64,000 bases of DNA. It comes from an uncultured Desulfobulbus sp. Lineage in GTDB: Bacteria > Desulfobacterota > Desulfobulbia > Desulfobulbales > Desulfobulbaceae. The notes below the pieces were generated by a model. That model worked only from the letters and a program-made list of their open reading frames with translations. It was not told the origin of the DNA and made no database searches. Both the position numbers and the translations under genes were made by a program. Every line of letters starts with the position of its first letter. The stretch's first letter is position 1. Positions 1-64,000 of this stretch are shown here, in pieces. The stretch covers positions 2,431,501 through 2,495,500 of the forward strand of contig NZ_OY762276.1 of the NCBI RefSeq assembly GCF_963665445.1, read 5' to 3'.

Positions 1-127
1 CATGCAGCGACTCCTCCACATAGAGCCTCTTGCCATGACTACCTACGCCATTCTCATGGCACTCTCCCTCTCCATTCTCCTTGTCATGGAAATCCATAAA
101 TGGTGGCTGAATGAGGACGCAGCATAA
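1..127 (+). CDS. P-type cation ATPase, C-terminal fragment (gene runs off the left edge)
   Basis: An open frame enters from the left edge and ends at TAA 125-127. Its 41 visible residues hold the motif 'LLHIEPLAM' followed by a hydrophobic stretch and 'LVMEIHKWW'. This pattern (last cytoplasmic loop, final transmembrane helix, short basic/aromatic tail) is typical of the C-terminal end of P2-type (calcium-like) cation-transporting ATPases. The catalytic domains lie outside the window. It is convergent with the minus-strand gene ending at 398. A different polytopic transporter is possible because so little is visible. Confidence 0.55.
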   Translation, partial: MQRLLHIEPLAMTTYAILMALSLSILLVMEIHKWWLNEDAA

Positions 128-397
128 TCGCTCCTGAAGATTTTCTGAGGCGCCTCGCCAGGATAGAGAGGCGAGCAGGCAACGACCCGATACCCAAGTC
201 ACTCTTTCAGCATGCTGCTGTGACCGTTCTGCCCGAACAGGGGGATTGAGATCGATCCTCTCAAGGCCGAGCCACCAGGTTCATCCTGAAGGGGGCAGGG
301 GGGTGACGGGGGGCAAAAAGCCCCCCTTACCTCCTCGCCCCTCCCCTGGCAACCATTGCGTATCAAGCTTCCCACAGATTGCTCGGGCGAGGCCGAT
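128..397. other. Convergent intergenic region, no gene seen
   Basis: This gap separates two genes that converge. Apart from a G/C hairpin (308-326) I see no coding pattern. Short open frames here are shadows without a ribosome site. Confidence 0.5.
308..326. terminator. Possible bidirectional terminator hairpin
   Basis: A seven-base G/C stem (GGGGGGC / GCCCCCC) closes a five-A loop between two converging genes. The T-run after it is short, so it may be a stem-loop rather than a strong intrinsic terminator. Confidence 0.4.
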
Positions 398-2815
398 TCA
401 AGCACAACTGTTCTTGTTCCGTCTCCCAAACCAACAAAAAATCAGCGCGATCACATTGAGGATCAGGAAAATCAGGAGGGCATAGAGAAGAATGCACAGG
501 TAGCGCTCACATGGCAGCCCATCGGCAACAACGACAGGCTTGTCATCTTCCGGAGTCGTTTCAACCTGACGGGGATCGTGCACTGCCGTGGACAGACGTG
601 CTTCGCGAACAAAACGTATACTCGGCCCCTCCTGCTTGTATTCATGGGCGTCGGCGCTGACGATCCAGTTCTCGATGTCCGCCTGGAGGAGGAACTGATA
701 GGGGCCGCTCTGGGCAGTCGCCTTGTAGACGCCGGTAAAAACACCATCGCCGGGCACATCGTCGCCATGACCTGCGGCATCACGCCCCCGGTCAAATAAT
801 TCAAGAGTGTCGTGCCCCCCATCCGGCCGAGTGACTTGTGCCAAAATCGGTTTGTCGGAGGTCACCGCCAGCCCCTGGTTTTTGGGGTAGGCATAGACGT
901 ATATATCCCCATGGGGAACAATGCGGGGATAGCGTACCCCGACAGCGAGGTGGTTTGCAGGATTATGCACATAGGCGCGGGCAACAAAAGGGCTAGCCGC
1001 GCCCCCCCGTGGCTGGACCAAGAACTGCCAGTTCCCGGGCGTGGGATTGGCAATACGGAGGAATCTTCCCATGGTCATTGCTTGCGTGTCGTAGCTGTTG
1101 CCGTTCGGATCCCGAATAACCATGTTCGCCTGGGCATTGGGATCGGTCCATTGGAGGATAAAGGAAGCAGATCGAGCCCCCTCCTCAACGAAAGCGGTTG
1201 CAATCGGGTCTTTTGGCACCACTTTCCCCAAATTGCCGGTAACGGAGCGGACGGGTTCATGAGCGATGATCTGTTCATGAAAATCGGCGAAAGCTTGCGG
1301 TAACCGCGCAGCATCCGCCGAATCGACATAATGACCGCCGGTGCCGGTTCCGATCTCCGAGCACTGTGAAGCCAACCCCAAATCACTGCCGGTGCAGGTG
1401 ACGTAAACCGGGATGCCATCGGCCAAGAGCATGGCGATTTTGGCGTTGAGGTCCGCATCTGCGTTGGCCTGGGGCGACGGTTCATTATTTAAGCCGTCAC
1501 TCATCAAGACGATGGAGGTATTCGCCGTCACCCCCCCTGCAGCGGTAATGAGATCGCGTGCCTTTTGCAGACCGGCGCCAATATTGGTCCGTGTACTCGG
1601 AGCAAGTCCATCGATGGCATTGTTCCATGGAGCACGGTTTGCCCCCAAGGGCGCAATGGCTATCTCGGTACGTCCGCTGGCAACGGCGGCATCGGTGGCA
1701 TAGGAAACAATCCCCACTTCGGCACCGTTTTCAGCCAGGGAAATAAAATTTTTCGCTGCGACCTTGAGCCGGTCGATGCGCTTGGGACTTTCAGCATTCA
1801 TGCTGCCGGATTCATCCAGCACCAGCACGACCCTGACGGTATCACTGGTGTTGACGAAATGGGTCGAATCGACAACCGCACCGTTGGCCGCCGGATCAGG
1901 CGCACCGGCGGGCGCCAGGATTGTGTTGGGCCAGGCCCAGACCACCTGCTCCCAGCAGGACCGGTTATTGCGGCATTGCGACTGCTCGGTGATATTGGTG
2001 GCATCGTGATTACCACCGGTCATGTCCGTCAGGTCGGTCGGATCGCCTTGCCCCCAACAGAACTCCGATTGATTGCTGTCCATCAGGCATTCGGTCTGCC
2101 CGGAGGCTGCATGCGGACAATTGGCATTGCCGGTCGCGGCCCCGCAACCCGGTCGACTTTCATATTCATCCCGGACGTCGAAAAGCAAATGGGACAATTC
2201 ATGACCAATAAAGCGACCGACATCCCCTCCGGCTGCATTGATGTAATTCATCGAGACATGTACACTGCCTCCAGTTCGCCATGACCCGGTATCAGCCATC
2301 CACCACACACCGCAACGGCCATCGTTCAAACCGGGGGTGTCGGCGCAGTCGTCACTGGTGGCGCAACCATTGCCGATTTGCGTCCCCCCGGTGCAGGTCG
2401 CCGGATAGACGCGGATGTCGGCACGGGTAGTACCCGCGGAATTATTGTGGATCGTTGCCTGGCCGATTTCCACCTGGCCGTCGCTCACATCGAAAAGAAT
2501 GGCGGATCCGGCGCTCACCATATTCTCGATCGTGGTGAGATCCGCTGCCGGCGCGTCGTAATGAACGGCAACCGAAATGTTGACAATGTTTCGGTCGCGG
2601 CAGGTGGCTCCGGGACAGTCGGCATCCTCATTGCATAAACCGCCGGCATTGGCTCCGGCCAAGCACATGCGGCGTGCGACCGGAGCCGCTCTTCCTTCGA
2701 TTTCACCTTGCGCTGTTCCCTGCGCAAAAACGCCGGAGGCGCCCAGGGCAACCAAGCATTGTAAAATCAGCAACAAGCGGATGAATTGTAACTGCTGGCT
2801 TACTGACATATACAT
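398..2815 (-). CDS. Secreted CLCA-like protein: HExxH metallopeptidase-like domain plus VWA domain, C-terminal membrane anchor
   Basis: With the start at 2815 the product is 805 aa. An AGGAGG sits 5 nt upstream of this ATG, and the longer open frame up to 2980 reads into a repeat element, so I reject it. Residues ~8-32 form a signal peptide ending 'GVFAQ'. Two Cys-rich segments (C..G..C..D.DC) follow. 'HELSHLLFDVRDEY' (~205-218) matches the HExxH...DE layout of the zinc-binding domain of animal CLCA proteins. A VWA domain begins ~328 with the MIDAS motif 'DESGS' (~334-338). A beta-rich region follows, and the end has one transmembrane helix and a basic tail. The protein is therefore probably exported and anchored with its bulk outside the cytoplasm. 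Protease activity is inferred from the motif only. The next gene upstream on the same strand (3205-5040) also has beta-sandwich segments. Confidence 0.8.
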   Translation of the reverse strand: MYMSVSQQLQFIRLLLILQCLVALGASGVFAQGTAQGEIEGRAAPVARRMCLAGANAGGLCNEDADCPGATCRDRNIVNISVAVHYDAPAADLTTIENMVSAGSAILFDVSDGQVEIGQATIHNNSAGTTRADIRVYPATCTGGTQIGNGCATSDDCADTPGLNDGRCGVWWMADTGSWRTGGSVHVSMNYINAAGGDVGRFIGHELSHLLFDVRDEYESRPGCGAATGNANCPHAASGQTECLMDSNQSEFCWGQGDPTDLTDMTGGNHDATNITEQSQCRNNRSCWEQVVWAWPNTILAPAGAPDPAANGAVVDSTHFVNTSDTVRVVLVLDESGSMNAESPKRIDRLKVAAKNFISLAENGAEVGIVSYATDAAVASGRTEIAIAPLGANRAPWNNAIDGLAPSTRTNIGAGLQKARDLITAAGGVTANTSIVLMSDGLNNEPSPQANADADLNAKIAMLLADGIPVYVTCTGSDLGLASQCSEIGTGTGGHYVDSADAARLPQAFADFHEQIIAHEPVRSVTGNLGKVVPKDPIATAFVEEGARSASFILQWTDPNAQANMVIRDPNGNSYDTQAMTMGRFLRIANPTPGNWQFLVQPRGGAASPFVARAYVHNPANHLAVGVRYPRIVPHGDIYVYAYPKNQGLAVTSDKPILAQVTRPDGGHDTLELFDRGRDAAGHGDDVPGDGVFTGVYKATAQSGPYQFLLQADIENWIVSADAHEYKQEGPSIRFVREARLSTAVHDPRQVETTPEDDKPVVVADGLPCERYLCILLYALLIFLILNVIALIFCWFGRRNKNSCA

Positions 2816-2912
2816 CATGACCTCCTTTTTGTGGAAAGAGTCACCAAGGGATCTAATACCCCTTGCCTTTCCGGCATGCTCCAATTGCTCAAAGAGCAGT
2901 GATTTTCTGTAC

Positions 2913-3080
2913 TGATTACCACTGAACTTCAGCTTAAGGGGTACAAAGACGAGATCCCTCACATACATTCGGGATGACATCGATCAGGCGGCACTTTCTA
3001 GGGAGCGTAGCGTCACCCCGAAGTCATCTCGACCATCGTGAGAGATCTCCTCTTTTCAAGCTGAGCTTTGGTGGTAACCA
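2913..3080 (+). repeat. Miniature inverted-repeat element, copy 1
   Basis: This ~168-bp segment recurs in inverted orientation at 7721-7893. Its ends are imperfect inverted repeats of about 25 bp: the left begins TGATTACCAC and the right, read inward, TGGTTACCAC, and both continue with a shared TCAGCTT. No open frame belongs to it. These traits suggest a non-autonomous transposable element (MITE). It sits directly upstream of the CLCA-like gene and creates a false 5' extension of that frame. Confidence 0.7.
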
Positions 3081-3204
3081 AAATTGACAGCCTCGTATAA
3101 AGTCACAAGCTGAGAAATCACGGTTTGTCAAATCAATACGTTAGAAGGCAAGAAACGTCGTTTTCGTGGCATTTTACGAGAACGACAAATTTTCTTTTCC
3201 CCAT

Positions 3205-5040
3205 TTATTTGCAATACAGGATTTGGGTGTAACGGCTATGGCCACGATTGCTGTGATAGTGCCTGGTCTGCCAACTGAGCTTGACTGCATAGGCACAGAC
3301 AGGATCCCCAGCGACGTTCACGGCAACTCCGGCCCCGCCACTTTCGCCGCCCCGAAAAAAGAAACCGCCGCCAAACGCTCCATGGGGAAGCGGAGGTGCC
3401 GGATGAATGACGCCGCCATTGTTCTCGATCGTCACCGAGAAAGAACGCAAATGCGGATGATCGATGGTGTAGAGGACATGCACATCATTGGTGATCTTGT
3501 TGCAGAGATCGCCCATGAGTTCGGTCAGATGGAGGGCATACTTCACCGGTGAGTTATCAATCACCAGAGCATCGAGCGTCTTGCTATCCGTGACCTGGTC
3601 GACCACCTGGTCGAAGTCATACACCTGGAAGCGCAACTTGAACCGGCGAATGGGGGCGCGATCGGCTACCGGCACCGCCGTACCTGCCGCCGCCAGGCCG
3701 AGGTATCGGAGCACATCGTAGGGCGCGGGGGTATGGACGTGCGAATTCATGGTCATAAGTAGGTAGGCGCCGACGAAATTGTGCTCAGTAATGGCGACAT
3801 TCGCCGTGGTGCCGTCATGCATATCCACTTGAACCATTTTGCCGAGCAGTGTCAGACACCCATCCCCATCGAGATCACTGGAGCCAATAATGACCGGTGC
3901 AGAACGCGGATCACCGTACGCGTCACTGTAGTAGATGTATCCCACAGTGGAGTTGCAGATCGATTTTACCGGGACGAGATCAGTATCGGCAGGTGCGATG
4001 GACGGGAGAACCGTGGGGTTCTCGGCTCCAGGCCAAGTCCAAGCCCCAATAAGAAACCGGTATTTCAAAGCCTTGCCATTGGCGATATTCGTCAGCGGCA
4101 TGTTGCCGTGGAGATCAATGCAATCGTGCATCACCAGCGAACCGCTGCCAGCGAAGCCCTCGGTGGAAAAATCGGTGTCAACCTCGAACTCCTCGACCCG
4201 TTCCCAATGGGGAAGCTCTTCCGCATCCGGCGGTTGTACCTGATCCGTGCACAACTCTATGCAGAAACAATGCCCTGCATTCTCACGCCCAGGCTGGCGG
4301 CCCGCGGAGGAACTTTCATTGATCACCAGGGTCCCGCCGAGTTCAGCTTGAAAAAAGAGATCCGGGCCACCGATGAGCTCGACATTGATCCAGGGAGTGA
4401 ATGGGGTTTTCTTGAAATCTGCCGAAGTGTAATAGATGCGGAAGCGGCCGTTGAAATCGGTAACATCCTCCCCAAGCGCGTCATGCTGAATCCAATCGGC
4501 ATCGAATGCGCGGATGGTGGCGCCGGGCAGCGGCTGTTTTCCTTCGCAGGTCACGAACCTGCCGCAAATAACCCAAAGATCGAATCGGCTCAGCAGGTGG
4601 CACCAATACCGGTCGGGGATGATGTAATCCCAGTATGGGGCAACCATGTCATTGCCGGACTGCACCCATTCCGGCTGCAACGAGGTAATGGTGCATTGCA
4701 CTGAAACCGGCGTGGCCTCGGACTGACGCCCGGGCACCGAGGTAAGCAGCAGGTCCACTTCAAAGGCCTCGCCCCCATACCCATCCTTTTCGGAATCGAT
4801 CAGGAAGACAAATTCCCCATTTTGATCAGTGGTGGTTTCGGTAATTAAGGTATGTTCTTTGGAGGTTATGTCCGTATCGGAAAGCACCGAAAAGGTATGT
4901 TTCGGCTCGGTCATTACCAGAGCAGATACATCCTGGTTATCCCGGTGTCGATAAAGGCGCACTTTAACATCGGCAAGAACATCAAGACATTCCTTACAGA
5001 TATATGCACGAAGTTTCCCTTTAAAAATGTAATTCACCAT
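3205..5040 (-). CDS. Hypothetical protein with two transthyretin-like (carboxypeptidase regulatory-like) beta-sandwich segments
   Basis: I chose the ATG at 5040 because GGAGAGG lies just upstream (5043-5049); the product is 611 aa. I do not recognise the whole protein. Two stretches (about 5-110 and 155-245) show the pattern of transthyretin-like domains: 'GATIRAFDAD', then 'VTDFNGRFRI', and the parallel 'TTDQNGEFVFLID'. The middle holds a 'SDLDGDGCL' turn that could bind calcium, and a Gly-rich stretch lies near the C-terminus (~570). No signal peptide or transmembrane helix is evident, so it may be cytoplasmic or leave by a leaderless route. It lies 390 bp upstream of the CLCA-like gene on the same strand, with a repeat between them, so co-transcription is uncertain. 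Confidence 0.7.
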   Translation of the reverse strand: MVNYIFKGKLRAYICKECLDVLADVKVRLYRHRDNQDVSALVMTEPKHTFSVLSDTDITSKEHTLITETTTDQNGEFVFLIDSEKDGYGGEAFEVDLLLTSVPGRQSEATPVSVQCTITSLQPEWVQSGNDMVAPYWDYIIPDRYWCHLLSRFDLWVICGRFVTCEGKQPLPGATIRAFDADWIQHDALGEDVTDFNGRFRIYYTSADFKKTPFTPWINVELIGGPDLFFQAELGGTLVINESSSAGRQPGRENAGHCFCIELCTDQVQPPDAEELPHWERVEEFEVDTDFSTEGFAGSGSLVMHDCIDLHGNMPLTNIANGKALKYRFLIGAWTWPGAENPTVLPSIAPADTDLVPVKSICNSTVGYIYYSDAYGDPRSAPVIIGSSDLDGDGCLTLLGKMVQVDMHDGTTANVAITEHNFVGAYLLMTMNSHVHTPAPYDVLRYLGLAAAGTAVPVADRAPIRRFKLRFQVYDFDQVVDQVTDSKTLDALVIDNSPVKYALHLTELMGDLCNKITNDVHVLYTIDHPHLRSFSVTIENNGGVIHPAPPLPHGAFGGGFFFRGGESGGAGVAVNVAGDPVCAYAVKLSWQTRHYHSNRGHSRYTQILYCK

Positions 5041-5412
5041 AACCTCTCCCCACATATGTTTTCTATTAAATTATTGCACTTTTACCATAAATAGAATTCG
5101 ATAAAAGCTCTTGAAGCTAATTTTATATGAGTATTTTTTCACTCCTGATTAATAAATTTATTTTATAAAAAAAATAAATATAGAACAATATTGTTATATT
5201 GCATATAGAATGAGTACCATGAATATGCAATTAACATTGCATATCATCCTCCGTGGCCAATCCGCAGGATGAGTGAAACAGATCCTCTCTCCTGGATGAT
5301 GCCCCTGATCGATCTATAGATTTATGAAGCGAAGAGAACTATCGATGGATATCCGTTTTACGTAGTCGAAAGCCTTTAAAGAGGAGAGACTCAAAAACGG
5401 AAGACAGTCAAA

Positions 5413-5804
5413 GACCACCGGCAAAGCCGGTGGCTTGAAAGACTGGGAGCCGCTCAAAGCGGCATATGCAACTGATCCACTGACCACCCTTGGTGGTCAA
5501 GTTGTTGGCAAGATCCAGCAATAAAATATCACGAGTTCGCATCTATTATCTTTCGATTCTGACTCTTGTTGTTTTGTGTGAGTATAAGAAAAAACTGATG
5601 CTCCGGTATTCGTTGATCGATTCCTCATTGAAATCTGGGAATTAAGCATCAGAAAAAATTGTGTCGATTCTTGCCTATGCTCTTTGCATTGTTGATCTCA
5701 ACAAAGACGATCAAGAACGCAATCAATTGTTTCTTTTCTGCAATCCAGTAACCGTCAAACTGTTGGAGTCCCCCGGCAAAGCCGGGGGTTTACCCAAGGG
5801 AAAT
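5413..5804. mobile_element. IS200-derived non-autonomous element (no transposase)
   Basis: Both ends match the complete IS200-type element at 40530-41175. The left end has three hairpins (5415-5433, 5449-5463, 5482-5498). The right end has 'GTCAAACT', a hairpin at 5770-5788 and the same GAAATTA border. The interior (~5510-5750) has no tnpA and does not resemble it; I see no open frame. This is the arrangement expected for a PATE/MITE mobilised in trans by the Y1 transposase. The rest of the 5041-5987 gap is A/T-rich and without a gene. Confidence 0.75.
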
Positions 5805-5987
5805 TATGCGATCGCATTACCCTGAAAGCATGGACTTTTTTTGGGGTGCCCCCACTCAAGATGGGTATTTCATGTCATCGAGCCGGTGAGACGAACACCC
5901 TTTCAGGGAGTTTACTCGCCTAACAGAGTGTCCGGCGATTACGGGCAGGTTCAGTTTGTTGTTCGCATTGTAGGGAATACAAAATTC

Positions 5988-7691
5988 TTAAAAATTGTCA
6001 TGTTCAACCCCAGAAATAAGTTCTATTTTTTCTTCTAATATCAGCTCAATACAGGCATCGACACTTTCTCCATGATAACGGATTCCTTTCCCCTGCTGAA
6101 TTTCTTCAAGGGCTTTGGTTATGCCAAGTGCCGGCCTGTACGGGCGATGAGAGATCATCGATTCGACCACATCGGCGACCGAAATAATTTTTGCCTCCAG
6201 GTATATTTCCTGGTCATGCAGACCTCGAGGATATCCAGTACCATTTAAATTTTCGTGATGCTGAAACACTATTTCGGCAACTGGCCATGGAAATTGGATG
6301 TTTCGTAAAATTTGATAGCCAAACTCGGGATGACATCTCATTATTTCAATTTCTTCTTTCGATAACTTCGAGGGCTTGGTGAGATATTCGGAAGGGAGAG
6401 CTATCATCCCAATATCATGCAACAACGCTGCAATATGAAGCCCCTCGATTCGTTCTTCGGAAAGTCCCAATTTTCGTGCAATCGCACATGCCAGAAAATC
6501 GACCCGCTGTTGATGGCCAGCGATATACGGATCCCGTTTTTCGACAGTGGACGAAAGGGTTTTTACCGTTTCCTCAAGACTGTCATGCAGATCATCCCTG
6601 CTTTTTTTGAGTGCTTCCGTGGCAATTTTTCGTTCCGTGATATCGCGGGCCACCCCTCGATATCCCGTCATGTCACCCTGGTCATCAATAATCGGCACCC
6701 CGTTGTTTTCAAATACAATGATCTGCCCATTTTTTCCTAAGCAGGTAAATTCAAATCCTTTGAAAGGTTGTTGAGCTGCCAGAATTTTTTCGAATGAGGG
6801 TCCCATTATCGTGGCCTGATTGGGGGAGGCCAAATGGAGCAAAAACCTGCCTCTAACTTCCTCGATGGTATACCCAAGGAACTCGGTTACCTGGGGGCTG
6901 GAATACGTTAGCCGACCGACCTTGTCTGTCTCCCAAACCCAATCACTGGTTGTTTCAACGAGATTGCGGAATCGCTCTTTACTTTTTTCAAGCGACTTCA
7001 AAAGATATTCCCGTTCCCGGTCAGCTATGATGCTCTGGCGGATGGAGTAGAGTGCCAGTGATAAAACAATCAACAAGATGGCTGTAGATATAGCTGAGAG
7101 CCTTGTTCGGAGGACGGAGATCTCGGCATGGACATCGTCGATATAGACCCCCGATCCAATGACCCATCCCCAAGGGACAAATTCTTTGACAAACGAAATT
7201 TTGGGGACGATTTTGGACGGATCGTCTTTCCACTGCCACATATAGTCAACATATCCAGCGCCCTCTTTTTTGACTAACTGGACCATTTCGAAAAAAAGAC
7301 GTTTGCCCTGAGGATCTTTAAAATTGGTTACATCTTTGTTGACCAGATCCTGACGATAGGGATGCATAAGTATCCGTGGCGTCATGTCATTTATCCAAAA
7401 ATAATCTTTTTTTTCCGGGCCGTATCGCAACTTGCCCATCCTGAGGAGAGCTCGCAACTGGGCTTCACTCGTCGTCAGTTCGCCGGAGAGTTCGCGGTCA
7501 TGGTAGTCGGTCACCAAACTCCACGTTGTCTCAACCTGCTCACGAATCATTTCCTGTTTTCTGGCAATGAAACTTTTTTCAAGTTGCGGCAGAATAATGA
7601 AGAAGATGGAGGTGACAAAAAGCACGATGGTCAGAATTGCGGGGAGGGCGATCCGTCGTGAAATTGCGTAAATTCTCTTTTTCCCAGGCAT
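5988..7691 (-). CDS. Membrane Cache-PAS-HD-GYP protein, probable cyclic-di-GMP phosphodiesterase
   Basis: 567 aa. Order: transmembrane helix (~15-35), single-Cache periplasmic sensor (~45-190, with 'DYFWINDMTP' and 'GWVIGSGVYIDD'), second helix (~197-218), PAS (~240-355, ending 'GVARDITERK'), HD-GYP (~370-560). The HD metal ligands are visible at 425-426 ('LLHDIGMI'), and the signature 'HHENLNGTGYPRG' (478-490) is intact, so it should be active. It would lower c-di-GMP in response to a small extracellular ligand. The ribosome site before the start is weak. It stands alone, between the IS200-derived element and a miniature repeat. Confidence 0.92.
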   Translation of the reverse strand: MPGKKRIYAISRRIALPAILTIVLFVTSIFFIILPQLEKSFIARKQEMIREQVETTWSLVTDYHDRELSGELTTSEAQLRALLRMGKLRYGPEKKDYFWINDMTPRILMHPYRQDLVNKDVTNFKDPQGKRLFFEMVQLVKKEGAGYVDYMWQWKDDPSKIVPKISFVKEFVPWGWVIGSGVYIDDVHAEISVLRTRLSAISTAILLIVLSLALYSIRQSIIADREREYLLKSLEKSKERFRNLVETTSDWVWETDKVGRLTYSSPQVTEFLGYTIEEVRGRFLLHLASPNQATIMGPSFEKILAAQQPFKGFEFTCLGKNGQIIVFENNGVPIIDDQGDMTGYRGVARDITERKIATEALKKSRDDLHDSLEETVKTLSSTVEKRDPYIAGHQQRVDFLACAIARKLGLSEERIEGLHIAALLHDIGMIALPSEYLTKPSKLSKEEIEIMRCHPEFGYQILRNIQFPWPVAEIVFQHHENLNGTGYPRGLHDQEIYLEAKIISVADVVESMISHRPYRPALGITKALEEIQQGKGIRYHGESVDACIELILEEKIELISGVEHDNF

Positions 7692-7720
7692 AATAACTCG
7701 TTGGAGTAAAATTAAATTTA

Positions 7721-7893
7721 ATGACCACCAAAGCTCCTCTTAGAAAGAGGAGATCTCTCCCGATGGTCGAGATGACCTCCGGGTGGCGCTTCGCTCCCTA
7801 AATATAGCCTCCTCATCGATGTCATCCCGAACGTAAATACAATATTAGAGATCTCGTCTTTGTTCCCCTTGAGCTGAAGTTCAGTGGTAATCA
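7721..7893 (-). repeat. Miniature inverted-repeat element, copy 2
   Basis: This is the reverse complement of the element at 2913-3080, at roughly 80% identity by eye, with the shared internal segment GTCATCTCGACCATCG. It lies just upstream of the HD-GYP gene start. The gap from here to 8015 holds no gene. Confidence 0.7.
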
Positions 7894-8015
7894 GTTAATA
7901 AAATGAGATAGTTTCCCAAACTAATTCTTCCCAGCTGTGACTGTTGCTCATAGAGCTAGGAACCACCCCAGAGGGAATAACACCTCCTCCATTATGCACT
8001 GTAATGTGCCACCAA

Positions 8016-10679
8016 TCAGGTAAAACTACGCGAGCTCCCCAGAAATTTCCGCAGGTAATCCGCACCAAAAATCAGGGGAATGCCCAGCCAGGCGAGACCA
8101 TACACTCCAAGGGAAACAGGGCCGGTATTCAACACCTTCTGCACAGGCGAAAAATAGAGGGTTGACCAGGAAAAAACGACCTGAATGACGATGCCGAGAA
8201 AAATGAGGGAATTGGTGAAAAGCCCCCGATCCAGACCGGATTGCCGCTGGAATCTGCGGCCGACAAGATTCCCGATCTGCATGAGCAGAATGGTTGCCAG
8301 GGCGATGCCGGTCGCCGAACGGTACAGCGCTGAATCAGTCGGCAGGTCCATCCCATAGCGCCACCCCCCCTGATTGAGCACCCAAAAAAACAGAAAGAGC
8401 GACCAGATTCCTTCCAGCAGACCGAGGAACAGATAGCTATGGACAATAAGCCCTGGGGTGAGGAGTCCCTCGGCAAAATTGCGCGGCGGCTTGTCCATGA
8501 CCTCCCTGGCCGGTGGCTCCTGTCCCAGTCCCATGGAGGGGATAATATCCGTGCCTAGGTCTATGGACAGAATATGGATCACGTTGAGCGCCAGAGGCAC
8601 GGGAAACAGGATATAAAGCAGATAGGGCAGGATTTCCGGCCCATTGCTGACCAGGACATAATTGGTAAATTTTTTGATGTTGAGGAAGATGGTCCTCCCC
8701 TCCTCCACTCCGGCAACGATACTGGCGAAATTATCATCGAGCAAAATGATCTGGGCAGACTCGCGCGCGACATCGGTTCCCTGGAGTCCCATGGCGATGC
8801 CCACATCAGCCGCCTTGAGCGCCGGGGCATCGTTCACCCCGTCGCCGGTCATGGCTACCACTTTCCCCATTTCCTGCAGGGCCATGACGATTTTCATCTT
8901 CTGCTCGGGCGAGGTCCTGGCAAAAACCCGCAAGCCCTCCCCCAGCTTCGCAATCAGGCGGGAAACCGACAGATGCTTGAGCTCGTCACCGGTGATACAG
9001 AGATCATCGGCGTCCTCCTGAACGATGTCGATGCCCCGGGCAACCGCCATGGCCGTTTCGGGATGATCACCGGTAATAAGCAAAATATCGATGCCGGCCC
9101 GGCGGCATTTACCAATGGCCTCGGGGACCTCAGGCCTGATCGGGTCTTCGATGCCTATAAAGCCGGCAAGCTGCAGGTTGCTCTCAAGTCTCTCCTGATG
9201 GAGATCTTCCGGGCTGACCTGTTGTTGGTTTTCCTCTTCCGACAACATACGCCAGGCAACGGTTATGACACGCAGTCCGTTTGCGGCCATCCCCCGCATA
9301 ACCGCTTCGGCCTGCGCTCTGTTCTGGTTCGCTGCCAGCAAGGGCTCAATGGCCTCAAAGGCGCCCTTGACCGAAACAACACCGGTATCCCCCAGCATAC
9401 CGACGCCCGCCGACCGCCGTTTTTCAACATCAAAGGGAAACGAGCAGGTTATGCTTTTCTGCAGTTCCTCAAAATCGAGGTGGCAGGCCATCGCTTTTTC
9501 GGCAATCGCAACATCGATCGCGTCACCCAGCATGCCTGATTCCGATGGGTTGACCTCTGAGGCGATAACGGCAAGACGGAGCAAATCATTGCGAGCCTCA
9601 TCTGTAAGCACCTCACCGGAGTACGGCTCCATCAAGCTGGCAATGGACAGCCTATTCTCGGTGAGGGTACCGGTTTTATCCGAACAGATAACATGGACCG
9701 CGCCCAGCGATTCAACCGCATTCAATCCCTTGACCAGGACATTCTTCTTTGCCATGCGTACACTGCCTATGGCAAGCGACAGGGTAAAGGTGGGCAACAA
9801 CCCTTCAGGCACATTGGCGACAATAATGCCCATCATGAACACCAGATTGCTCCATAATGGTTTGCCGGTACACACACCAAAAAGGAAAAAGCCAAATCCC
9901 ATGGTGCAGGCGATTATGGAAAGAATCCGCACCATATGGGCGGTTTCCCGTTCCAGCGGGGAGGGCGTTCGGGAGATGGTCTGGGAGAGTTGCGCAACCT
10001 TGCCGAACTCGGTGCGGATGCCGGTAGCAACGACGACGCCAGTCCCGTTTCCCCGCACCACGGTGCAGCCGGCGTAGCCGATATTGCTCAAGGCATCGTC
10101 TTCGGGGCTGCACCTGTTTGCCGTCACACTGCAGGGCATGGTTTCCCCGGTAAGAGGTGCGTTGTTGACCAGCAAGCCATTTGCCTCGACAAAGCGGACA
10201 TCGGCGGGAATCTTATTGCCTTCGCTGAGAAGAATGATATCGCCCGGCACGATCCTCTCGGCAAACTCGTCAACAACCCGGTCCTCGCGTCTGACAACAA
10301 CCTTCTGCGGCAGAAAACGTTTCAAGGCCTCCATCGCCTTTTCCGCCCTGTATTCCTGAATGAAACTAAAAAGTCCGTTGAGCAGGGCCACACTGGCCAA
10401 GGCCCAGCCCAGCACCTGCATGCCCTCCTCCGGATTGATATGATGGGCAACAAAACAAATTGCCGCGGCCACAAACAACAGCAGGGTAAAAAAATGGGTA
10501 AATTGGCGGGCAAAGCTGCGCAGGGTTTTCCACCTGTCCGGCAGGCAGAAACGATTGGGTCCAACAAAGGCAAGACGCTCCCCTACCTCCTCCGCGGTCA
10601 ATCCCCCGGGGCGACTGCGCAGGTAGGCAAAAACGGCATCCGGCTGTAAATCGGCAATTTGCGAGGAGCGCTCTTTCAT
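8016..10679 (-). CDS. P-type cation-transporting ATPase (P2 type, P2C-like features)
   Basis: 887 aa, a full-length P2 ATPase. N-terminal cation-ATPase region ~10-75; actuator 'LTGET' (176-180); M4 ion-site motif 'VANVPEGLLPT' (288-297); phosphorylation site 'DKTGTLT' with Asp334; hinge 'TGDGVNDAPA'; six C-terminal helices. 'VANVPEGLL' and 'IDLGTDIIP' resemble Na,K/H,K-ATPase (P2C) rather than SERCA, where 'PEGLP' is usual. The likely substrate is therefore Na+, K+ or H+, but this cannot be settled by eye. No beta-subunit gene is nearby. The start ATG overlaps the stop of the upstream stress-protein gene (ATGA at 10676-10679), so the two are translationally coupled. Confidence 0.93.
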   Translation of the reverse strand: MKERSSQIADLQPDAVFAYLRSRPGGLTAEEVGERLAFVGPNRFCLPDRWKTLRSFARQFTHFFTLLLFVAAAICFVAHHINPEEGMQVLGWALASVALLNGLFSFIQEYRAEKAMEALKRFLPQKVVVRREDRVVDEFAERIVPGDIILLSEGNKIPADVRFVEANGLLVNNAPLTGETMPCSVTANRCSPEDDALSNIGYAGCTVVRGNGTGVVVATGIRTEFGKVAQLSQTISRTPSPLERETAHMVRILSIIACTMGFGFFLFGVCTGKPLWSNLVFMMGIIVANVPEGLLPTFTLSLAIGSVRMAKKNVLVKGLNAVESLGAVHVICSDKTGTLTENRLSIASLMEPYSGEVLTDEARNDLLRLAVIASEVNPSESGMLGDAIDVAIAEKAMACHLDFEELQKSITCSFPFDVEKRRSAGVGMLGDTGVVSVKGAFEAIEPLLAANQNRAQAEAVMRGMAANGLRVITVAWRMLSEEENQQQVSPEDLHQERLESNLQLAGFIGIEDPIRPEVPEAIGKCRRAGIDILLITGDHPETAMAVARGIDIVQEDADDLCITGDELKHLSVSRLIAKLGEGLRVFARTSPEQKMKIVMALQEMGKVVAMTGDGVNDAPALKAADVGIAMGLQGTDVARESAQIILLDDNFASIVAGVEEGRTIFLNIKKFTNYVLVSNGPEILPYLLYILFPVPLALNVIHILSIDLGTDIIPSMGLGQEPPAREVMDKPPRNFAEGLLTPGLIVHSYLFLGLLEGIWSLFLFFWVLNQGGWRYGMDLPTDSALYRSATGIALATILLMQIGNLVGRRFQRQSGLDRGLFTNSLIFLGIVIQVVFSWSTLYFSPVQKVLNTGPVSLGVYGLAWLGIPLIFGADYLRKFLGSSRSFT

Positions 10680-11521
10680 ATTCTTCGATAAATGCCCACG
10701 TCACAGGGGGTACGGCGTAAAATCTGCTCGATCCTGTTGCCGTAGTAAAAACGGGACTGGAGGAACTTATCGCTGGCACCGAGGAGGATGAGCCCCGCAT
10801 GCACCTTCCCCGCCTGGATCAGGATCTCCTTGCTCCAATCATCGGAAATCAATACATGATCATCAATCATAAAGGAGGTGTTCATCGGAATATCCTCGAT
10901 CTCCTCCAGAACATCCCGCATATAGGCCATCCCCTGTTGCAGGGCATTTTTCGCCCGGGCAACGGAGAGATAGCGGAACAACAGCGGATTGAACGTCATC
11001 ACCCGAAGAAGGATCAGCTTTTTGAGACAAGGCGAAAGCATCAACAGCAAGGGCCGGCCCGCCGCAAATTTCCGCGGATGGCCGGAGAGAGGAAACATCA
11101 CGTTTGCAGGACAACCCAACTGTCCGGGATTCACCACCCGCAGGGCAAGGGTGTTGAACTTCCGCTTGCGCAACAACCCCTGGGAGATCGTTCCGGCAAG
11201 AAACCCCTTCCCCCGGGAAGTGGCGCGCGCCCCACAGATACAGTACGAGTGCTCTCCTCCGGGGATAGTTGCAAGCAGGGTGGCAAGGACACTGTGTTCG
11301 AGCTCCCGATAGACGATCTTGAGCTCGACATGCGACTTTTGACTCTCGACGAGGAGGAGTTCAACCTTGGAGGCAATCCTGCCTTTGCTCATACAACCAT
11401 CCATGACATGAAGGAGGGTCAGTTGCCTGCCAGGTGTGCTTCGACTCATCCGGATGGCGTAATGGGCCACCCAATCACCATTGATAGATCCATCGTAGGC
11501 CAGATAAAGTTCAGATTCCAT
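10676..11521 (-). CDS. Universal stress protein-like, tandem domain
   Basis: 281 aa. The N-terminus 'ELYLAYDGSINGDWVAHYAI' and the C-terminal 'GNRIEQILRRTPCDVGIYR' match the first strand and the last strand of the UspA fold; the length fits two Usp domains. The second domain keeps 'LILLGAS' but lacks an obvious full G-2x-G-9x-G(S/T) ATP motif, so nucleotide binding is uncertain. It precedes and overlaps the P-type ATPase by 4 bp, which suggests a regulatory or sensing role for that pump. No clear ribosome site was found before 11521. Confidence 0.75.
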   Translation of the reverse strand: MESELYLAYDGSINGDWVAHYAIRMSRSTPGRQLTLLHVMDGCMSKGRIASKVELLLVESQKSHVELKIVYRELEHSVLATLLATIPGGEHSYCICGARATSRGKGFLAGTISQGLLRKRKFNTLALRVVNPGQLGCPANVMFPLSGHPRKFAAGRPLLLMLSPCLKKLILLRVMTFNPLLFRYLSVARAKNALQQGMAYMRDVLEEIEDIPMNTSFMIDDHVLISDDWSKEILIQAGKVHAGLILLGASDKFLQSRFYYGNRIEQILRRTPCDVGIYRRI

Positions 11522-11640
11522 GACAGACTCTCGGAGAGACGGTTATCGCAAAACGACCAAGCAGGGCTCTCATTTCCCGAGATTGAGCAACACAGACGCC
11601 CCATGGGCAGACAGACCACTCTTGGATCGCCAGCCCTCCC

Positions 11641-12378
11641 CTACTGTTGCGTTTCTTGGAGCAGGCGCATCATCCTGTCAACATGGCTTCCCTGCCAATA
11701 AATTTTATCGCAGACAGGGCAGATTTTAAATTGCTCAACATAGCGAATCGTCAGTGGCTCAAGGCGTGAAAGAATATCTTGTTTGCGGACCGGTTGCAGC
11801 AACCCGTTACATTCCATGCAGCGAGTGAACCGATTGTGCAGGGAGGTGAGAGCGAACAGGGCAAAGACTTCCCGCAACTGGAGGGCAGGATCGCCGGTCC
11901 TGAGACAACGGCCGAAAACGACCTGCTTTCGTTTCAACAGATCCTGATTGCGTGTCAGGAGAATGCGCCTGTCTTGTTGCAGGATGTCCAACAGATCGGC
12001 CTCGGTCCACTGTGAATCGTAGAGGGCATCGAATCCGGCCATACGAACATACCGAGCCAGCTTCCCCACATTTCTGTCCACGAGAAATCGCAGTTCTCCG
12101 GCAAATGGTGGGCGCAAGGGGGTGGCCTTGGTCAGATCCCAGGGTATGGGCACAGGCTCAACACGAAATTGCTGATGTTCCTCAACACGATGGGAAAATC
12201 CGATGTCGCTGCCATTGCAGGTAATGCGGCCAATCTCCGTATGGGGCACTCCGAAAGCTTCGATGACATCCTTAATCGAGGCTGAGCGGGTCACCGGAAA
12301 CTGGAGGGGTTGAGTCGTTCGCCACCGCGATCGCAGGAGAAGCGGCAGATCTTTGAGGAAATGGAAAGTGGCGGTCAT
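11641..12378 (-). CDS. Mut7-C RNase-domain protein with N-terminal ubiquitin-like domain
   Basis: 245 aa. Residues ~1-85 look like the Mut7-C ubiquitin-like (beta-grasp) domain. From ~95 the motif 'RFLVDRNVGKLARYVRMAGF' begins the PIN-like Mut7-C domain, followed by 'ILLTRNQDLL'. Four cysteines in two pairs ('CMEC' and 'CPVC') form a zinc ribbon near the C-terminus. The family is predicted to act as RNases, but few members are tested. It is the last gene of the dehydrogenase operon, 84 nt after lipB; an AAGGAA lies about 10 nt before the start. Its link with lipoylation is unclear. Confidence 0.85.
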   Translation of the reverse strand: MTATFHFLKDLPLLLRSRWRTTQPLQFPVTRSASIKDVIEAFGVPHTEIGRITCNGSDIGFSHRVEEHQQFRVEPVPIPWDLTKATPLRPPFAGELRFLVDRNVGKLARYVRMAGFDALYDSQWTEADLLDILQQDRRILLTRNQDLLKRKQVVFGRCLRTGDPALQLREVFALFALTSLHNRFTRCMECNGLLQPVRKQDILSRLEPLTIRYVEQFKICPVCDKIYWQGSHVDRMMRLLQETQQ

Positions 12379-12462
12379 GACGACTCGTTCCTTACAAGAA
12401 AGGTTGGGAGGAACCGATGGAGCCTGAACACAGAGAGCAAAAGCAGTCTCTTCGCCCTGCTC

Positions 12463-13113
12463 CTAGATCTTCTCACAAGCCCCCAGAAGGGTTCGTCTCT
12501 GGGGAAGATACATCTTGAGGAGCTGTGCAAAACCACTGTGCAGGCATTGCTTGACCTCGGCAACAGAGGCGGTCGCGCACCCCTCGGCTACCATGGAGGT
12601 GATCGGGCACTCGGTGAGTCCGCAGGGATGGATGGCGTCGAAGGCACTCAGGTCCGGGTTGACATTGAGACTGAACCCATGCAGAGAGACCCAGCGGCGG
12701 ACCGCAACCCCGATAAAACCAATTTTGCCTCGCCCTGTCCAAACACCGCGTTTTTTCGCGCGTCTCTGCCCCTCAATGGAGAACCGGTGCAAGGTGTTGA
12801 TCAGTATCTCCTCAAGAAAGTCGACCCAGAGGTGGAGATCGCGGCCCCGCCGGGCCAGGTTGAACAAGGGATAGCCCACCAGTTGGCCCGGCCCGTGCCA
12901 GGTGATATCTCCGCCTCGATTGACCCGCTCGACCCTGAGATTCGGATCGAGCAAATTGGTCAGCAAACCGCCGCGGCCGATGGTATAGACGGATGGGTGC
13001 TCGCAGAGCAGAAGTGTTTCCTCTTCACGCCCTGCATGGATCGCCGCTGCCAGCCTCTCCTGCAGTGCCAGGGCTTGATGGTAATCGATGCGGCCACAGT
13101 CGATACATCGCAC
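12463..13113 (-). CDS. lipB: Octanoyl-[ACP]:protein N-octanoyltransferase
   Basis: 216 aa, the usual LipB length. It moves octanoyl from ACP to the lipoyl-domain lysine. Visible motifs: 'YTIGRGG' (43-49), 'RGGDITWHGPGQLVGYPL' (66-83), catalytic Lys130 in 'GKIGFIGVAVRRW', catalytic Cys164 in 'HPCGLTECP'. The start is GTG at 13113 with GCGAGG 9 nt before it; no in-frame ATG fits. It lies 21 nt after an acyl carrier protein gene and in the same operon as an E2 carrying a lipoyl domain, so donor carrier, enzyme and acceptor are all encoded together. No lipA is visible. Confidence 0.95.
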   Translation of the reverse strand: MRCIDCGRIDYHQALALQERLAAAIHAGREEETLLLCEHPSVYTIGRGGLLTNLLDPNLRVERVNRGGDITWHGPGQLVGYPLFNLARRGRDLHLWVDFLEEILINTLHRFSIEGQRRAKKRGVWTGRGKIGFIGVAVRRWVSLHGFSLNVNPDLSAFDAIHPCGLTECPITSMVAEGCATASVAEVKQCLHSGFAQLLKMYLPQRRTLLGACEKI

Positions 13114-13134
13114 GGTCCATGACCTCGCTTCTTA

Positions 13135-13389
13135 TCAAATGCGCGGGAAGAGGCGGGCGGCGAGGTAGCCCTGCATTCCCTTGAGGTTCGAGACCGCACC
13201 ATAATCGGTTTCCGGGATCTCTATGGACGTTTTGTCACTGATATCCACCAACAAACGAAGAAAGGTGAAGGAATCGATATCCAAGGCCTCGCGGATATTC
13301 TCGTCCGGATCAAGGTCTTCAGGGGTGCTTTCCGGTGCAACCTTTTTCAGTGCGGCAAAAATGATCGCCTGTAATTCCTGTTCTGTCAT
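13135..13389 (-). CDS. Acyl carrier protein (stand-alone, in dehydrogenase operon)
   Basis: 84 aa. Ser40 in 'ALDIDSFTFLRLL' is the probable phosphopantetheine site; the family usually has DSL, here DSF. The acidic N-terminal half and helix spacing fit an ACP. The start ATG overlaps the E2 stop codon (ATGA 13386-13389), which implies coupled translation. The most likely role is to carry octanoate to the adjacent LipB; carrying another acyl group for the operon's CoA synthetase is an alternative. It is unlike a housekeeping acpP, which normally sits in a fab cluster. Confidence 0.85.
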   Translation of the reverse strand: MTEQELQAIIFAALKKVAPESTPEDLDPDENIREALDIDSFTFLRLLVDISDKTSIEIPETDYGAVSNLKGMQGYLAARLFPRI

Positions 13390-14582
13390 AGGGCCTCCGG
13401 TTGCTGCAGATGACGATTAAGCGCTTCAAGATAGAGTGCGCCCGTATGACCGTCGGTGGCACGATGGTCACCGGCCAGGGTTACGGTCATACAACGGCGC
13501 AGCACGAGGTGTCCCTCTTCGGCCCAGGGACGCTCCATGATGCGGCCAAAGGCGATCAGGGCCACTTGCGGGGGATAGATGATACCGAAAGCGCTCTTGA
13601 CGCCCCTATCCCCCAAATTGGTCACCGAGACGGTGGCATCGGTCATCTCCGAGCCCCGCAGACGTCCACTTCTGCTGCGTTCAATCAGATCTGTCATGGC
13701 CTCCATGAGTTGGGAAAGCGGTAGTGTATCCACATCGTGGATGGCGGGCGTCACCAACCCTCCCTTGCGCAGTCCAAGGGCAAAGCCAATGTGGATGCTG
13801 CTCTTGATCTGCAGTTGATCATCGAGCCAATACCCGTTCAACTCGGGGACATCGCGCAGTCCAAGGGCCACGGCCTTGAGGAGCAGGGCAACCGGGAGAA
13901 TACGCTCGCGAATGGACTTCTTGCCGTTTTCCGCCTCCAGCCACTGCAGGGGTACGCTCATGTCGATATCGCTCTCCAGGTAGTAGTGGGGGATCTCACG
14001 ATTGGATCGGCTCATGGCGGCGGCGATGGCCCGACGCATGTTGATATCGGCGGAAGGAGGGGGTTGCACCGGGGATGTAGCTCTGGCCGCCTCGGCCGGT
14101 TGCTGCGAAGCCCGTTCGACATCTTGGCGATGAATGACCCCATCGGCTCCGCTTGCGGAGATGGTGGACAGGTCGACCCCCAACTGGGCGGCCAACCGGC
14201 GGGCGGCAGGCGAAACAGTGATGCGTCCGGATGTGGCCGCCACAGGTGCTTCCGAAACTTCGATTTCAGTGGGGGGTGGTGGGGAAGGAGGGATCTCTGC
14301 CTCGGCTTTCGCCGCAGCCGCTTTCGTCTCCGACATTTCGCTGGGTTCAACCGATGAAATCACGGCCAACACCGTGCCGACCGGTACCTCCGTCCCCGGT
14401 TGAACCACAGGTTCCCCCAGATATCCCTCCTCAAAGGCCTCGATCTCAAAGAGCCCTTTCTGGGTTTCTATGGTGGCGATGATATCGCCCTTATTGATCC
14501 ATGCCCCCGGTTCGACCAGCCATTCCACCAGGGTGCCGGACTCCATGTCCGCCCCGAGACTGGGCATGCAAAAATCACCCAT
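13386..14582 (-). CDS. 2-oxoacid dehydrogenase E2 (dihydrolipoamide acyltransferase), single lipoyl domain
   Basis: 398 aa from the ATG at 14582; the longer frame to 14906 is a shadow in the E1 beta gene. One lipoyl domain (1-80) with Lys42 in 'ETQKG' (commonly ETDKA/V), a proline/alanine linker, a subunit-binding domain (~135-170, '[15 protein letters not shown]'), and a catalytic domain ending in '[17 protein letters not shown]' with the HxxxDG signature. It overlaps the E1 beta stop by 8 nt. The small size and single lipoyl domain fit pyruvate or acetoin-type complexes of bacteria. Confidence 0.93.
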
Positions 14583-15573
14583 GTTCCACCATCCTTTTGA
14601 CAGCGGCACAGATCGTCGACACCTGCGGCACGGCGGCATCTTCCATGTGTTTGGCATAGGGGATCGGCACCTCTGCGGAGCAGAGCCGCTCCACCGGACC
14701 ATCGAGATCATAGAACCCCTGTTCCATGATCCGGGCCGAGATCTCTGCAGCCAGACTGCCGCTGCGCCACCCCTCGTCCACGATAAGGGCACGATGGGTC
14801 TTCGCAAGGGAGTGGAGATAGGTTGCATCATCCAAAGGTCTGAGGGTGCGCAGATCGACAACTTCTGCCTCAATTCCTTCCTTGGCCAGATCATCGGCCG
14901 CTTCAAGGCACTTGATCAGGCTGGCGCTGTAACTGATCAGGGTGATGTCCCGACCAACCCGGCGAACCTTGGCATGATCGATATCGACCGGGCCGGCATC
15001 GTCGGCAAGCGGTCCCTCCATGTTGTAGAGGGTGTTGTTTTCAAAGATCAAAACCGGATCCGGATCCTGCAGGGCGGTCCAGAGCATGCCGCGGGCGTCC
15101 TCGACCGTCGCCGGTGCCACCACCCGGATACCAGGAATATGCGCATACCAGCCCTCCAATGAATGCGCGTGCTGGGCCGCCAGCTGTTTGCCGGCACCGG
15201 TTGCCATGCGGATGACGACCGGCACGTTGAACAGACCGCCCGACATATGTAGGAGGGTGGCGGCGGTATTCACGATCTGATCCAGGGCCAGCAGGCTGAA
15301 ATTCACCGTCATCACCTCGACAATGGGCCGCATCCCTCCCAGGGCCGCGCCAATACCCGCACCAACGAAACCGGATTCGCAAAGCGGTGTATCGCGAATG
15401 CGCTCCGGCCCGAATTCCGCCAGCAACCCCTTACTGACCGCATAGCAGCCCCCGTAATGTCCCACATCTTCCCCCATGAGAAAGACCCGTTCATCCTGAA
15501 GCATGGCTTCACGAATTGCCTGCTTAACGGCCTCGCGATAGGTGGTCATGTGCATTCCCGTCTGTTGGCTCAT
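14575..15573 (-). CDS. 2-oxoacid dehydrogenase E1 component, beta subunit
   Basis: 332 aa, standard length. Transketolase-type pyrimidine-binding fold: '[12 protein letters not shown]' (~30), '[20 protein letters not shown]' (~61-80), '[11 protein letters not shown]', and a C-terminal '[11 protein letters not shown]'. It forms the thiamine-diphosphate site with the alpha subunit. The start overlaps the E1 alpha stop (ATGA at 15570-15573) and is preceded by a strong AGGAGGGG inside the alpha gene. Pyruvate is the likeliest substrate; acetoin cannot be excluded from sequence alone. Confidence 0.94.
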
Positions 15574-16553
15574 GCTCCCCTCCTCTCCGAATAGACAAAA
15601 CGATGCAGATCTTCAACCGGCTCGTCGGTGCCCGCCTCGGCAAAGGCGACCGCGGCTTCAATTTCCTCGGCCACGCTCTGTTCCAGTGCGGCCATGGTCT
15701 CGTCATCGAGGAACCCGTCTTCACGGAGCCGCATGACATGCTGGGTAATCGGATCGTGCCGTTGCCACTGCGCCACCTCCTCCTTGGTGCGGTACAGTTC
15801 ACTGTCGAACATGGAATGGGCACGGAAACGATAGGTGCGGCATTCGAGAAGATAGGGCCCCTCCCCGGCTCGAATATGGTCCACGGCCACCTGAGCCGCT
15901 GCCTCCACCGCCATCACATCCATGCCGTCGGCAGACGAGGATGCCATGGCGTAACAGGCGCCCTTGGCGCCGATATCGATCGCCGCATGCTCATAACGGA
16001 GGGCGGTGCCCATGGCATAGAGATTGTTCTCGCAAAGAAAAAGGACCGGCAACCTCCACAGGGAAGCAAGGTTCATGGCTTCGTGGAAATCCCCCTCAGC
16101 GACTGCGCCATCGCCAAAGAAACAGCAGGTCACCCGGTTACGCCCCTGCATCTTGTCGGCCAGCGCCAGACCTACCGCCAGAGGAAGCCCTCCGGCGACA
16201 ATGGCATTGCCCCCATAAAAATGGGTTTCCCTGTCAAAGAGGTGCATGGATCCCCCCCGGCCCCGGCTGCATCCCTCCTGTTTACCGTACATTTCCGCCA
16301 TGATGCTTGCAGCGCTCATGCCCCGTGCCAATGCCTGACCGTGCTCGCGGAAGGTGGCCACCACCGCATCCTCCGGGGTCAAGGTTGCCATGACCCCGAC
16401 CGCAACCGCCTCCTCGCCGTTGTAGAGGTGGAGAAAACCGCGGATCTTGCTGGCGGTGTACAGCTCGGCAGATTTTTCCTCGAAACGGCGGATCAAGAGC
16501 ATCTGCCGGAGTTGCTCAAGGGCATGTTCCTTGTTGATGATGGTTTGCGTCAT
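15570..16553 (-). CDS. 2-oxoacid dehydrogenase E1 component, alpha subunit
   Basis: 327 aa. '[11 protein letters not shown]' (~70), then the TPP-binding motif beginning '[19 protein letters not shown]' and closing with '[10 protein letters not shown]'. '[18 protein letters not shown]' and the phosphorylation-loop-like '[20 protein letters not shown]' are also typical. GGGAG lies 7 nt before the start, and the start overlaps the CoA synthetase stop by 4 nt. The alpha/beta split E1 plus small E2 match AcoAB/PdhAB-type complexes. Confidence 0.94.
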
Positions 16554-18310
16554 GATGCACTCCCTTCCAGAGTAGAGGTATCGCCGATGGGAAGGCCCAG
16601 TTCCCGCGCCTTGAGCAGCCGGCGCATGATCTTGCCGCTGCGGGTTTTGGGAAGATTCTCCGTAAATTCCAACTCTTTGGGCGCAACAGCCGAACCCAGT
16701 CGGCTGCGGCCAAATCCTATCAGCTCCAGTTCGAGTTCGTCGCTGGGGGTAAAGCCTGACTTGAGCACGACAAATGCCTTGACCAGCTCGCCTATGGTCG
16801 CCTCCGGCTTGCCGATCACTCCGGCCTCGGCCACCGCGGGATGCTCCATCAGGCTGCTCTCGACCTCAAAGGGGCCAACCATGTGGCCGGCGGTCTTGAT
16901 GATGTCGTCAGCCCTGCCGATGAACCAGAAATAGCCGTCCCGATCACGCCGGGCGAGATCACCGCTCAGGTACCAATCTCCGACGAAACATTTGCGGTAG
17001 CGCTCCTCTTCGTGGAGATAGCCGCGAAACATGGACGGCCAACCGCTCCGCAAAACCAGTTCGCCTTCAACCTCATCCCCCTCGATTCTGAGTTGACCAT
17101 CAGGAAGGCGGGTGGCGATGGCGGCCTCGATCCCCGGCAGCGGTCGTCCCATGGAACCGGGACGAATCTCCAGGGCTGCATAATTGGCGACCATGATGCC
17201 CCCGGTTTCGGTCTGCCACCAGTTGTCATGAATCGGCAGGCCGAGGACCCGCTGCCCCCAAAAAATCGCTTCCGGGTTGAGCGGCTCGCCCACGCTGTGC
17301 ACCAAGCGAAGGGCCGAGAGATCGACGCTCTGGCGCAGTTCCTCCGGGGCACGCATCAACATGCGGATCGCGGTCGGCGCTGTGTACCAGACCGAGACCC
17401 GGTATTTCGCAAGGTTGTGATACCATCGTTCGATTTCGAACTCCGCCTCATCGACAATACTGGTCACCCCGTGCAACAGCGGTGTGATGATGCCGTAAGA
17501 GGTACCGGTGACCCATCCTGGATCGGCGGTACACCAGAAGATGTCTTCCGGGTGGAGGTCGAGCACGTAGCGACCGGTGATCCAATGGGTCAGGACGGCA
17601 TTATGGACGTGCACGGCTCCCTTGGGCATGCCGGTGGTGCCGCTGGTGAAGTGGAGAATGGCCTTGTCCTCGGGAGAGGTCGGCTGGATGGTGAACGTGG
17701 AACTGGCCTTGGCCATCAATCGCGGCAGCGAAAGGACCTTTTCGTCGAGATCATCCTCCCGGTCGACCAGGAGAATGGTTTGAAGTTCGGGTAACCTCTC
17801 CTGGAGAGGGGCCACCTTTTTGCGATACTGTCGTTCGGTAGTGACCAGGACCTTAGCGTTGCCCCGTTCCAGACGCTGGGCAATCGGCTCCGGGCCGAAC
17901 GCGGAAAACAGGGGGCAGAATACCCCGCCGGATTTCAAGGTACCAAAGAACACCGCGTAGAGAATAGGGATACGACCGGCGAGCCAAAACACCCGGTCTT
18001 CTTTGGCGAGCTTGAATTGGCGGAGGAGATTGGCGAAACGATTACTGACCTCCTGCAATCGACCGTAGCTCAGATCAGTGGCGGCCCCATCCTTACTCAG
18101 CCAACGGATGGCAACCTTGTTTCGCAACGCGCCGTTGGCGTGGCGATCCACAGCTTCATGGGCGATATGCAATCCGCCACCACCTGGCAGCCCATCCAAT
18201 GATGCACGAACAGAATCCCAGGAAAAGCTCCCGCATACGGTGGAATAATCCACCATATTCGGTTGTACCGTCATTGATGCAACGTCTTTGGATATTGCCA
18301 GGGGACGCAT
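16550..18310 (-). CDS. Acetyl-CoA synthetase-like AMP-forming acyl-CoA ligase
   Basis: 586 aa. ANL-superfamily motifs in order: '[15 protein letters not shown]' (P-loop), '[11 protein letters not shown]', 'NWWQTETGG', '[21 protein letters not shown]', and '[12 protein letters not shown]' with the conserved C-terminal Lys. The 'WWQTETGG' motif and 'DPGWVTG' point to short-chain acids such as acetate. The start at 18310 has a clear AGGAGG 6-7 nt upstream, making this the first gene of the dehydrogenase operon. Both activities would make acetyl-CoA, from acetate or from pyruvate, so the operon looks like an acetyl-CoA supply unit. Confidence 0.92.
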
Positions 18311-18573
18311 AACTCACCTCCTAAGGGGAAGATGAAACGTTCCATCCGTGTATTGCTGCCAATTTCAAGGCGTTAAAACAATATTCTCCCTAGAATATAT
18401 GGTCGTAAATTTAGCTTTGCGCCCATTCGCCGACAACATATAAATTTTATTGGAACAGCACGAGAACATAGATAACAAATAAATGAAATTATTGAAAAAA
18501 TGAATATAGAAAAATTGAATAATGAATGGGTAATCTGCATATCTAAATTTATCAAAAAGAAAGAGCACTTGAG
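18311..18573. other. A/T-rich upstream region of the dehydrogenase operon
   Basis: This gap separates the operon's first gene from the 3' border of the group II intron array. It should hold the operon promoter, but I could not pick a convincing -35/-10 pair. No coding pattern was seen. Confidence 0.45.
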
Positions 18574-18683
18574 GTAGAGTAGGAGGCAGATAGACAGTCA
18601 CCGGACCAGGACTTTGCCTGACGCCTCGCCGCACGCGGCTACTACGTGTCAACCGGCCGGGTTGTTTCTCAACCTCCCCTCAT

Positions 18684-18720
18684 CAAACCGTGCTTGCGAT
18701 TTTCCCGCACACGGCTTTCC
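18684..18720 (-). ncRNA. Group II intron domain V, intron D
   Basis: A stem-loop AAAGCCGTGTGCGG / CGCAAGCACGGTTT with a GAAAA-type loop lies just after the reverse transcriptase stop. It has the 34-nt layout of a domain V catalytic hairpin and is followed by a domain VI-like region. Confidence 0.75.
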
Positions 18721-18728
18721 GATGTTCT

Positions 18729-19262
18729 TCACTGCAAGGCATGCACTTTCTTCCAACCCGCTGTGGTCGGCACTTTGTACAGGCCGTACTTCTCGTACAG
18801 TGTCCTGCTTGGAAACTTGATGTACCCTGCATACCTGTCCCGGACCTTATGCCGCTTCCGCAGGTGCGTGATCATTCGTTGCTCCAGATGGTGACGTATC
18901 CGGCCCAACGACTGGCTGCAATTACGGTAGTGGAAATATCCGACCCAACCTCGTACGGCGGCGTTGACTTCTTTCACCACCCACTCAAAGGCAATGATTG
19001 TCCGCTCGCGTTTCGTCAACTCGGTTATCTGATCCTTGATCTTTTGACAGGATTTCTTCGAGGGTTGCACATGGGGATAATATATCCCCGTTTTCCGCCC
19101 TTTGCCCATCTTGATCGTAAATCCGAGAAAGCCAAACTCCCCTTCAAACGCGTTGACGATCTTCGTCTTGTTCGCATTTAAGGTCAGTTCCAACCGCGAA
19201 AGTATCTGCTGAAGCACGGCCATTACCCTGGCCGAATGGTTTCTTCGGCAGAGCAGAACAAG
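18729..19262 (-). pseudogene. Group II intron reverse transcriptase/maturase, C-terminal fragment (intron D)
   Basis: The reading frame becomes reverse-transcriptase-like at 'LVLLCRRN', just after where the YADD active site should be. It continues through 'NKTKIVNAFEGEFGFLGFT' (thumb) and a maturase (GIIM) domain 'WVGYFHYRN' to a natural stop. The first two thirds of the protein are missing; upstream lies the 3' end of intron C. The frame opens farther upstream (to 19445), but that part is translated intron RNA structure. Confidence 0.85.
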
Positions 19263-19299
19263 TCGAGTAGCCCAAGGGAACCACCCCCTCAGGCTCTCA

Positions 19300-19335
19300 C
19301 AGAACCGGACGTGAACGTCTCCGCTCATCCGGCTC
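19300..19335 (-). ncRNA. Group II intron domain V, intron C
   Basis: GAGCCGGATGAGCGG pairs with CGTCCGGTTCTG around a short loop in typical domain V form. The region after it (GAGAGCCTGAGGGGG...) fits domain VI and leads to the CTAC(TCGAC) 3' border. Confidence 0.8.
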
Positions 19336-19338
19336 CTA

Positions 19339-20159
19339 TCATCCAGCCGCTGCGTGTGCGTGGAGCAGTCTCCAGTGGGCAAACAAATATGGCTGTTTTT
19401 GCGTAATACGGTCCAACCAGTGTTGCGCCCTCCTCCGATGTCCACGCAAACGTTTATATTTCCTTGTTGCCCACATCACCAATCGGCGATCCAGGCATTT
19501 CAGAGTTGGGTACATTGCAGATTTATAGTTACGACCATAGTAGGTTATCCACCCCAGAACGATCGGATTGAACATCCTGGCCATATCTTCCAGACTCTTG
19601 TCACTACGCTCTGGCCAGTGCCATTGCCGTGAGGTCTGGCGAATTGCTTTGGCGGTCTTATCGCTGATCGCAGGGGAGAAGTTGATAAAATACTTTCCCC
19701 ACTTATTCTTTGACCGCCTGGGTTGAAATGTATACCCAAGGAAATCAAATTTCGTACAGGGATATCCCTTCCTACGATCATCGTCTTTACAATAAACAAT
19801 CTTCGTCTTCTCAGGATGTAACTCCAGTCCGACATCCCACATACGTGCACTCAGCTTTTCTTTCAGCCTCTCCGCCTGGGTTTGGCTTTGACAGTGGCAC
19901 ACTGCATCATCGGCATATCTTTCAAACGGAATTGAGGGGTTTTCACGTTCCATCCATTTGTCGAATGCGTAATGCAGAAAGAGGTTAGCCAGCAACGGGC
20001 TGACCACGCCTCCTTGCGGAGTCCCTTTCTTCGGATACAAAAGTGTCTCATCTGTCATGAGTATCGGGGCCTTCAGCCACCTCTCCACATACAGAAGGAT
20101 CCACTTCTGATCCGTATGCCTGCGCACTGCTTTCATCATGAGATCATGATCGATATTGT
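19339..20159 (-). pseudogene. Group II intron reverse transcriptase/maturase, 5'-truncated (intron C)
   Basis: RT homology starts at 'NIDHDLMMKAV' (motif 2) and runs intact through 'GTPQGGVVSPLLANLF', the catalytic 'RYADDAV', 'KFDFLGYTF', and the maturase domain 'GWITYYGRNYKSAMYPTL' to a normal end at 19339. The N-terminal ~110 residues are absent and are replaced by the 3' end of intron B. The frame reads (G)AC AAT ATC GAT at the junction, which would restore 'FFDNIDHD'. No functional protein is expected. Confidence 0.85.
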
Positions 20160-20207
20160 GGTGGGTAGAGATGGGCCTTGAAGTTACCCTCTTGCCCCCC
20201 CCTCGCA

Positions 20208-20240
20208 GAACCCGCCGTGCGGAATTCCCGCAACGGGCTC
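20208..20240 (-). ncRNA. Group II intron domain V, probably intron B
   Basis: GAGCCCGTTGCGG pairs with CCGCACGGCGGGTTC in domain V form, followed by a G-run and a short domain VI-like stretch ending at ATCTCTAC near 20165. It lies inside an open frame, but that reading is incidental. Confidence 0.75.
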
Positions 20241-20306
20241 CCCAGGCTACACTCGTTGACCGTTCGTCAAATCGACGGATGTAATATTGACACCGCGTAG
20301 GGCAGT

Positions 20307-21299
20307 TCAAACCAGGAGCAACTCTTGAGGTAGCTCCAATACATTCGATGCCTCTGACTGCGCCGTCGCAGGCGTTTCCGGTTTGTTGCCGGTTCTCTCC
20401 ATGTCAGCCCGCGCGAAGCGCCCAAAACGCATCAACCGTGTCTTTTCCTCTGCCAATTCCAGCCCGAATTTCCCGAATCGTTTGGGCAAGACTCTTGCGA
20501 ATCCTTCCGCATCACACCTGTATTGGAAATTTACCACGAAGTCGTCAGCAAACCGCGTCAGGTATACCTCTCCGGTGCACCAGGGCTTGACCTTCTTTGC
20601 AAACCAAAGATCAAGCACGTAGTGCAGGTAGATATTTGCCAGGATTGGGCTGATCGGCCCACCCTGTGGCGACCCTTCTTCGGTCCGCGATACTACTCCA
20701 CCCGACATGAAACCCGCGTTCAGCCATTTACCAATCAGCCGCAATATCACGGGGTCTGCAATTCGATGAGCTACCATCTTCAGCAGCCAGTCATGCTGGA
20801 TATGGTTAAAATATCCACGGATGTCGGCCTCGAACAAGTATCCTACCTTCTTCGTCACGATCACCGCACGTAATGCTTTGAGGGCGCCGTGAGGATTTCG
20901 TCCAGGCCGGAATCCATACGAGAATTCCAGGAAATTCGTCTCGAACACCGATTCCAGTATCCGTGCTACAGCCCTCTGCAGCAGGCGGTCTTCGACCGTC
21001 GGAATACCCAACGGTCTCGTACCTGCCTTGCCCGGACCTTTCGGAATCTCCACACGGCGGACCGGTGGAGCCCTATAGATTCCTTGCTTCAAGCGTTCAC
21101 ACAACCCCCGGACCCGTTCATCCAAGTCCTGCTCAAACTCCTTCGTCGTCTCACCATCCACGCCACTCGCACCACGTCGATTTATCTGCCGCCAGGTTTC
21201 CTTCAGAAACTCCGGTGTGAGCAAATGGGCCAACGAGGTGAATTGCAGCTTTGGATTTGACTTTGCTTTATCAACGATCTGATCCAGTTGCGGTGACAT
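20307..21299 (-). pseudogene. Group II intron reverse transcriptase, C-terminally truncated (intron B)
   Basis: From Met at 21299 the product resembles group II RTs: 'GASGVDGETTKEF', 'RPLGIPTVEDRLLQRAV', 'YGFRPGRNPHGALKAL', 'FEADIRGYFNHI', 'GSPQGGPISPILANIYL', 'RFADDFVV'. Homology stops after 'TGNKPET'; the last ~20 residues are unrelated and the maturase domain is missing. The ~500 nt between the intron 5' end at 21809 and this start fit domain I. An internal deletion removed the C-terminal coding region while leaving domain V. Confidence 0.85.
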
Positions 21300-21809
21300 C
21301 CGTATCCTACCTCTGAGTGCAGGGAATGTTTCCCCAGACCAGCTACTCAACCTGCCCCGCCGCTTCCCCATGTACGCGGCTTTCCCGCGCTCCGAGTACT
21401 ACCAGCGAGTCCGACTTCCACCGTTGCATTTGCCTTCCTCAGGATGGTCCATTCGGTCGGCATACTCAGTCACATACAGCCACACCAAGACGACGATGGA
21501 TCTCCCAGGTTCCATGACGCTTCCGTTTCTGTCCGTGCCGTACTCTCAGACCCCGCCGGAGTCTCCAGCGACCATCGCCCGTGGCGGTCGCCTACTATTG
21601 CCTTCCAGGTTTTCGCCCCTGTCTGCCTCCGGATGTGTAACGAGGCTCAATCGCTTCACTTGCGTTACGGCCCAGACATCGCTCTGTCTACGCTTAACTC
21701 ATGTCGTTACCTTCATGAGCCCAAGACTCGATTCCCGGTGGGGCGGCTCATTCCCCTTTCCGGGGCGGGAATCTCACCCGCTGAAAGCGCCGGGCTTATC
21801 CTGGCGCAC

Positions 21810-22350
21810 CGAAGAAGCCCTTAATGTCGGCCTCGACAATATGGTTGATCGGCCTGCGCTCCATTGTCAGGCTCAGAGCCCTGAGAGCGTCGTGGCAGCT
21901 TCGACCAGGACGAAATCCGTATGAATCTCCTATAAAATCATTCTCATAGATTGATTCAAGAATGCGCACAAGACCAGCTTGAACCAGCTTGTCTTCAAAA
22001 CATGGAATCCCCAAAGGACGCAGCTTGGCGCTGCCAGGCTTGGAAATGTATTTCCGCCTGACAGCTTGCGGAATATACGCCATCCGGTGCAGCCTCCCTA
22101 CCAGATCGACAAGGTTGCTCTCCAGATTCTCGGCATATTCAGCTTTGGTCATTTCATCGATGCCGGCAGCTGCATCCTTGCGCAGCCGCTGAAAGCATCC
22201 CCGCAGCAACTCCTCGTTCATCAAGTGATACAAGCTGGTGAACTGGAAACCAGGAGTCTTGCGGGCTTTCTCTGCTATGCGTTGTAATTTTGTTGCCACT
22301 GGTGCCCCGCTGCTGTGAACGGACAGTGTTTCCTCACTTCGCGCTACCAA
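21810..22350 (-). pseudogene. Group II intron reverse transcriptase, N-terminal fragment (intron A)
   Basis: 'FQFTSLYHLMNEELL', 'KDAAAGIDEMTKAEY', 'RPLGIPCFEDKLVQAGL' and 'YGFRPGRSCHDALRAL' mark the N-terminal RT motifs. The frame breaks at 'EADIKGFF', exactly where intron B begins, and hits a stop inside B at 21796. The real start may be the GTG near 22299. The 3' part of this intron is not in the window. Confidence 0.85.
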
Positions 22351-23846
22351 TATGTAGCCTCCTTTCCTCCAGCCGCATTACCGGCCTTCACAGGTACTAC
22401 AAGGCTATCCGACTCCCTGCGTCTTGTTTGCCTTCCTCCCTTTTCAGTTGTCCGGCATACTCTCAATACTCCGAAAGAGACACAGGGTCTCCCGGGTTGC
22501 CGTGTACTCCTAATGTCAGACATGCCATGGTCTCCGCCCCCGGGAAGCAGCCAGCTGCTTGCCATTAGCGGCGCTGACTGTGTTGACTTCCATCTGTTAA
22601 ACAATGTCGTCCTTCCGACTAGGAACATTACGGGGCTCAATCCCTTCAACCTTTCGGCTTACGGCCTGCCTGCTCGCTATCCTACGCTTAAAGCTTCATG
22701 TTACCATGAAGCCTCCAAGGACTTGCTACCCGGTGGTTGGCCAGCCTTCCGGGGCGGGATTCACACCCGCTGAAATACACGACCTTGCCCGGCCGCACTT
22801 AACATTTAACCATGAACTGGCACACTTCTTGTGGTTTAACAGGGGCTGACTGATATGTTCTAATCGAGGTTGGTTTGGTGGTGCGTAAGTATCTCATCTT
22901 GTGAAGGGAAAAATGATGTGGGAAAGTGCCTGAGTGAGTAAAGTATACTGGAATTTTGTTACTCAAAAAAAATCAGCCTTTGTCCTCTCCGGGGTAAAGC
23001 CTATACCTAGGGGAGAAGAATGGCTCAAATCAATCAGCAGGCTTTCGCAGCCCGTATCAAAGATTATATCAACAATCCTTCCTGCTTTGAGCAAGATTTT
23101 TTCGATTCGTCACTTCATACAGTCACCTTAAGGGAGCAGTCTGAACCTCACCAGGGTGAGAAAGGGTGCTTGCTCGATCTCCAAGGCCTCTGTTTTGAAG
23201 AGTATATTGAGCTTGTCATGATCCTTCTTGAACATGGCTATTACTCGCTGCAAAAACCGGCCAATCTCTCGAGCTATTGCACTGCTATGGCTCAAGCGGT
23301 GCAAAGTTTTGCGCAGCCCTTGGCTGTCAATGATCCAGCCAGTTTCATGGAACCCCATTTTTTATTTCACGGTTTGGAAAAAACAACCATTGCTGAAAGC
23401 GTGGCACAGTGTGAGGAGAATGGCCGGATTATACATGAAACCCTCAAAATTCGGGAAAGCTATATGGCTAAATATGGGGGCAAGACCTTACTCGGCAATG
23501 GTCTACAAATGATGATGGAGAATGGGTTTGCTGAGGATAACTTGGGGATTTGCTGTTTTATTACCAAGGAAGATGAGCCCAATCCCCATGGTGCCGGGAA
23601 TAGCTATGCCGCTAAGGTTTCTTTTTTTCTTGATACTTCGCGGATGGAGATCACAATCATCACCATACAGGGGCAGCACGTAATCAAAGCACTAAAAAAG
23701 CGGAGCCGGGATTATGCCCGCCTTGGGGCTCGGCTCAAAAGCGATCCACGTAGCTATCTCCTCAAACAAGTTTGTGAAGTCGCCAGGTTGGCGGGTTATA
23801 AACGGGTACGTGTCATTAGGCCGGAATCGCATCCCATGGCCATTGA

Positions 23847-25793
23847 CCTGGGTTTACGGGTTGTGGAACACGCCTAGCCGCAAAGCCTTGCCTGGTGGGC
23901 GTTGGCGGGTGGTGCCGATTTTGGCGTGTGCCCACAGGTATTGCACTTATTTTTCAAGGGGCTTAATGCCAAAAATTTTGGTCGGTAGCGGAGTTACAAG
24001 TTTTTTCATCAGTTCACGACAGGCTTCCGGCGCTGAATTAATCTGAAAAAAACTGTGCTGGTCGTTTTGAAACTCAGTGGCTTGAAGTTTGGCTAAGTTG
24101 CGCCGTATCCGGGACCAGGGCTCCCCGCACTCACGTTCCGCAACGCGCTCTATGAGCAGCGCCAGAACACAGATTTTTACATGCGTTTCGATGCGCCGTG
24201 CGGCCCAATGATACATAGGCATCATTTTGATCTGGGTACGCTTGAGGGAGCGGAAACACCGCTCGATAACCAAAAGTCCTTTGTAGCCAAGGGCCGCATC
24301 TTCAAGGCTGATGGTGTCATCGTTGGTTTCCAGCACCCACTTGCCGTCGTAGCGTTTGGCCTCGGTGATGGCTGCTCGGTCCAGGCGAATTTTACCGGCC
24401 TCGGTTGTTGTCAGGTACCGCTTGTATCGTTTTGAGGCCAGCAGTTCGACTGCCCATTGGGTAGAAGCATTACGGTCCTTATGGTTGGCAAGCTCCTCTT
24501 CGAGCATGCCGACGATCTCTTCTCGATGTATTCGTTGCCGCTCTGCTTCCTTTGGGTTGAAGCAGAGGATGTATCGCCGCCGTCGCTCGCCATCGCCGAT
24601 AACAACCTCCTTGGCTTGCAGGCTGTCGGTGAAGGTGGTGAAGCGACCTGGTTGCGAGAGGACCTCTTTCTTGATTTCGGCCACCGATGCCATGCGGGTG
24701 GCGAGCAGGTATTTGCCACAGGCCCGTGCAAGTTCTTCTCGGTTAGCGGAGGAGTTCATACCCGAGTCGGCCACGAACAGCGCTCGACCGAGGTTCCAGC
24801 CTCGCAGGTCCTTTCTGATGCGTTTGATCGTGGATACATCCGCCGTGTTACCGGGAAAAATCCAGCTTTTCACCGGCAGCCCTTCCCGGGTAACCGCCAG
24901 GGCGACCACGATTTGCGGCGTCCACGTGCCCTCCTTGGAGTGGCCGTACTGACGCAGACCGTCGTTTTCATCAGCCTCGTCCTCGTAATCAATTGAGAAC
25001 GAAGCCGTCGTGGTGTCGTAAAAAATCAGATCGACCGAGAGGTTGAACAGATTAGCGGTCTGGAAAAAGACAGCCTCCTCCACCGCATCAATATGCTTGT
25101 GGAGAAAGTCCATGGCCTCATACATCTGACGCAGTTTCAGGCCTTGGCATTTGGGCAGATGGACCTGCTCCAGCCACCGGTCCCAAACCCCGAGCTTGGA
25201 TTCCGGTGCGCAGAGACGATTCGCCGTCATGGCCAGCAAGGCCTGATCGTAGGCAACGGCATACTTGCCTTTGTCCAGCAGAGACCGCAGCGCTTTGCCG
25301 ATACCCAACCGCTCCCAAAGGGTTTCGATGACCAGCACTGTGCCGAGTTCCACTGTGCGCAGGATCTCAAGATCGTCGGGCAGTCCACCACCTTGAGCCT
25401 CCTCGCTACCAGCGGGGTCAACAATGGTTACCCCGCAGACTCTGGCTATAGATCGGGCGAGCCGCACCAAGGCCTCACGGTCGAGCTGATCGGCGCGTCC
25501 GAAGCTGTGGATGATGCGGGCAACGGTGGAGTTGGTCTCCGGATTGCGCTCGTTGTGGGCGAGCTGGAGATACTCGGTAACGGTGCCGTTCTTGTTTTTT
25601 CGTTTCGTGGTTCGCAGATACATGACTGCCCACCACGTTAGCGTGTTAATTCGCGTATTTCAACTGAAATATCGCTTCGCGTGTGCCCACAGATTTTGAG
25701 ATTTTCACCACGCGTAAAATTTTATCACATTGAAATTGCGTGATATTTTCTCCGGCACTGCACTAAAATGTGCCTACAACCCGCAAACATAAG
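23847..25793 (-). mobile_element. IS1634-family insertion sequence, copy 1
   Basis: 1947 bp with related ends: one end reads inward CCTGGGTTTACGGGTTGT and the other CTTATGTTTGCGGGTTGT. It is flanked by perfect ATTGA direct repeats (23842-23846 and 25794-25798). A copy of the same length lies at 52050-53996 in opposite orientation. Confidence 0.92.
23947..25623 (-). CDS. IS1634-family DDE transposase, copy 1
   Basis: 558 aa, full length. RNase H-like core motifs: 'LIFYDTTTASFSIDYED', 'GHSKEGTWTPQIVVALAV', 'FVADSGMNSSANREEL', and a C-terminal 'ERCFRSLKRTQIKMMPMYHW', as in IS1634 members of the IS4 superfamily. The ends of the gene are identical by eye to copy 2, but a central patch carries many synonymous differences. 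It probably remains active. Confidence 0.93.
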   Translation of the reverse strand: MYLRTTKRKNKNGTVTEYLQLAHNERNPETNSTVARIIHSFGRADQLDREALVRLARSIARVCGVTIVDPAGSEEAQGGGLPDDLEILRTVELGTVLVIETLWERLGIGKALRSLLDKGKYAVAYDQALLAMTANRLCAPESKLGVWDRWLEQVHLPKCQGLKLRQMYEAMDFLHKHIDAVEEAVFFQTANLFNLSVDLIFYDTTTASFSIDYEDEADENDGLRQYGHSKEGTWTPQIVVALAVTREGLPVKSWIFPGNTADVSTIKRIRKDLRGWNLGRALFVADSGMNSSANREELARACGKYLLATRMASVAEIKKEVLSQPGRFTTFTDSLQAKEVVIGDGERRRRYILCFNPKEAERQRIHREEIVGMLEEELANHKDRNASTQWAVELLASKRYKRYLTTTEAGKIRLDRAAITEAKRYDGKWVLETNDDTISLEDAALGYKGLLVIERCFRSLKRTQIKMMPMYHWAARRIETHVKICVLALLIERVAERECGEPWSRIRRNLAKLQATEFQNDQHSFFQINSAPEACRELMKKLVTPLPTKIFGIKPLEK

Positions 25794-25892
25794 ATTGACC
25801 AACATGGTGGCTTTGTGGCCCGCTATGAAAATCTGATTCGTGAACTAGGTATTAATCATGAGAATGGCTGCTATCTGGAAGCAAGTTTGTAG

Positions 25893-26658
25893 CTGTTTTG
25901 GATACTGCTCCCTTTACTATATTCTTTATCGGCCGGGGAATGTTATCAGGGGTTGATCATAATGTAATATTTCAAAATATTGGGACAAATTATATCAACA
26001 ATCCGCTTTCCGTCACACTATCGGATAAACAGATTGGCTTTGGTGTTTGCCTGATTTGCAACTCTGCCCAGGCGGCACCCATGTCAACATCCTCCATTTC
26101 GTACAAACCACAGCAAGAGAAATCCGCTGCGAACTTATCCATCCGTATTCATCTGATATATTCAGCAAAACACAATGAAGGAGGAACAACCATACTACAT
26201 CAGGTAACGATACAATGCTTTCCTGGTTAAGGCGAACTCCCTGTGAACAGGCCATCCTCAAGCGCCACTTTCGAGCATAACTCGACCAAGTTTCGGGCTC
26301 CGCGCTACTTCGGAGTCTCGCATACTCGTTTTTTGCGTGATTAACTTTACATATGGCCGAATCAGGACCGATACGCTATAGACCGTTCACTTCCAATTGC
26401 TCCCTTCAGTCCCCACTGTTACCAGTAACGCCCGCGAAGTCTGCGCTTACCTGCGATTCCGAGTCCTCCCCCCTGGTCGGGTTGACACCTACCTATCGTA
26501 GGCTGGGGTTGCCCACCATGCCGGGCAAACAAAAAAGCGGCTACTTCTTTTGAGATAACCGCAAACACTCATACGGTGATAAACCGATCAATTCGGCTTT
26601 GCTCTGTTATCAATTCACTCCTCACCCTGATAGATGTTCATCGGCGCGAGGTACTGTT
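25893..26658. other. Intergenic region, no gene recognised
   Basis: No convincing coding frame. A structured, more G/C-rich stretch lies at ~26230-26530 (for example 26270-26330 and the palindrome CCTA-CC-TATCGTAGG near 26490). It could be a decayed mobile element or RNA, but I could not assign it. Confidence 0.4.
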
Positions 26659-26868
26659 TTATACTCGCTCCCGAAGCGAACCAAGGTAAGACTTTACATC
26701 AAGTCCGTGGTTATTGGCAAAATCCATGGCGCCAAAAACTTCGCGCGGCTCGATACCACTCTTGTGACGGAGTTCGATCATCAGCTGGCGCAAGGCTAAG
26801 TCCTCATAAAATCCCATCCGGTGTAATATTTCTTGTTCGCATTTGGTCAATTCAATGGTTTCTTGCAT
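26659..26868 (-). CDS. Small hypothetical protein (69 aa)
   Basis: The frame begins with AAGGAAA shortly before the ATG and encodes 'MQETIELTKCEQEILHRMGF', then a charged helical protein ending 'YLGSLRERV'. The ribosome site and the even, amphipathic composition argue that it is real. No domain is recognised. It lies 300 bp downstream of the KamA-family gene on the same strand, but the gap makes co-transcription doubtful. Confidence 0.55.
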   Translation of the reverse strand: MQETIELTKCEQEILHRMGFYEDLALRQLMIELRHKSGIEPREVFGAMDFANNHGLDVKSYLGSLRERV

Positions 26869-27165
26869 GTTTTCCTTTTGATTGAATATTATTTATTATA
26901 ACCATCTCAAGTGATAGTATTAAACATCAAATATCTTAAAAATAATGATATTTTATATATTTCCTCTCTAAAGATCACTAAAGAGAGATAAGGACGGCAC
27001 CAACTCCGGCTTTGAAATTACGTTAATCAAGGCGGTTCGAGCGGAGGTAACCATCCTAGCGACTGCCTCCACCGGTGCCGGTTGTGCGGGACATCTGTTG
27101 AGGTTTTCCGGAAGCCCCCTGCTGAGGCGGCCTTGGCTTGCTGGGATTTTCCACCGGAAGAAACT

Positions 27166-28950
27166 TTAATAATAATACCAGATTGAACTATATTCACTGA
27201 TCTTCTCCCCATCCCGCTGGAGACGCTTGAGGTAGTCGTGAATAGAAACATCGGTATAGACATAGGTGTCCATAAGAGCCATCTTTTTCTCCCAGGGATG
27301 AAACTCGTAGACTCGGCGGCCATCGGGCAGAATCGTGATCAAATCCCGGTTCTGGCCGGCCAGGAGGTAATTTTTACCTAAGCGCGGCACGTTAAACACG
27401 ATCTCGTCGGTACGCACGGTGCCCGGAAGAAGCCGAGCCTCTTCCTGCTGCTCCTGAAGCAGTCGTACAATCGGTACCCGATAATCGTCAGTCTCTTCCT
27501 TGCCCTTGGTGTTGAAGGTGTAATAGGGGGTCACGCCGATCAGGCGCAGCTTTTGCCGCAGTGTGGCGGCCTCGAATTTGCGAGAGTTATAGTAGGTTAA
27601 AACCATCTGGTTGTAGACACTGATACCGAAGAGGCGAAAACGTTGCACCGCTTGCATTGCCTCGGGTGTTATCTCGGTAGGGTGCTCGAAGTGAGTGATG
27701 ATTATCATCTCTCGTCGCCCGGGTTCGTGAAAACGGGTAATGGTTCGCACCAAGGATTCGGTGATCCTTTGCGGCAAGGTCACCGGGGTGCGGGTGCCAA
27801 TGCGGATTCGGACCACATGTTCCATCTGCGCAAGCCGGCTAAGGATCATCTCCAAACGTTCGTCTGAGAGAATCAACGGGTCGCCACCTGTGACCAGTAC
27901 CTCGGAAATCTCCTTGGTCTTCTCGATCCACTGCAGGGCCTGTTCGAGCTTTTCCTCCCCCAGGACAGCACTCGGCGAGAACACATCCTGGATCTGCCAG
28001 TTCCGCTGGCAATAGACGCAGATCTGAGGACAGGTCAGTACCGGTTTGAGAATGACGATGCCGGGATAGCGGCGAGTGATGCCATCGATGGGCGAGGTAT
28101 CGCCCTCGACCATAAAATCGTTGCTGCAGCCCGGATCCTGCCGCAGTTCATTCACCCGACTGACGTAATGCATCGTCGGGATCACCTGCGCCCGAATGGC
28201 TTTATCCCAGGTGCTGTTCTTGTCCGGATCCATCAACGAAACGGTATACGGGGTGATGCCAAACGGAATCCTCTGTTCTCGAGCCATTGTGATGGCAGCC
28301 CCTTCCTGTTCGGAAAGGGCAATGAGCTCGCCGAGCACCTTGGGGGTGCGGATAATATGCCGGGTATGCCAGCTCCAATCGTTCCATTCCAGATCACTTA
28401 TCTGAAAATACTGAAAAAGCCGCTGCTTGTTGACGCTACGCTGCCGGATCAGTTCATCGTCCATACCACAGGGGTAGCGTTTGAAACATTCTTGCGCCTT
28501 GCGGGCCATGCTGGAGAGATCAGAGGAACGCATCTTAGCCGCAGTCCTACCGCAATGGTGAAGAAATTCAGGGGCTTTTTCGGTGTAGAGGTTGGTCAGC
28601 CCCCTGATTCCTTTCATCAAATGCTGCATTTCGGCAATAAAGCCCGAACTTGGTGCTGGACCATTATGGTTGCCATGGATAAGGCTGTCCAGGTAGGCGA
28701 GCAGGGAAAATCCGGCTAGCTCCTCACTACGGGCGCTGAGCATGTTGCGCAAAACCCAGATCGTATCTCGAAAGACGACCCAATCGAGGGCGGCCATGTC
28801 CTTGGTTTTATCGTAAATATTGAGGAGCAGGTTGGCCAGATGATTCCTCAGTTGTTGTCGCTTCTCCTCCAAAGGGATATCAGAGAAAAAAATTGCCTCC
28901 ATAGCCGGATCAAGGGCCATAATTTTTTGTATCTGTTGTACATTTTTCAT
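27166..28950 (-). CDS. KamA-family radical SAM protein (lysine 2,3-aminomutase-like)
   Basis: 594 aa, longer than classic lysine 2,3-aminomutase (~420) because of a ~230-residue N-terminal helical region. The cluster motif CxxxCxxC is at Cys307, Cys311, Cys314 ('TCPQICVYCQRNW'), preceded by 'YPGIVILKPVL'. 'LVTGGDPLIL' and 'IRIGTRTPVTLPQRIT' are typical KamA signatures. 'NVPRLGKNYL' occupies the place of the PLP-lysine loop (PGGGGK in aminomutases), so a PLP lysine may be kept, but the loop differs and the substrate is unknown. It stands alone. Possible roles are aminomutase for a compatible solute or modification of another amino acid. Confidence 0.88.
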   Translation of the reverse strand: MKNVQQIQKIMALDPAMEAIFFSDIPLEEKRQQLRNHLANLLLNIYDKTKDMAALDWVVFRDTIWVLRNMLSARSEELAGFSLLAYLDSLIHGNHNGPAPSSGFIAEMQHLMKGIRGLTNLYTEKAPEFLHHCGRTAAKMRSSDLSSMARKAQECFKRYPCGMDDELIRQRSVNKQRLFQYFQISDLEWNDWSWHTRHIIRTPKVLGELIALSEQEGAAITMAREQRIPFGITPYTVSLMDPDKNSTWDKAIRAQVIPTMHYVSRVNELRQDPGCSNDFMVEGDTSPIDGITRRYPGIVILKPVLTCPQICVYCQRNWQIQDVFSPSAVLGEEKLEQALQWIEKTKEISEVLVTGGDPLILSDERLEMILSRLAQMEHVVRIRIGTRTPVTLPQRITESLVRTITRFHEPGRREMIIITHFEHPTEITPEAMQAVQRFRLFGISVYNQMVLTYYNSRKFEAATLRQKLRLIGVTPYYTFNTKGKEETDDYRVPIVRLLQEQQEEARLLPGTVRTDEIVFNVPRLGKNYLLAGQNRDLITILPDGRRVYEFHPWEKKMALMDTYVYTDVSIHDYLKRLQRDGEKISEYSSIWYYY

Positions 28951-29457
28951 CGGGCACCTCTATTGTCAGTTGCAGGACATACCGGGATTAGAGAATCTTT
29001 TCCCAGGCGAATGAACCGGCTCTCTGTATTCGCACACCAGCAACCATATGTCGGCCTCGAAAATCCAGTGCGGTTACTCTGTTCCAGCTCAAAACAGTAA
29101 ATATTTTTATCGAAAACAGCGGATGTTCAGCAAAGATTGGATATACCATCAACAGCTCCTTCGCCTCCAGACGGGAAGACTGCTGACGGGGTCAGGCATA
29201 CCCCTTTGTTAATGATAGAAAAACCCGGGATGCCACCTTCAGGCAGGCAGCATTATCAACGGTAAGGCGGTCATGATAAAAATTGTTAGGCTGGCAAACG
29301 CTCGAAGACTGCCGGCGTAGGCTGGATCTTTGTTTCGCTGAAATTAGCTGGCAGCGATACAAAAACGAATCGGGAAGATCATTCCCCTGGATTCTGAGCG
29401 TAGTTACAGGAGAGGGGACATCGTGCAGCGCACGTCAACGGCATATAGGAGTCCCAT
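28951..29457. other. Intergenic region, no gene recognised
   Basis: The start of the KamA gene and the decayed discoidin-like gene border this gap. I see no plausible gene or known RNA. It should hold the KamA promoter. Confidence 0.4.
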
Positions 29458-29888
29458 ATGCAAACAAAAATGACGAAACAACCTCAAAAACATCTCCCAA
29501 CTCGATCAAGGTTGGCTAGACATGCAGCACTTCGCTCTAGTCGGATGTTCCTTCGAGGATCCGGCATATTTGTTCAAGGCAACACAAGAGGGCTGGCGAT
29601 TCGTGTATTGCTTGATATGCCAATACGACTTAGCCGATGCAGCCTGGTTTTCAATGAATCGCAGTAAGTTCGTACGCAGGAATTTGCACTCTGGCGCTTG
29701 CCTGAGAGAATGCAGCATTATTAACAATTGGTGTATCAGTAATAAAATTTCAGCTCGCCTCCCTCGATACAGGAGGAGGGAGAGTACACGGCAAGACTCG
29801 ATCGAGTGAAGGGGGGGAATCGGGAATCGATCCAGAAAACAGTGGGGCCGAAGCCCGCGCAACCTTGACACAGGTGCAACTCGCGTAA
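29458..29888 (+). pseudogene. Decayed discoidin-like (carbohydrate-binding-type) gene, copy 1
   Basis: The region aligns over its length with 39204-39677, including the upstream GGAG.CCCATATGC start region and sequence after the stop. Frameshifts scramble it: 'DQGWLDMQHF' is still readable, then the homologous frame is lost. The shared ending ACTCGCGTAAG is kept. It is a more decayed duplicate and should make no protein. Confidence 0.7.
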
Positions 29889-29933
29889 GCTTTCGAGCCG
29901 CTTTCGCCGTGGCATTCCTGGTTGTTGAGGCAA

Positions 29934-29966
29934 ACAACAAACCCCGCATGAAGCGGGGTTTGTTGT
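29934..29966 (-). terminator. Intrinsic terminator of the cold-shock gene
   Basis: A 14-bp perfect stem (ACAACAAACCCCGC / GCGGGGTTTGTTGT) with a 5-nt loop lies 20 bp after the cold-shock gene stop. It is symmetric and could also stop transcription from the other side. Confidence 0.8.
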
Positions 29967-29986
29967 ATATGGCGAAGACTTAATGT

Positions 29987-30187
29987 TCAGGACTTCACGA
30001 CATTTTGCGCAGACGGCCCCTTGGGACCATCGGTCACGTCGAAGCTCACGCGTGCCCCTTCTTCAAGAGATTTGAACCCGTTTCCCTGAATGGCAGTATG
30101 ATGGACAAACACATCTTTGCCACCATCTTGCTCGATAAAGCCGAATCCCTTTGAATCATTAAACCATTTTACAGTTCCTGCTGCCAT
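29987..30187 (-). CDS. Cold-shock domain protein
   Basis: 66 aa from the ATG at 30187, with AAGGAG 8 nt upstream; the longer frame is rejected. '[30 protein letters not shown]' holds the RNP1 (KGFGFI) and RNP2 (VFVHH) motifs. It binds single-stranded RNA or DNA as an RNA chaperone. It is followed by a strong terminator. The two minus-strand neighbours upstream, an RhlE-type helicase and an RRM protein, are also RNA-handling proteins, so this looks like a cold-response cluster. Confidence 0.96.
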
Positions 30188-30320
30188 TATAACTACTCCT
30201 TGTTCTTTGTGTGCACATGTCACACAGTTGTGTGGCTGGCCCGTTTTGGGGACCAGTGGTAATACACCGCATTATCAAAAGGATTGTGCGGCAATATGTT
30301 CGTCTTTCAAGTTCCGCGCA

Positions 30321-31589
30321 TCACCTGGCGCGCCCAGCGAAACCGAAGACATCGGATACGCTGGAACAGCGGTTTCGCGAACGTCGCGAGCCTGAAGTTT
30401 TATTTGCCCTATTGCCGTTTGATTGATTCTGATTTTTTTCAGACTGGGACTCCGGTTGAGCTTGCCGGCTAGCCAGGATGGCAGGGGTAACGGGTTGACG
30501 CCGCATTTTCCCCTCAAGGGATTGCTCGATGGCCCGAATTATCCGCGCATCATCTCTGGTAACAAAATTCAGAGCATCGCCGGTGCAGGCAGCCCGACCG
30601 GTACGGCCAGCACGGTGGATATACGCCTCGGCGGTATCCGGCATATCGTAGTTTATGACATGCGAAATACCGGTGACATCAATTCCCCGGGCGGCAATAT
30701 CGGTGGCTACGAGGACTTTGAAGGTACCGTTCTTGAAGCCATCAAGCGCCTGCTGCCGTTGGCTCTGCGAAAGGTTTCCCTGCAACGAGGTGGCTCTGAA
30801 ACCCGATTTCTCCAGTTTGAGAGCAAGGCTCTTTGCCTTGTGCTTGGTACGCGTAAAAACCAGGGTGGTTTCCATTTGTTCAAGTTTGAGCAGATGGAGA
30901 AGCAACGCAGTTTTCTGCTCCTGTTCGATGGCATAGAGCCGGTGGGAAACGCTCTTGGCCGATCGGCTGTGGTTGATCTGCACCGTAACCGGATTGTTCA
31001 AGATATCTTCTGCGAGGTGCCGGATTTCACTTGGCATTGTTGCCGAAAAAACAAGCGATTGCCTTTCCTTGGGGAGCTGCCGCAGTATCCTGCGGATATC
31101 CGGAAGGAATCCCTTGTCGAACATGTGATCTGCCTCATCAAGGATCAACGTCTCAACCTGACTCAGATTGATTGCCTGACTGTTGAGGATATCTAAAAGA
31201 CGTCCTGGGCAGGCTATAACGATATCTACGCCCTTACGAATCCTGGCAATCTGCCCTTGCTTGCTGACGCCTCCGTAGATAGCCATGCTCCGCAGTCGGG
31301 TCCCCTGAATGATGGTCCTGGTGAAATCATTGATTTGTTCCGCCAATTCCCTGGTCGGAGCGATAATCAATGTTCTGACCTGTTTTCCTGAGGTTGCCAT
31401 GAGATGCTGGACGGTCGGCAAAATAAATGCCGCGGTTTTCCCGGTCCCGGTCTGCGCCAAACCTAACAGATCTCGCCGTTCAAGAATGGAACCTATCGAC
31501 TGCTTTTGAATGGGTGTGGGGGAGATGAAACCGCATGTTTGGATTGCTTGGGAAATGTGGGGATTGAAATTAAAATCGTTAAAACTCAT
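30321..31589 (-). CDS. rhlE: DEAD-box RNA helicase, RhlE type
   Basis: 422 aa from the ATG at 31589, with AGGAG 5-6 nt before it. Helicase motifs in order: Q motif 'FISPTPIQKQSI', 'AQTGTGKT', 'PTRELAEQI', 'LDEADHM', 'FSATMP', 'VATDIAARGID', 'HRAGRTGRA'. The C-terminal tail is basic and rich in Gln, Asn, Ser and Arg, as in RhlE. It unwinds RNA during ribosome assembly or mRNA decay. It lies between the cold-shock and RRM genes. Confidence 0.93.
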   Translation of the reverse strand: MSFNDFNFNPHISQAIQTCGFISPTPIQKQSIGSILERRDLLGLAQTGTGKTAAFILPTVQHLMATSGKQVRTLIIAPTRELAEQINDFTRTIIQGTRLRSMAIYGGVSKQGQIARIRKGVDIVIACPGRLLDILNSQAINLSQVETLILDEADHMFDKGFLPDIRRILRQLPKERQSLVFSATMPSEIRHLAEDILNNPVTVQINHSRSAKSVSHRLYAIEQEQKTALLLHLLKLEQMETTLVFTRTKHKAKSLALKLEKSGFRATSLQGNLSQSQRQQALDGFKNGTFKVLVATDIAARGIDVTGISHVINYDMPDTAEAYIHRAGRTGRAACTGDALNFVTRDDARIIRAIEQSLEGKMRRQPVTPAILASRQAQPESQSEKNQNQSNGNRANKTSGSRRSRNRCSSVSDVFGFAGRAR

Positions 31590-31841
31590 TAATACTCCTG
31601 CAATCAACATCTCTTGCGTCCATGATCAGTTCACTGCACATTGTTGCAACGCAGAATCTCTGGTGGCGGATTGTTGTTAATCGCTGAAAAAATTATACAA
31701 GATCTGCCGGTGTTGCAGCAGAAAGATCGTGCGCGCAAAAATCGATCAATAAAAGTTCGACGTGAGCGTGTTCATCAGTCCAATGCCTGACAGGCACGTG
31801 ATTAGATTGAAATGTTGAAGAGGAGGAAGATGACAAATAAA

Positions 31842-32108
31842 TTATCTGCGACGCTGGCCTCTTTTGACCGGCGGCTTGGCCTCATTACAGACAATCTTGC
31901 GATGTTTGTATTCCTTGCCGTTTAATTCATCCATGGCTTTGTGCCCTTCAGAGCGGGTGGACATTTCGACAAAACCGAATCCCTTGGATTCACCGGAGAA
32001 TTGATCGACAATGAGCTTGGCGCTGACGACACTGCCAAATTGACAAAACAGCTCGGAAAGTTCGGACTCTGCGATATTATATGGGAGGCTACCGACAAAA
32101 AGTTTCAT
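31842..32108 (-). CDS. Small RRM RNA-binding protein
   Basis: 88 aa from the ATG at 32108. RNP2 'KLFVGSLPYN' (2-11) and RNP1 'SKGFGFVEM' lie in a single RRM, followed by a short basic tail 'KRGQRRR'. This form is found in cyanobacteria and many Deltaproteobacteria and is often cold-induced. The longer open frame upstream lacks RRM features. It is transcribed in the same direction as the helicase, 250 bp upstream of it, so it probably has its own promoter. Confidence 0.92.
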   Translation of the reverse strand: MKLFVGSLPYNIAESELSELFCQFGSVVSAKLIVDQFSGESKGFGFVEMSTRSEGHKAMDELNGKEYKHRKIVCNEAKPPVKRGQRRR

Positions 32109-32393
32109 GCTCTTGCTCCGGACGGGTAATAAGCAAAAAACTTTCAAGGTATCTAAAGATATGGAATTATAACGAAAGATATCAAAAAAGAAGAGAATGC
32201 TATTTGAATTTATTTAGAAACTATACAACATAAATTTTAATACCACAAGCTAATAATTCTCAATGCTCAGGTTTATGGCGTGGCTGGGTATAAAATCGAA
32301 AATCAACACCTCGACACAAGGTTGTCTTTCCTTAACCTTGAAAGAGAACTTTTCGCGTGTGCCTGCGCTATTACAATTTCTTTGTCGCTTAAA

Positions 32394-33248
32394 TTACGGA
32401 CACTTGGTTACCCATACCCCCACATCCAGTATCGATCCTGGATGACCAACGTAGGTTCCAGCTACAGGGGGCACTGATTCGGGTAACCGGGCCACTGCTA
32501 CCGCAATGTGATCAGTTCCGGCGAGTTCTCCAATTGTCGGATCGAACCCCTTCCACCCTGCACCTGGTAGATATACTTCCGCCCAAGCATGGGTTGCACC
32601 AAAGTCGGTTGCGGATGGTGGTGCATGAAGATATCCGCTGACAAAGCGTGAGGCGAGCCCCAAACACCGAGCAGCCTCCATAAAAAGCACGGCAAAATCA
32701 CGACAGGATCCATTGCCATTGGTCAGTGTCTGTTGCCAAGTCTGCACACCAGGATCTTCGCGCCGTCGATAGGACAAGGATCGAGCAATGCAAGCACCAA
32801 TCCGCTTCAAGAGGGTGTAGGTCTGTATCTGTTCTCCAGGGCGCCACACGTTCGCTATCCATGAGGCGAGCTGGTTGCTTGTCGTATCTTCCGAAAAGGC
32901 CATGTACGGAGCAAGTAAAATATTGTCGTCGGGTTGATAGGAGAACGGGTAATGAGTTGCATAGTCGGCGACGAGAAAATCAAGTGGCGACTCATTATAT
33001 TGTTGGATGACAATCTCGCTTTCAATAGAAAGTTGATGCGTTGGTAGATCAAAAGTTGCAATGGCTACCGAATTCCCTTCAACCTCCCGATGCCAATGCA
33101 AGTTAGCTGGTGGCGTGATTTTCAGGGTAGAAGACTCGATACGCAACTCATGGTCCTCTCGTGGTCGCAGGCGCAGGAAATGAGGCCCGAGCCTGACAAC
33201 GCCGGAGAAGGTATAGTATGTCCGGTGCAAAATTTTATAGCGTTGCAT
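32394..33248 (-). CDS. Transglutaminase-like cysteine protease-fold protein
   Basis: 284 aa. An N-terminal beta domain of the bacterial transglutaminase N-type (~1-85) precedes a transglutaminase core. The triad is visible: Cys182 in 'GNGSCRDFA', His220 in 'ATHAWAEVYLPGAGW', Asp236 in 'GFDPT'. No signal peptide. Such proteins are thought to act as peptidases or amide hydrolases; the substrate is unknown. It starts divergently from the methyltransferase gene at 33619. Confidence 0.9.
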   Translation of the reverse strand: MQRYKILHRTYYTFSGVVRLGPHFLRLRPREDHELRIESSTLKITPPANLHWHREVEGNSVAIATFDLPTHQLSIESEIVIQQYNESPLDFLVADYATHYPFSYQPDDNILLAPYMAFSEDTTSNQLASWIANVWRPGEQIQTYTLLKRIGACIARSLSYRRREDPGVQTWQQTLTNGNGSCRDFAVLFMEAARCLGLASRFVSGYLHAPPSATDFGATHAWAEVYLPGAGWKGFDPTIGELAGTDHIAVAVARLPESVPPVAGTYVGHPGSILDVGVWVTKCP

Positions 33249-33618
33249 ACTCTTTTTTTAATTTCAGTTCAGGGAGTCGGGTCAACACTGAATGACGGCA
33301 AGGGAGGGTACTTTTCTCCTCTGCATTTATTTAAAAGTTTGTCTCCATTTTCTGGCAACTTACGTCGGAAGATCTGCACCAAAAAACAGGAGCTATTGTA
33401 GCTCTGTATATTTTAAGCTATTGACACGTCATAACCAGTCGGCTCATCAATTAAACAAGATTGTAGTATCTTATTAATGTTGATTCCAGTATGCTTGAGG
33501 TTCCTTTTGGATTTGTACACTTCGGCAGTATTTTCCCGCAATGTTCGGGTCGATCCGGCTTCTGATTTGCACACATTCATCTCCGAGCCTATATCGACAG
33601 GAGCATTCTGGGTACGCT
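33249..33618. other. Divergent intergenic region
   Basis: This gap of about 370 bp lies between two divergently oriented genes and must carry both promoters. I see no gene and could not define promoter elements with confidence. Confidence 0.4.
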
Positions 33619-34272
33619 ATGTATCAAGTAAAATTTGAAACTTTTATTATTGGTGGTAAGGAATATATCATTCGTTCACTAAAGGATCGGCAACAATTCC
33701 ATGATCCTAAGGGAGCAGCAGAAAAGATAGGCATTTCTTCCGCAACTTGGCCCCTATTCGGCAGCATCTGGCCTTCTGGGCTTGTTTTGGCAGATATAAT
33801 GAGCTCCTACGATGTTGCAGGACTTAAAATTCTGGAAGTGGGATGCGGATTAGGGGTTGCAAGCCTGATTGCCAATGAGCGGGGAGCCTGGCACACCGCC
33901 AGCGATCATCACCCTCTTGCGGGAGAATTTCTTCATGAAAACAATCGATTAAACAGCTTGCCACCAATACATTTCAAACGATGCGATTGGGCTCAATCCA
34001 CTCCGGCAATTGGCCTCTTTGATTTAATTATTGGCAGCGACCTGCTCTACGACCCCCATCACCCCGCCTTACTCTCCAATTTCATCGATGAACACTCCAG
34101 CCCATTGGTCAAGGTCATTATAATCGATCCCGGCAGGCGGCAGCAGATTAATTTTACTAAACAAATGGAGTTGCTTGGCTATATTTCAAGCTTTGAACGC
34201 CCCACCGAAGATCAAGCTCAATCTCGAAGGTTCAAAGGCAAGATCCTTCAGTATAACCGCAATAATAAATAA
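33619..34272 (+). CDS. METTL21/FAM86-like SAM-dependent methyltransferase
   Basis: 217 aa if the start is the ATG at 33619; the longer frame (from 33541) has no support. 'SATWPLFGSIWPSGLVLADIM' precedes the SAM-binding motif I 'ILEVGCGLGVASL'. 'FDLIIGSDLLYDP' follows, where eukaryotic protein-lysine methyltransferases carry D-x-x-Y/F. These features place it in the METTL21-type seven-strand methyltransferases. A lysine substrate is inferred from family only. It stands alone, divergent from the transglutaminase gene. Confidence 0.82.
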   Translation: MYQVKFETFIIGGKEYIIRSLKDRQQFHDPKGAAEKIGISSATWPLFGSIWPSGLVLADIMSSYDVAGLKILEVGCGLGVASLIANERGAWHTASDHHPLAGEFLHENNRLNSLPPIHFKRCDWAQSTPAIGLFDLIIGSDLLYDPHHPALLSNFIDEHSSPLVKVIIIDPGRRQQINFTKQMELLGYISSFERPTEDQAQSRRFKGKILQYNRNNK

Positions 34273-34365
34273 AATACACGACTCACTGTGTTCCGTTTGC
34301 CTCCCCTCTTCTAAGCGCATTTCCAGGGGGTGTATTCAATAAGTCATCTGCAGGGGCGGCTTTAG

Positions 34366-34483
34366 CAGGTTGTTGAAAAACTCAAAAATGGGGCCTAACA
34401 CCTACTATGAATAGAAGCTTCGCTCGGTATCGTTCGATATGTAGTGTAGCGATCGAACCCAAAAACCCTTTTTCAACAGCCTG
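34366..34483. repeat. Miniature inverted-repeat element with TTAG target duplication
   Basis: 118 bp. Ends are inverted repeats CAGGTTGTTGAAAAA and (read inward from the right) CAGGCTGTTGAAAAA. TTAG lies on both sides (34362-34365 and 34484-34487). No open frame. A typical MITE; its parent element is not seen in this window. Confidence 0.75.
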
Positions 34484-34487
34484 TTAG

Positions 34488-34894
34488 CTGCGAGGATTTT
34501 TCATAGAAAAAAAGTGCCGATTGATGAAGTGAAGGCATATCTGACCGGCAAGGTGGCCACTCAACCGGCAGTGCCCCTCTGGTTCATTCATAACGTTTTG
34601 AAAACAGGGGAGAACCAACTGAATCAATTACTATTGATATCTATTACATATTCACTAATGCCTTATTGTCTCTTGAGAAGAACTAAATCATGGTAATTGT
34701 GTCTGCTGAGTGCCTAGAGCCAAGATATAATCGTAACGGAACAATCTTTTAGAAAAGTGAACAATTTCACCTTCCCCGAAGCGAGAATTTAAAGAGGCCT
34801 ACATAAGGCTGTTCCTCGGCTTCTATTCGGCCGGACATATCACCCTTGAAAACGAACCATAGAGGCTTACCAACTTGACATCACTGTCTGTTAA
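34488..34894. other. Intergenic region upstream of the glucan phosphorylase
   Basis: A short frame (34514-34696, 'LWFIHNVLKTGENQL') has no ribosome site and may be the remnant of a lost gene. Nothing else is supported. Confidence 0.35.
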
Positions 34895-37444
34895 ATGAAC
34901 CCCCATATCCGCGTCAACCATCCAATCTACAATTTTCTCCCCACGGAAATCAAGGGGGTCGATTGTCTGGCTGAGCTTGCTCTTGATATGCGTTGGTCAT
35001 GGGATCGTGCCACTGACAAAGTGTGGCGGCAGCTTGATCCTCAATTGTGGAAAATAACCCATAACCCATGGGTTGTTCTTCAGACGGTTTCGCACGATCA
35101 GATCGAACGGGTCTTGGCCGATCCAGTCTTTTGCAAAGAGGTCGATACCCTGGTGCAAACCAGGCGGCAAGAGGTAAAATCGCCCGCATGGTTTCAGCGG
35201 CATCATCCACAGAGTGACCTGAACTGCGTCGTTTATTTCAGCATGGAATTCATGTTGAGCGAAGCGTTGCCCATCTACTCGGGTGGACTTGGCAATGTGG
35301 CCGGCGATCAGTTGAAAGCCGCCAGCGACCTCGGTGTACCAGTGGTTGGCGTGGGGTTGCTCTACCAGCAAGGATATTTCCGCCAAGTAATTAATAGAGA
35401 TGGAGTGCAGCAAGCCCTTTTCCCCTACAACGATCCCGGACAGTTGCCGGTCACCCCGTTGCGCCAAGATAACGGCGAGTGGTTGCGATTAGAGATTGCC
35501 TTACCAGGGTACTCAGTTTGGCTGCGTGCTTGGCAGGTCCAAGTCGGTCGAGTCAAATTGTACCTGCTAGACAGTAACGATGCGGCAAATTTCCCTGCAC
35601 ATCGCGGAATCACCAGCGAGTTGTATGGCGGCGGGCCGGAATTGCGCCTCAAGCAGGAACTGCTGCTCGGAATCGGCGGCTGGCGACTGATGGATGCACT
35701 TGGCATTCAACCGGAGGTCTGCCACCTGAATGAAGGGCATGCGGCTTTCGCCGTGTTGGAGCGTGCCTGCAGTTTCATGCAAAAAACTGGTCAGCCCTTC
35801 GAGGTGGCGCTGGCGGCCACCCGAGCGGGAAACCTCTTTACCACCCATACGGCGGTGGCCTCCGGCTTTGATTGTTTCGCACCAGATCTCATCAAGCAGT
35901 ACCTTGGTGCGTACGCTGAACAGAATCTCGGGATAACGCTGCACGATCTGCTGGTATTGGGGCGTCGAAACCCGAATGACTCCTCGGAAAGTTTCAACAT
36001 GGCTCATTTGGCGATTAACGGCAGCGGAGCAGTCAATGGCGTCAGTCGCTTGCACGGGAAAATCAGCCGGCGCCTGTTCGAGCCATTGTTTCCCCGCTGG
36101 CCAACCTCGGAAGTGCCTGTTGGTCATGTGACTAACGGCGTGCACGTACCGACGTGGGATTCGGATTCGGCCGATGAGCTCTGGGCCAAAGCTTGTAGAA
36201 AAGATCGATGGCTCGGGATGGAGGGAACTCTGGAGCAGGACTTTCGTCGTATTTCCGATACCGATCTCTGGCAATTTCGGCTTTCCGCCAGTAAGGCCCT
36301 TGTGGCATACACTCGCCAACGCTTATCACGGCAATTAGCAGCCACCGGAGCATCAACGGAGGTGGTAGCCAATGCGGAACATCTTCTTGACCCCAACGTT
36401 TTGACCCTGGGTTTTGCACGCCGATTCGCCACCTATAAAAGGCCAAACCTGCTTCTGCACGACCCGGCGCGACTTATTCGCCTGCTAACCAATCCCCAAC
36501 GCCCGGTGCAACTCATCCTTGCCGGCAAAGCCCATCCGGATGACCGGGCGGGGCAGGACTTGATCCGTGAATGGATACATTTTATCCGCCAGGTGGAGAC
36601 TCGGCCGCACATCGTCTTTTTGGAAGACTACGATATGCTGCTCACAGAGCATCTAGTGCAAGGGGTGGACGTCTGGATCAACACGCCAAGAAGGCCATGG
36701 GAAGCGTGCGGGACAAGCGGCATGAAGGTACTGGTCAATGGCGGAATCAATCTTTCAGAATTAGACGGCTGGTGGGCAGAGGCCTATGCTCCGGATTTGG
36801 GCTGGGCGTTGGGGGACGGCCAGGAGCATGACGATGATCCCGCCTGGGACGCTGTCGAAGCCGAGGCTCTCTACAATCTGCTCGAGAGGGAGGTGATCCC
36901 CGAGTTTTATACCCGAGACGCAAGTGGCATACCGACGACTTGGGTGGCGAGGATGCGGGAAAGCATGGCACGGTTGACGCCCCTCTTCTCCGCCGGCCGC
37001 TCGGTACGCGATTATACCGAACTGCATTATCTTCCGGCCGCCAGTGCATATCGTTTGCGCAGTGCCAATAACGGTGCAGTCGGCAGACAAGTGGTCGATT
37101 GGCAAAAAACTCTGAAACAGAAATGGGCCAAGCTCCGCTTCGGCGACGTAAAGGTGGAGACCAACGGCGAGCAACACAACTATGAGGTTCAGGTCTATCT
37201 CAATGACCTCCACCCTGATGCGGTTCGAGTGGAACTCTATGCGGATGGGATAGATGACAAGAATCCGATCCGTGAGAAGATGCAGCCAGAACGCCAACTG
37301 GTGGGGGCGTCGGGTGGGTTCGTCTATAGGGCAGCAGTTTCTGCATCCCGCCCGTCATCCGACTATACGGCGCGAATAATCCCGCACTTCGATAGTGTCG
37401 CCGTCCCCCTGGAAAACGCTCACATCCTGTGGCAGCGGCAGTAG
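34895..37444 (+). CDS. glgP: Alpha-glucan (glycogen/maltodextrin) phosphorylase
   Basis: 849 aa, the size of the GT35 subfamily with an N-terminal DUF3417-like region ('ELALDMRWSWDRATDKVW'). It contains 'YFSMEFMLSEALPIYSGGLG', 'HLNEGHAAF', and the PLP-lysine motif 'ACGTSGMKVLVNGGINLS'. It phosphorolyses alpha-1,4-glucans to glucose 1-phosphate. A C-terminal extension of ~130 residues ('YEVQVYLNDLHPDAVRVELYA') is common in this subfamily. No clear ribosome site precedes the start; no other glycogen genes are nearby. Confidence 0.94.
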   Translation: MNPHIRVNHPIYNFLPTEIKGVDCLAELALDMRWSWDRATDKVWRQLDPQLWKITHNPWVVLQTVSHDQIERVLADPVFCKEVDTLVQTRRQEVKSPAWFQRHHPQSDLNCVVYFSMEFMLSEALPIYSGGLGNVAGDQLKAASDLGVPVVGVGLLYQQGYFRQVINRDGVQQALFPYNDPGQLPVTPLRQDNGEWLRLEIALPGYSVWLRAWQVQVGRVKLYLLDSNDAANFPAHRGITSELYGGGPELRLKQELLLGIGGWRLMDALGIQPEVCHLNEGHAAFAVLERACSFMQKTGQPFEVALAATRAGNLFTTHTAVASGFDCFAPDLIKQYLGAYAEQNLGITLHDLLVLGRRNPNDSSESFNMAHLAINGSGAVNGVSRLHGKISRRLFEPLFPRWPTSEVPVGHVTNGVHVPTWDSDSADELWAKACRKDRWLGMEGTLEQDFRRISDTDLWQFRLSASKALVAYTRQRLSRQLAATGASTEVVANAEHLLDPNVLTLGFARRFATYKRPNLLLHDPARLIRLLTNPQRPVQLILAGKAHPDDRAGQDLIREWIHFIRQVETRPHIVFLEDYDMLLTEHLVQGVDVWINTPRRPWEACGTSGMKVLVNGGINLSELDGWWAEAYAPDLGWALGDGQEHDDDPAWDAVEAEALYNLLEREVIPEFYTRDASGIPTTWVARMRESMARLTPLFSAGRSVRDYTELHYLPAASAYRLRSANNGAVGRQVVDWQKTLKQKWAKLRFGDVKVETNGEQHNYEVQVYLNDLHPDAVRVELYADGIDDKNPIREKMQPERQLVGASGGFVYRAAVSASRPSSDYTARIIPHFDSVAVPLENAHILWQRQ

Positions 37445-37646
37445 GTTTCCGAAGATACACAGGTTTTTCAAGCGATGGGTTGCCATCATATAAGGTCCGA
37501 CAAATTCAACATTCTGCTCGGAAGCTGGGGCCTCTTATGCAAAGCAATAAGAATACAGCGCACTACGGTGTGGTATTTTTAAAGGCGAATCATTTTGTAA
37601 GAAAAAAATATTTGTTCCGTATACAGGCGGAAAGGAGCAAGTTAAT

Positions 37647-39125
37647 ATGAACATTCTCCTTATTTATCCTCAATTCCCTGATACGTTTTGGTCGTTTACC
37701 TATGCTTTGCCTTTTATCGGTAAGAAAGCGGCTTTTCCGCCACTGGGCTTACTCACCGTTGCAGCCCTATTGCCGCAGCAATGGTCCAAGCGCCTTGTAG
37801 ATCTCAACGTGGAACGCCTTCCAGAAGAAGACATTTTATGGGCTGACATGGTTTTTATTGGAGGCATGGCGGTTCAACGCAAATCAGCCCACAAAATCAT
37901 CACCCGTTGCAAGACTTTGAATGTAAAGATTGTCGGCGGCGGGCCTCTTTTTACCTCCGAGCCTGAAGCCTTCGATGAAGTGGACTATCTCGTACTAGAC
38001 GAGGCGGAAATAACTCTCCCTAGCTTTTTATCCGACTTGCAAAACGGTCAGTCGAAAGCGATCTATAGAGCTTCTGGCTTCTGCGATCTTTGCGATACCC
38101 CAATTCCCGCCTGGGAACTGACGAATATGAAAAAATATGCGTCTATGAGCATTCAATTTTCCAGGGGATGCCCCTTTAACTGCGAATTCTGCAATGTGAC
38201 CACGTTATTTGGTCACCGATCGCGCATAAAAACATCGCAGCAAATTATCGCGGAACTGGATCGTATTTATGCTTCCGGCTGGCGCAGCAGTATCTTTTTT
38301 GTGGACGACAATTTTATTGGCAATAAAGGATACCTTAAATCGCATTTGCTGCCGGCTCTCATCAAATGGCGGCAAGATAAAAAAGGCTGTGTTTTTTTTA
38401 CCGAAGCCTCCATTAATCTCGCAGATGATCCTGAACTCCTGGATATGATGGTTCAGGCCGGATTTGATTCTGTTTTTATTGGTATTGAGTCTCCCGATGA
38501 TGACAGCCTAACAGAATGCCATAAAACCCAAAATAAAAATCGGGATCTCCTTGAAAGCGTCAAAATCATCCACCGATCAGGGTTGCAGGTGATGGGTGGT
38601 TTCATTGTTGGCTTCGACAGCGATACACCTTCTATTTTTCAGAGGCAGATCGATTTCATTCAGAAAAGTGGAATCGTCATCGCAATGGTAGGCCTGCTTC
38701 AGGCACCGCCGGGAACACGCCTCTTTGATAGACTTCAGCGGGAAAGCCGGCTTGTCGATACATTTTCCGGCGACAATGTAAATGGTACAACTAATATCGT
38801 TCCACGAATGGGTATAGGCAGGCTTTTGAGGGGGTACCAATCGATCATGCAGCAGATTTATTCTCCTAAAAACTACTATCAGCGGGTCAGAACCTTACTG
38901 AAAGATCTGGAAGTTCCTGAAATAAATCAGCCCATGAATGTTCAGCGATTTCTTTCCTTCTTTCGATCCGCTCTCCGACTTGGTTTGTTGGGGAAGGAGC
39001 GCTTCCAATATTGGCAACTGATGCTTTGGACCCTGATCTGGAAGCCAAGATTGATACCAACGGCCATTACTCTATCCATATATGGATACCATTACCGTAA
39101 AATATGTGAACTTTATATTCTTTAA
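37647..39125 (+). CDS. B12-binding radical SAM protein (DUF4070 type, hopanoid-methylase-like)
   Basis: 492 aa. An N-terminal cobalamin-binding-like Rossmann domain (1-150, 'PPLGLLTVAALLPQQW', 'KIVGGGPLFTSEP') precedes a radical SAM core with Cys175, Cys179 and Cys182 ('FSRGCPFNCEFCNV'). 'FFVDDNFIGN' and 'GIESPDDDSL' are typical. The C-terminal ~110 residues fit DUF4070. AAGGAG lies 9 nt before the start. Relatives include the HpnP/HpnR hopanoid methylases, but no hopanoid gene is nearby and the substrate is unknown. Confidence 0.88.
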   Translation: MNILLIYPQFPDTFWSFTYALPFIGKKAAFPPLGLLTVAALLPQQWSKRLVDLNVERLPEEDILWADMVFIGGMAVQRKSAHKIITRCKTLNVKIVGGGPLFTSEPEAFDEVDYLVLDEAEITLPSFLSDLQNGQSKAIYRASGFCDLCDTPIPAWELTNMKKYASMSIQFSRGCPFNCEFCNVTTLFGHRSRIKTSQQIIAELDRIYASGWRSSIFFVDDNFIGNKGYLKSHLLPALIKWRQDKKGCVFFTEASINLADDPELLDMMVQAGFDSVFIGIESPDDDSLTECHKTQNKNRDLLESVKIIHRSGLQVMGGFIVGFDSDTPSIFQRQIDFIQKSGIVIAMVGLLQAPPGTRLFDRLQRESRLVDTFSGDNVNGTTNIVPRMGIGRLLRGYQSIMQQIYSPKNYYQRVRTLLKDLEVPEINQPMNVQRFLSFFRSALRLGLLGKERFQYWQLMLWTLIWKPRLIPTAITLSIYGYHYRKICELYIL

Positions 39126-39203
39126 GCTCTGAAGAATTTCGATTTATTCGGACATTATGCACGTTTTTCAGCGAAACAACGAGAGAAGACAATAGGGAGC
39201 CCC

Positions 39204-39677
39204 ATGCGCAAACAGATAATTAATTAAGAATCTCAAGATGCTTTCCAAGCCGATCAAGGTTGGCTCGACCTCCAGCAATTAGCGCAAGTCGAACTTACAT
39301 CCGAGGATGCGGATCATCCAATTGAGGCGGCACTGGTATCCAACAATGGATCAGGTTGGCGGGCAACACAAGGAGGGGAGCAGACAATTCGTTTTTCGTT
39401 TGATACGCCCATACGACTTAGCCGAATCCGCTTGGTTTTCAATGAAGAACACCACGTTCGCACTCAGGAATTTGTGCTCCAATGGTTGTCAGAGGGCATG
39501 CAGCATTACCAACAGTTGGTGCGTCAGCAATATAATTTCAGTCCGCCGACCTCGATGCAGGAGGTGGAAGAGTACACAGCCAACCTCGACCGAGTGACAG
39601 CGCTTGAATTACGGATCGTCCCAGATATAAGTGGGGGCGAAATCCACGCGACCTTGGCTCAGATGCGACTCGCGTAA
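39204..39677 (+). pseudogene. Discoidin-like gene with premature stop, copy 2
   Basis: An ATG at 39204 opens a frame of 158 codons that ends at TAA 39677 but carries TAA at codon 8 (39225-39227). The rest reads cleanly: 'DQGWLDLQQLAQVELTSEDA', 'GSGWRATQGGEQTIRFSFD', 'RLSRIRLVFNEEHHVRTQEF', 'ISGGEIHATLAQMRLA'. This is the pattern of a small bacterial carbohydrate-binding (F5/8 type C, discoidin-like) protein. The stop may be recent, or a non-standard start after codon 8 may be used. Copy 1 at 29458-29888 is more decayed. Confidence 0.7.
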
Positions 39678-39679
39678 GT

Positions 39680-40140
39680 TTTCGATCCGCTTTCGTCGTT
39701 TTGCTTTTGGTAGTTGAAGCACAGAGGTGCTTTTTTCCAAAGCAGCAGTTTCTCAAATTCGATGGGATTCATGTATCCCAAAGAGGAATGCCGCCGGCGA
39801 CTGTTGTAAAACATCTCTATGTATTCAATGAAATCCTGCCGGGCCACATATCGGCTGGGATAGCATTTCCCAAAGATCTGCTCAACCTTGAGACTGCCGA
39901 AAAAATCTCGACCACAGCGTTATCCCAAGAATCGTCTTTCTTGCTCATGCTGGGCAGTGTGCCGTGTTTTTTGAGTAACCTCTGAAAACATTGCTGCAAT
40001 ATTTGACCACCTCGGTCGGTCGGAGTGCAAAATGAGACCTCTTGGCGGTTTTCGTCGCCAAAGCGCCATGATCAATGCATCGATAACCAGTTGTTTTGAA
40101 ATATGTTTGCTCCTCGCCCCCCTTGTATCTACGATACGAC
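39680..40140 (-). pseudogene. IS3-family transposase (OrfB) remnant
   Basis: Frames that shift relative to each other show integrase-core motifs: 'LVIDALIMALWRRKP' and 'LILHSD' (40000-40100), 'SMSKKDDSWDNAVVE' (39930), and 'YIEMFYNSRRRHSSLGYMNP' (39760). Together they are the C-terminal half of an IS3 OrfB with at least two frameshifts and no OrfA. It lies directly after the discoidin-like gene. Confidence 0.8.
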
Positions 40141-40307
40141 GGGAGTCAAAGGACAAACAGACAAAATTTATTTGATTAACGCCAAGGCGGAATCCATTGT
40201 ATATGGTGGAAAAAAGCATCAAACAACCCCAAACACTCGCGCGGGAATGCCGCTGTACCCCATTTCCGCCGGTGATGGCTCCGTTAACTTAAAAAAAGTA
40301 GGTACTA

Positions 40308-40530
40308 TTGAAATTTGATAAAATAGCCAAAGTATCAATAGCGCATGTATGCAACAGCTGTGGATCCTGTTGCAGGAATTTCGCATACATTTTGCTATCT
40401 CAAGATGATATCAAGAGGCTTAAAATCTTCACGGGCCTGACCTCGGAAGAATTTTCAGACAATGTTGATAAAAACGGTGTAAAGCGGTTTATGAAATTTC
40501 AGGAAAACGGAGATTGTATCTTCCTGAAAG
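40308..40530 (+). pseudogene. YkgJ-type Cys-cluster protein, truncated by IS200
   Basis: From a TTG at 40308 the frame encodes 'HVCNSCGSCCRNFAYILLSQ', the CxxCGxCC signature of YkgJ-family metal/Fe-S proteins, then ~50 residues ending 'ENGDCIFLK'. The IS200 end begins there; beyond it the frame is IS sequence. The remaining cysteines of the family are missing, and no continuation is found on the other side of the IS. Confidence 0.65.
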
Positions 40531-41175
40531 TCAGTAACCACCGGCAAAGCCGGTGGCTTAACGGCTTTAGAACCGCTCAAAGCGGTATATTTAACAGATC
40601 AACTGACCACCATTCGGTGGTCGCCTATTTAAACAGGTTCAGTTGCTCGATACGTTGGTCTTCTTTTTCCTGATCGCGGATATACTCCCGCACAACCTCT
40701 TCATCGGCACCAACTGTTGAAACAAAATACCCTCGAGCCCAAAAGCTCATTCCGCTATAATTTTTCTTTTGGCCAAGATACGTGCGCGCTATATGAATCG
40801 CACTTTTCCCTTTCATATAACCCACCACCTGCGACACCGCGTACTTCGGCGGTATGGAGATCAGCATATGCACATGGTCGGGTTGCAGGTGTCCTTCCAA
40901 AACCCGACTTTCCTTTTGCCGGGCCAATTCGTGAAATACATCTCCAAGGCTTTTCCGAAGTTGACCATAAAGCATTTTCCTCCGGCATTTCGGTATCCAC
41001 ACTACATGGAACTTGCAATCCCATTTCGTGTGGCTTAAACATTGTATGTCGTTCATGAAGCCTCCTTTTTCGTGACTTTGAGCGGTCCACGAAATCGGAG
41101 GCTTCTTTATTTTGCAGGATCCGTCAAACTTTGTGAGTCCCCCGGCAAAGCCGGGGGTTTACCTAAGAGAAATTA
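40530..41175 (-). mobile_element. IS200/IS605-family element with tnpA only
   Basis: The left side carries three hairpins (40538-40556, 40572-40586, 40605-40622) and the right side one (41139-41157), as single-strand transposition requires. It has no terminal inverted repeats and no tnpB. Its ends match the transposase-less element at 5413-5804. Confidence 0.85.
40625..41056 (-). CDS. tnpA: IS200/IS605 Y1 transposase TnpA
   Basis: 143 aa. The HUH metal motif 'PDHVHML' and the catalytic Tyr in 'EEVVREYIRDQEKED' are present, with the usual N-terminal 'KWDCKFHVVWIPKCRRK'. It nicks and joins single-stranded element ends. Length and motifs are intact, so it is probably active and could also mobilise the derivative at 5.4 kb. 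Confidence 0.95.
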   Translation of the reverse strand: MNDIQCLSHTKWDCKFHVVWIPKCRRKMLYGQLRKSLGDVFHELARQKESRVLEGHLQPDHVHMLISIPPKYAVSQVVGYMKGKSAIHIARTYLGQKKNYSGMSFWARGYFVSTVGADEEVVREYIRDQEKEDQRIEQLNLFK

Positions 41176-41180
41176 ATGGA

Positions 41181-41280
41181 GAGAGGTGGCCTCGATTTTT
41201 TGGACAGAATCGGGGTGTAGATTGATGCTGGCAGTTTCAAGCTGCTCTGCGCAAGGTAAGGCTTGAGGTTATTCCTGAAC
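41181..41280 (-). repeat. Transposase 3'-end remnant, repeat copy a
   Basis: On the minus strand this reads 'EQLETASINL' followed by a border-like GATTCTGTCCAAAAAATC. Related copies lie at 53997-54060 (with its other half at 52004-52049) and 55751-55852. It looks like the very end of an IS3-like transposase gene plus terminal repeat. Confidence 0.55.
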
Positions 41281-41344
41281 ACCGACGAATATACGTTAAA
41301 AAATCAGGGAGCGATTTCTCGTCACCCTCTTGTTAACCCATATT

Positions 41345-43233
41345 TGATGGCGTCGTAAAAAGTATTTCTATTTAACTGGTTAATTTTCCAGGATTAACGT
41401 CTGGATTACCATTGTCATTTTTCTCGCATTCTGTTAATATATTTGCGTAATATCAATTAAATGCGAGACGAGATAATGTTTCACGTGAAAAACCACAAAC
41501 AGCTCAACATCCTCGACCCATGGGCCCATTTGGGACCCAAACGACGCGCCCTCCTGGACAACTCATGGGCAGGTCTTTTTCAGAAGCATATCCTGCCTGA
41601 ACTCCCGGTGGAGTCCCTGCGCCACCATTATCATGACTACAATGGCCGACCCACCAAGGAACTGTATGCCATGATGGGGGTGATGATCCTCCAGCAAATG
41701 CATGATTGTACTGATCAGGAGGCGGTTGAGCAGTTCTGTTTCAATATCCAGTGGCACTATGCCCTCAACATCACCTCGTGCTCCGACGCGGCTGTATACC
41801 TCAGCCACAAAACGCTCTGGACCATGCGCGATCACCTGGCCTCGGATGCGAGCTATGCCGAGATATTTGATGCCTCCCTGGGCATCCTGGCCAAGTTGCT
41901 CAAGGCCGATATGAATAAGCAGCGCATGGACTCGGTGCATGTCAAATCCAACATGCGCAATCTGGGTCGTATCGGGTTGTTCACCAAAACGATCAAGAAG
42001 TTCCTCGTCAACCTGAAGCGACACCACCGGGAACACTTTGATCAACTCGACACGGAGTTGACCCAACGGTATCTGAGCAAATCGCAGGCGTCTTTGTTCG
42101 CCATGGTCAAACCCACCGAGTCCACCCGCACCCTTGATCAGTTGGCTGCGGATGTGCTGCTCTTGACCGAGCGTTTTGCCGCCGTGGACGAGGTCAGCAC
42201 CATGCAGAGCTTCAAACTGCTGAGCCGGTTGTTCGCCGAACAGTGTGTCATCGAGGAAGACACCACCGCCGATTCTGGCAAGAAAGCCGTGGCCCGGCCG
42301 AACAAGGAGGTGCCCTCCGATTCACTGCAAAACCCCTCCGATGCGGATGCCGGCTACAGCAGTCATAAAGGCCAAGGGTATCAGGTGCAGTTGGTGGAAA
42401 ACTACACCACCACCGATGAGCGTGGACCATCCCTGATCACGCAGGTGGCGGTGGAATCCGCGGATCAGCATGATGCCAATGCCCTCCTGCCCGCCTTGGC
42501 CCAACTGGAGCAGAAGGCGATGCTGCCGCAGCAAATGCTGGCCGATTCCCTCTACGGCAGCGACAGCAATTGTGAAACGGCCCTGCAGGAGCATCAGGTG
42601 GCAGTCATCTCCCCGGTCATGCCGGGCAATCAGAAGAAGTTCAACCTGACCGAATTCACCCTTGATGACCAGGGCAAGGTTCTCACCTGCCCCCAGGTCA
42701 CGGCACCCGACACGGTGAAGAAATCAAAATCCGGCTACAGCGCACTCTTCCCCATCGCTGTTTGTCAGAACTGCTCCTCGTTTGACCGGTGCCCCGTCTC
42801 CATCGGAAAAAAGGGCTATTACTACCGCTACACCGACAAGGATATCCGCCTGGCCCGACGGCGACAGGAAGAAGAAAGCCCGGAGTTCAGGGAGAAGTAC
42901 CGGTACCGGGCCGGCGTTGAGGCGACCATGTCGGAATTCGACCGGCGCACCGGTGTCAAACATCTCCGGGTTCGTGGCATGAAAGCAGTGCGGTTTGCCG
43001 CCTTCATGAAGGCCATCGGCTTGAACATATTGCGGGCCAGCAGGCACTGGGGCGAGAAAACCAGCCCAATGACGTCCTTTTACAGCCTATTTTTTTTCTT
43101 TTTGGCTTTCCAAACATATTTCAAAGAACTTTTTCGGGAAGACTTCTCAACAAGAACTCACGAAGGCACAAACTTTCAACCAGTCGCTTCTTTTCGAGCG
43201 GATTGGGCGGTTTGACTTTTTACGAGGTCATCA
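41345..43233 (+). mobile_element. IS1182-type insertion sequence, copy 1
   Basis: 1889 bp. Left end TGATGGCGTCGTAAAAAGT, right end read inward TGATGACCTCGTAAAAAGT. TATT lies on both sides (ATATTT if the ends are placed one base inward). A nearly identical copy is at 45131-47019 in the same orientation. Confidence 0.9.
41461..43215 (+). CDS. IS1182-family transposase, copy 1
   Basis: 584 aa. 'YHDYNGRPTKELYAMMGVMILQ' style N-terminus ('GRPTKELYAMMGVMILQQM'), DDE-core elements 'KQRMDSVHVKSNM' and 'MLADSLYGSDSN', a Cys-rich insert ('CQNCSSFDRCPV'), and the C-terminal 'YRAGVEATMSEFDRRTGVKH' fit IS1182. It differs from copy 2 at only a few C-terminal residues. Confidence 0.93.
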   Translation: MRDEIMFHVKNHKQLNILDPWAHLGPKRRALLDNSWAGLFQKHILPELPVESLRHHYHDYNGRPTKELYAMMGVMILQQMHDCTDQEAVEQFCFNIQWHYALNITSCSDAAVYLSHKTLWTMRDHLASDASYAEIFDASLGILAKLLKADMNKQRMDSVHVKSNMRNLGRIGLFTKTIKKFLVNLKRHHREHFDQLDTELTQRYLSKSQASLFAMVKPTESTRTLDQLAADVLLLTERFAAVDEVSTMQSFKLLSRLFAEQCVIEEDTTADSGKKAVARPNKEVPSDSLQNPSDADAGYSSHKGQGYQVQLVENYTTTDERGPSLITQVAVESADQHDANALLPALAQLEQKAMLPQQMLADSLYGSDSNCETALQEHQVAVISPVMPGNQKKFNLTEFTLDDQGKVLTCPQVTAPDTVKKSKSGYSALFPIAVCQNCSSFDRCPVSIGKKGYYYRYTDKDIRLARRRQEEESPEFREKYRYRAGVEATMSEFDRRTGVKHLRVRGMKAVRFAAFMKAIGLNILRASRHWGEKTSPMTSFYSLFFFFLAFQTYFKELFREDFSTRTHEGTNFQPVASFRADWAV

Positions 43234-43325
43234 TATTTAACACTGTAAAAAATAATCTATTTAAAATCAGCAAATTAGAATTTTATAAAATCTCCAGTGG
43301 CACTACATTTGTTTTTTTTGAGGCA

Positions 43326-45126
43326 TCATTTGATCATTTTCTTCACGCCACCGGGGGTTGGTGCCAGCCCCAGGGCGTTATAAATTTTTCGTAACGCCGG
43401 TTCGGGAGCGGTGGCCTTACGCACATGCAGGGTGCAACCGTCGCGTTGGCTGAAAGTGGCGCTTACCCGTTGCTGGACAGCGAGTATGTTGCGCAGCGAT
43501 GCCCAGCTTTCGTTGATACTGTGGGCCTTGAGTTTGCACCTCACGGCCTGGACCGCCTGATAGGCCAACACGGTGATGAACAGGTGTCCTTCAGCCCGAT
43601 CCTCCTTGTGATGGTAGATCGGACGTAGCCCCAATTCGGATTTGAGGCTGCGGAACACTGCCTCCAGATCAGTGAGCATGGTATAGGTCTGCCACAACTT
43701 GGCCGCGTCCCAAGTCAGTTCGTTGGTGCGCAGGCAGTAAACGCCGGGATGGGTGAGCATACTGCCCTCTCCCGGCAACCGCTCCCAGGTAAGGCCAATG
43801 GCCTTGGTGCCGCCGGCATCGGGGATCAGCTCGATGCGATAGTGCTGGCCAACACCATGGGATTTGGCAACCAGGCGGCCGATGCGCAGTAACAGCTTGT
43901 CGCGGTCCTTGGTGGTGCGCGGTTTGTTCAGACCATCGGCAATCTTGGTCAACTCCTGCTCGAACTGATCGATAAAAGCGTTGGTTGATAGCCTCTTCCT
44001 TGTTTTGCCGTTCTTCTGAGTGACAGTAGAGCCTGGCTTCTGTGCCCTCTTCATTCAGCACCCGCTGGATGCGGATGGTCTGACCACAGGCGGAGGACGT
44101 CTCCACGGCGTCATTGGCATCAAATTTCCGAACACGCTCCCGGCTGACCACCAGATAACGATATTGGTGGTCTACAAGCCAGGTGATGTTCTCCTCGGTG
44201 GCGATACCCCTGTCCATAATCACCAGGGCCGAGGCAGGGGCATTGAGCCCTTCGAGCATCTCGGCAAGCGTTGTCCCCTCAACGACGTTGCCGGCAAACA
44301 TCCGTGAACGCCGGACGAAGCCGCTGCCGTCCAGCACCAGACCGAGGGTCACCAAGGGGCAATCCGAGCGTTTTTCCTTGGAATGTCCCCGTTTGGCCTT
44401 GTGGTTGCTGCCCATCTCCCCCTCGAAATACGTATTGGTCAGATCGTAGAGGGTGACGGTTGACGGCAGGGAAAACAACGTGTCGATACGCTGAAAGAGC
44501 ATCTCCTCAATGGTCTGCCGGTGCTTGACCAGCAGATCCGAGGTCCGGTAGAGGCGCATCAGGGGCATTGCCTCGAAATCAACATCGAGTAATTCGCCAA
44601 GGCCGCTGCGTTCCCGCAGCCAGTGCCAGGTGGACAACTCGCTGCCCGGAGCGGCCATGCGGCCAATCACACTGCCGATAGCTGCCGCCTGCTGAACGCC
44701 GTTGAGGCCAACCATTGCAAGTATGTTGGCGAAATCAAGCCAATTCAAGGCAGCCTTGCCCACATGCTCAACCCCGATCGACCGAGGCCGGACCAACTCC
44801 AGCGAGTTGACATCCACCTCCTGATAGTCGGCATCGGTTTTGGCGTCCGCCTCGAAATTTTGGTTGCTCAACCGTGCGGCATAGCGCTGCGCCAGGGGTT
44901 CGATTTCGCTCGGCGCTGGCATGAGCGACATCTGCCCGGAGAGGATTTGCTCGATGCGTGTGCACAACTCCGGCCAGTGCTCCCGGGCAAGGGAAAAGTT
45001 GCTCCCCAGGTTCAGCAGGGTTCGCTGCCGTACCTTGCCCTCGATACGCTCCGAGGCCACCAGGCGGAAGGTATAATAGGCCTCCCCCGAAGCGGCGTTG
45101 CTGGTTTTGGTTTGTCGAATAAACAT
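43326..45126 (-). pseudogene. IS1634-like transposase, frameshifted
   Basis: Two overlapping frames (45126 down to about 43990, and about 43990 down to 43326) make one transposase. The first has 'VTLYDLTNTYFEGEM' and 'KEKRSDCPLVTLGLVLDGSG', 'ALVIMDRGIATEENI'. The second resumes at 'FIDQFEQELTKIADGL' and ends with 'FRSLKSELGLRPIYHH'. The break is at a run of four T/A near 43985, where one base too many explains it. It is a different IS from the two 1947-bp copies. An IS1182 copy sits 4 bp before its start codon, so its own promoter is also lost. Confidence 0.85.
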
Positions 45127-45130
45127 GAAG

Positions 45131-47019
45131 TGATGGCGTCGTAAAAAGTATTTCTATTTAACTGGTTAATTTTCCAGGATTAACGTCTGGATTACCATTG
45201 TCATTTTTCTCGCATTCTGTTAATATATTTGCGTAATATCAATTAAATGCGAGACGAGATAATGTTTCACGTGAAAAACCACAAACAGCTCAACATCCTC
45301 GACCCATGGGCCCATTTGGGACCCAAACGACGCGCCCTCCTGGACAACTCATGGGCAGGTCTTTTTCAGAAGCATATCCTGCCTGAACTCCCGGTGGAGT
45401 CCCTGCGCCACCATTATCATGACTACAATGGCCGACCCACCAAGGAACTGTATGCCATGATGGGGGTGATGATCCTCCAGCAAATGCATGATTGTACTGA
45501 TCAGGAGGCGGTTGAGCAGTTCTGTTTCAATATCCAGTGGCACTATGCCCTCAACATCACCTCGTGCTCCGACGCGGCTGTATACCTCAGCCACAAAACG
45601 CTCTGGACCATGCGCGATCACCTGGCCTCGGATGCGAGCTATGCCGAGATATTTGATGCCTCCCTGGGCATCCTGGCCAAGTTGCTCAAGGCCGATATGA
45701 ATAAGCAGCGCATGGACTCGGTGCATGTCAAATCCAACATGCGCAATCTGGGTCGTATCGGGTTGTTCACCAAAACGATCAAGAAGTTCCTCGTCAACCT
45801 GAAGCGACACCACCGGGAACACTTTGATCAACTCGACACGGAGTTGACCCAACGGTATCTGAGCAAATCGCAGGCGTCTTTGTTCGCCATGGTCAAACCC
45901 ACCGAGTCCACCCGCACCCTTGATCAGTTGGCTGCGGATGTGCTGCTCTTGACCGAGCGTTTTGCCGCCGTGGACGAGGTCAGCACCATGCAGAGCTTCA
46001 AACTGCTGAGCCGGTTGTTCGCCGAACAGTGTGTCATCGAGGAAGACACCACCGCCGATTCTGGCAAGAAAGCCGTGGCCCGGCCGAACAAGGAGGTGCC
46101 CTCCGATTCACTGCAAAACCCCTCCGATGCGGATGCCGGCTACAGCAGTCATAAAGGCCAAGGGTATCAGGTGCAGTTGGTGGAAAACTACACCACCACC
46201 GATGAGCGTGGACCATCCCTGATCACGCAGGTGGCGGTGGAATCCGCGGATCAGCATGATGCCAATGCCCTCCTGCCCGCCTTGGCCCAACTGGAGCAGA
46301 AGGCGATGCTGCCGCAGCAAATGCTGGCCGATTCCCTCTACGGCAGCGACAGCAATTGTGAAACGGCCCTGCAGGAGCATCAGGTGGCAGTCATCTCCCC
46401 GGTCATGCCGGGCAATCAGAAGAAGTTCAACCTGACCGAATTCACCCTTGATGACCAGGGCAAGGTTCTCACCTGCCCCCAGGTCACGGCACCCGACACG
46501 GTGAAGAAATCAAAATCCGGCTACAGCGCACTCTTCCCCATCGCTGTTTGTCAGAACTGCTCCTCGTTTGACCGGTGCCCCGTCTCCATCGGAAAAAAGG
46601 GCTATTACTACCGCTACACCGACAAGGATATCCGCCTGGCCCGACGGCGACAGGAAGAAGAAAGCCCGGAGTTCAGGGAGAAGTACCGGTACCGGGCCGG
46701 CGTTGAGGCGACCATGTCGGAATTCGACCGGCGCACCGGTGTCAAACATCTCCGGGTTCGTGGCATGAAAGCAGTGCGGTTTGCCGCCTTCATGAAGGCC
46801 ATCGGCTTGAACATATTGCGGGCCAGCAGGCACTGGGGCGTGAAAACCAGCCCAATGACGTCCTTTTACAGCCTATTTTTTTTCTCTTTGGCTTTCCAAG
46901 CATATTTCAAAGAACTTTTTCGGGAAGACTTCTCAACAAGAACTCACGAAGGCACAAACTTTCAACCAGTCGCTTCTTTTCGAGCGAATTGGGCGGTTTG
47001 ACTTTTTACGAGGTCATCA
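45131..47019 (+). mobile_element. IS1182-type insertion sequence, copy 2
   Basis: 1889 bp with the same ends as copy 1, flanked by TGAAG on both sides (45126-45130, 47020-47024). It entered just before the start of the frameshifted IS1634-like gene. 47025-47363 is A/T-rich and shows no gene. Confidence 0.9.
45247..47001 (+). CDS. IS1182-family transposase, copy 2
   Basis: 584 aa, nearly identical to copy 1; the few changes (Glu to Val, Phe to Ser, Thr to Ala, Asp to Asn) lie in the last ~70 residues. The core motifs and Cys-rich insert are intact. The near identity points to recent transposition. Confidence 0.93.
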   Translation: MRDEIMFHVKNHKQLNILDPWAHLGPKRRALLDNSWAGLFQKHILPELPVESLRHHYHDYNGRPTKELYAMMGVMILQQMHDCTDQEAVEQFCFNIQWHYALNITSCSDAAVYLSHKTLWTMRDHLASDASYAEIFDASLGILAKLLKADMNKQRMDSVHVKSNMRNLGRIGLFTKTIKKFLVNLKRHHREHFDQLDTELTQRYLSKSQASLFAMVKPTESTRTLDQLAADVLLLTERFAAVDEVSTMQSFKLLSRLFAEQCVIEEDTTADSGKKAVARPNKEVPSDSLQNPSDADAGYSSHKGQGYQVQLVENYTTTDERGPSLITQVAVESADQHDANALLPALAQLEQKAMLPQQMLADSLYGSDSNCETALQEHQVAVISPVMPGNQKKFNLTEFTLDDQGKVLTCPQVTAPDTVKKSKSGYSALFPIAVCQNCSSFDRCPVSIGKKGYYYRYTDKDIRLARRRQEEESPEFREKYRYRAGVEATMSEFDRRTGVKHLRVRGMKAVRFAAFMKAIGLNILRASRHWGVKTSPMTSFYSLFFFSLAFQAYFKELFREDFSTRTHEGTNFQPVASFRANWAV

Positions 47020-47363
47020 TGAAGTGAATAGAGCCATGTTTACCTGAAAAAGTCAATAGCCTTTATAAAAATTATGGCACTACAAACAGGTTTTCCTGAA
47101 TTTTTTATTGAAATTATTGAGTTTTTTCGACGGAAATAGCTCAAAAAAGAAGAGATTAGGTATCCCTATGTTAAATATGGGTTAAGAGCAACGGTAGCGT
47201 CCTCAAATTTGGGTAAAATTGGAGATTCTTGAGGTTTCAGATAGTAGGGTTAATCTTGGAAGATCTGGCGCTGATTATTCTGCGCAGCATGTGAGATGGT
47301 GTTAGGCTGGGGGAGAGTACGCAAACCAACAGAACCAATAAATACTGACCAGCGGTAACCAAT

Positions 47364-48353
47364 ATGAGAAATGCAATCATCCGATCCACGGGATCCTATG
47401 CTCCAGCTTTGACCCTGCCGAATAGCTACTTTAACACATTACTTGGTGAAGATGTCAGTACCTGGCTGGAGACCAACCTGACCATACGGGAACGCAGATG
47501 GTGTAGTGAGGACGAATCCACCGCTGACTTGTGTGTTGAAGCTGGTAAAAAAGCGTTGCGCAATGCGGGAATAGAGGCATCTGCACTTGACTTAATCATC
47601 GTCGGCACGGATACGCCGGAACACATATCTCCCTCCACGGCATCAGCGGTTCACTATCGACTGGGAGCAATCAATGGCGGCGCTTTTGATTTGAATGCTG
47701 CCTGTTCAAGTTTTGTGACAGGGTTAGAGGTTGCCAGCCGGTATATCCGATCAGGAAGTGACTACTCCACCATCCTTATCATTGGCGGGTATGCTATGAG
47801 CAAATACTTAAACAAGAAAGATAAAAAAACAGTTTCTCTTTTTGCTGATGGTGCGGGAGCTGCTGTGCTTACCGCAGTTGAGGGTGGCAACCGGGGATTC
47901 TTGGGGGCCAAACAATTTACAGAAGGCCAGTATCATGAGTGGATGGGTATCTATTCGGGGGGGACGCATTACCCCATATCTCCCCAAGCTTTAGCCCATG
48001 GCGATCAGTATATGCAATTCACTAGAAGATTCCCGGAAGACAAAAATGTTGAAACCTGGACAGAGATGATTCGCTCCTTGTGTCTAGAACTTGCCATTAA
48101 ACCGAATGATATCGATCATTATTTCATGACCCAGATCAACATAAATAGCATTTATGGAACAATGGATGCCCTCAACCTCGATCGCCGCAAAGCCTATACA
48201 ATCATGGATAGATTTGCGTATACCGGTGCGGCGTGCATCCCCATGGCTATCGATGAAGCGGTTCAGGACGGAACGCTGAAAAGAAATGACTTAATCCTCC
48301 TGATCACCTCAGGCGGAGGACTCTCTTTTACCGCCGCCGTATTTCGCTATTGA
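47364..48353 (+). CDS. KASIII-like (FabH-family) enzyme with altered catalytic triad
   Basis: 329 aa, FabH length. Thiolase-fold features: 'DLIIVGTDTPEHISPSTAS', the nucleophile Cys114 in 'NAACSSFVTGL', 'LFADGAGAAVL', and the C-terminal 'ITSGGGLSFTAAVFRY'. When lined up with FabH, the catalytic His is Thr256 ('MTQIN' for 'PHQAN') and the catalytic Asn is Tyr286 ('RFAYTGAACIP' for 'RHGNTSAASVP'). Decarboxylative condensation is therefore unlikely; acyl transfer or hydrolysis through Cys is possible. It is flanked by insertion sequences, with no fatty-acid genes nearby, which suggests acquisition by transfer. The ribosome site is weak. Confidence 0.85.
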   Translation: MRNAIIRSTGSYAPALTLPNSYFNTLLGEDVSTWLETNLTIRERRWCSEDESTADLCVEAGKKALRNAGIEASALDLIIVGTDTPEHISPSTASAVHYRLGAINGGAFDLNAACSSFVTGLEVASRYIRSGSDYSTILIIGGYAMSKYLNKKDKKTVSLFADGAGAAVLTAVEGGNRGFLGAKQFTEGQYHEWMGIYSGGTHYPISPQALAHGDQYMQFTRRFPEDKNVETWTEMIRSLCLELAIKPNDIDHYFMTQININSIYGTMDALNLDRRKAYTIMDRFAYTGAACIPMAIDEAVQDGTLKRNDLILLITSGGGLSFTAAVFRY

Positions 48354-48402
48354 GGTGGGGGAGAAGGTGGGCATGACGAGAATCTCGCACTTTTTCTTAT
48401 CT

Positions 48403-49964
48403 AACTGGAGTTTGGAGTTTCAGATCGCCCCGGCCGGTAGGTGAATTTTAGGGGGGGGGTAACCTGAAAAAAATACAAAAAAATATTGACATAGCTGCCA
48501 AGGTGCGGCAGCCGCGCTTTCTAAGGAAAGCGCGGCCTTCAGAAGAGAACAACTTCACTCTTCTGGAGGCCGCCATGGGCAACAAGGGATATGGCAGTAT
48601 CCCCGGGACCCTGTTTGAATGTATCACATTCCTTGCCAGGGCTCTACCGGTACGTTCCGTTCCAACCTTTATCGAACTGCTGATCGGTGCCATGCTCACC
48701 CAGACCGGGTTTGTTACCGGAGCCTGGCTGGCGATCAGACCGCGACGCAGTTGGAGCGCCTATTACAAATGGCTCCAGGAAGGCAAGTGGTCCTGGGTCG
48801 CTCTTGGGGTGCAGATGGCCCGGATGGTGGTGACCTTCTTTCTCCAACTGGTCTGGTTCCTGATCATTGACGACACCTTCGTCTACCGAGCCTCCCGGAA
48901 GGCGCCGGGAAGCGGAATCTATCACCAGCACGGCAACAAGGCCAATCGACCCCAGTATGCACGTGGCCAATGCTGGGTGAGCATGGCCCTGTCGGTAACC
49001 AGGGGCAAAAAGCACTCGGCGATCCCTTTGCTCTCCCGGCTGATGCGCACCGACGGCAACACCGGCAAGCTCGATGCGGCCAAGGTCCTGCTCAAGACCG
49101 TGGCACGGGTGTTCACCGGCAAAAAGGTCTGCCTCCTGGTGGACAGTTGGTATATGAAGTACCCTTTGATCTCCTTTGTCCTGGCCCTTGGTTTTCAGGT
49201 GATCGGCCAGGTCCGACGGGATACGGTGCTGTACGCGCTCCCCGTAGCCACCGGCAAACGGGGGCGACCGGCCAAGTATGGCGACAAATATACCCCGGAG
49301 GTGGTTGCTCTCTTGCCGGAGGTGCGCCATTGGGTGTTCCTCTACGGCAAGTGGCAATGGGTGCGCTACCGGAGTGCTGTCTGCCTGGCTAAATTCCTTC
49401 GCGGCCATCGGGTCAGGGCCGTGTGGATGCAGTTCGAAGACGAGGATGGCGAGCTCAGTAAGCCACGCCTGCTCATCTCCACCAACAGTAAGCTGAGTGC
49501 AGACGAGGTGTTCAAGTTCTACGCACGCCGCTGGGCCATCGAAGACCTCTTCAACCAGATGAAGAACGGTTGGGGCTGGCGCGAGGCCTGGCAGCAGTCC
49601 CGCCAAGTGCTGCACCGCTGGACTCAGATCCTTTCGGCCGCCTATGCCCTGCCGCAACTGCTGAGCATGTATTGCAGCGAGCAGATGCACGGACTGCTGC
49701 AACTGACGCCATGGCGGAAAAAGGCCCCGGTGACCGCCGGCCAGATTCGCTTGGGACTACGGATGTTTTTCAGCCATGTCCGGGTTCGGGACTGGTGGAA
49801 CCCGACATGCCGAAAATTCGAACCCGGTTCACCCCTTGGGAAATCGGGCAATACTGCCGATTCAGGAAAAAAGTCCAGGAAACGGAGAGAAAGGAACAAT
49901 AGGGTAACTCATCCGGCACCGCCATCGTGACGGTGGCTTAACCATGAAACTCCAAACTCCAGTT
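48403..49964 (+). mobile_element. IS4/IS701-like insertion sequence
   Basis: 1562 bp. Perfect ~18-bp inverted ends AACTGGAGTTTGGAGTTTCA and ATCT on both sides (48399-48402, 49965-49968). It lies 50 bp after the KASIII-like gene. Confidence 0.9.
48575..49930 (+). CDS. IS701/IS4-like DDE transposase
   Basis: 451 aa from the ATG at 48575, which has GGAGG 5 nt upstream; the frame opens earlier (48503) without a ribosome site. 'LIIDDTFVYRASRKAPG' carries the first Asp, 'KKVCLLVDSWYMKYPLI' the second, and 'YARRWAIEDLFNQMKNGWGW' the Glu. It ends in a basic tail. No frameshift is seen, so it may be active. Confidence 0.88.
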   Translation: MGNKGYGSIPGTLFECITFLARALPVRSVPTFIELLIGAMLTQTGFVTGAWLAIRPRRSWSAYYKWLQEGKWSWVALGVQMARMVVTFFLQLVWFLIIDDTFVYRASRKAPGSGIYHQHGNKANRPQYARGQCWVSMALSVTRGKKHSAIPLLSRLMRTDGNTGKLDAAKVLLKTVARVFTGKKVCLLVDSWYMKYPLISFVLALGFQVIGQVRRDTVLYALPVATGKRGRPAKYGDKYTPEVVALLPEVRHWVFLYGKWQWVRYRSAVCLAKFLRGHRVRAVWMQFEDEDGELSKPRLLISTNSKLSADEVFKFYARRWAIEDLFNQMKNGWGWREAWQQSRQVLHRWTQILSAAYALPQLLSMYCSEQMHGLLQLTPWRKKAPVTAGQIRLGLRMFFSHVRVRDWWNPTCRKFEPGSPLGKSGNTADSGKKSRKRRERNNRVTHPAPPS

Positions 49965-50057
49965 ATCTAAGAAACTTCTTTTAACAAAAAATATTCAACG
50001 AAAATTATTAAAATCAACAAATTAGCGAAATCCCATGAATGGCTATAAAAATAAGGC

Positions 50058-50086
50058 TTGCCATTCAAGACGACTGGTCATATTAT
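50058..50086 (+). promoter_or_regulatory. tetR promoter with embedded operator 1
   Basis: TTGCCA (50058-50063), a 17-bp spacer and TATTAT (50081-50086) form a good sigma-70-type promoter. The spacer and -10 contain the 18-mer AAGACGACTGGTCATATT (50067-50084), so a bound repressor would block RNA polymerase and the regulator would repress itself. Confidence 0.75.
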
Positions 50087-50096
50087 AAAAATCATC

Positions 50097-50696
50097 ATGA
50101 AACAGCGAGACGAAAACAAACAACATATTATCCGTAAGGGGCTCAAAGCATTGTACCAAAAAGGGTATAACGCGACTGGTGTGCAGGAAATAGCCAACGC
50201 CGCTGAAATCCCCAAAGGTTCTTTTTATAATTACTTCAAAAATAAAGAAGACTTCGCAGTAGAAGCTATGCGTCTTTTCACAGAGCGAGAGCTTGAGATG
50301 ACGAGACAAGTTCTGTTAGATGATAGCCTGCCTCCCCTCGAAAGAGTTAAGCGACTTTATCGAAATAAAATTAAATATTTATCATCAAAAGGCGGATTCT
50401 CTCTCGGTTGTTTTCTGTGTAACATCACCTTGGAAATGGCTGATGTAAGTGAAACTATCGCCTTGGAGGCCACTAGATGCTTTAAGAAAGAATATGCACC
50501 ACTTCTCACATGCCTTGAGCAGGCCCAGGAAGAGGGATCGTTGGCTGAGTCAACTGATCTAGATCTCCTGGTGAGTCTTATTCGAAACTGCTGGCTCGGT
50601 GCGCTGGTGATCATGAAAGCCAACAAATCGGCACAACCTCTGGACGAGTTTCAGACACTTCTAGATGAGATGCTCAAAAACGCAGCAATCTCATAA
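50097..50696 (+). CDS. TetR-family transcriptional regulator (AcuR-like)
   Basis: 199 aa from the ATG at 50097; the longer frame reads through the operator. The N-terminal helix-turn-helix is clear: 'ATGVQEIANAAEIPKGSFYNYFKNKEDFAVEAM' begins near residue 25 (only part is quoted as TetR signature 'GSFYNYFKNKEDF'). The C-terminal ligand domain is of the TetR_C type with 'GGFSLGCFLCNI'. It precedes an acuI/yhdH-type reductase, and three identical 18-bp sites lie before the two genes. By analogy with AcuR-acuI, it probably senses an acrylate-like or electrophilic metabolite. Confidence 0.9.
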   Translation: MKQRDENKQHIIRKGLKALYQKGYNATGVQEIANAAEIPKGSFYNYFKNKEDFAVEAMRLFTERELEMTRQVLLDDSLPPLERVKRLYRNKIKYLSSKGGFSLGCFLCNITLEMADVSETIALEATRCFKKEYAPLLTCLEQAQEEGSLAESTDLDLLVSLIRNCWLGALVIMKANKSAQPLDEFQTLLDEMLKNAAIS

Positions 50697-50751
50697 AAAT
50701 ACTTGCCCTTAGTAAACGCCTTTATTTTGTAAAATTTGTACAAACGCTTTA

Positions 50752-50769
50752 AAGACGACTGGTCATATT
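50752..50769 (+). promoter_or_regulatory. Operator 2 for the TetR regulator
   Basis: Exact copy of AAGACGACTGGTCATATT, 122 bp before the reductase start. The core is a GAC-N5-GTC inverted repeat. Confidence 0.75.
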
Positions 50770-50852
50770 AGGCGCTTTTTTACAAGTCCTGCACACTGCG
50801 GTGAACAGGATAGAACTCAAGAACACAAAGTCGGGCAGCAACAACTAAAACC

Positions 50853-50870
50853 AAGACGACTGGTCATATT
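50853..50870 (+). promoter_or_regulatory. Operator 3 for the TetR regulator
   Basis: Third exact copy of the 18-mer, ending 21 bp before the reductase ATG. It overlaps a CATATT that may serve as the -10, so it is well placed for repression. Confidence 0.75.
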
Positions 50871-50891
50871 GAACCAGCCAAGGAGCATTCC

Positions 50892-51893
50892 ATGAAAAAC
50901 ATCACGTTCAAGGCAATGATAGTCACCGAAACCGATGACAAACAATTCATCCGTGAAATCAAAGAAAAAAACATTACAGACCTTCCCGAGGGCGAGGTGT
51001 TGATCAAGGTGCATTACTCATCGCTCAACTACAAGGATGCCCTTTCAGCCTCAGGCAACAAAGGCGTCACCAGAAAATACCCCCATACTCCTGGGGTTGA
51101 TGCGGCAGGCGTGGTTGTTGAGAGCAGCGACAGCACCTTTAAACCAGGCGATGAGGTGCTTGTGACCGGATATGACCTGGGTATGAATACCTCCGGAGGT
51201 TATGAGGAATATATTCGGGTTCCCGCTAACTGGGTGGTTCGTCTTCCGGAAAATTTAAGTCTTCGGGAGAGTATGATCTACGGGACCGCCGGCTTCACGG
51301 CCGCTCTCTCCTGCTACAAGCTTATCAACAATGGTGTCACACCGGGTACGGGACCAGTCCTGGTCACGGGGGCAACCGGTGGGGTTGGCAGTATCGCTGT
51401 CTCTATTCTGGTGAAAAGTGGCTACGAAGTCGTTGCGGTTAACGGCATTGTTGATGAAAAAGACTATCTACTGGGGCTCGGCGCCAAAGAAGTGATTTCC
51501 ATTGAAGAGGCCAACGATAAAAGTGGTCGTCCCTTGTTAAAGCCGCGCTGGGCAGGCGCCATTGATACTGTTGCGGGCAACATTCTTGCTTCTGCTATCA
51601 AAACAACTAAGTACGGTGGCACTGTAACCTGTTGTGGCAATGTTGGATCAGCAGAACTTGTTTCATCCATTTATCCTTTCATCCTCAATGGTGTGAGCTT
51701 ATTAGGCATCGATTCGGTCAATTGTCCCGTGGATCTACGATTAAAAGTTTGGAATAAAATCGCCTCAGATTGGAAACTCGACCACTTAGAAAAAATCACA
51801 ACCGAGCTGCCATCTTTGGAATCCCTCGATGAAAGAATTGGCCTAATTCTTAAAGGAAAAAATAAAGGGCGGGCAATTGTAAAAATATCATGA
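50892..51893 (+). CDS. acuI: AcuI/YhdH-type NADPH-dependent enoyl reductase (acryloyl-CoA reductase-like)
   Basis: 333 aa, medium-chain dehydrogenase/reductase without zinc ligands. 'VHYSSLNYKDALSASGNKGV', 'PHTPGVDAAGVVV', 'GYDLGMNTSGGYEEYIRVPA' and the nucleotide-binding 'VLVTGATGGVGSIAVSIL' are hallmarks of YhdH/AcuI. It would reduce acryloyl-CoA or similar alkenals with NADPH. AAGGAG lies 6 nt before the ATG. A TetR gene lies upstream and shares three operators with it; a terminator hairpin follows. Confidence 0.92.
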   Translation: MKNITFKAMIVTETDDKQFIREIKEKNITDLPEGEVLIKVHYSSLNYKDALSASGNKGVTRKYPHTPGVDAAGVVVESSDSTFKPGDEVLVTGYDLGMNTSGGYEEYIRVPANWVVRLPENLSLRESMIYGTAGFTAALSCYKLINNGVTPGTGPVLVTGATGGVGSIAVSILVKSGYEVVAVNGIVDEKDYLLGLGAKEVISIEEANDKSGRPLLKPRWAGAIDTVAGNILASAIKTTKYGGTVTCCGNVGSAELVSSIYPFILNGVSLLGIDSVNCPVDLRLKVWNKIASDWKLDHLEKITTELPSLESLDERIGLILKGKNKGRAIVKIS

Positions 51894-51938
51894 TTGTTCC
51901 ATTTCCAAATTTTGGAAACCAGCCAACGTGAAAACAAA

Positions 51939-51974
51939 AAGGAGCTATTTGAATAATTGGATAGCTCCTTTTCC
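51939..51974 (+). terminator. Intrinsic terminator after acuI
   Basis: The 10-bp stem AAGGAGCTAT / ATAGCTCCTT with a 12-nt loop is followed by TTCC, 46 bp after the reductase stop. Confidence 0.7.
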
Positions 51975-52049
51975 TTGGGATAGATCAAAAATTTTTAAAA
52001 ATTGACGTGGCCCTGGATTATTTATAAGCAAAATCAGGGCACCATTAAG

Positions 52050-53996
52050 CTTATGTTTGCGGGTTGTAGGCACATTTTAGTGCAGTGCCGGAGAAAATAT
52101 CACGCAATTTCAATGTGATAAAATTTTACGCGTGGTGAAAATCTCAAAATCTGTGGGCACACGCGAAGCGATATTTCAGTTGAAATACGCGAATTAACAC
52201 GCTAACGTGGTGGGCAGTCATGTATCTGCGAACCACGAAACGAAAAAACAAGAACGGCACCGTTACCGAGTATCTCCAGCTCGCCCACAACGAGCGCAAT
52301 CCGGAGACCAACTCCACCGTTGCCCGCATCATCCACAGCTTCGGACGCGCCGATCAGCTCGACCGTGAGGCCTTGGTGCGGCTCGCCCGATCTATAGCCA
52401 GAGTCTGCGGGGTAACCATTGTTGACCCCGCTGGTAGCGAGGAGGCTCAAGGTGGTGGACTGCCCGACGATCTTGAGATCCTGCGCACAGTGGAACTCGG
52501 CACAGTGCTGGTCATCGAAACCCTTTGGGAGCGGTTGGGTATCGGCAAAGCGCTGCGGTCTCTGCTGGACAAAGGCAAGTATGCCGTTGCCTATGACCAG
52601 GCCCTGCTGGCCATGACCGCCAATCGTCTCTGCGCACCGGAATCCAAACTCGGTGTTTGGGATCGGTGGCTGGAGCAGGTCCATCTGCCCAAATGCCAAG
52701 GCCTGAAACTGCGGCAGATGTACGAGGCGATGGATTTCCTCCACAAGCATATCGACGCGGTAGAGGAAGCAGTCTTTTTTCAGACCGCCAACTTGTTCAA
52801 CCTCTCGGTTGATCTGATCTTTTACGATACGACGACGGCTTCATTCTCCATTGATTACGAGGACGAGGCCGATGAAAACGACGGTCTGCGTCAGTACGGC
52901 CACTCCAAGGAGGGCACGTGGACGCCGCAAATCGTGGTCGCCCTGGCGGTTACCCGGGAAGGGCTGCCGGTGAAAAGCTGGATTTTTCCCGGTAACACGG
53001 CGGATGTATCCACGATCAAACGCATCAGAAAGGACCTACGAGGCTGGAACCTCGGTCGAGCGCTGTTCGTGGCCGACTCGGGTATGAATTCCTCCGCTAA
53101 CCGGGAAGAGCTTGCACGGGCCTGTGGCAAATACCTGCTGGCCCCCCGCATGGCGACGGTTGCCGAAATCAAGAAAGAGGTCCTGTCCCAACCCGGTCGT
53201 TTCACCACCTTCACCGACAACCTGCAAGCCAAGGAGGTTGTTATCGGCGATGGCGAGCGACGGCGGCGATACATCCTCTGCTTCAACCCAAAGGAAGCAG
53301 AGCGGCAACGAATACATCGAGAAGAGATCGTCGGCATGCTCGAAGAGGAGCTTGCCAACCATAAGGACCGTAATGCTTCTACCCAATGGGCAGTCGAACT
53401 GCTGGCCTCAAAACGATACAAGCGGTACCTGACAACAACCGAGGCCGGTAAAATTCGCCTGGACCGAGCAGCCATCACCGAGGCCAAACGCTACGACGGC
53501 AAGTGGGTGCTGGAAACCAACGATGACACCATCAGCCTTGAAGATGCGGCCCTTGGCTACAAAGGACTTTTGGTTATCGAGCGGTGTTTCCGCTCCCTCA
53601 AGCGTACCCAGATCAAAATGATGCCTATGTATCATTGGGCCGCACGGCGCATCGAAACGCATGTAAAAATCTGTGTTCTGGCGCTGCTCATAGAGCGCGT
53701 TGCGGAACGTGAGTGCGGGGAGCCCTGGTCCCGGATACGGCGCAACTTAGCCAAACTTCAAGCCACTGAGTTTCAAAACGACCAGCACAGTTTTTTTCAG
53801 ATTAATTCAGCGCCGGAAGCCTGTCGTGAACTGATGAAAAAACTTGTAACTCCGCTACCGACCAAAATTTTTGGCATTAAGCCCCTTGAAAAATAAGTGC
53901 AATACCTGTGGGCACACGCCAAAATCGGCACCACCCGCCAACGCCCACCAGGCAAGGCTTTGCGGCTAGGCGTGTTCCACAACCCGTAAACCCAGG
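52050..53996 (+). mobile_element. IS1634-family insertion sequence, copy 2
   Basis: 1947 bp, the same ends as copy 1 in opposite orientation, flanked by TTAAG (52045-52049 and 53997-54001). Confidence 0.92.
52220..53896 (+). CDS. IS1634-family DDE transposase, copy 2
   Basis: 558 aa with the same core motifs as copy 1. Only three or four amino-acid changes are visible ('LLAPRMATV' for 'LLATRMASV', Asn for Ser in 'TFTDNLQ'), yet the DNA of the middle third (about 52550-53250) has many silent differences. The remaining sequence is identical by eye. Confidence 0.93.
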   Translation: MYLRTTKRKNKNGTVTEYLQLAHNERNPETNSTVARIIHSFGRADQLDREALVRLARSIARVCGVTIVDPAGSEEAQGGGLPDDLEILRTVELGTVLVIETLWERLGIGKALRSLLDKGKYAVAYDQALLAMTANRLCAPESKLGVWDRWLEQVHLPKCQGLKLRQMYEAMDFLHKHIDAVEEAVFFQTANLFNLSVDLIFYDTTTASFSIDYEDEADENDGLRQYGHSKEGTWTPQIVVALAVTREGLPVKSWIFPGNTADVSTIKRIRKDLRGWNLGRALFVADSGMNSSANREELARACGKYLLAPRMATVAEIKKEVLSQPGRFTTFTDNLQAKEVVIGDGERRRRYILCFNPKEAERQRIHREEIVGMLEEELANHKDRNASTQWAVELLASKRYKRYLTTTEAGKIRLDRAAITEAKRYDGKWVLETNDDTISLEDAALGYKGLLVIERCFRSLKRTQIKMMPMYHWAARRIETHVKICVLALLIERVAERECGEPWSRIRRNLAKLQATEFQNDQHSFFQINSAPEACRELMKKLVTPLPTKIFGIKPLEK

Positions 53997-54257
53997 TTAA
54001 GATGGATACCGGCAGTCTCAATCTGCTCTACGCTGGCAAGACTTGAGATTCTTCCTGATTATCCTTGATGGAGTGAGTCAAAATTCAAATCAGTCATAAC
54101 CTGCAGAGAGAGCTTGATTCGAAATTAAAAAAAATAGTGCGTCACCTAATTCCGAGAACGGTTCCTTCTTTTCGTAGTGTGAGATTTTTCTCGGGTGAGC
54201 GGTGGTCAAACTTCTCGCAGCTGTTTCTTGACTGTTCATTCATTTTCCCTGTTCGGT

Positions 54258-55703
54258 TCAATCACTGTCGGCATCCTTTTCGGTACGGTTACGTCCAAGA
54301 TGTTTGGCCCGATACATGGTCTGGTCGGCGCGCGCTAGCAGTTGATCTCTTGGCTCTCCAGTGTGGCGTTGCACGACTCCCAGGCTGGCCTGGACCGAGA
54401 TTTCCTCAACTCCCCACACCACGGTCTCCCGTTCAATCGTGGTTCGGATCTTTTCCGCGAGCTGCCAGGCTGCGTCGAGATTGCAGCATTTCAGTACCAC
54501 CAAGAATTCCTCCCCACCCCAGCGGCAGACGATGTCGGACTCGCGCAAACAGGACTGGATCAGCCGGCTGCAGGCGATGAGTACCAGGTCGCCAGCTTGA
54601 TGGCCAAAGCGGTCGTTGATCGCTTTGAAATGATCGATATCGAGGAGAATGACCGAGAGATCCAATGCGTTGCGGGTCGCCTCGCTCAACGCCTGTTGGA
54701 ACAGTGTCTCGCCGGAGTGGCGGTTGAAGAGGCCGGTCAGTTTATCGGAGGTAGCCAAGCGTTCCAGGCGGCACTGGTAGTGGGAGATGGTCCGCTGGAC
54801 CACTACGAGGATGATCAGGCCAATGATCAGCCCCAGGGCAAGGTTGATCAGCAGGGTGCGGCGCAGCATTTCCATTTCCGGTGCCAAGGATTGTTCGACC
54901 AGCAAATACCAACCGAGTTCCTTGACATACCGGGTATCGACGATAAAAGTTTGACCGTCGCGCTCGTAGCTAAACGAACCATGTTCCTGTTTGAGGATTG
55001 TTGGGGCGATCTCCCGCAATCCTTCGATCTGATCCAGAATTGTGGGGAGGCGGTCGTTGTTGGCGGAAAAGGTGACCATGCCCTTGGCATCGACAAAAAA
55101 GATATGTCGCCGATAGCGCTGTTCGTAGGCGGCGAGCAGTTGGGTGACCGAGGAGACCGACAAGCCGCAGCCGGTAGCACCAATGTAGTTGCCGTCGTAG
55201 TCGTGGACCTGGTGGTTGATGAAGATGGTCATGGCGTCTCTGTTGGCCATATCCCGGTCGACATTAAGCTCGTAGGGCGCATCCATTGAACGTACTCGGT
55301 AATACCAGACGTCGCGGGGTTCTTCGGGGCTGACCTGCTTGAGGATGCCCTCGGCATGGTAGTAGATATAGCTTCGGTCGGAGACAAAAAAGCTGGTGAT
55401 AGTCTGGTACTTGCTCTTCACCTCGGCCAGATAGCGGGTCATCCGGCCAACATCCTGTTCTCCCGCAAGGACCCAATCACGGAGAAAGGTATCCGAGGCC
55501 ATCATCGAGGCAATGAAGATCGGCCGCACCAGATCCTTTTGGATTTCCGAATAGATATTGTCACCGGTCAGGGGGAGGATAGATTCACTGAGACCCCGTT
55601 TCAGCAGGGTGACCGAGACGGTGTAGCTGACCAGGGAGGTGGCGAGGAAACCGACGATGAGCAATAGGCTGATCAGGGTGGCGAAGCGATGTTTGGCGGG
55701 CAT
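54258..55703 (-). CDS. Membrane Cache-GGDEF diguanylate cyclase
   Basis: 481 aa. Helix ~10-32, a double-Cache periplasmic sensor ('YYRVRSMDAPYELNVDRD', 'GNYIGATGCGLSV'), helix ~285-308, then a GGDEF domain with active-site 'GGEEF'. The product-inhibition site RxxD is present as 'RESD', five residues before GGEEF. It makes c-di-GMP from GTP and should be feedback-inhibited. It opposes the HD-GYP protein at 6 kb in function and faces away from the large kinase gene at 56245. Ribosome site AAGGA is distant (12 nt). Confidence 0.94.
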   Translation of the reverse strand: MPAKHRFATLISLLLIVGFLATSLVSYTVSVTLLKRGLSESILPLTGDNIYSEIQKDLVRPIFIASMMASDTFLRDWVLAGEQDVGRMTRYLAEVKSKYQTITSFFVSDRSYIYYHAEGILKQVSPEEPRDVWYYRVRSMDAPYELNVDRDMANRDAMTIFINHQVHDYDGNYIGATGCGLSVSSVTQLLAAYEQRYRRHIFFVDAKGMVTFSANNDRLPTILDQIEGLREIAPTILKQEHGSFSYERDGQTFIVDTRYVKELGWYLLVEQSLAPEMEMLRRTLLINLALGLIIGLIILVVVQRTISHYQCRLERLATSDKLTGLFNRHSGETLFQQALSEATRNALDLSVILLDIDHFKAINDRFGHQAGDLVLIACSRLIQSCLRESDIVCRWGGEEFLVVLKCCNLDAAWQLAEKIRTTIERETVVWGVEEISVQASLGVVQRHTGEPRDQLLARADQTMYRAKHLGRNRTEKDADSD

Positions 55704-55750
55704 TCGGGTTTATTGTCCTTGAGAAAGGGAAAGGCGACCTGCTTCACCCC

Positions 55751-55852
55751 GGAGAGGTGGGGCTGATTTTCTGGACAGAATCAGGGCTTATTTAAGGTGG
55801 ATACTGGCATTTTCAATCTGTTTTTCGTAGGCAAGGTTTGAGGTTATTCCTG
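55751..55852 (-). repeat. Transposase 3'-end remnant, repeat copy c
   Basis: On the minus strand it reads 'SNLAYEKQIENASIHLK' then a stop, and continues with GATTCTGTCCAGAAAATC, matching copies a and b. The following stretch to 56244 is intergenic; no gene or clear promoter was found there. Confidence 0.6.
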
Positions 55853-56244
55853 ACAAGGAGCGATCTGGCCGACAGGCTTTTCTGTATTATCCGTCCCGGA
55901 AATACTGCTTCCTTCCTTGGGCCAATGAGTTATTAATTTGCGGACTTCTCGCCCCAGTGGTCCGTGGTCAGGCACTCTGCCAGGCATCACTACCGCGATT
56001 TATTAAACAGCAAACGAACTCGGTGAAAGCTACCCGAGAGGTTAAGCCAAACGCCAAAATTCTTCGGCTAAATTGAGTTTGTCAATCTTGAGTTTGACTA
56101 TTCCTTCGATACCATACAACATGAGGGTTACCTCTATTAGGTTTTGATTATTTTTTCGAACTATAATCAAATCTGGCAATCCTTACTTTTTCGACTGAGG
56201 CTTCAGGTCAAATTGACACTATCGCATGTACGAAAAGGTGTGAC

Positions 56245-62325
<6,081 letters not shown>

Positions 62326-62396
62326 TTATTGGACAAGATAAAATCATGATTTATGTGATAACTGGCAGTAAAAAGGTATCGCAACTCATTGCTGTC

Positions 62397-63533
62397 TCAT
62401 AAATTTTCCCAGATCATTCTTTGCGGAGAATCAACTGGTTGAGAGGGGGGAGGCCTAAAAAGTCCTACCAAATTCCTCCTGGCAAAGAGATTGAGCTGCA
62501 ACAATCGAAGAATCTGTTGCATGGATATACCTAATTTTGCTTTAAAATTGAGGTAGGCAACTAAGAGATACACGCACAGGGCGATCCATATCTGGGTCAG
62601 GACGGCATTGCTTGAAGTGCCCAGAAACGTCTTGATCTTCAGGTTCTGCTTGATCCACTTGAAGAAGAGTTCTATCTGCCAAAGCTCTTTGTAAATGTCT
62701 GCGATCTCCTTGGCTTTCAGGTGGTGGGCATTGGTGACAAAGCGATACTCAACCCCAGTTTCCGCATCGGTATAGGCAATCAACCTAAGCGGGGCTTTAA
62801 CGCCTTTGAGTTTGATGGCTTGGTCGTTGGTGACACCAGGGCTTTTTCGTCCGGCCCGTTTGAGCAAATACTGGATGTCAGCGTTGCTCTTGAGCCGGGT
62901 GACAAAGTAGATCGAATTTATGGTGAGTTCGTTGTACCAGGCATAATCGGTAAATCAGCGGTCAAAGCAGATAAAGGATCCCTTCGGAAGCTTGAGCGTT
63001 TTAGCCCAGTTGATCTCATGCACTTTACCGGTGGTCATGTCCATAAATGCGGGGATATAGCCACCTGCGTCCAGTCCCATGTGCAACTTGATGGCACCTT
63101 TTTTCTGGCGGAACTCAGCCCAAGGAAACACGGACAAACAAAGATTGATCACGGTTGCATCCAAGAGATAGAGTTTACCTTGAAATGAAAATTTATGTTT
63201 AGGGCCAGCCAATTGGCTACGATTCAGCAGCCTGGAGAACAGCAGTTGATACAGGGAAGCCGGTTGTTTGGCATTCACCCGAGCCAGGGTTGCCTTGGAC
63301 GTATTCTTCATACCGAGGTGGTAGAGTCGCTTTCCTTGAGCCTTCAAGTTGTCGGTGATATCCCGCAGGCTTTTTCTCCCCGATAACTGCCCAACCAGCA
63401 TAGCCAGAAACTGACTCCAACGATTATATGAACGAAATTTTTATCCTGCATGATGCTCTTTGGCAAGAGCGTCAAATTCATATCTCGGTAAAAATGCAAT
63501 CAGTTGCTTCAGCACTGTTTCGCTATGGGCCAT
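62397..63533 (-). pseudogene. IS4-family transposase with in-frame stops
   Basis: One frame runs from ATG 63533 to 62397 but is broken by TAA near 63438 (after 'LAKEHHAG') and TGA near 62954 (after 'ICFDR'). Fragments read 'AMLVGQLSGRKSLRD', 'KLYLLDATVINLCLSVF', 'MTTGKVHEI', and the IS4 signature 'YKELWQIELFFKWIKQNL'. All three core acidic regions are present, so it was once complete. Confidence 0.9.
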
Positions 63534-63748
63534 GGCTCGGATCAATGCCGTTGACTTAAGGGTTTCTCGGTGCAAAAAACACCAACCATTTGAATTTACA
63601 GTTTATTTATAGACGCGGCAATGTTATTATTCCCGTAACCAATTAATATTTCGACAAAAAATTAAATTCAGGAGAACATTGGCAATGAAGTTGCAGTGAA
63701 AATTGTGTGCCAATTGGCTGTGATAGCGGCAAAAACGAAACATATTAT
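63534..63748. other. Intergenic region
   Basis: Between the dead transposase and the edge gene. An A/T-rich stretch; no gene supported. Confidence 0.4.
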
Positions 63749-64000
63749 TCACTGGAGTTCATTTCCCGTTTTCTTCCTCAAAGCAGGCAGGATATCGACG
63801 CCTCTTTTAATGGCGAGGATTTCACCCGAAACCGCAAATTGCCACTGGCCATCACTCTTGCCCTGCTTGTCAATATGGTCAGGCCCGGTAAGCGTTTTGG
63901 GTACCAGGAAGTAATCAACCGGTTTTTCAGTGACACCGGTTTGGCGCATGAGAAAGGCCTCTCTCCACCGGACAAGGCCGCCTTTTTCCGAGCAAGGAAG
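63749..64000 (-). CDS. Partial hypothetical protein (5' part beyond the right edge)
   Basis: An open frame enters from the right edge and ends at TGA 63749. The visible 83 residues include 'LVRWREAFLMRQTG', 'DYFLVPKTLTGPDHID' and 'SDGQWQFAVSGEILAIKRGV'. No family is recognised. An internal Met (63949) could start a shorter protein, but the frame continues beyond it without a break. Confidence 0.45.
   Translation of the reverse strand, partial: LPCSEKGGLVRWREAFLMRQTGVTEKPVDYFLVPKTLTGPDHIDKQGKSDGQWQFAVSGEILAIKRGVDILPALRKKTGNELQ

What the first reader, a model, noticed from the sequence alone, without database searches (positions are those of the whole stretch)
18574..22798. Four group II introns fused in one array, with joins at conserved RT motifs
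Two 5' ends, three domain V hairpins and four broken reverse transcriptases are seen on one strand. Intron A breaks after 'EADIKGFF', and intron C restarts at (D)'NIDHD', which is the same spot of the RT protein. Intron B lies between. D restarts just after its YADD position. This suggests introns that use RT-coding sequence of other introns as target sites (twintron formation), followed by recombination between copies of B sitting at the same site in A and C.
Basis: partly seen in the sequence, partly recalled or inferred. Interest (0 to 1): 0.75.

Follow-up and report, generated by a model that had tools for sequence, protein, structure and literature searches.

The report
Introns that invade reverse-transcriptase active sites
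Four fragments of bacterial self-splicing introns are joined end to end where introns had inserted into the copying-enzyme gene of other introns, and one of them belongs to a family whose RNA guide matches that enzyme's active-site codons, so many of its members sit inside other elements of their own kind.

Summary
The array is real. On the minus strand lie an A 5' half (22798-21810), intron B (21809-20160, RT broken), a C 3' half (20159-19262) and a D 3' half (19261-18573). An intact relative of C (96.8% over 696 nt) puts the B/C join at one nucleotide, GFF|D, the codon at which A stops. A, C and D are different RT lineages, and B's EBS1 pairs with the A exon at 5 of 6 positions. A second array 2 Mb away holds the same B-C unit with other neighbours.

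The wider result concerns C. Of 80 C-family loci chosen by protein similarity, 52 have a located 5' end; 36 of these end in two Asp codons plus one base, 32 of them [YF]xDD. Where testable, the next exon is in-phase RT in 22 of 31. EBS1 (NGUCGU) pairs with AYGAYN, with G opposite both Asp third bases; EBS2 is GCGUA at YADD sites and AUGUA at YMDD/FMDD sites. Joining the flanks reopens the host RT frame.

Nested, recombining arrays are known from Methanosarcina, whose copies prove to be of this family at the same codon. I call it a new variant of a known kind. Splicing, mobility and the recombination steps are inferred.

The parts
21810..22798 (-). Intron A, 5' half: intron start GTGCGGCC, domains I-IV part, RT N-terminal half ending at EADIKGFF
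   Evidence: RF02005 22763-22528; RT piece TIGR04416 3-134; A EBS1 pairs 6/6 with its own 5' exon
22799..22824 (-). 5' exon of A; on the + strand it reads FNHELAH, a zinc-protease-like motif (naming by eye); 25 of its nt recur at C1:2560759-2560783
20160..21809 (-). Intron B, both ends present, RT truncated by a 266-nt deletion
   Evidence: RF02005 21774-21541 and RF00029 20242-20165; RT piece; deletion seen against the 474-kb copy; 3' join fixed by L062
21610..21615 (-). EBS1 of B, CGAAAA (intron nt 195-200)
   Evidence: covariation column, 15 introns; position
21810..21815 (-). IBS1 of B in the A RT gene (TCTTCG), 5 of 6 pairs
19262..20159 (-). Intron C, 3' half: RT from (D)NIDHD on, domains V-VI, intron end CTACTCGAC
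   Evidence: 96.8% to L062 over 696 nt; RF00029 19337-19262; RT piece
18573..19261 (-). Intron D, 3' half: RT from the codon after YADD on, domains V-VI
   Evidence: L148 86% over 19259-18573; RF00029 18719-18574; RT piece

Best explanation
The array was built by repeated retrohoming of group II introns into RT genes of other group II introns, followed by homologous recombination between the repeated copies. C belongs to a family whose RNA guide matches the codons of the RT active site: EBS2 GCGUA pairs with UAYGC (Tyr and the GC of Ala), EBS1 NGUCGU pairs with AYGAYN (the two Asp codons and the next base). G faces the third bases of Tyr and of both Asp codons, and the free third base of Ala lies in the unpaired gap, so synonymous change in the host does not destroy the site. 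C entered D and an A-lineage intron (E) after YADD. B, of another lineage, entered A and C at the GFF|D codon. Recombination between B copies then joined A's 5' half, B and C's 3' half. In intact nested copies the inner intron should splice out and restore the host RT. Shown by sequence: joins, lineages, EBS/IBS covariation, reopened host frames. Inferred: splicing, mobility, the recombination steps and their order.
For: Joins at single nucleotides against intact relatives. EBS1 of B pairs 5/6 with the A exon. Second array with the same B-C unit and other flanks. Three A-lineage introns in two genomes of the same order are interrupted after YADD by a C-type 5' end (L053, L056, L060). 36 of 52 located C-family sites end in two Asp codons plus one base, 32 of them [YF]xDD. 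34 of 71 testable 3' exons hit an RT profile, 32 in the predicted phase; 0 of 71 reverse complements and 0 of 56 downstream control pieces. Joined flanks of 31 loci: median 247 open codons upstream, 182 downstream, 13.5 in wrong phases. EBS1: 39 DD-site rows, 30 pair 6/6 and 9 pair 5/6; EBS2: 40 rows, 32 pair 5/5, 6 pair 4, 2 pair 3; 0 of 10,000 permutations over all rows reached either observed sum.
Against: No intact B inside a GFF|D site was found, so the B step rests on two half-sites. One of six EBS1 positions of B mismatches. 16 of 52 located C-family sites are other sequences. 9 of 31 DD-site loci with a testable 3' exon did not hit the RT profile; L108 has almost no open frame. In 12 plasmid regions of more distant relatives 2 sit at YADD. 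EBS1 conservation is partly shared descent. Nothing here shows splicing or movement.
Confidence: 0.78

Rival explanations
1. The order A-B-C arose by deletion between the short conserved GFF stretches of A and C, with a single B insertion in C, and not by recombination between two B copies.
For: A and C are alike over the few bases at the join (GGCTTCTTCG against GGATTCTTTG).
Against: The sequence next to B is A's, up to B's first base, so a crossover would have to fall in the last few bases; B also stands at a third 5' flank at 463 kb that shares TTNTTCG.
Confidence: 0.15
2. Broken introns merely piled up in a decaying region, and the joins at RT motifs are incidental.
For: All four RTs are broken; the genome holds other remnants (L029).
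Against: Joins fall on one homologous codon and on the codon after YADD; EBS1 pairing; C-family copies recur at the same codon elsewhere.
Confidence: 0.04
3. A 2-Mb inversion through the inverted B-C repeats separated the A half (window) from the E half (463 kb) of one A-lineage intron; undoing it reunites them around B-C.
For: A and E are the same lineage; the arrays lie on opposite strands and are near-identical over B and C.
Against: Outer flanks of A and E do not visibly form one interrupted gene (and by eye); sister genomes G055 and G034 show no synteny that spans the sites.
Confidence: 0.25
4. Assembly artefact: identical intron copies were misjoined.
For: About 2.4 kb of identical repeat could mislead an assembler.
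Against: One-contig genome; a misjoin inside B-C could swap outer flanks but cannot create the exact B|C and C|D joins; C-type entry after YADD recurs in other genomes.
Confidence: 0.05

Closest known systems
Nested group II introns of Methanosarcina acetivorans (Dai & Zimmerly 2003, RNA 9:14; paper not held; known to me from passages of the review PMC4424553)
   Same: Introns homing repeatedly into other group II introns, up to five nested, balanced by deletions through homologous recombination. In G639 (contig length 5,751,492, the length I recall for M. acetivorans) and G432 (4,139,808, probably M. mazei, by recalled size) four C-family copies sit at [YF]ADD plus one base.
   Different: Here in bacteria; a second lineage (B) uses another RT motif; the guide's tolerance of synonymous codons and the YMDD variant are described here. 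Whether the 2003 paper names the codon I could not check.
Thermosynechococcus elongatus TeI3/TeI4 twintrons (PMC2882425, passages)
   Same: One group II intron inserted in the ORF region of another; proliferation by using a mobile element as target.
   Different: Site lies between two start codons of the outer ORF and the inner intron has no ORF; here the site is the RT active-site codons and the inner intron encodes its own RT.
Trichodesmium group II twintron (PMC4649490, passages)
   Same: Sequential splicing of nested group II introns shown in vivo, so such nesting can be tolerated.
   Different: Host gene is not an RT gene; that paper calls bacterial twintrons rare.
Plasmid-borne ltrA introns of Sinorhizobium and relatives (class D, RmInt1-like: class name recalled)
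   Same: Among the plasmid records with the best matches to B's RT, 46.7-49% identical in the 25 rows listed; A and B match RF02005.
   Different: B's one nearer relative in the genomes searched (G196, 95% over 190 nt) lies in an RT gene, at SYGFR.

Membership tests
Group II intron (RT-encoding) | Group II RT/maturase ORF | tested here: met
   A, B, C, D and E pieces match TIGR04416, each partial
Group II intron (RT-encoding) | Ribozyme 5' domains and domains V-VI | tested here: met
   5' domains for A and B; domains V-VI for B (38.6 bits, below the 40-bit gathering score), C and D; no single piece but B has both ends
Group II intron (RT-encoding) | EBS1/IBS1 pairing with the 5' exon | tested here: met
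   A 6/6, B 5/6; C's own 5' half is missing in the window, so tested only on relatives
Group II intron (RT-encoding) | Self-splicing and retrohoming | not testable with these tools
   needs experiments
Twintron (intron within an intron) | Inner intron with both halves of one outer intron around it | tested here: not met
   In the window the outer pieces A and D are of different lineages; it is a fused remnant. Relatives such as L078 and L095 do show both halves of one RT around a C-family intron
Methanosarcina-type nested arrays | Insertion in RT ORFs of other group II introns | tested here: met
   C after YADD in D and E, B at GFF|D in A and C
Methanosarcina-type nested arrays | Loss of copies by homologous recombination | tested here: inconclusive
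   Exchanged flanks between two arrays and L068 hybrid flanks fit it; no before-and-after pair was found
C family homing at YxDD | Close to DD-site copies in the RT tree | tested here: met
   C lies in a starred set of 13 rows, 10 labelled YxDD (C itself among them, labelled from its 3' joins) and 3 unassigned (quick tree)

The most novel reading that the evidence does not exclude
A family of group II introns found in bacteria and archaea is a specialised parasite of reverse transcriptases. Its two guide segments match the active-site codons Tyr-x-Asp-Asp through wobble pairs at the synonymous positions, leave the free third base of Ala unread, and have co-evolved with the target (GCGUA for YADD, AUGUA for YMDD). 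Its own RT is spared because the base after its YADD is not T (76 of 77 loci). Nesting in other retroelements is therefore its normal life, and arrays such as this one are the recombined debris.
Probability: 0.65. Interest if true: 0.82.

Novelty: new variant of a known kind. Interest (0 to 1): 0.68.

Why it matters
An intron that targets the active-site codons of reverse transcriptase has possible targets in many other retroelements and is hard to escape by synonymous change. If true, it is a concrete case of parasitism among ribozymes, a reason why bacterial nested introns may be commoner than reported (PMC4649490, passages, calls them rare), and a testable example of an RNA guide shaped by protein-coding degeneracy. 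It also explains some RT genes that annotation shows as separate pieces.

Tried and rejected
The one viral-contig scan gave no confirmed B relative. The search for the 463-kb flank in relatives and the synteny test of an inversion were uninformative. Interruptions of C-family RTs in L133, L137 and L074 were looked at as possible further cases; the breaks fall at other positions and, by eye, the inserts do not begin like these introns, so they were not counted. Plain complementarity gave several candidates for B's EBS1; covariation over 15 introns replaced it. That D's 3' end might be a remnant of A was rejected, since L148 aligns with D without a break. That every C-family intron targets YADD was rejected: 16 of 52 located sites are other sequences, and of 12 plasmid regions 2 are YADD. 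The full twintrons in G063 and G165 could not be read because those contigs end inside them. Literature: the searches listed no paper in which I saw YADD described as an intron homing site; I read passages of six papers only, and the library lacks most subscription papers.
Full report
The observation. On the minus strand of 18573-22798 four group II intron pieces follow one another. Rfam finds two 5' domain matches and three domain V-VI matches, the one of B just below the gathering score. The protein pieces A, B, C and D match the group II RT/maturase model over positions 3-134, 3-254, 136-352 and 219-353.

Exact joins. A contig filed under Anaerolineaceae (L062, a MAG, so the host name is unsure) carries the same C with an unbroken RT, GATATCAAGGGATTCTTTGACAATATCGATCATGAT. 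It is 96.8% identical over 696 nt, and the alignment with the window begins at ACAATATC, window 20159. So B's 3' join lies inside the Asp codon of GFF-D. The A piece ends at the same codon, GGCTTCTTCG. B begins GTGCGCC at 21809. Its last bases, CCACC, lie beyond the end of the Rfam match at 20165 and are also present in the third B copy, so B may have a slightly extended 3' end. C ends ...CTACTCGAC at 19262, like its relatives. D resumes in the codon after YADD.

Lineages. A is 81-88% identical over 161 aa to L060, L056, L053, L038 and L039. E, the RT piece at 463 kb, is 71-77% identical to L055, L038, L041 and L039; L038, L039, L041 and L055 match both A and E. A and E are thus two halves of one lineage. 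D is 83% identical to L148. C is of another family. B is 42-49% identical to the relatives with long matches in the order.

The second array. At C1:462274 to about 465550, plus strand, the same B and C 3' half are followed by E. The 5' flank is the 3' side of a relE-like gene (named by eye) and ends GAATTATTCG. Inside B and C the two arrays differ at 8 places, all within window 19416-19354; elsewhere in B and C they are identical. A third, 5'-truncated B at C1:474625-475451 keeps 266 nt that the other two lack. The arrays' outer neighbours differ exactly at intron termini, which fits recombination among repeated intron copies. Because the arrays are inverted to each other, undoing an inversion through B-C would reunite the A half and the E half. 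This is untested: sister genomes G055 and G034 have no synteny that spans the sites.

B's guide. Over 15 related introns one alignment column pairs with the last six bases of each 5' exon (mean 5.8 of 6; next best column 3.93). B has CGAAAA there, 5 of 6 pairs with the A exon. By hand the same holds for the C exon (one pair G.U) and for the 463-kb exon, each with one mismatch at the same position. A's EBS1 pairs 6 of 6 with its own exon, which suggests that A still has its original 5' flank. In the order-level DNA search (257 genomes) B's one near relative is in G196 (95% over 190 nt). It lies in another RT gene at SYGFR, TACGGGTTTCG|, and is internally deleted.

C's sites. The search for related loci confirmed 215 relatives of C's RT and returned 80, chosen by similarity and not by context. 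Some are near-duplicates (Paraglaciecola L063, L064, L066 and L074; L127 and L128; L118 and L120). In 52 the 5' end could be located; in 36 the exon ends in two Asp codons plus one base: 27 YADD, 3 YMDD, 1 FMDD, 1 FTDD, and 4 with another or masked first residue (L070, L075, L090, L130). By record title these include cultured Pseudomonadota, Desulfobacterota, Bacillota and a Planctomycetes strain, MAGs of several further phyla and one Methanophagales MAG (MAG titles may be wrong). In 71 loci the 3' exon could be tested with a profile built from RTs that are not these exons: 34 hit at E<0.01, 32 of them in the phase predicted by a junction after the first base of the codon and 2 in another phase. 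None of 71 reverse complements and none of 56 downstream control pieces hit. Of the 36 DD sites 31 had a testable 3' exon and 22 of these hit; several of the 9 misses (L075, L093, L112) do match D's RT by tblastn. Joining the flanks of these 31 loci gives a median of 247 open codons upstream and 182 downstream, against 13.5 in the two wrong phases; 19 of 31 have at least 100 upstream and 60 downstream. L108 has almost none and is probably a look-alike site.

C's guide. The EBS1 column scores 5.56 of 6 over 48 rows; the next column scores 4.21. Ten of 58 rows are gapped there and drop out, among them L075, the TTTGGAAATA-type sites and the two ORF-less introns of this genome. Of 39 DD-site rows (35 loci and 4 archaeal) 30 pair 6/6 and 9 pair 5/6; 37 read NGTCGT. 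Their exons use all four Asp-Asp third-base combinations (TC 17, TT 11, CC 6, CT 5). Of the 9 other rows 6 pair 6/6, 2 pair 3 and 1 pairs 0. Permuting exons among introns reached the observed sum in 0 of 10,000 trials for all rows and in 1 of 10,000 for the other rows. A second column, found by scanning exon offsets, behaves as EBS2: of 40 DD-site rows 32 pair 5/5, 6 pair 4 and 2 pair 3; of 17 other rows 2 pair 5, 9 pair 4, 4 pair 3, 1 pairs 2 and 1 pairs 1. Of 34 sites with Ala 33 have GCGTA and 1 GCATA; 4 of 4 Met sites have ATGTA (three Paraglaciecola copies and one distant Nitrospinaceae MAG). 0 of 10,000 permutations reached the observed sum, over all rows, within DD-site rows and within other rows. 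So the guide pairs with UAYGC and AYGAYN, leaves the Ala third base unpaired and faces the pyrimidine third bases with G.

Self-avoidance. In the C family's own RT (77 loci) AGTCGT pairs 5 of 6 with the own site in 76 and 6 of 6 in 1, because the base after YADD is then not T. In the 39 target exons that base is T in 28. This may be selection or shared descent.

Limits of the rule. 16 of 52 located sites are not DD sites; L097 among them is a near-match, FAGD. One subgroup uses TTTGGAAATA. L068 has that 5' exon but an RT 3' exon, another sign of exchanged flanks. On a quick RT tree of 85 rows the YxDD label needs 7 changes against 13.0 in shuffles; 21 of 74 inner branches are starred and several end branches are long. 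In 12 plasmid regions, of 40 rows listed out of 313 records, 2 sit at YADD; GCGTA occurs in the expected stretch of both and GTCGT in one; the other ten are at other or unresolved sites.

Known or new. A review says that M. acetivorans has up to five nested introns formed by repeated homing into other group II introns, balanced by deletions through homologous recombination (PMC4424553, passages), citing Dai & Zimmerly 2003, which is not held. In G639, whose contig has the length that I recall for M. acetivorans, and in G432, probably M. mazei by size (recalled), all four C-family copies examined sit at [YF]ADD plus one base; a fifth archaeal match, in G505, was not examined. So the archaeal arrays are of the same family. 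In the listings and passages that I saw I found no description of YADD as the homing site, of the codon-tolerant guide, or of its spread in bacteria; the library is partial. Hence: new variant of a known kind.

Most likely working. A C-family intron enters a foreign RT gene after its YxDD codons. If spliced, it leaves the host RT intact, so it can persist and move on when a new RT gene comes near. B does something similar at GFF|D in this genome. Repeated copies recombine and leave fused halves such as those in the window. Splicing, mobility and the order of events are inferred.

Noticed in passing
C1:3965083-3965707 (L030) and C1:5062744-5063375 (L031), minus strand: Two complete, ORF-less C-like introns of about 0.6 kb (RF01999 plus RF00029) at sites ending TTGGAAAAG and TTGGAAGAA, not at YADD.
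   Followed up: partly
C1:474625-475451 (L008:3625-4451): 5'-truncated third copy of B that keeps the 266 nt missing from the other two; its 3' flank is not RT-coding by eye.
   Followed up: partly
L054 (G196:C378): Nearest relative of B inserted in another RT gene at the SYGFR motif, internally deleted and fused to the host RT.
   Followed up: partly
L068:4060 and 5890: C-family intron with a TTTGGAAATA-type 5' exon but an in-phase RT 3' exon, as if flanks had been exchanged.
   Followed up: no
window 19354-19416: All 8 differences between the two B-C copies fall in 63 bp, with identity on both sides; looks like a small conversion patch. The 463-kb copy has a one-base insertion there.
   Followed up: partly
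window 22800-22824 and C1:2560759-2560783: A's 5' exon and a distant place share 25 nt that read FNHELAH on the other strand, a zinc-protease-like motif (by eye).
   Followed up: partly
C1:2130695-2130781 (L029): 5' end of an A-like intron (80% over 87 nt) with a large internal deletion, near four tRNA genes.
   Followed up: no
window 42325-43239 and 46111-47019: Repeats of about 0.9 kb, 99-100% identical to sequence just downstream of E at 463 kb and to a stretch of L008.
   Followed up: no
window 23842-24500 and 53343-54000: About 0.66 kb repeated, also in L030; the first copy overlaps a 558-aa transposase-like ORF (by eye) at 23947-25623.
   Followed up: no
window 23020-23877: ORF of 285 aa next to the array without a Pfam match at E 0.001.
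   Followed up: no
L138:3041-8302 and L140:3041-8329 (Rhodothermales MAG): C-family introns next to pieces of another RT; L138 has two C-family copies in tandem before the host RT resumes. Possibly further arrays of this kind.
   Followed up: no
L199:1531-4656 and L201:1320-4613: Plasmid records of Bradyrhizobium elkanii and Sulfobacillus acidophilus annotate a nested RT as separate genes: RT, RT, maturase domain.
   Followed up: partly
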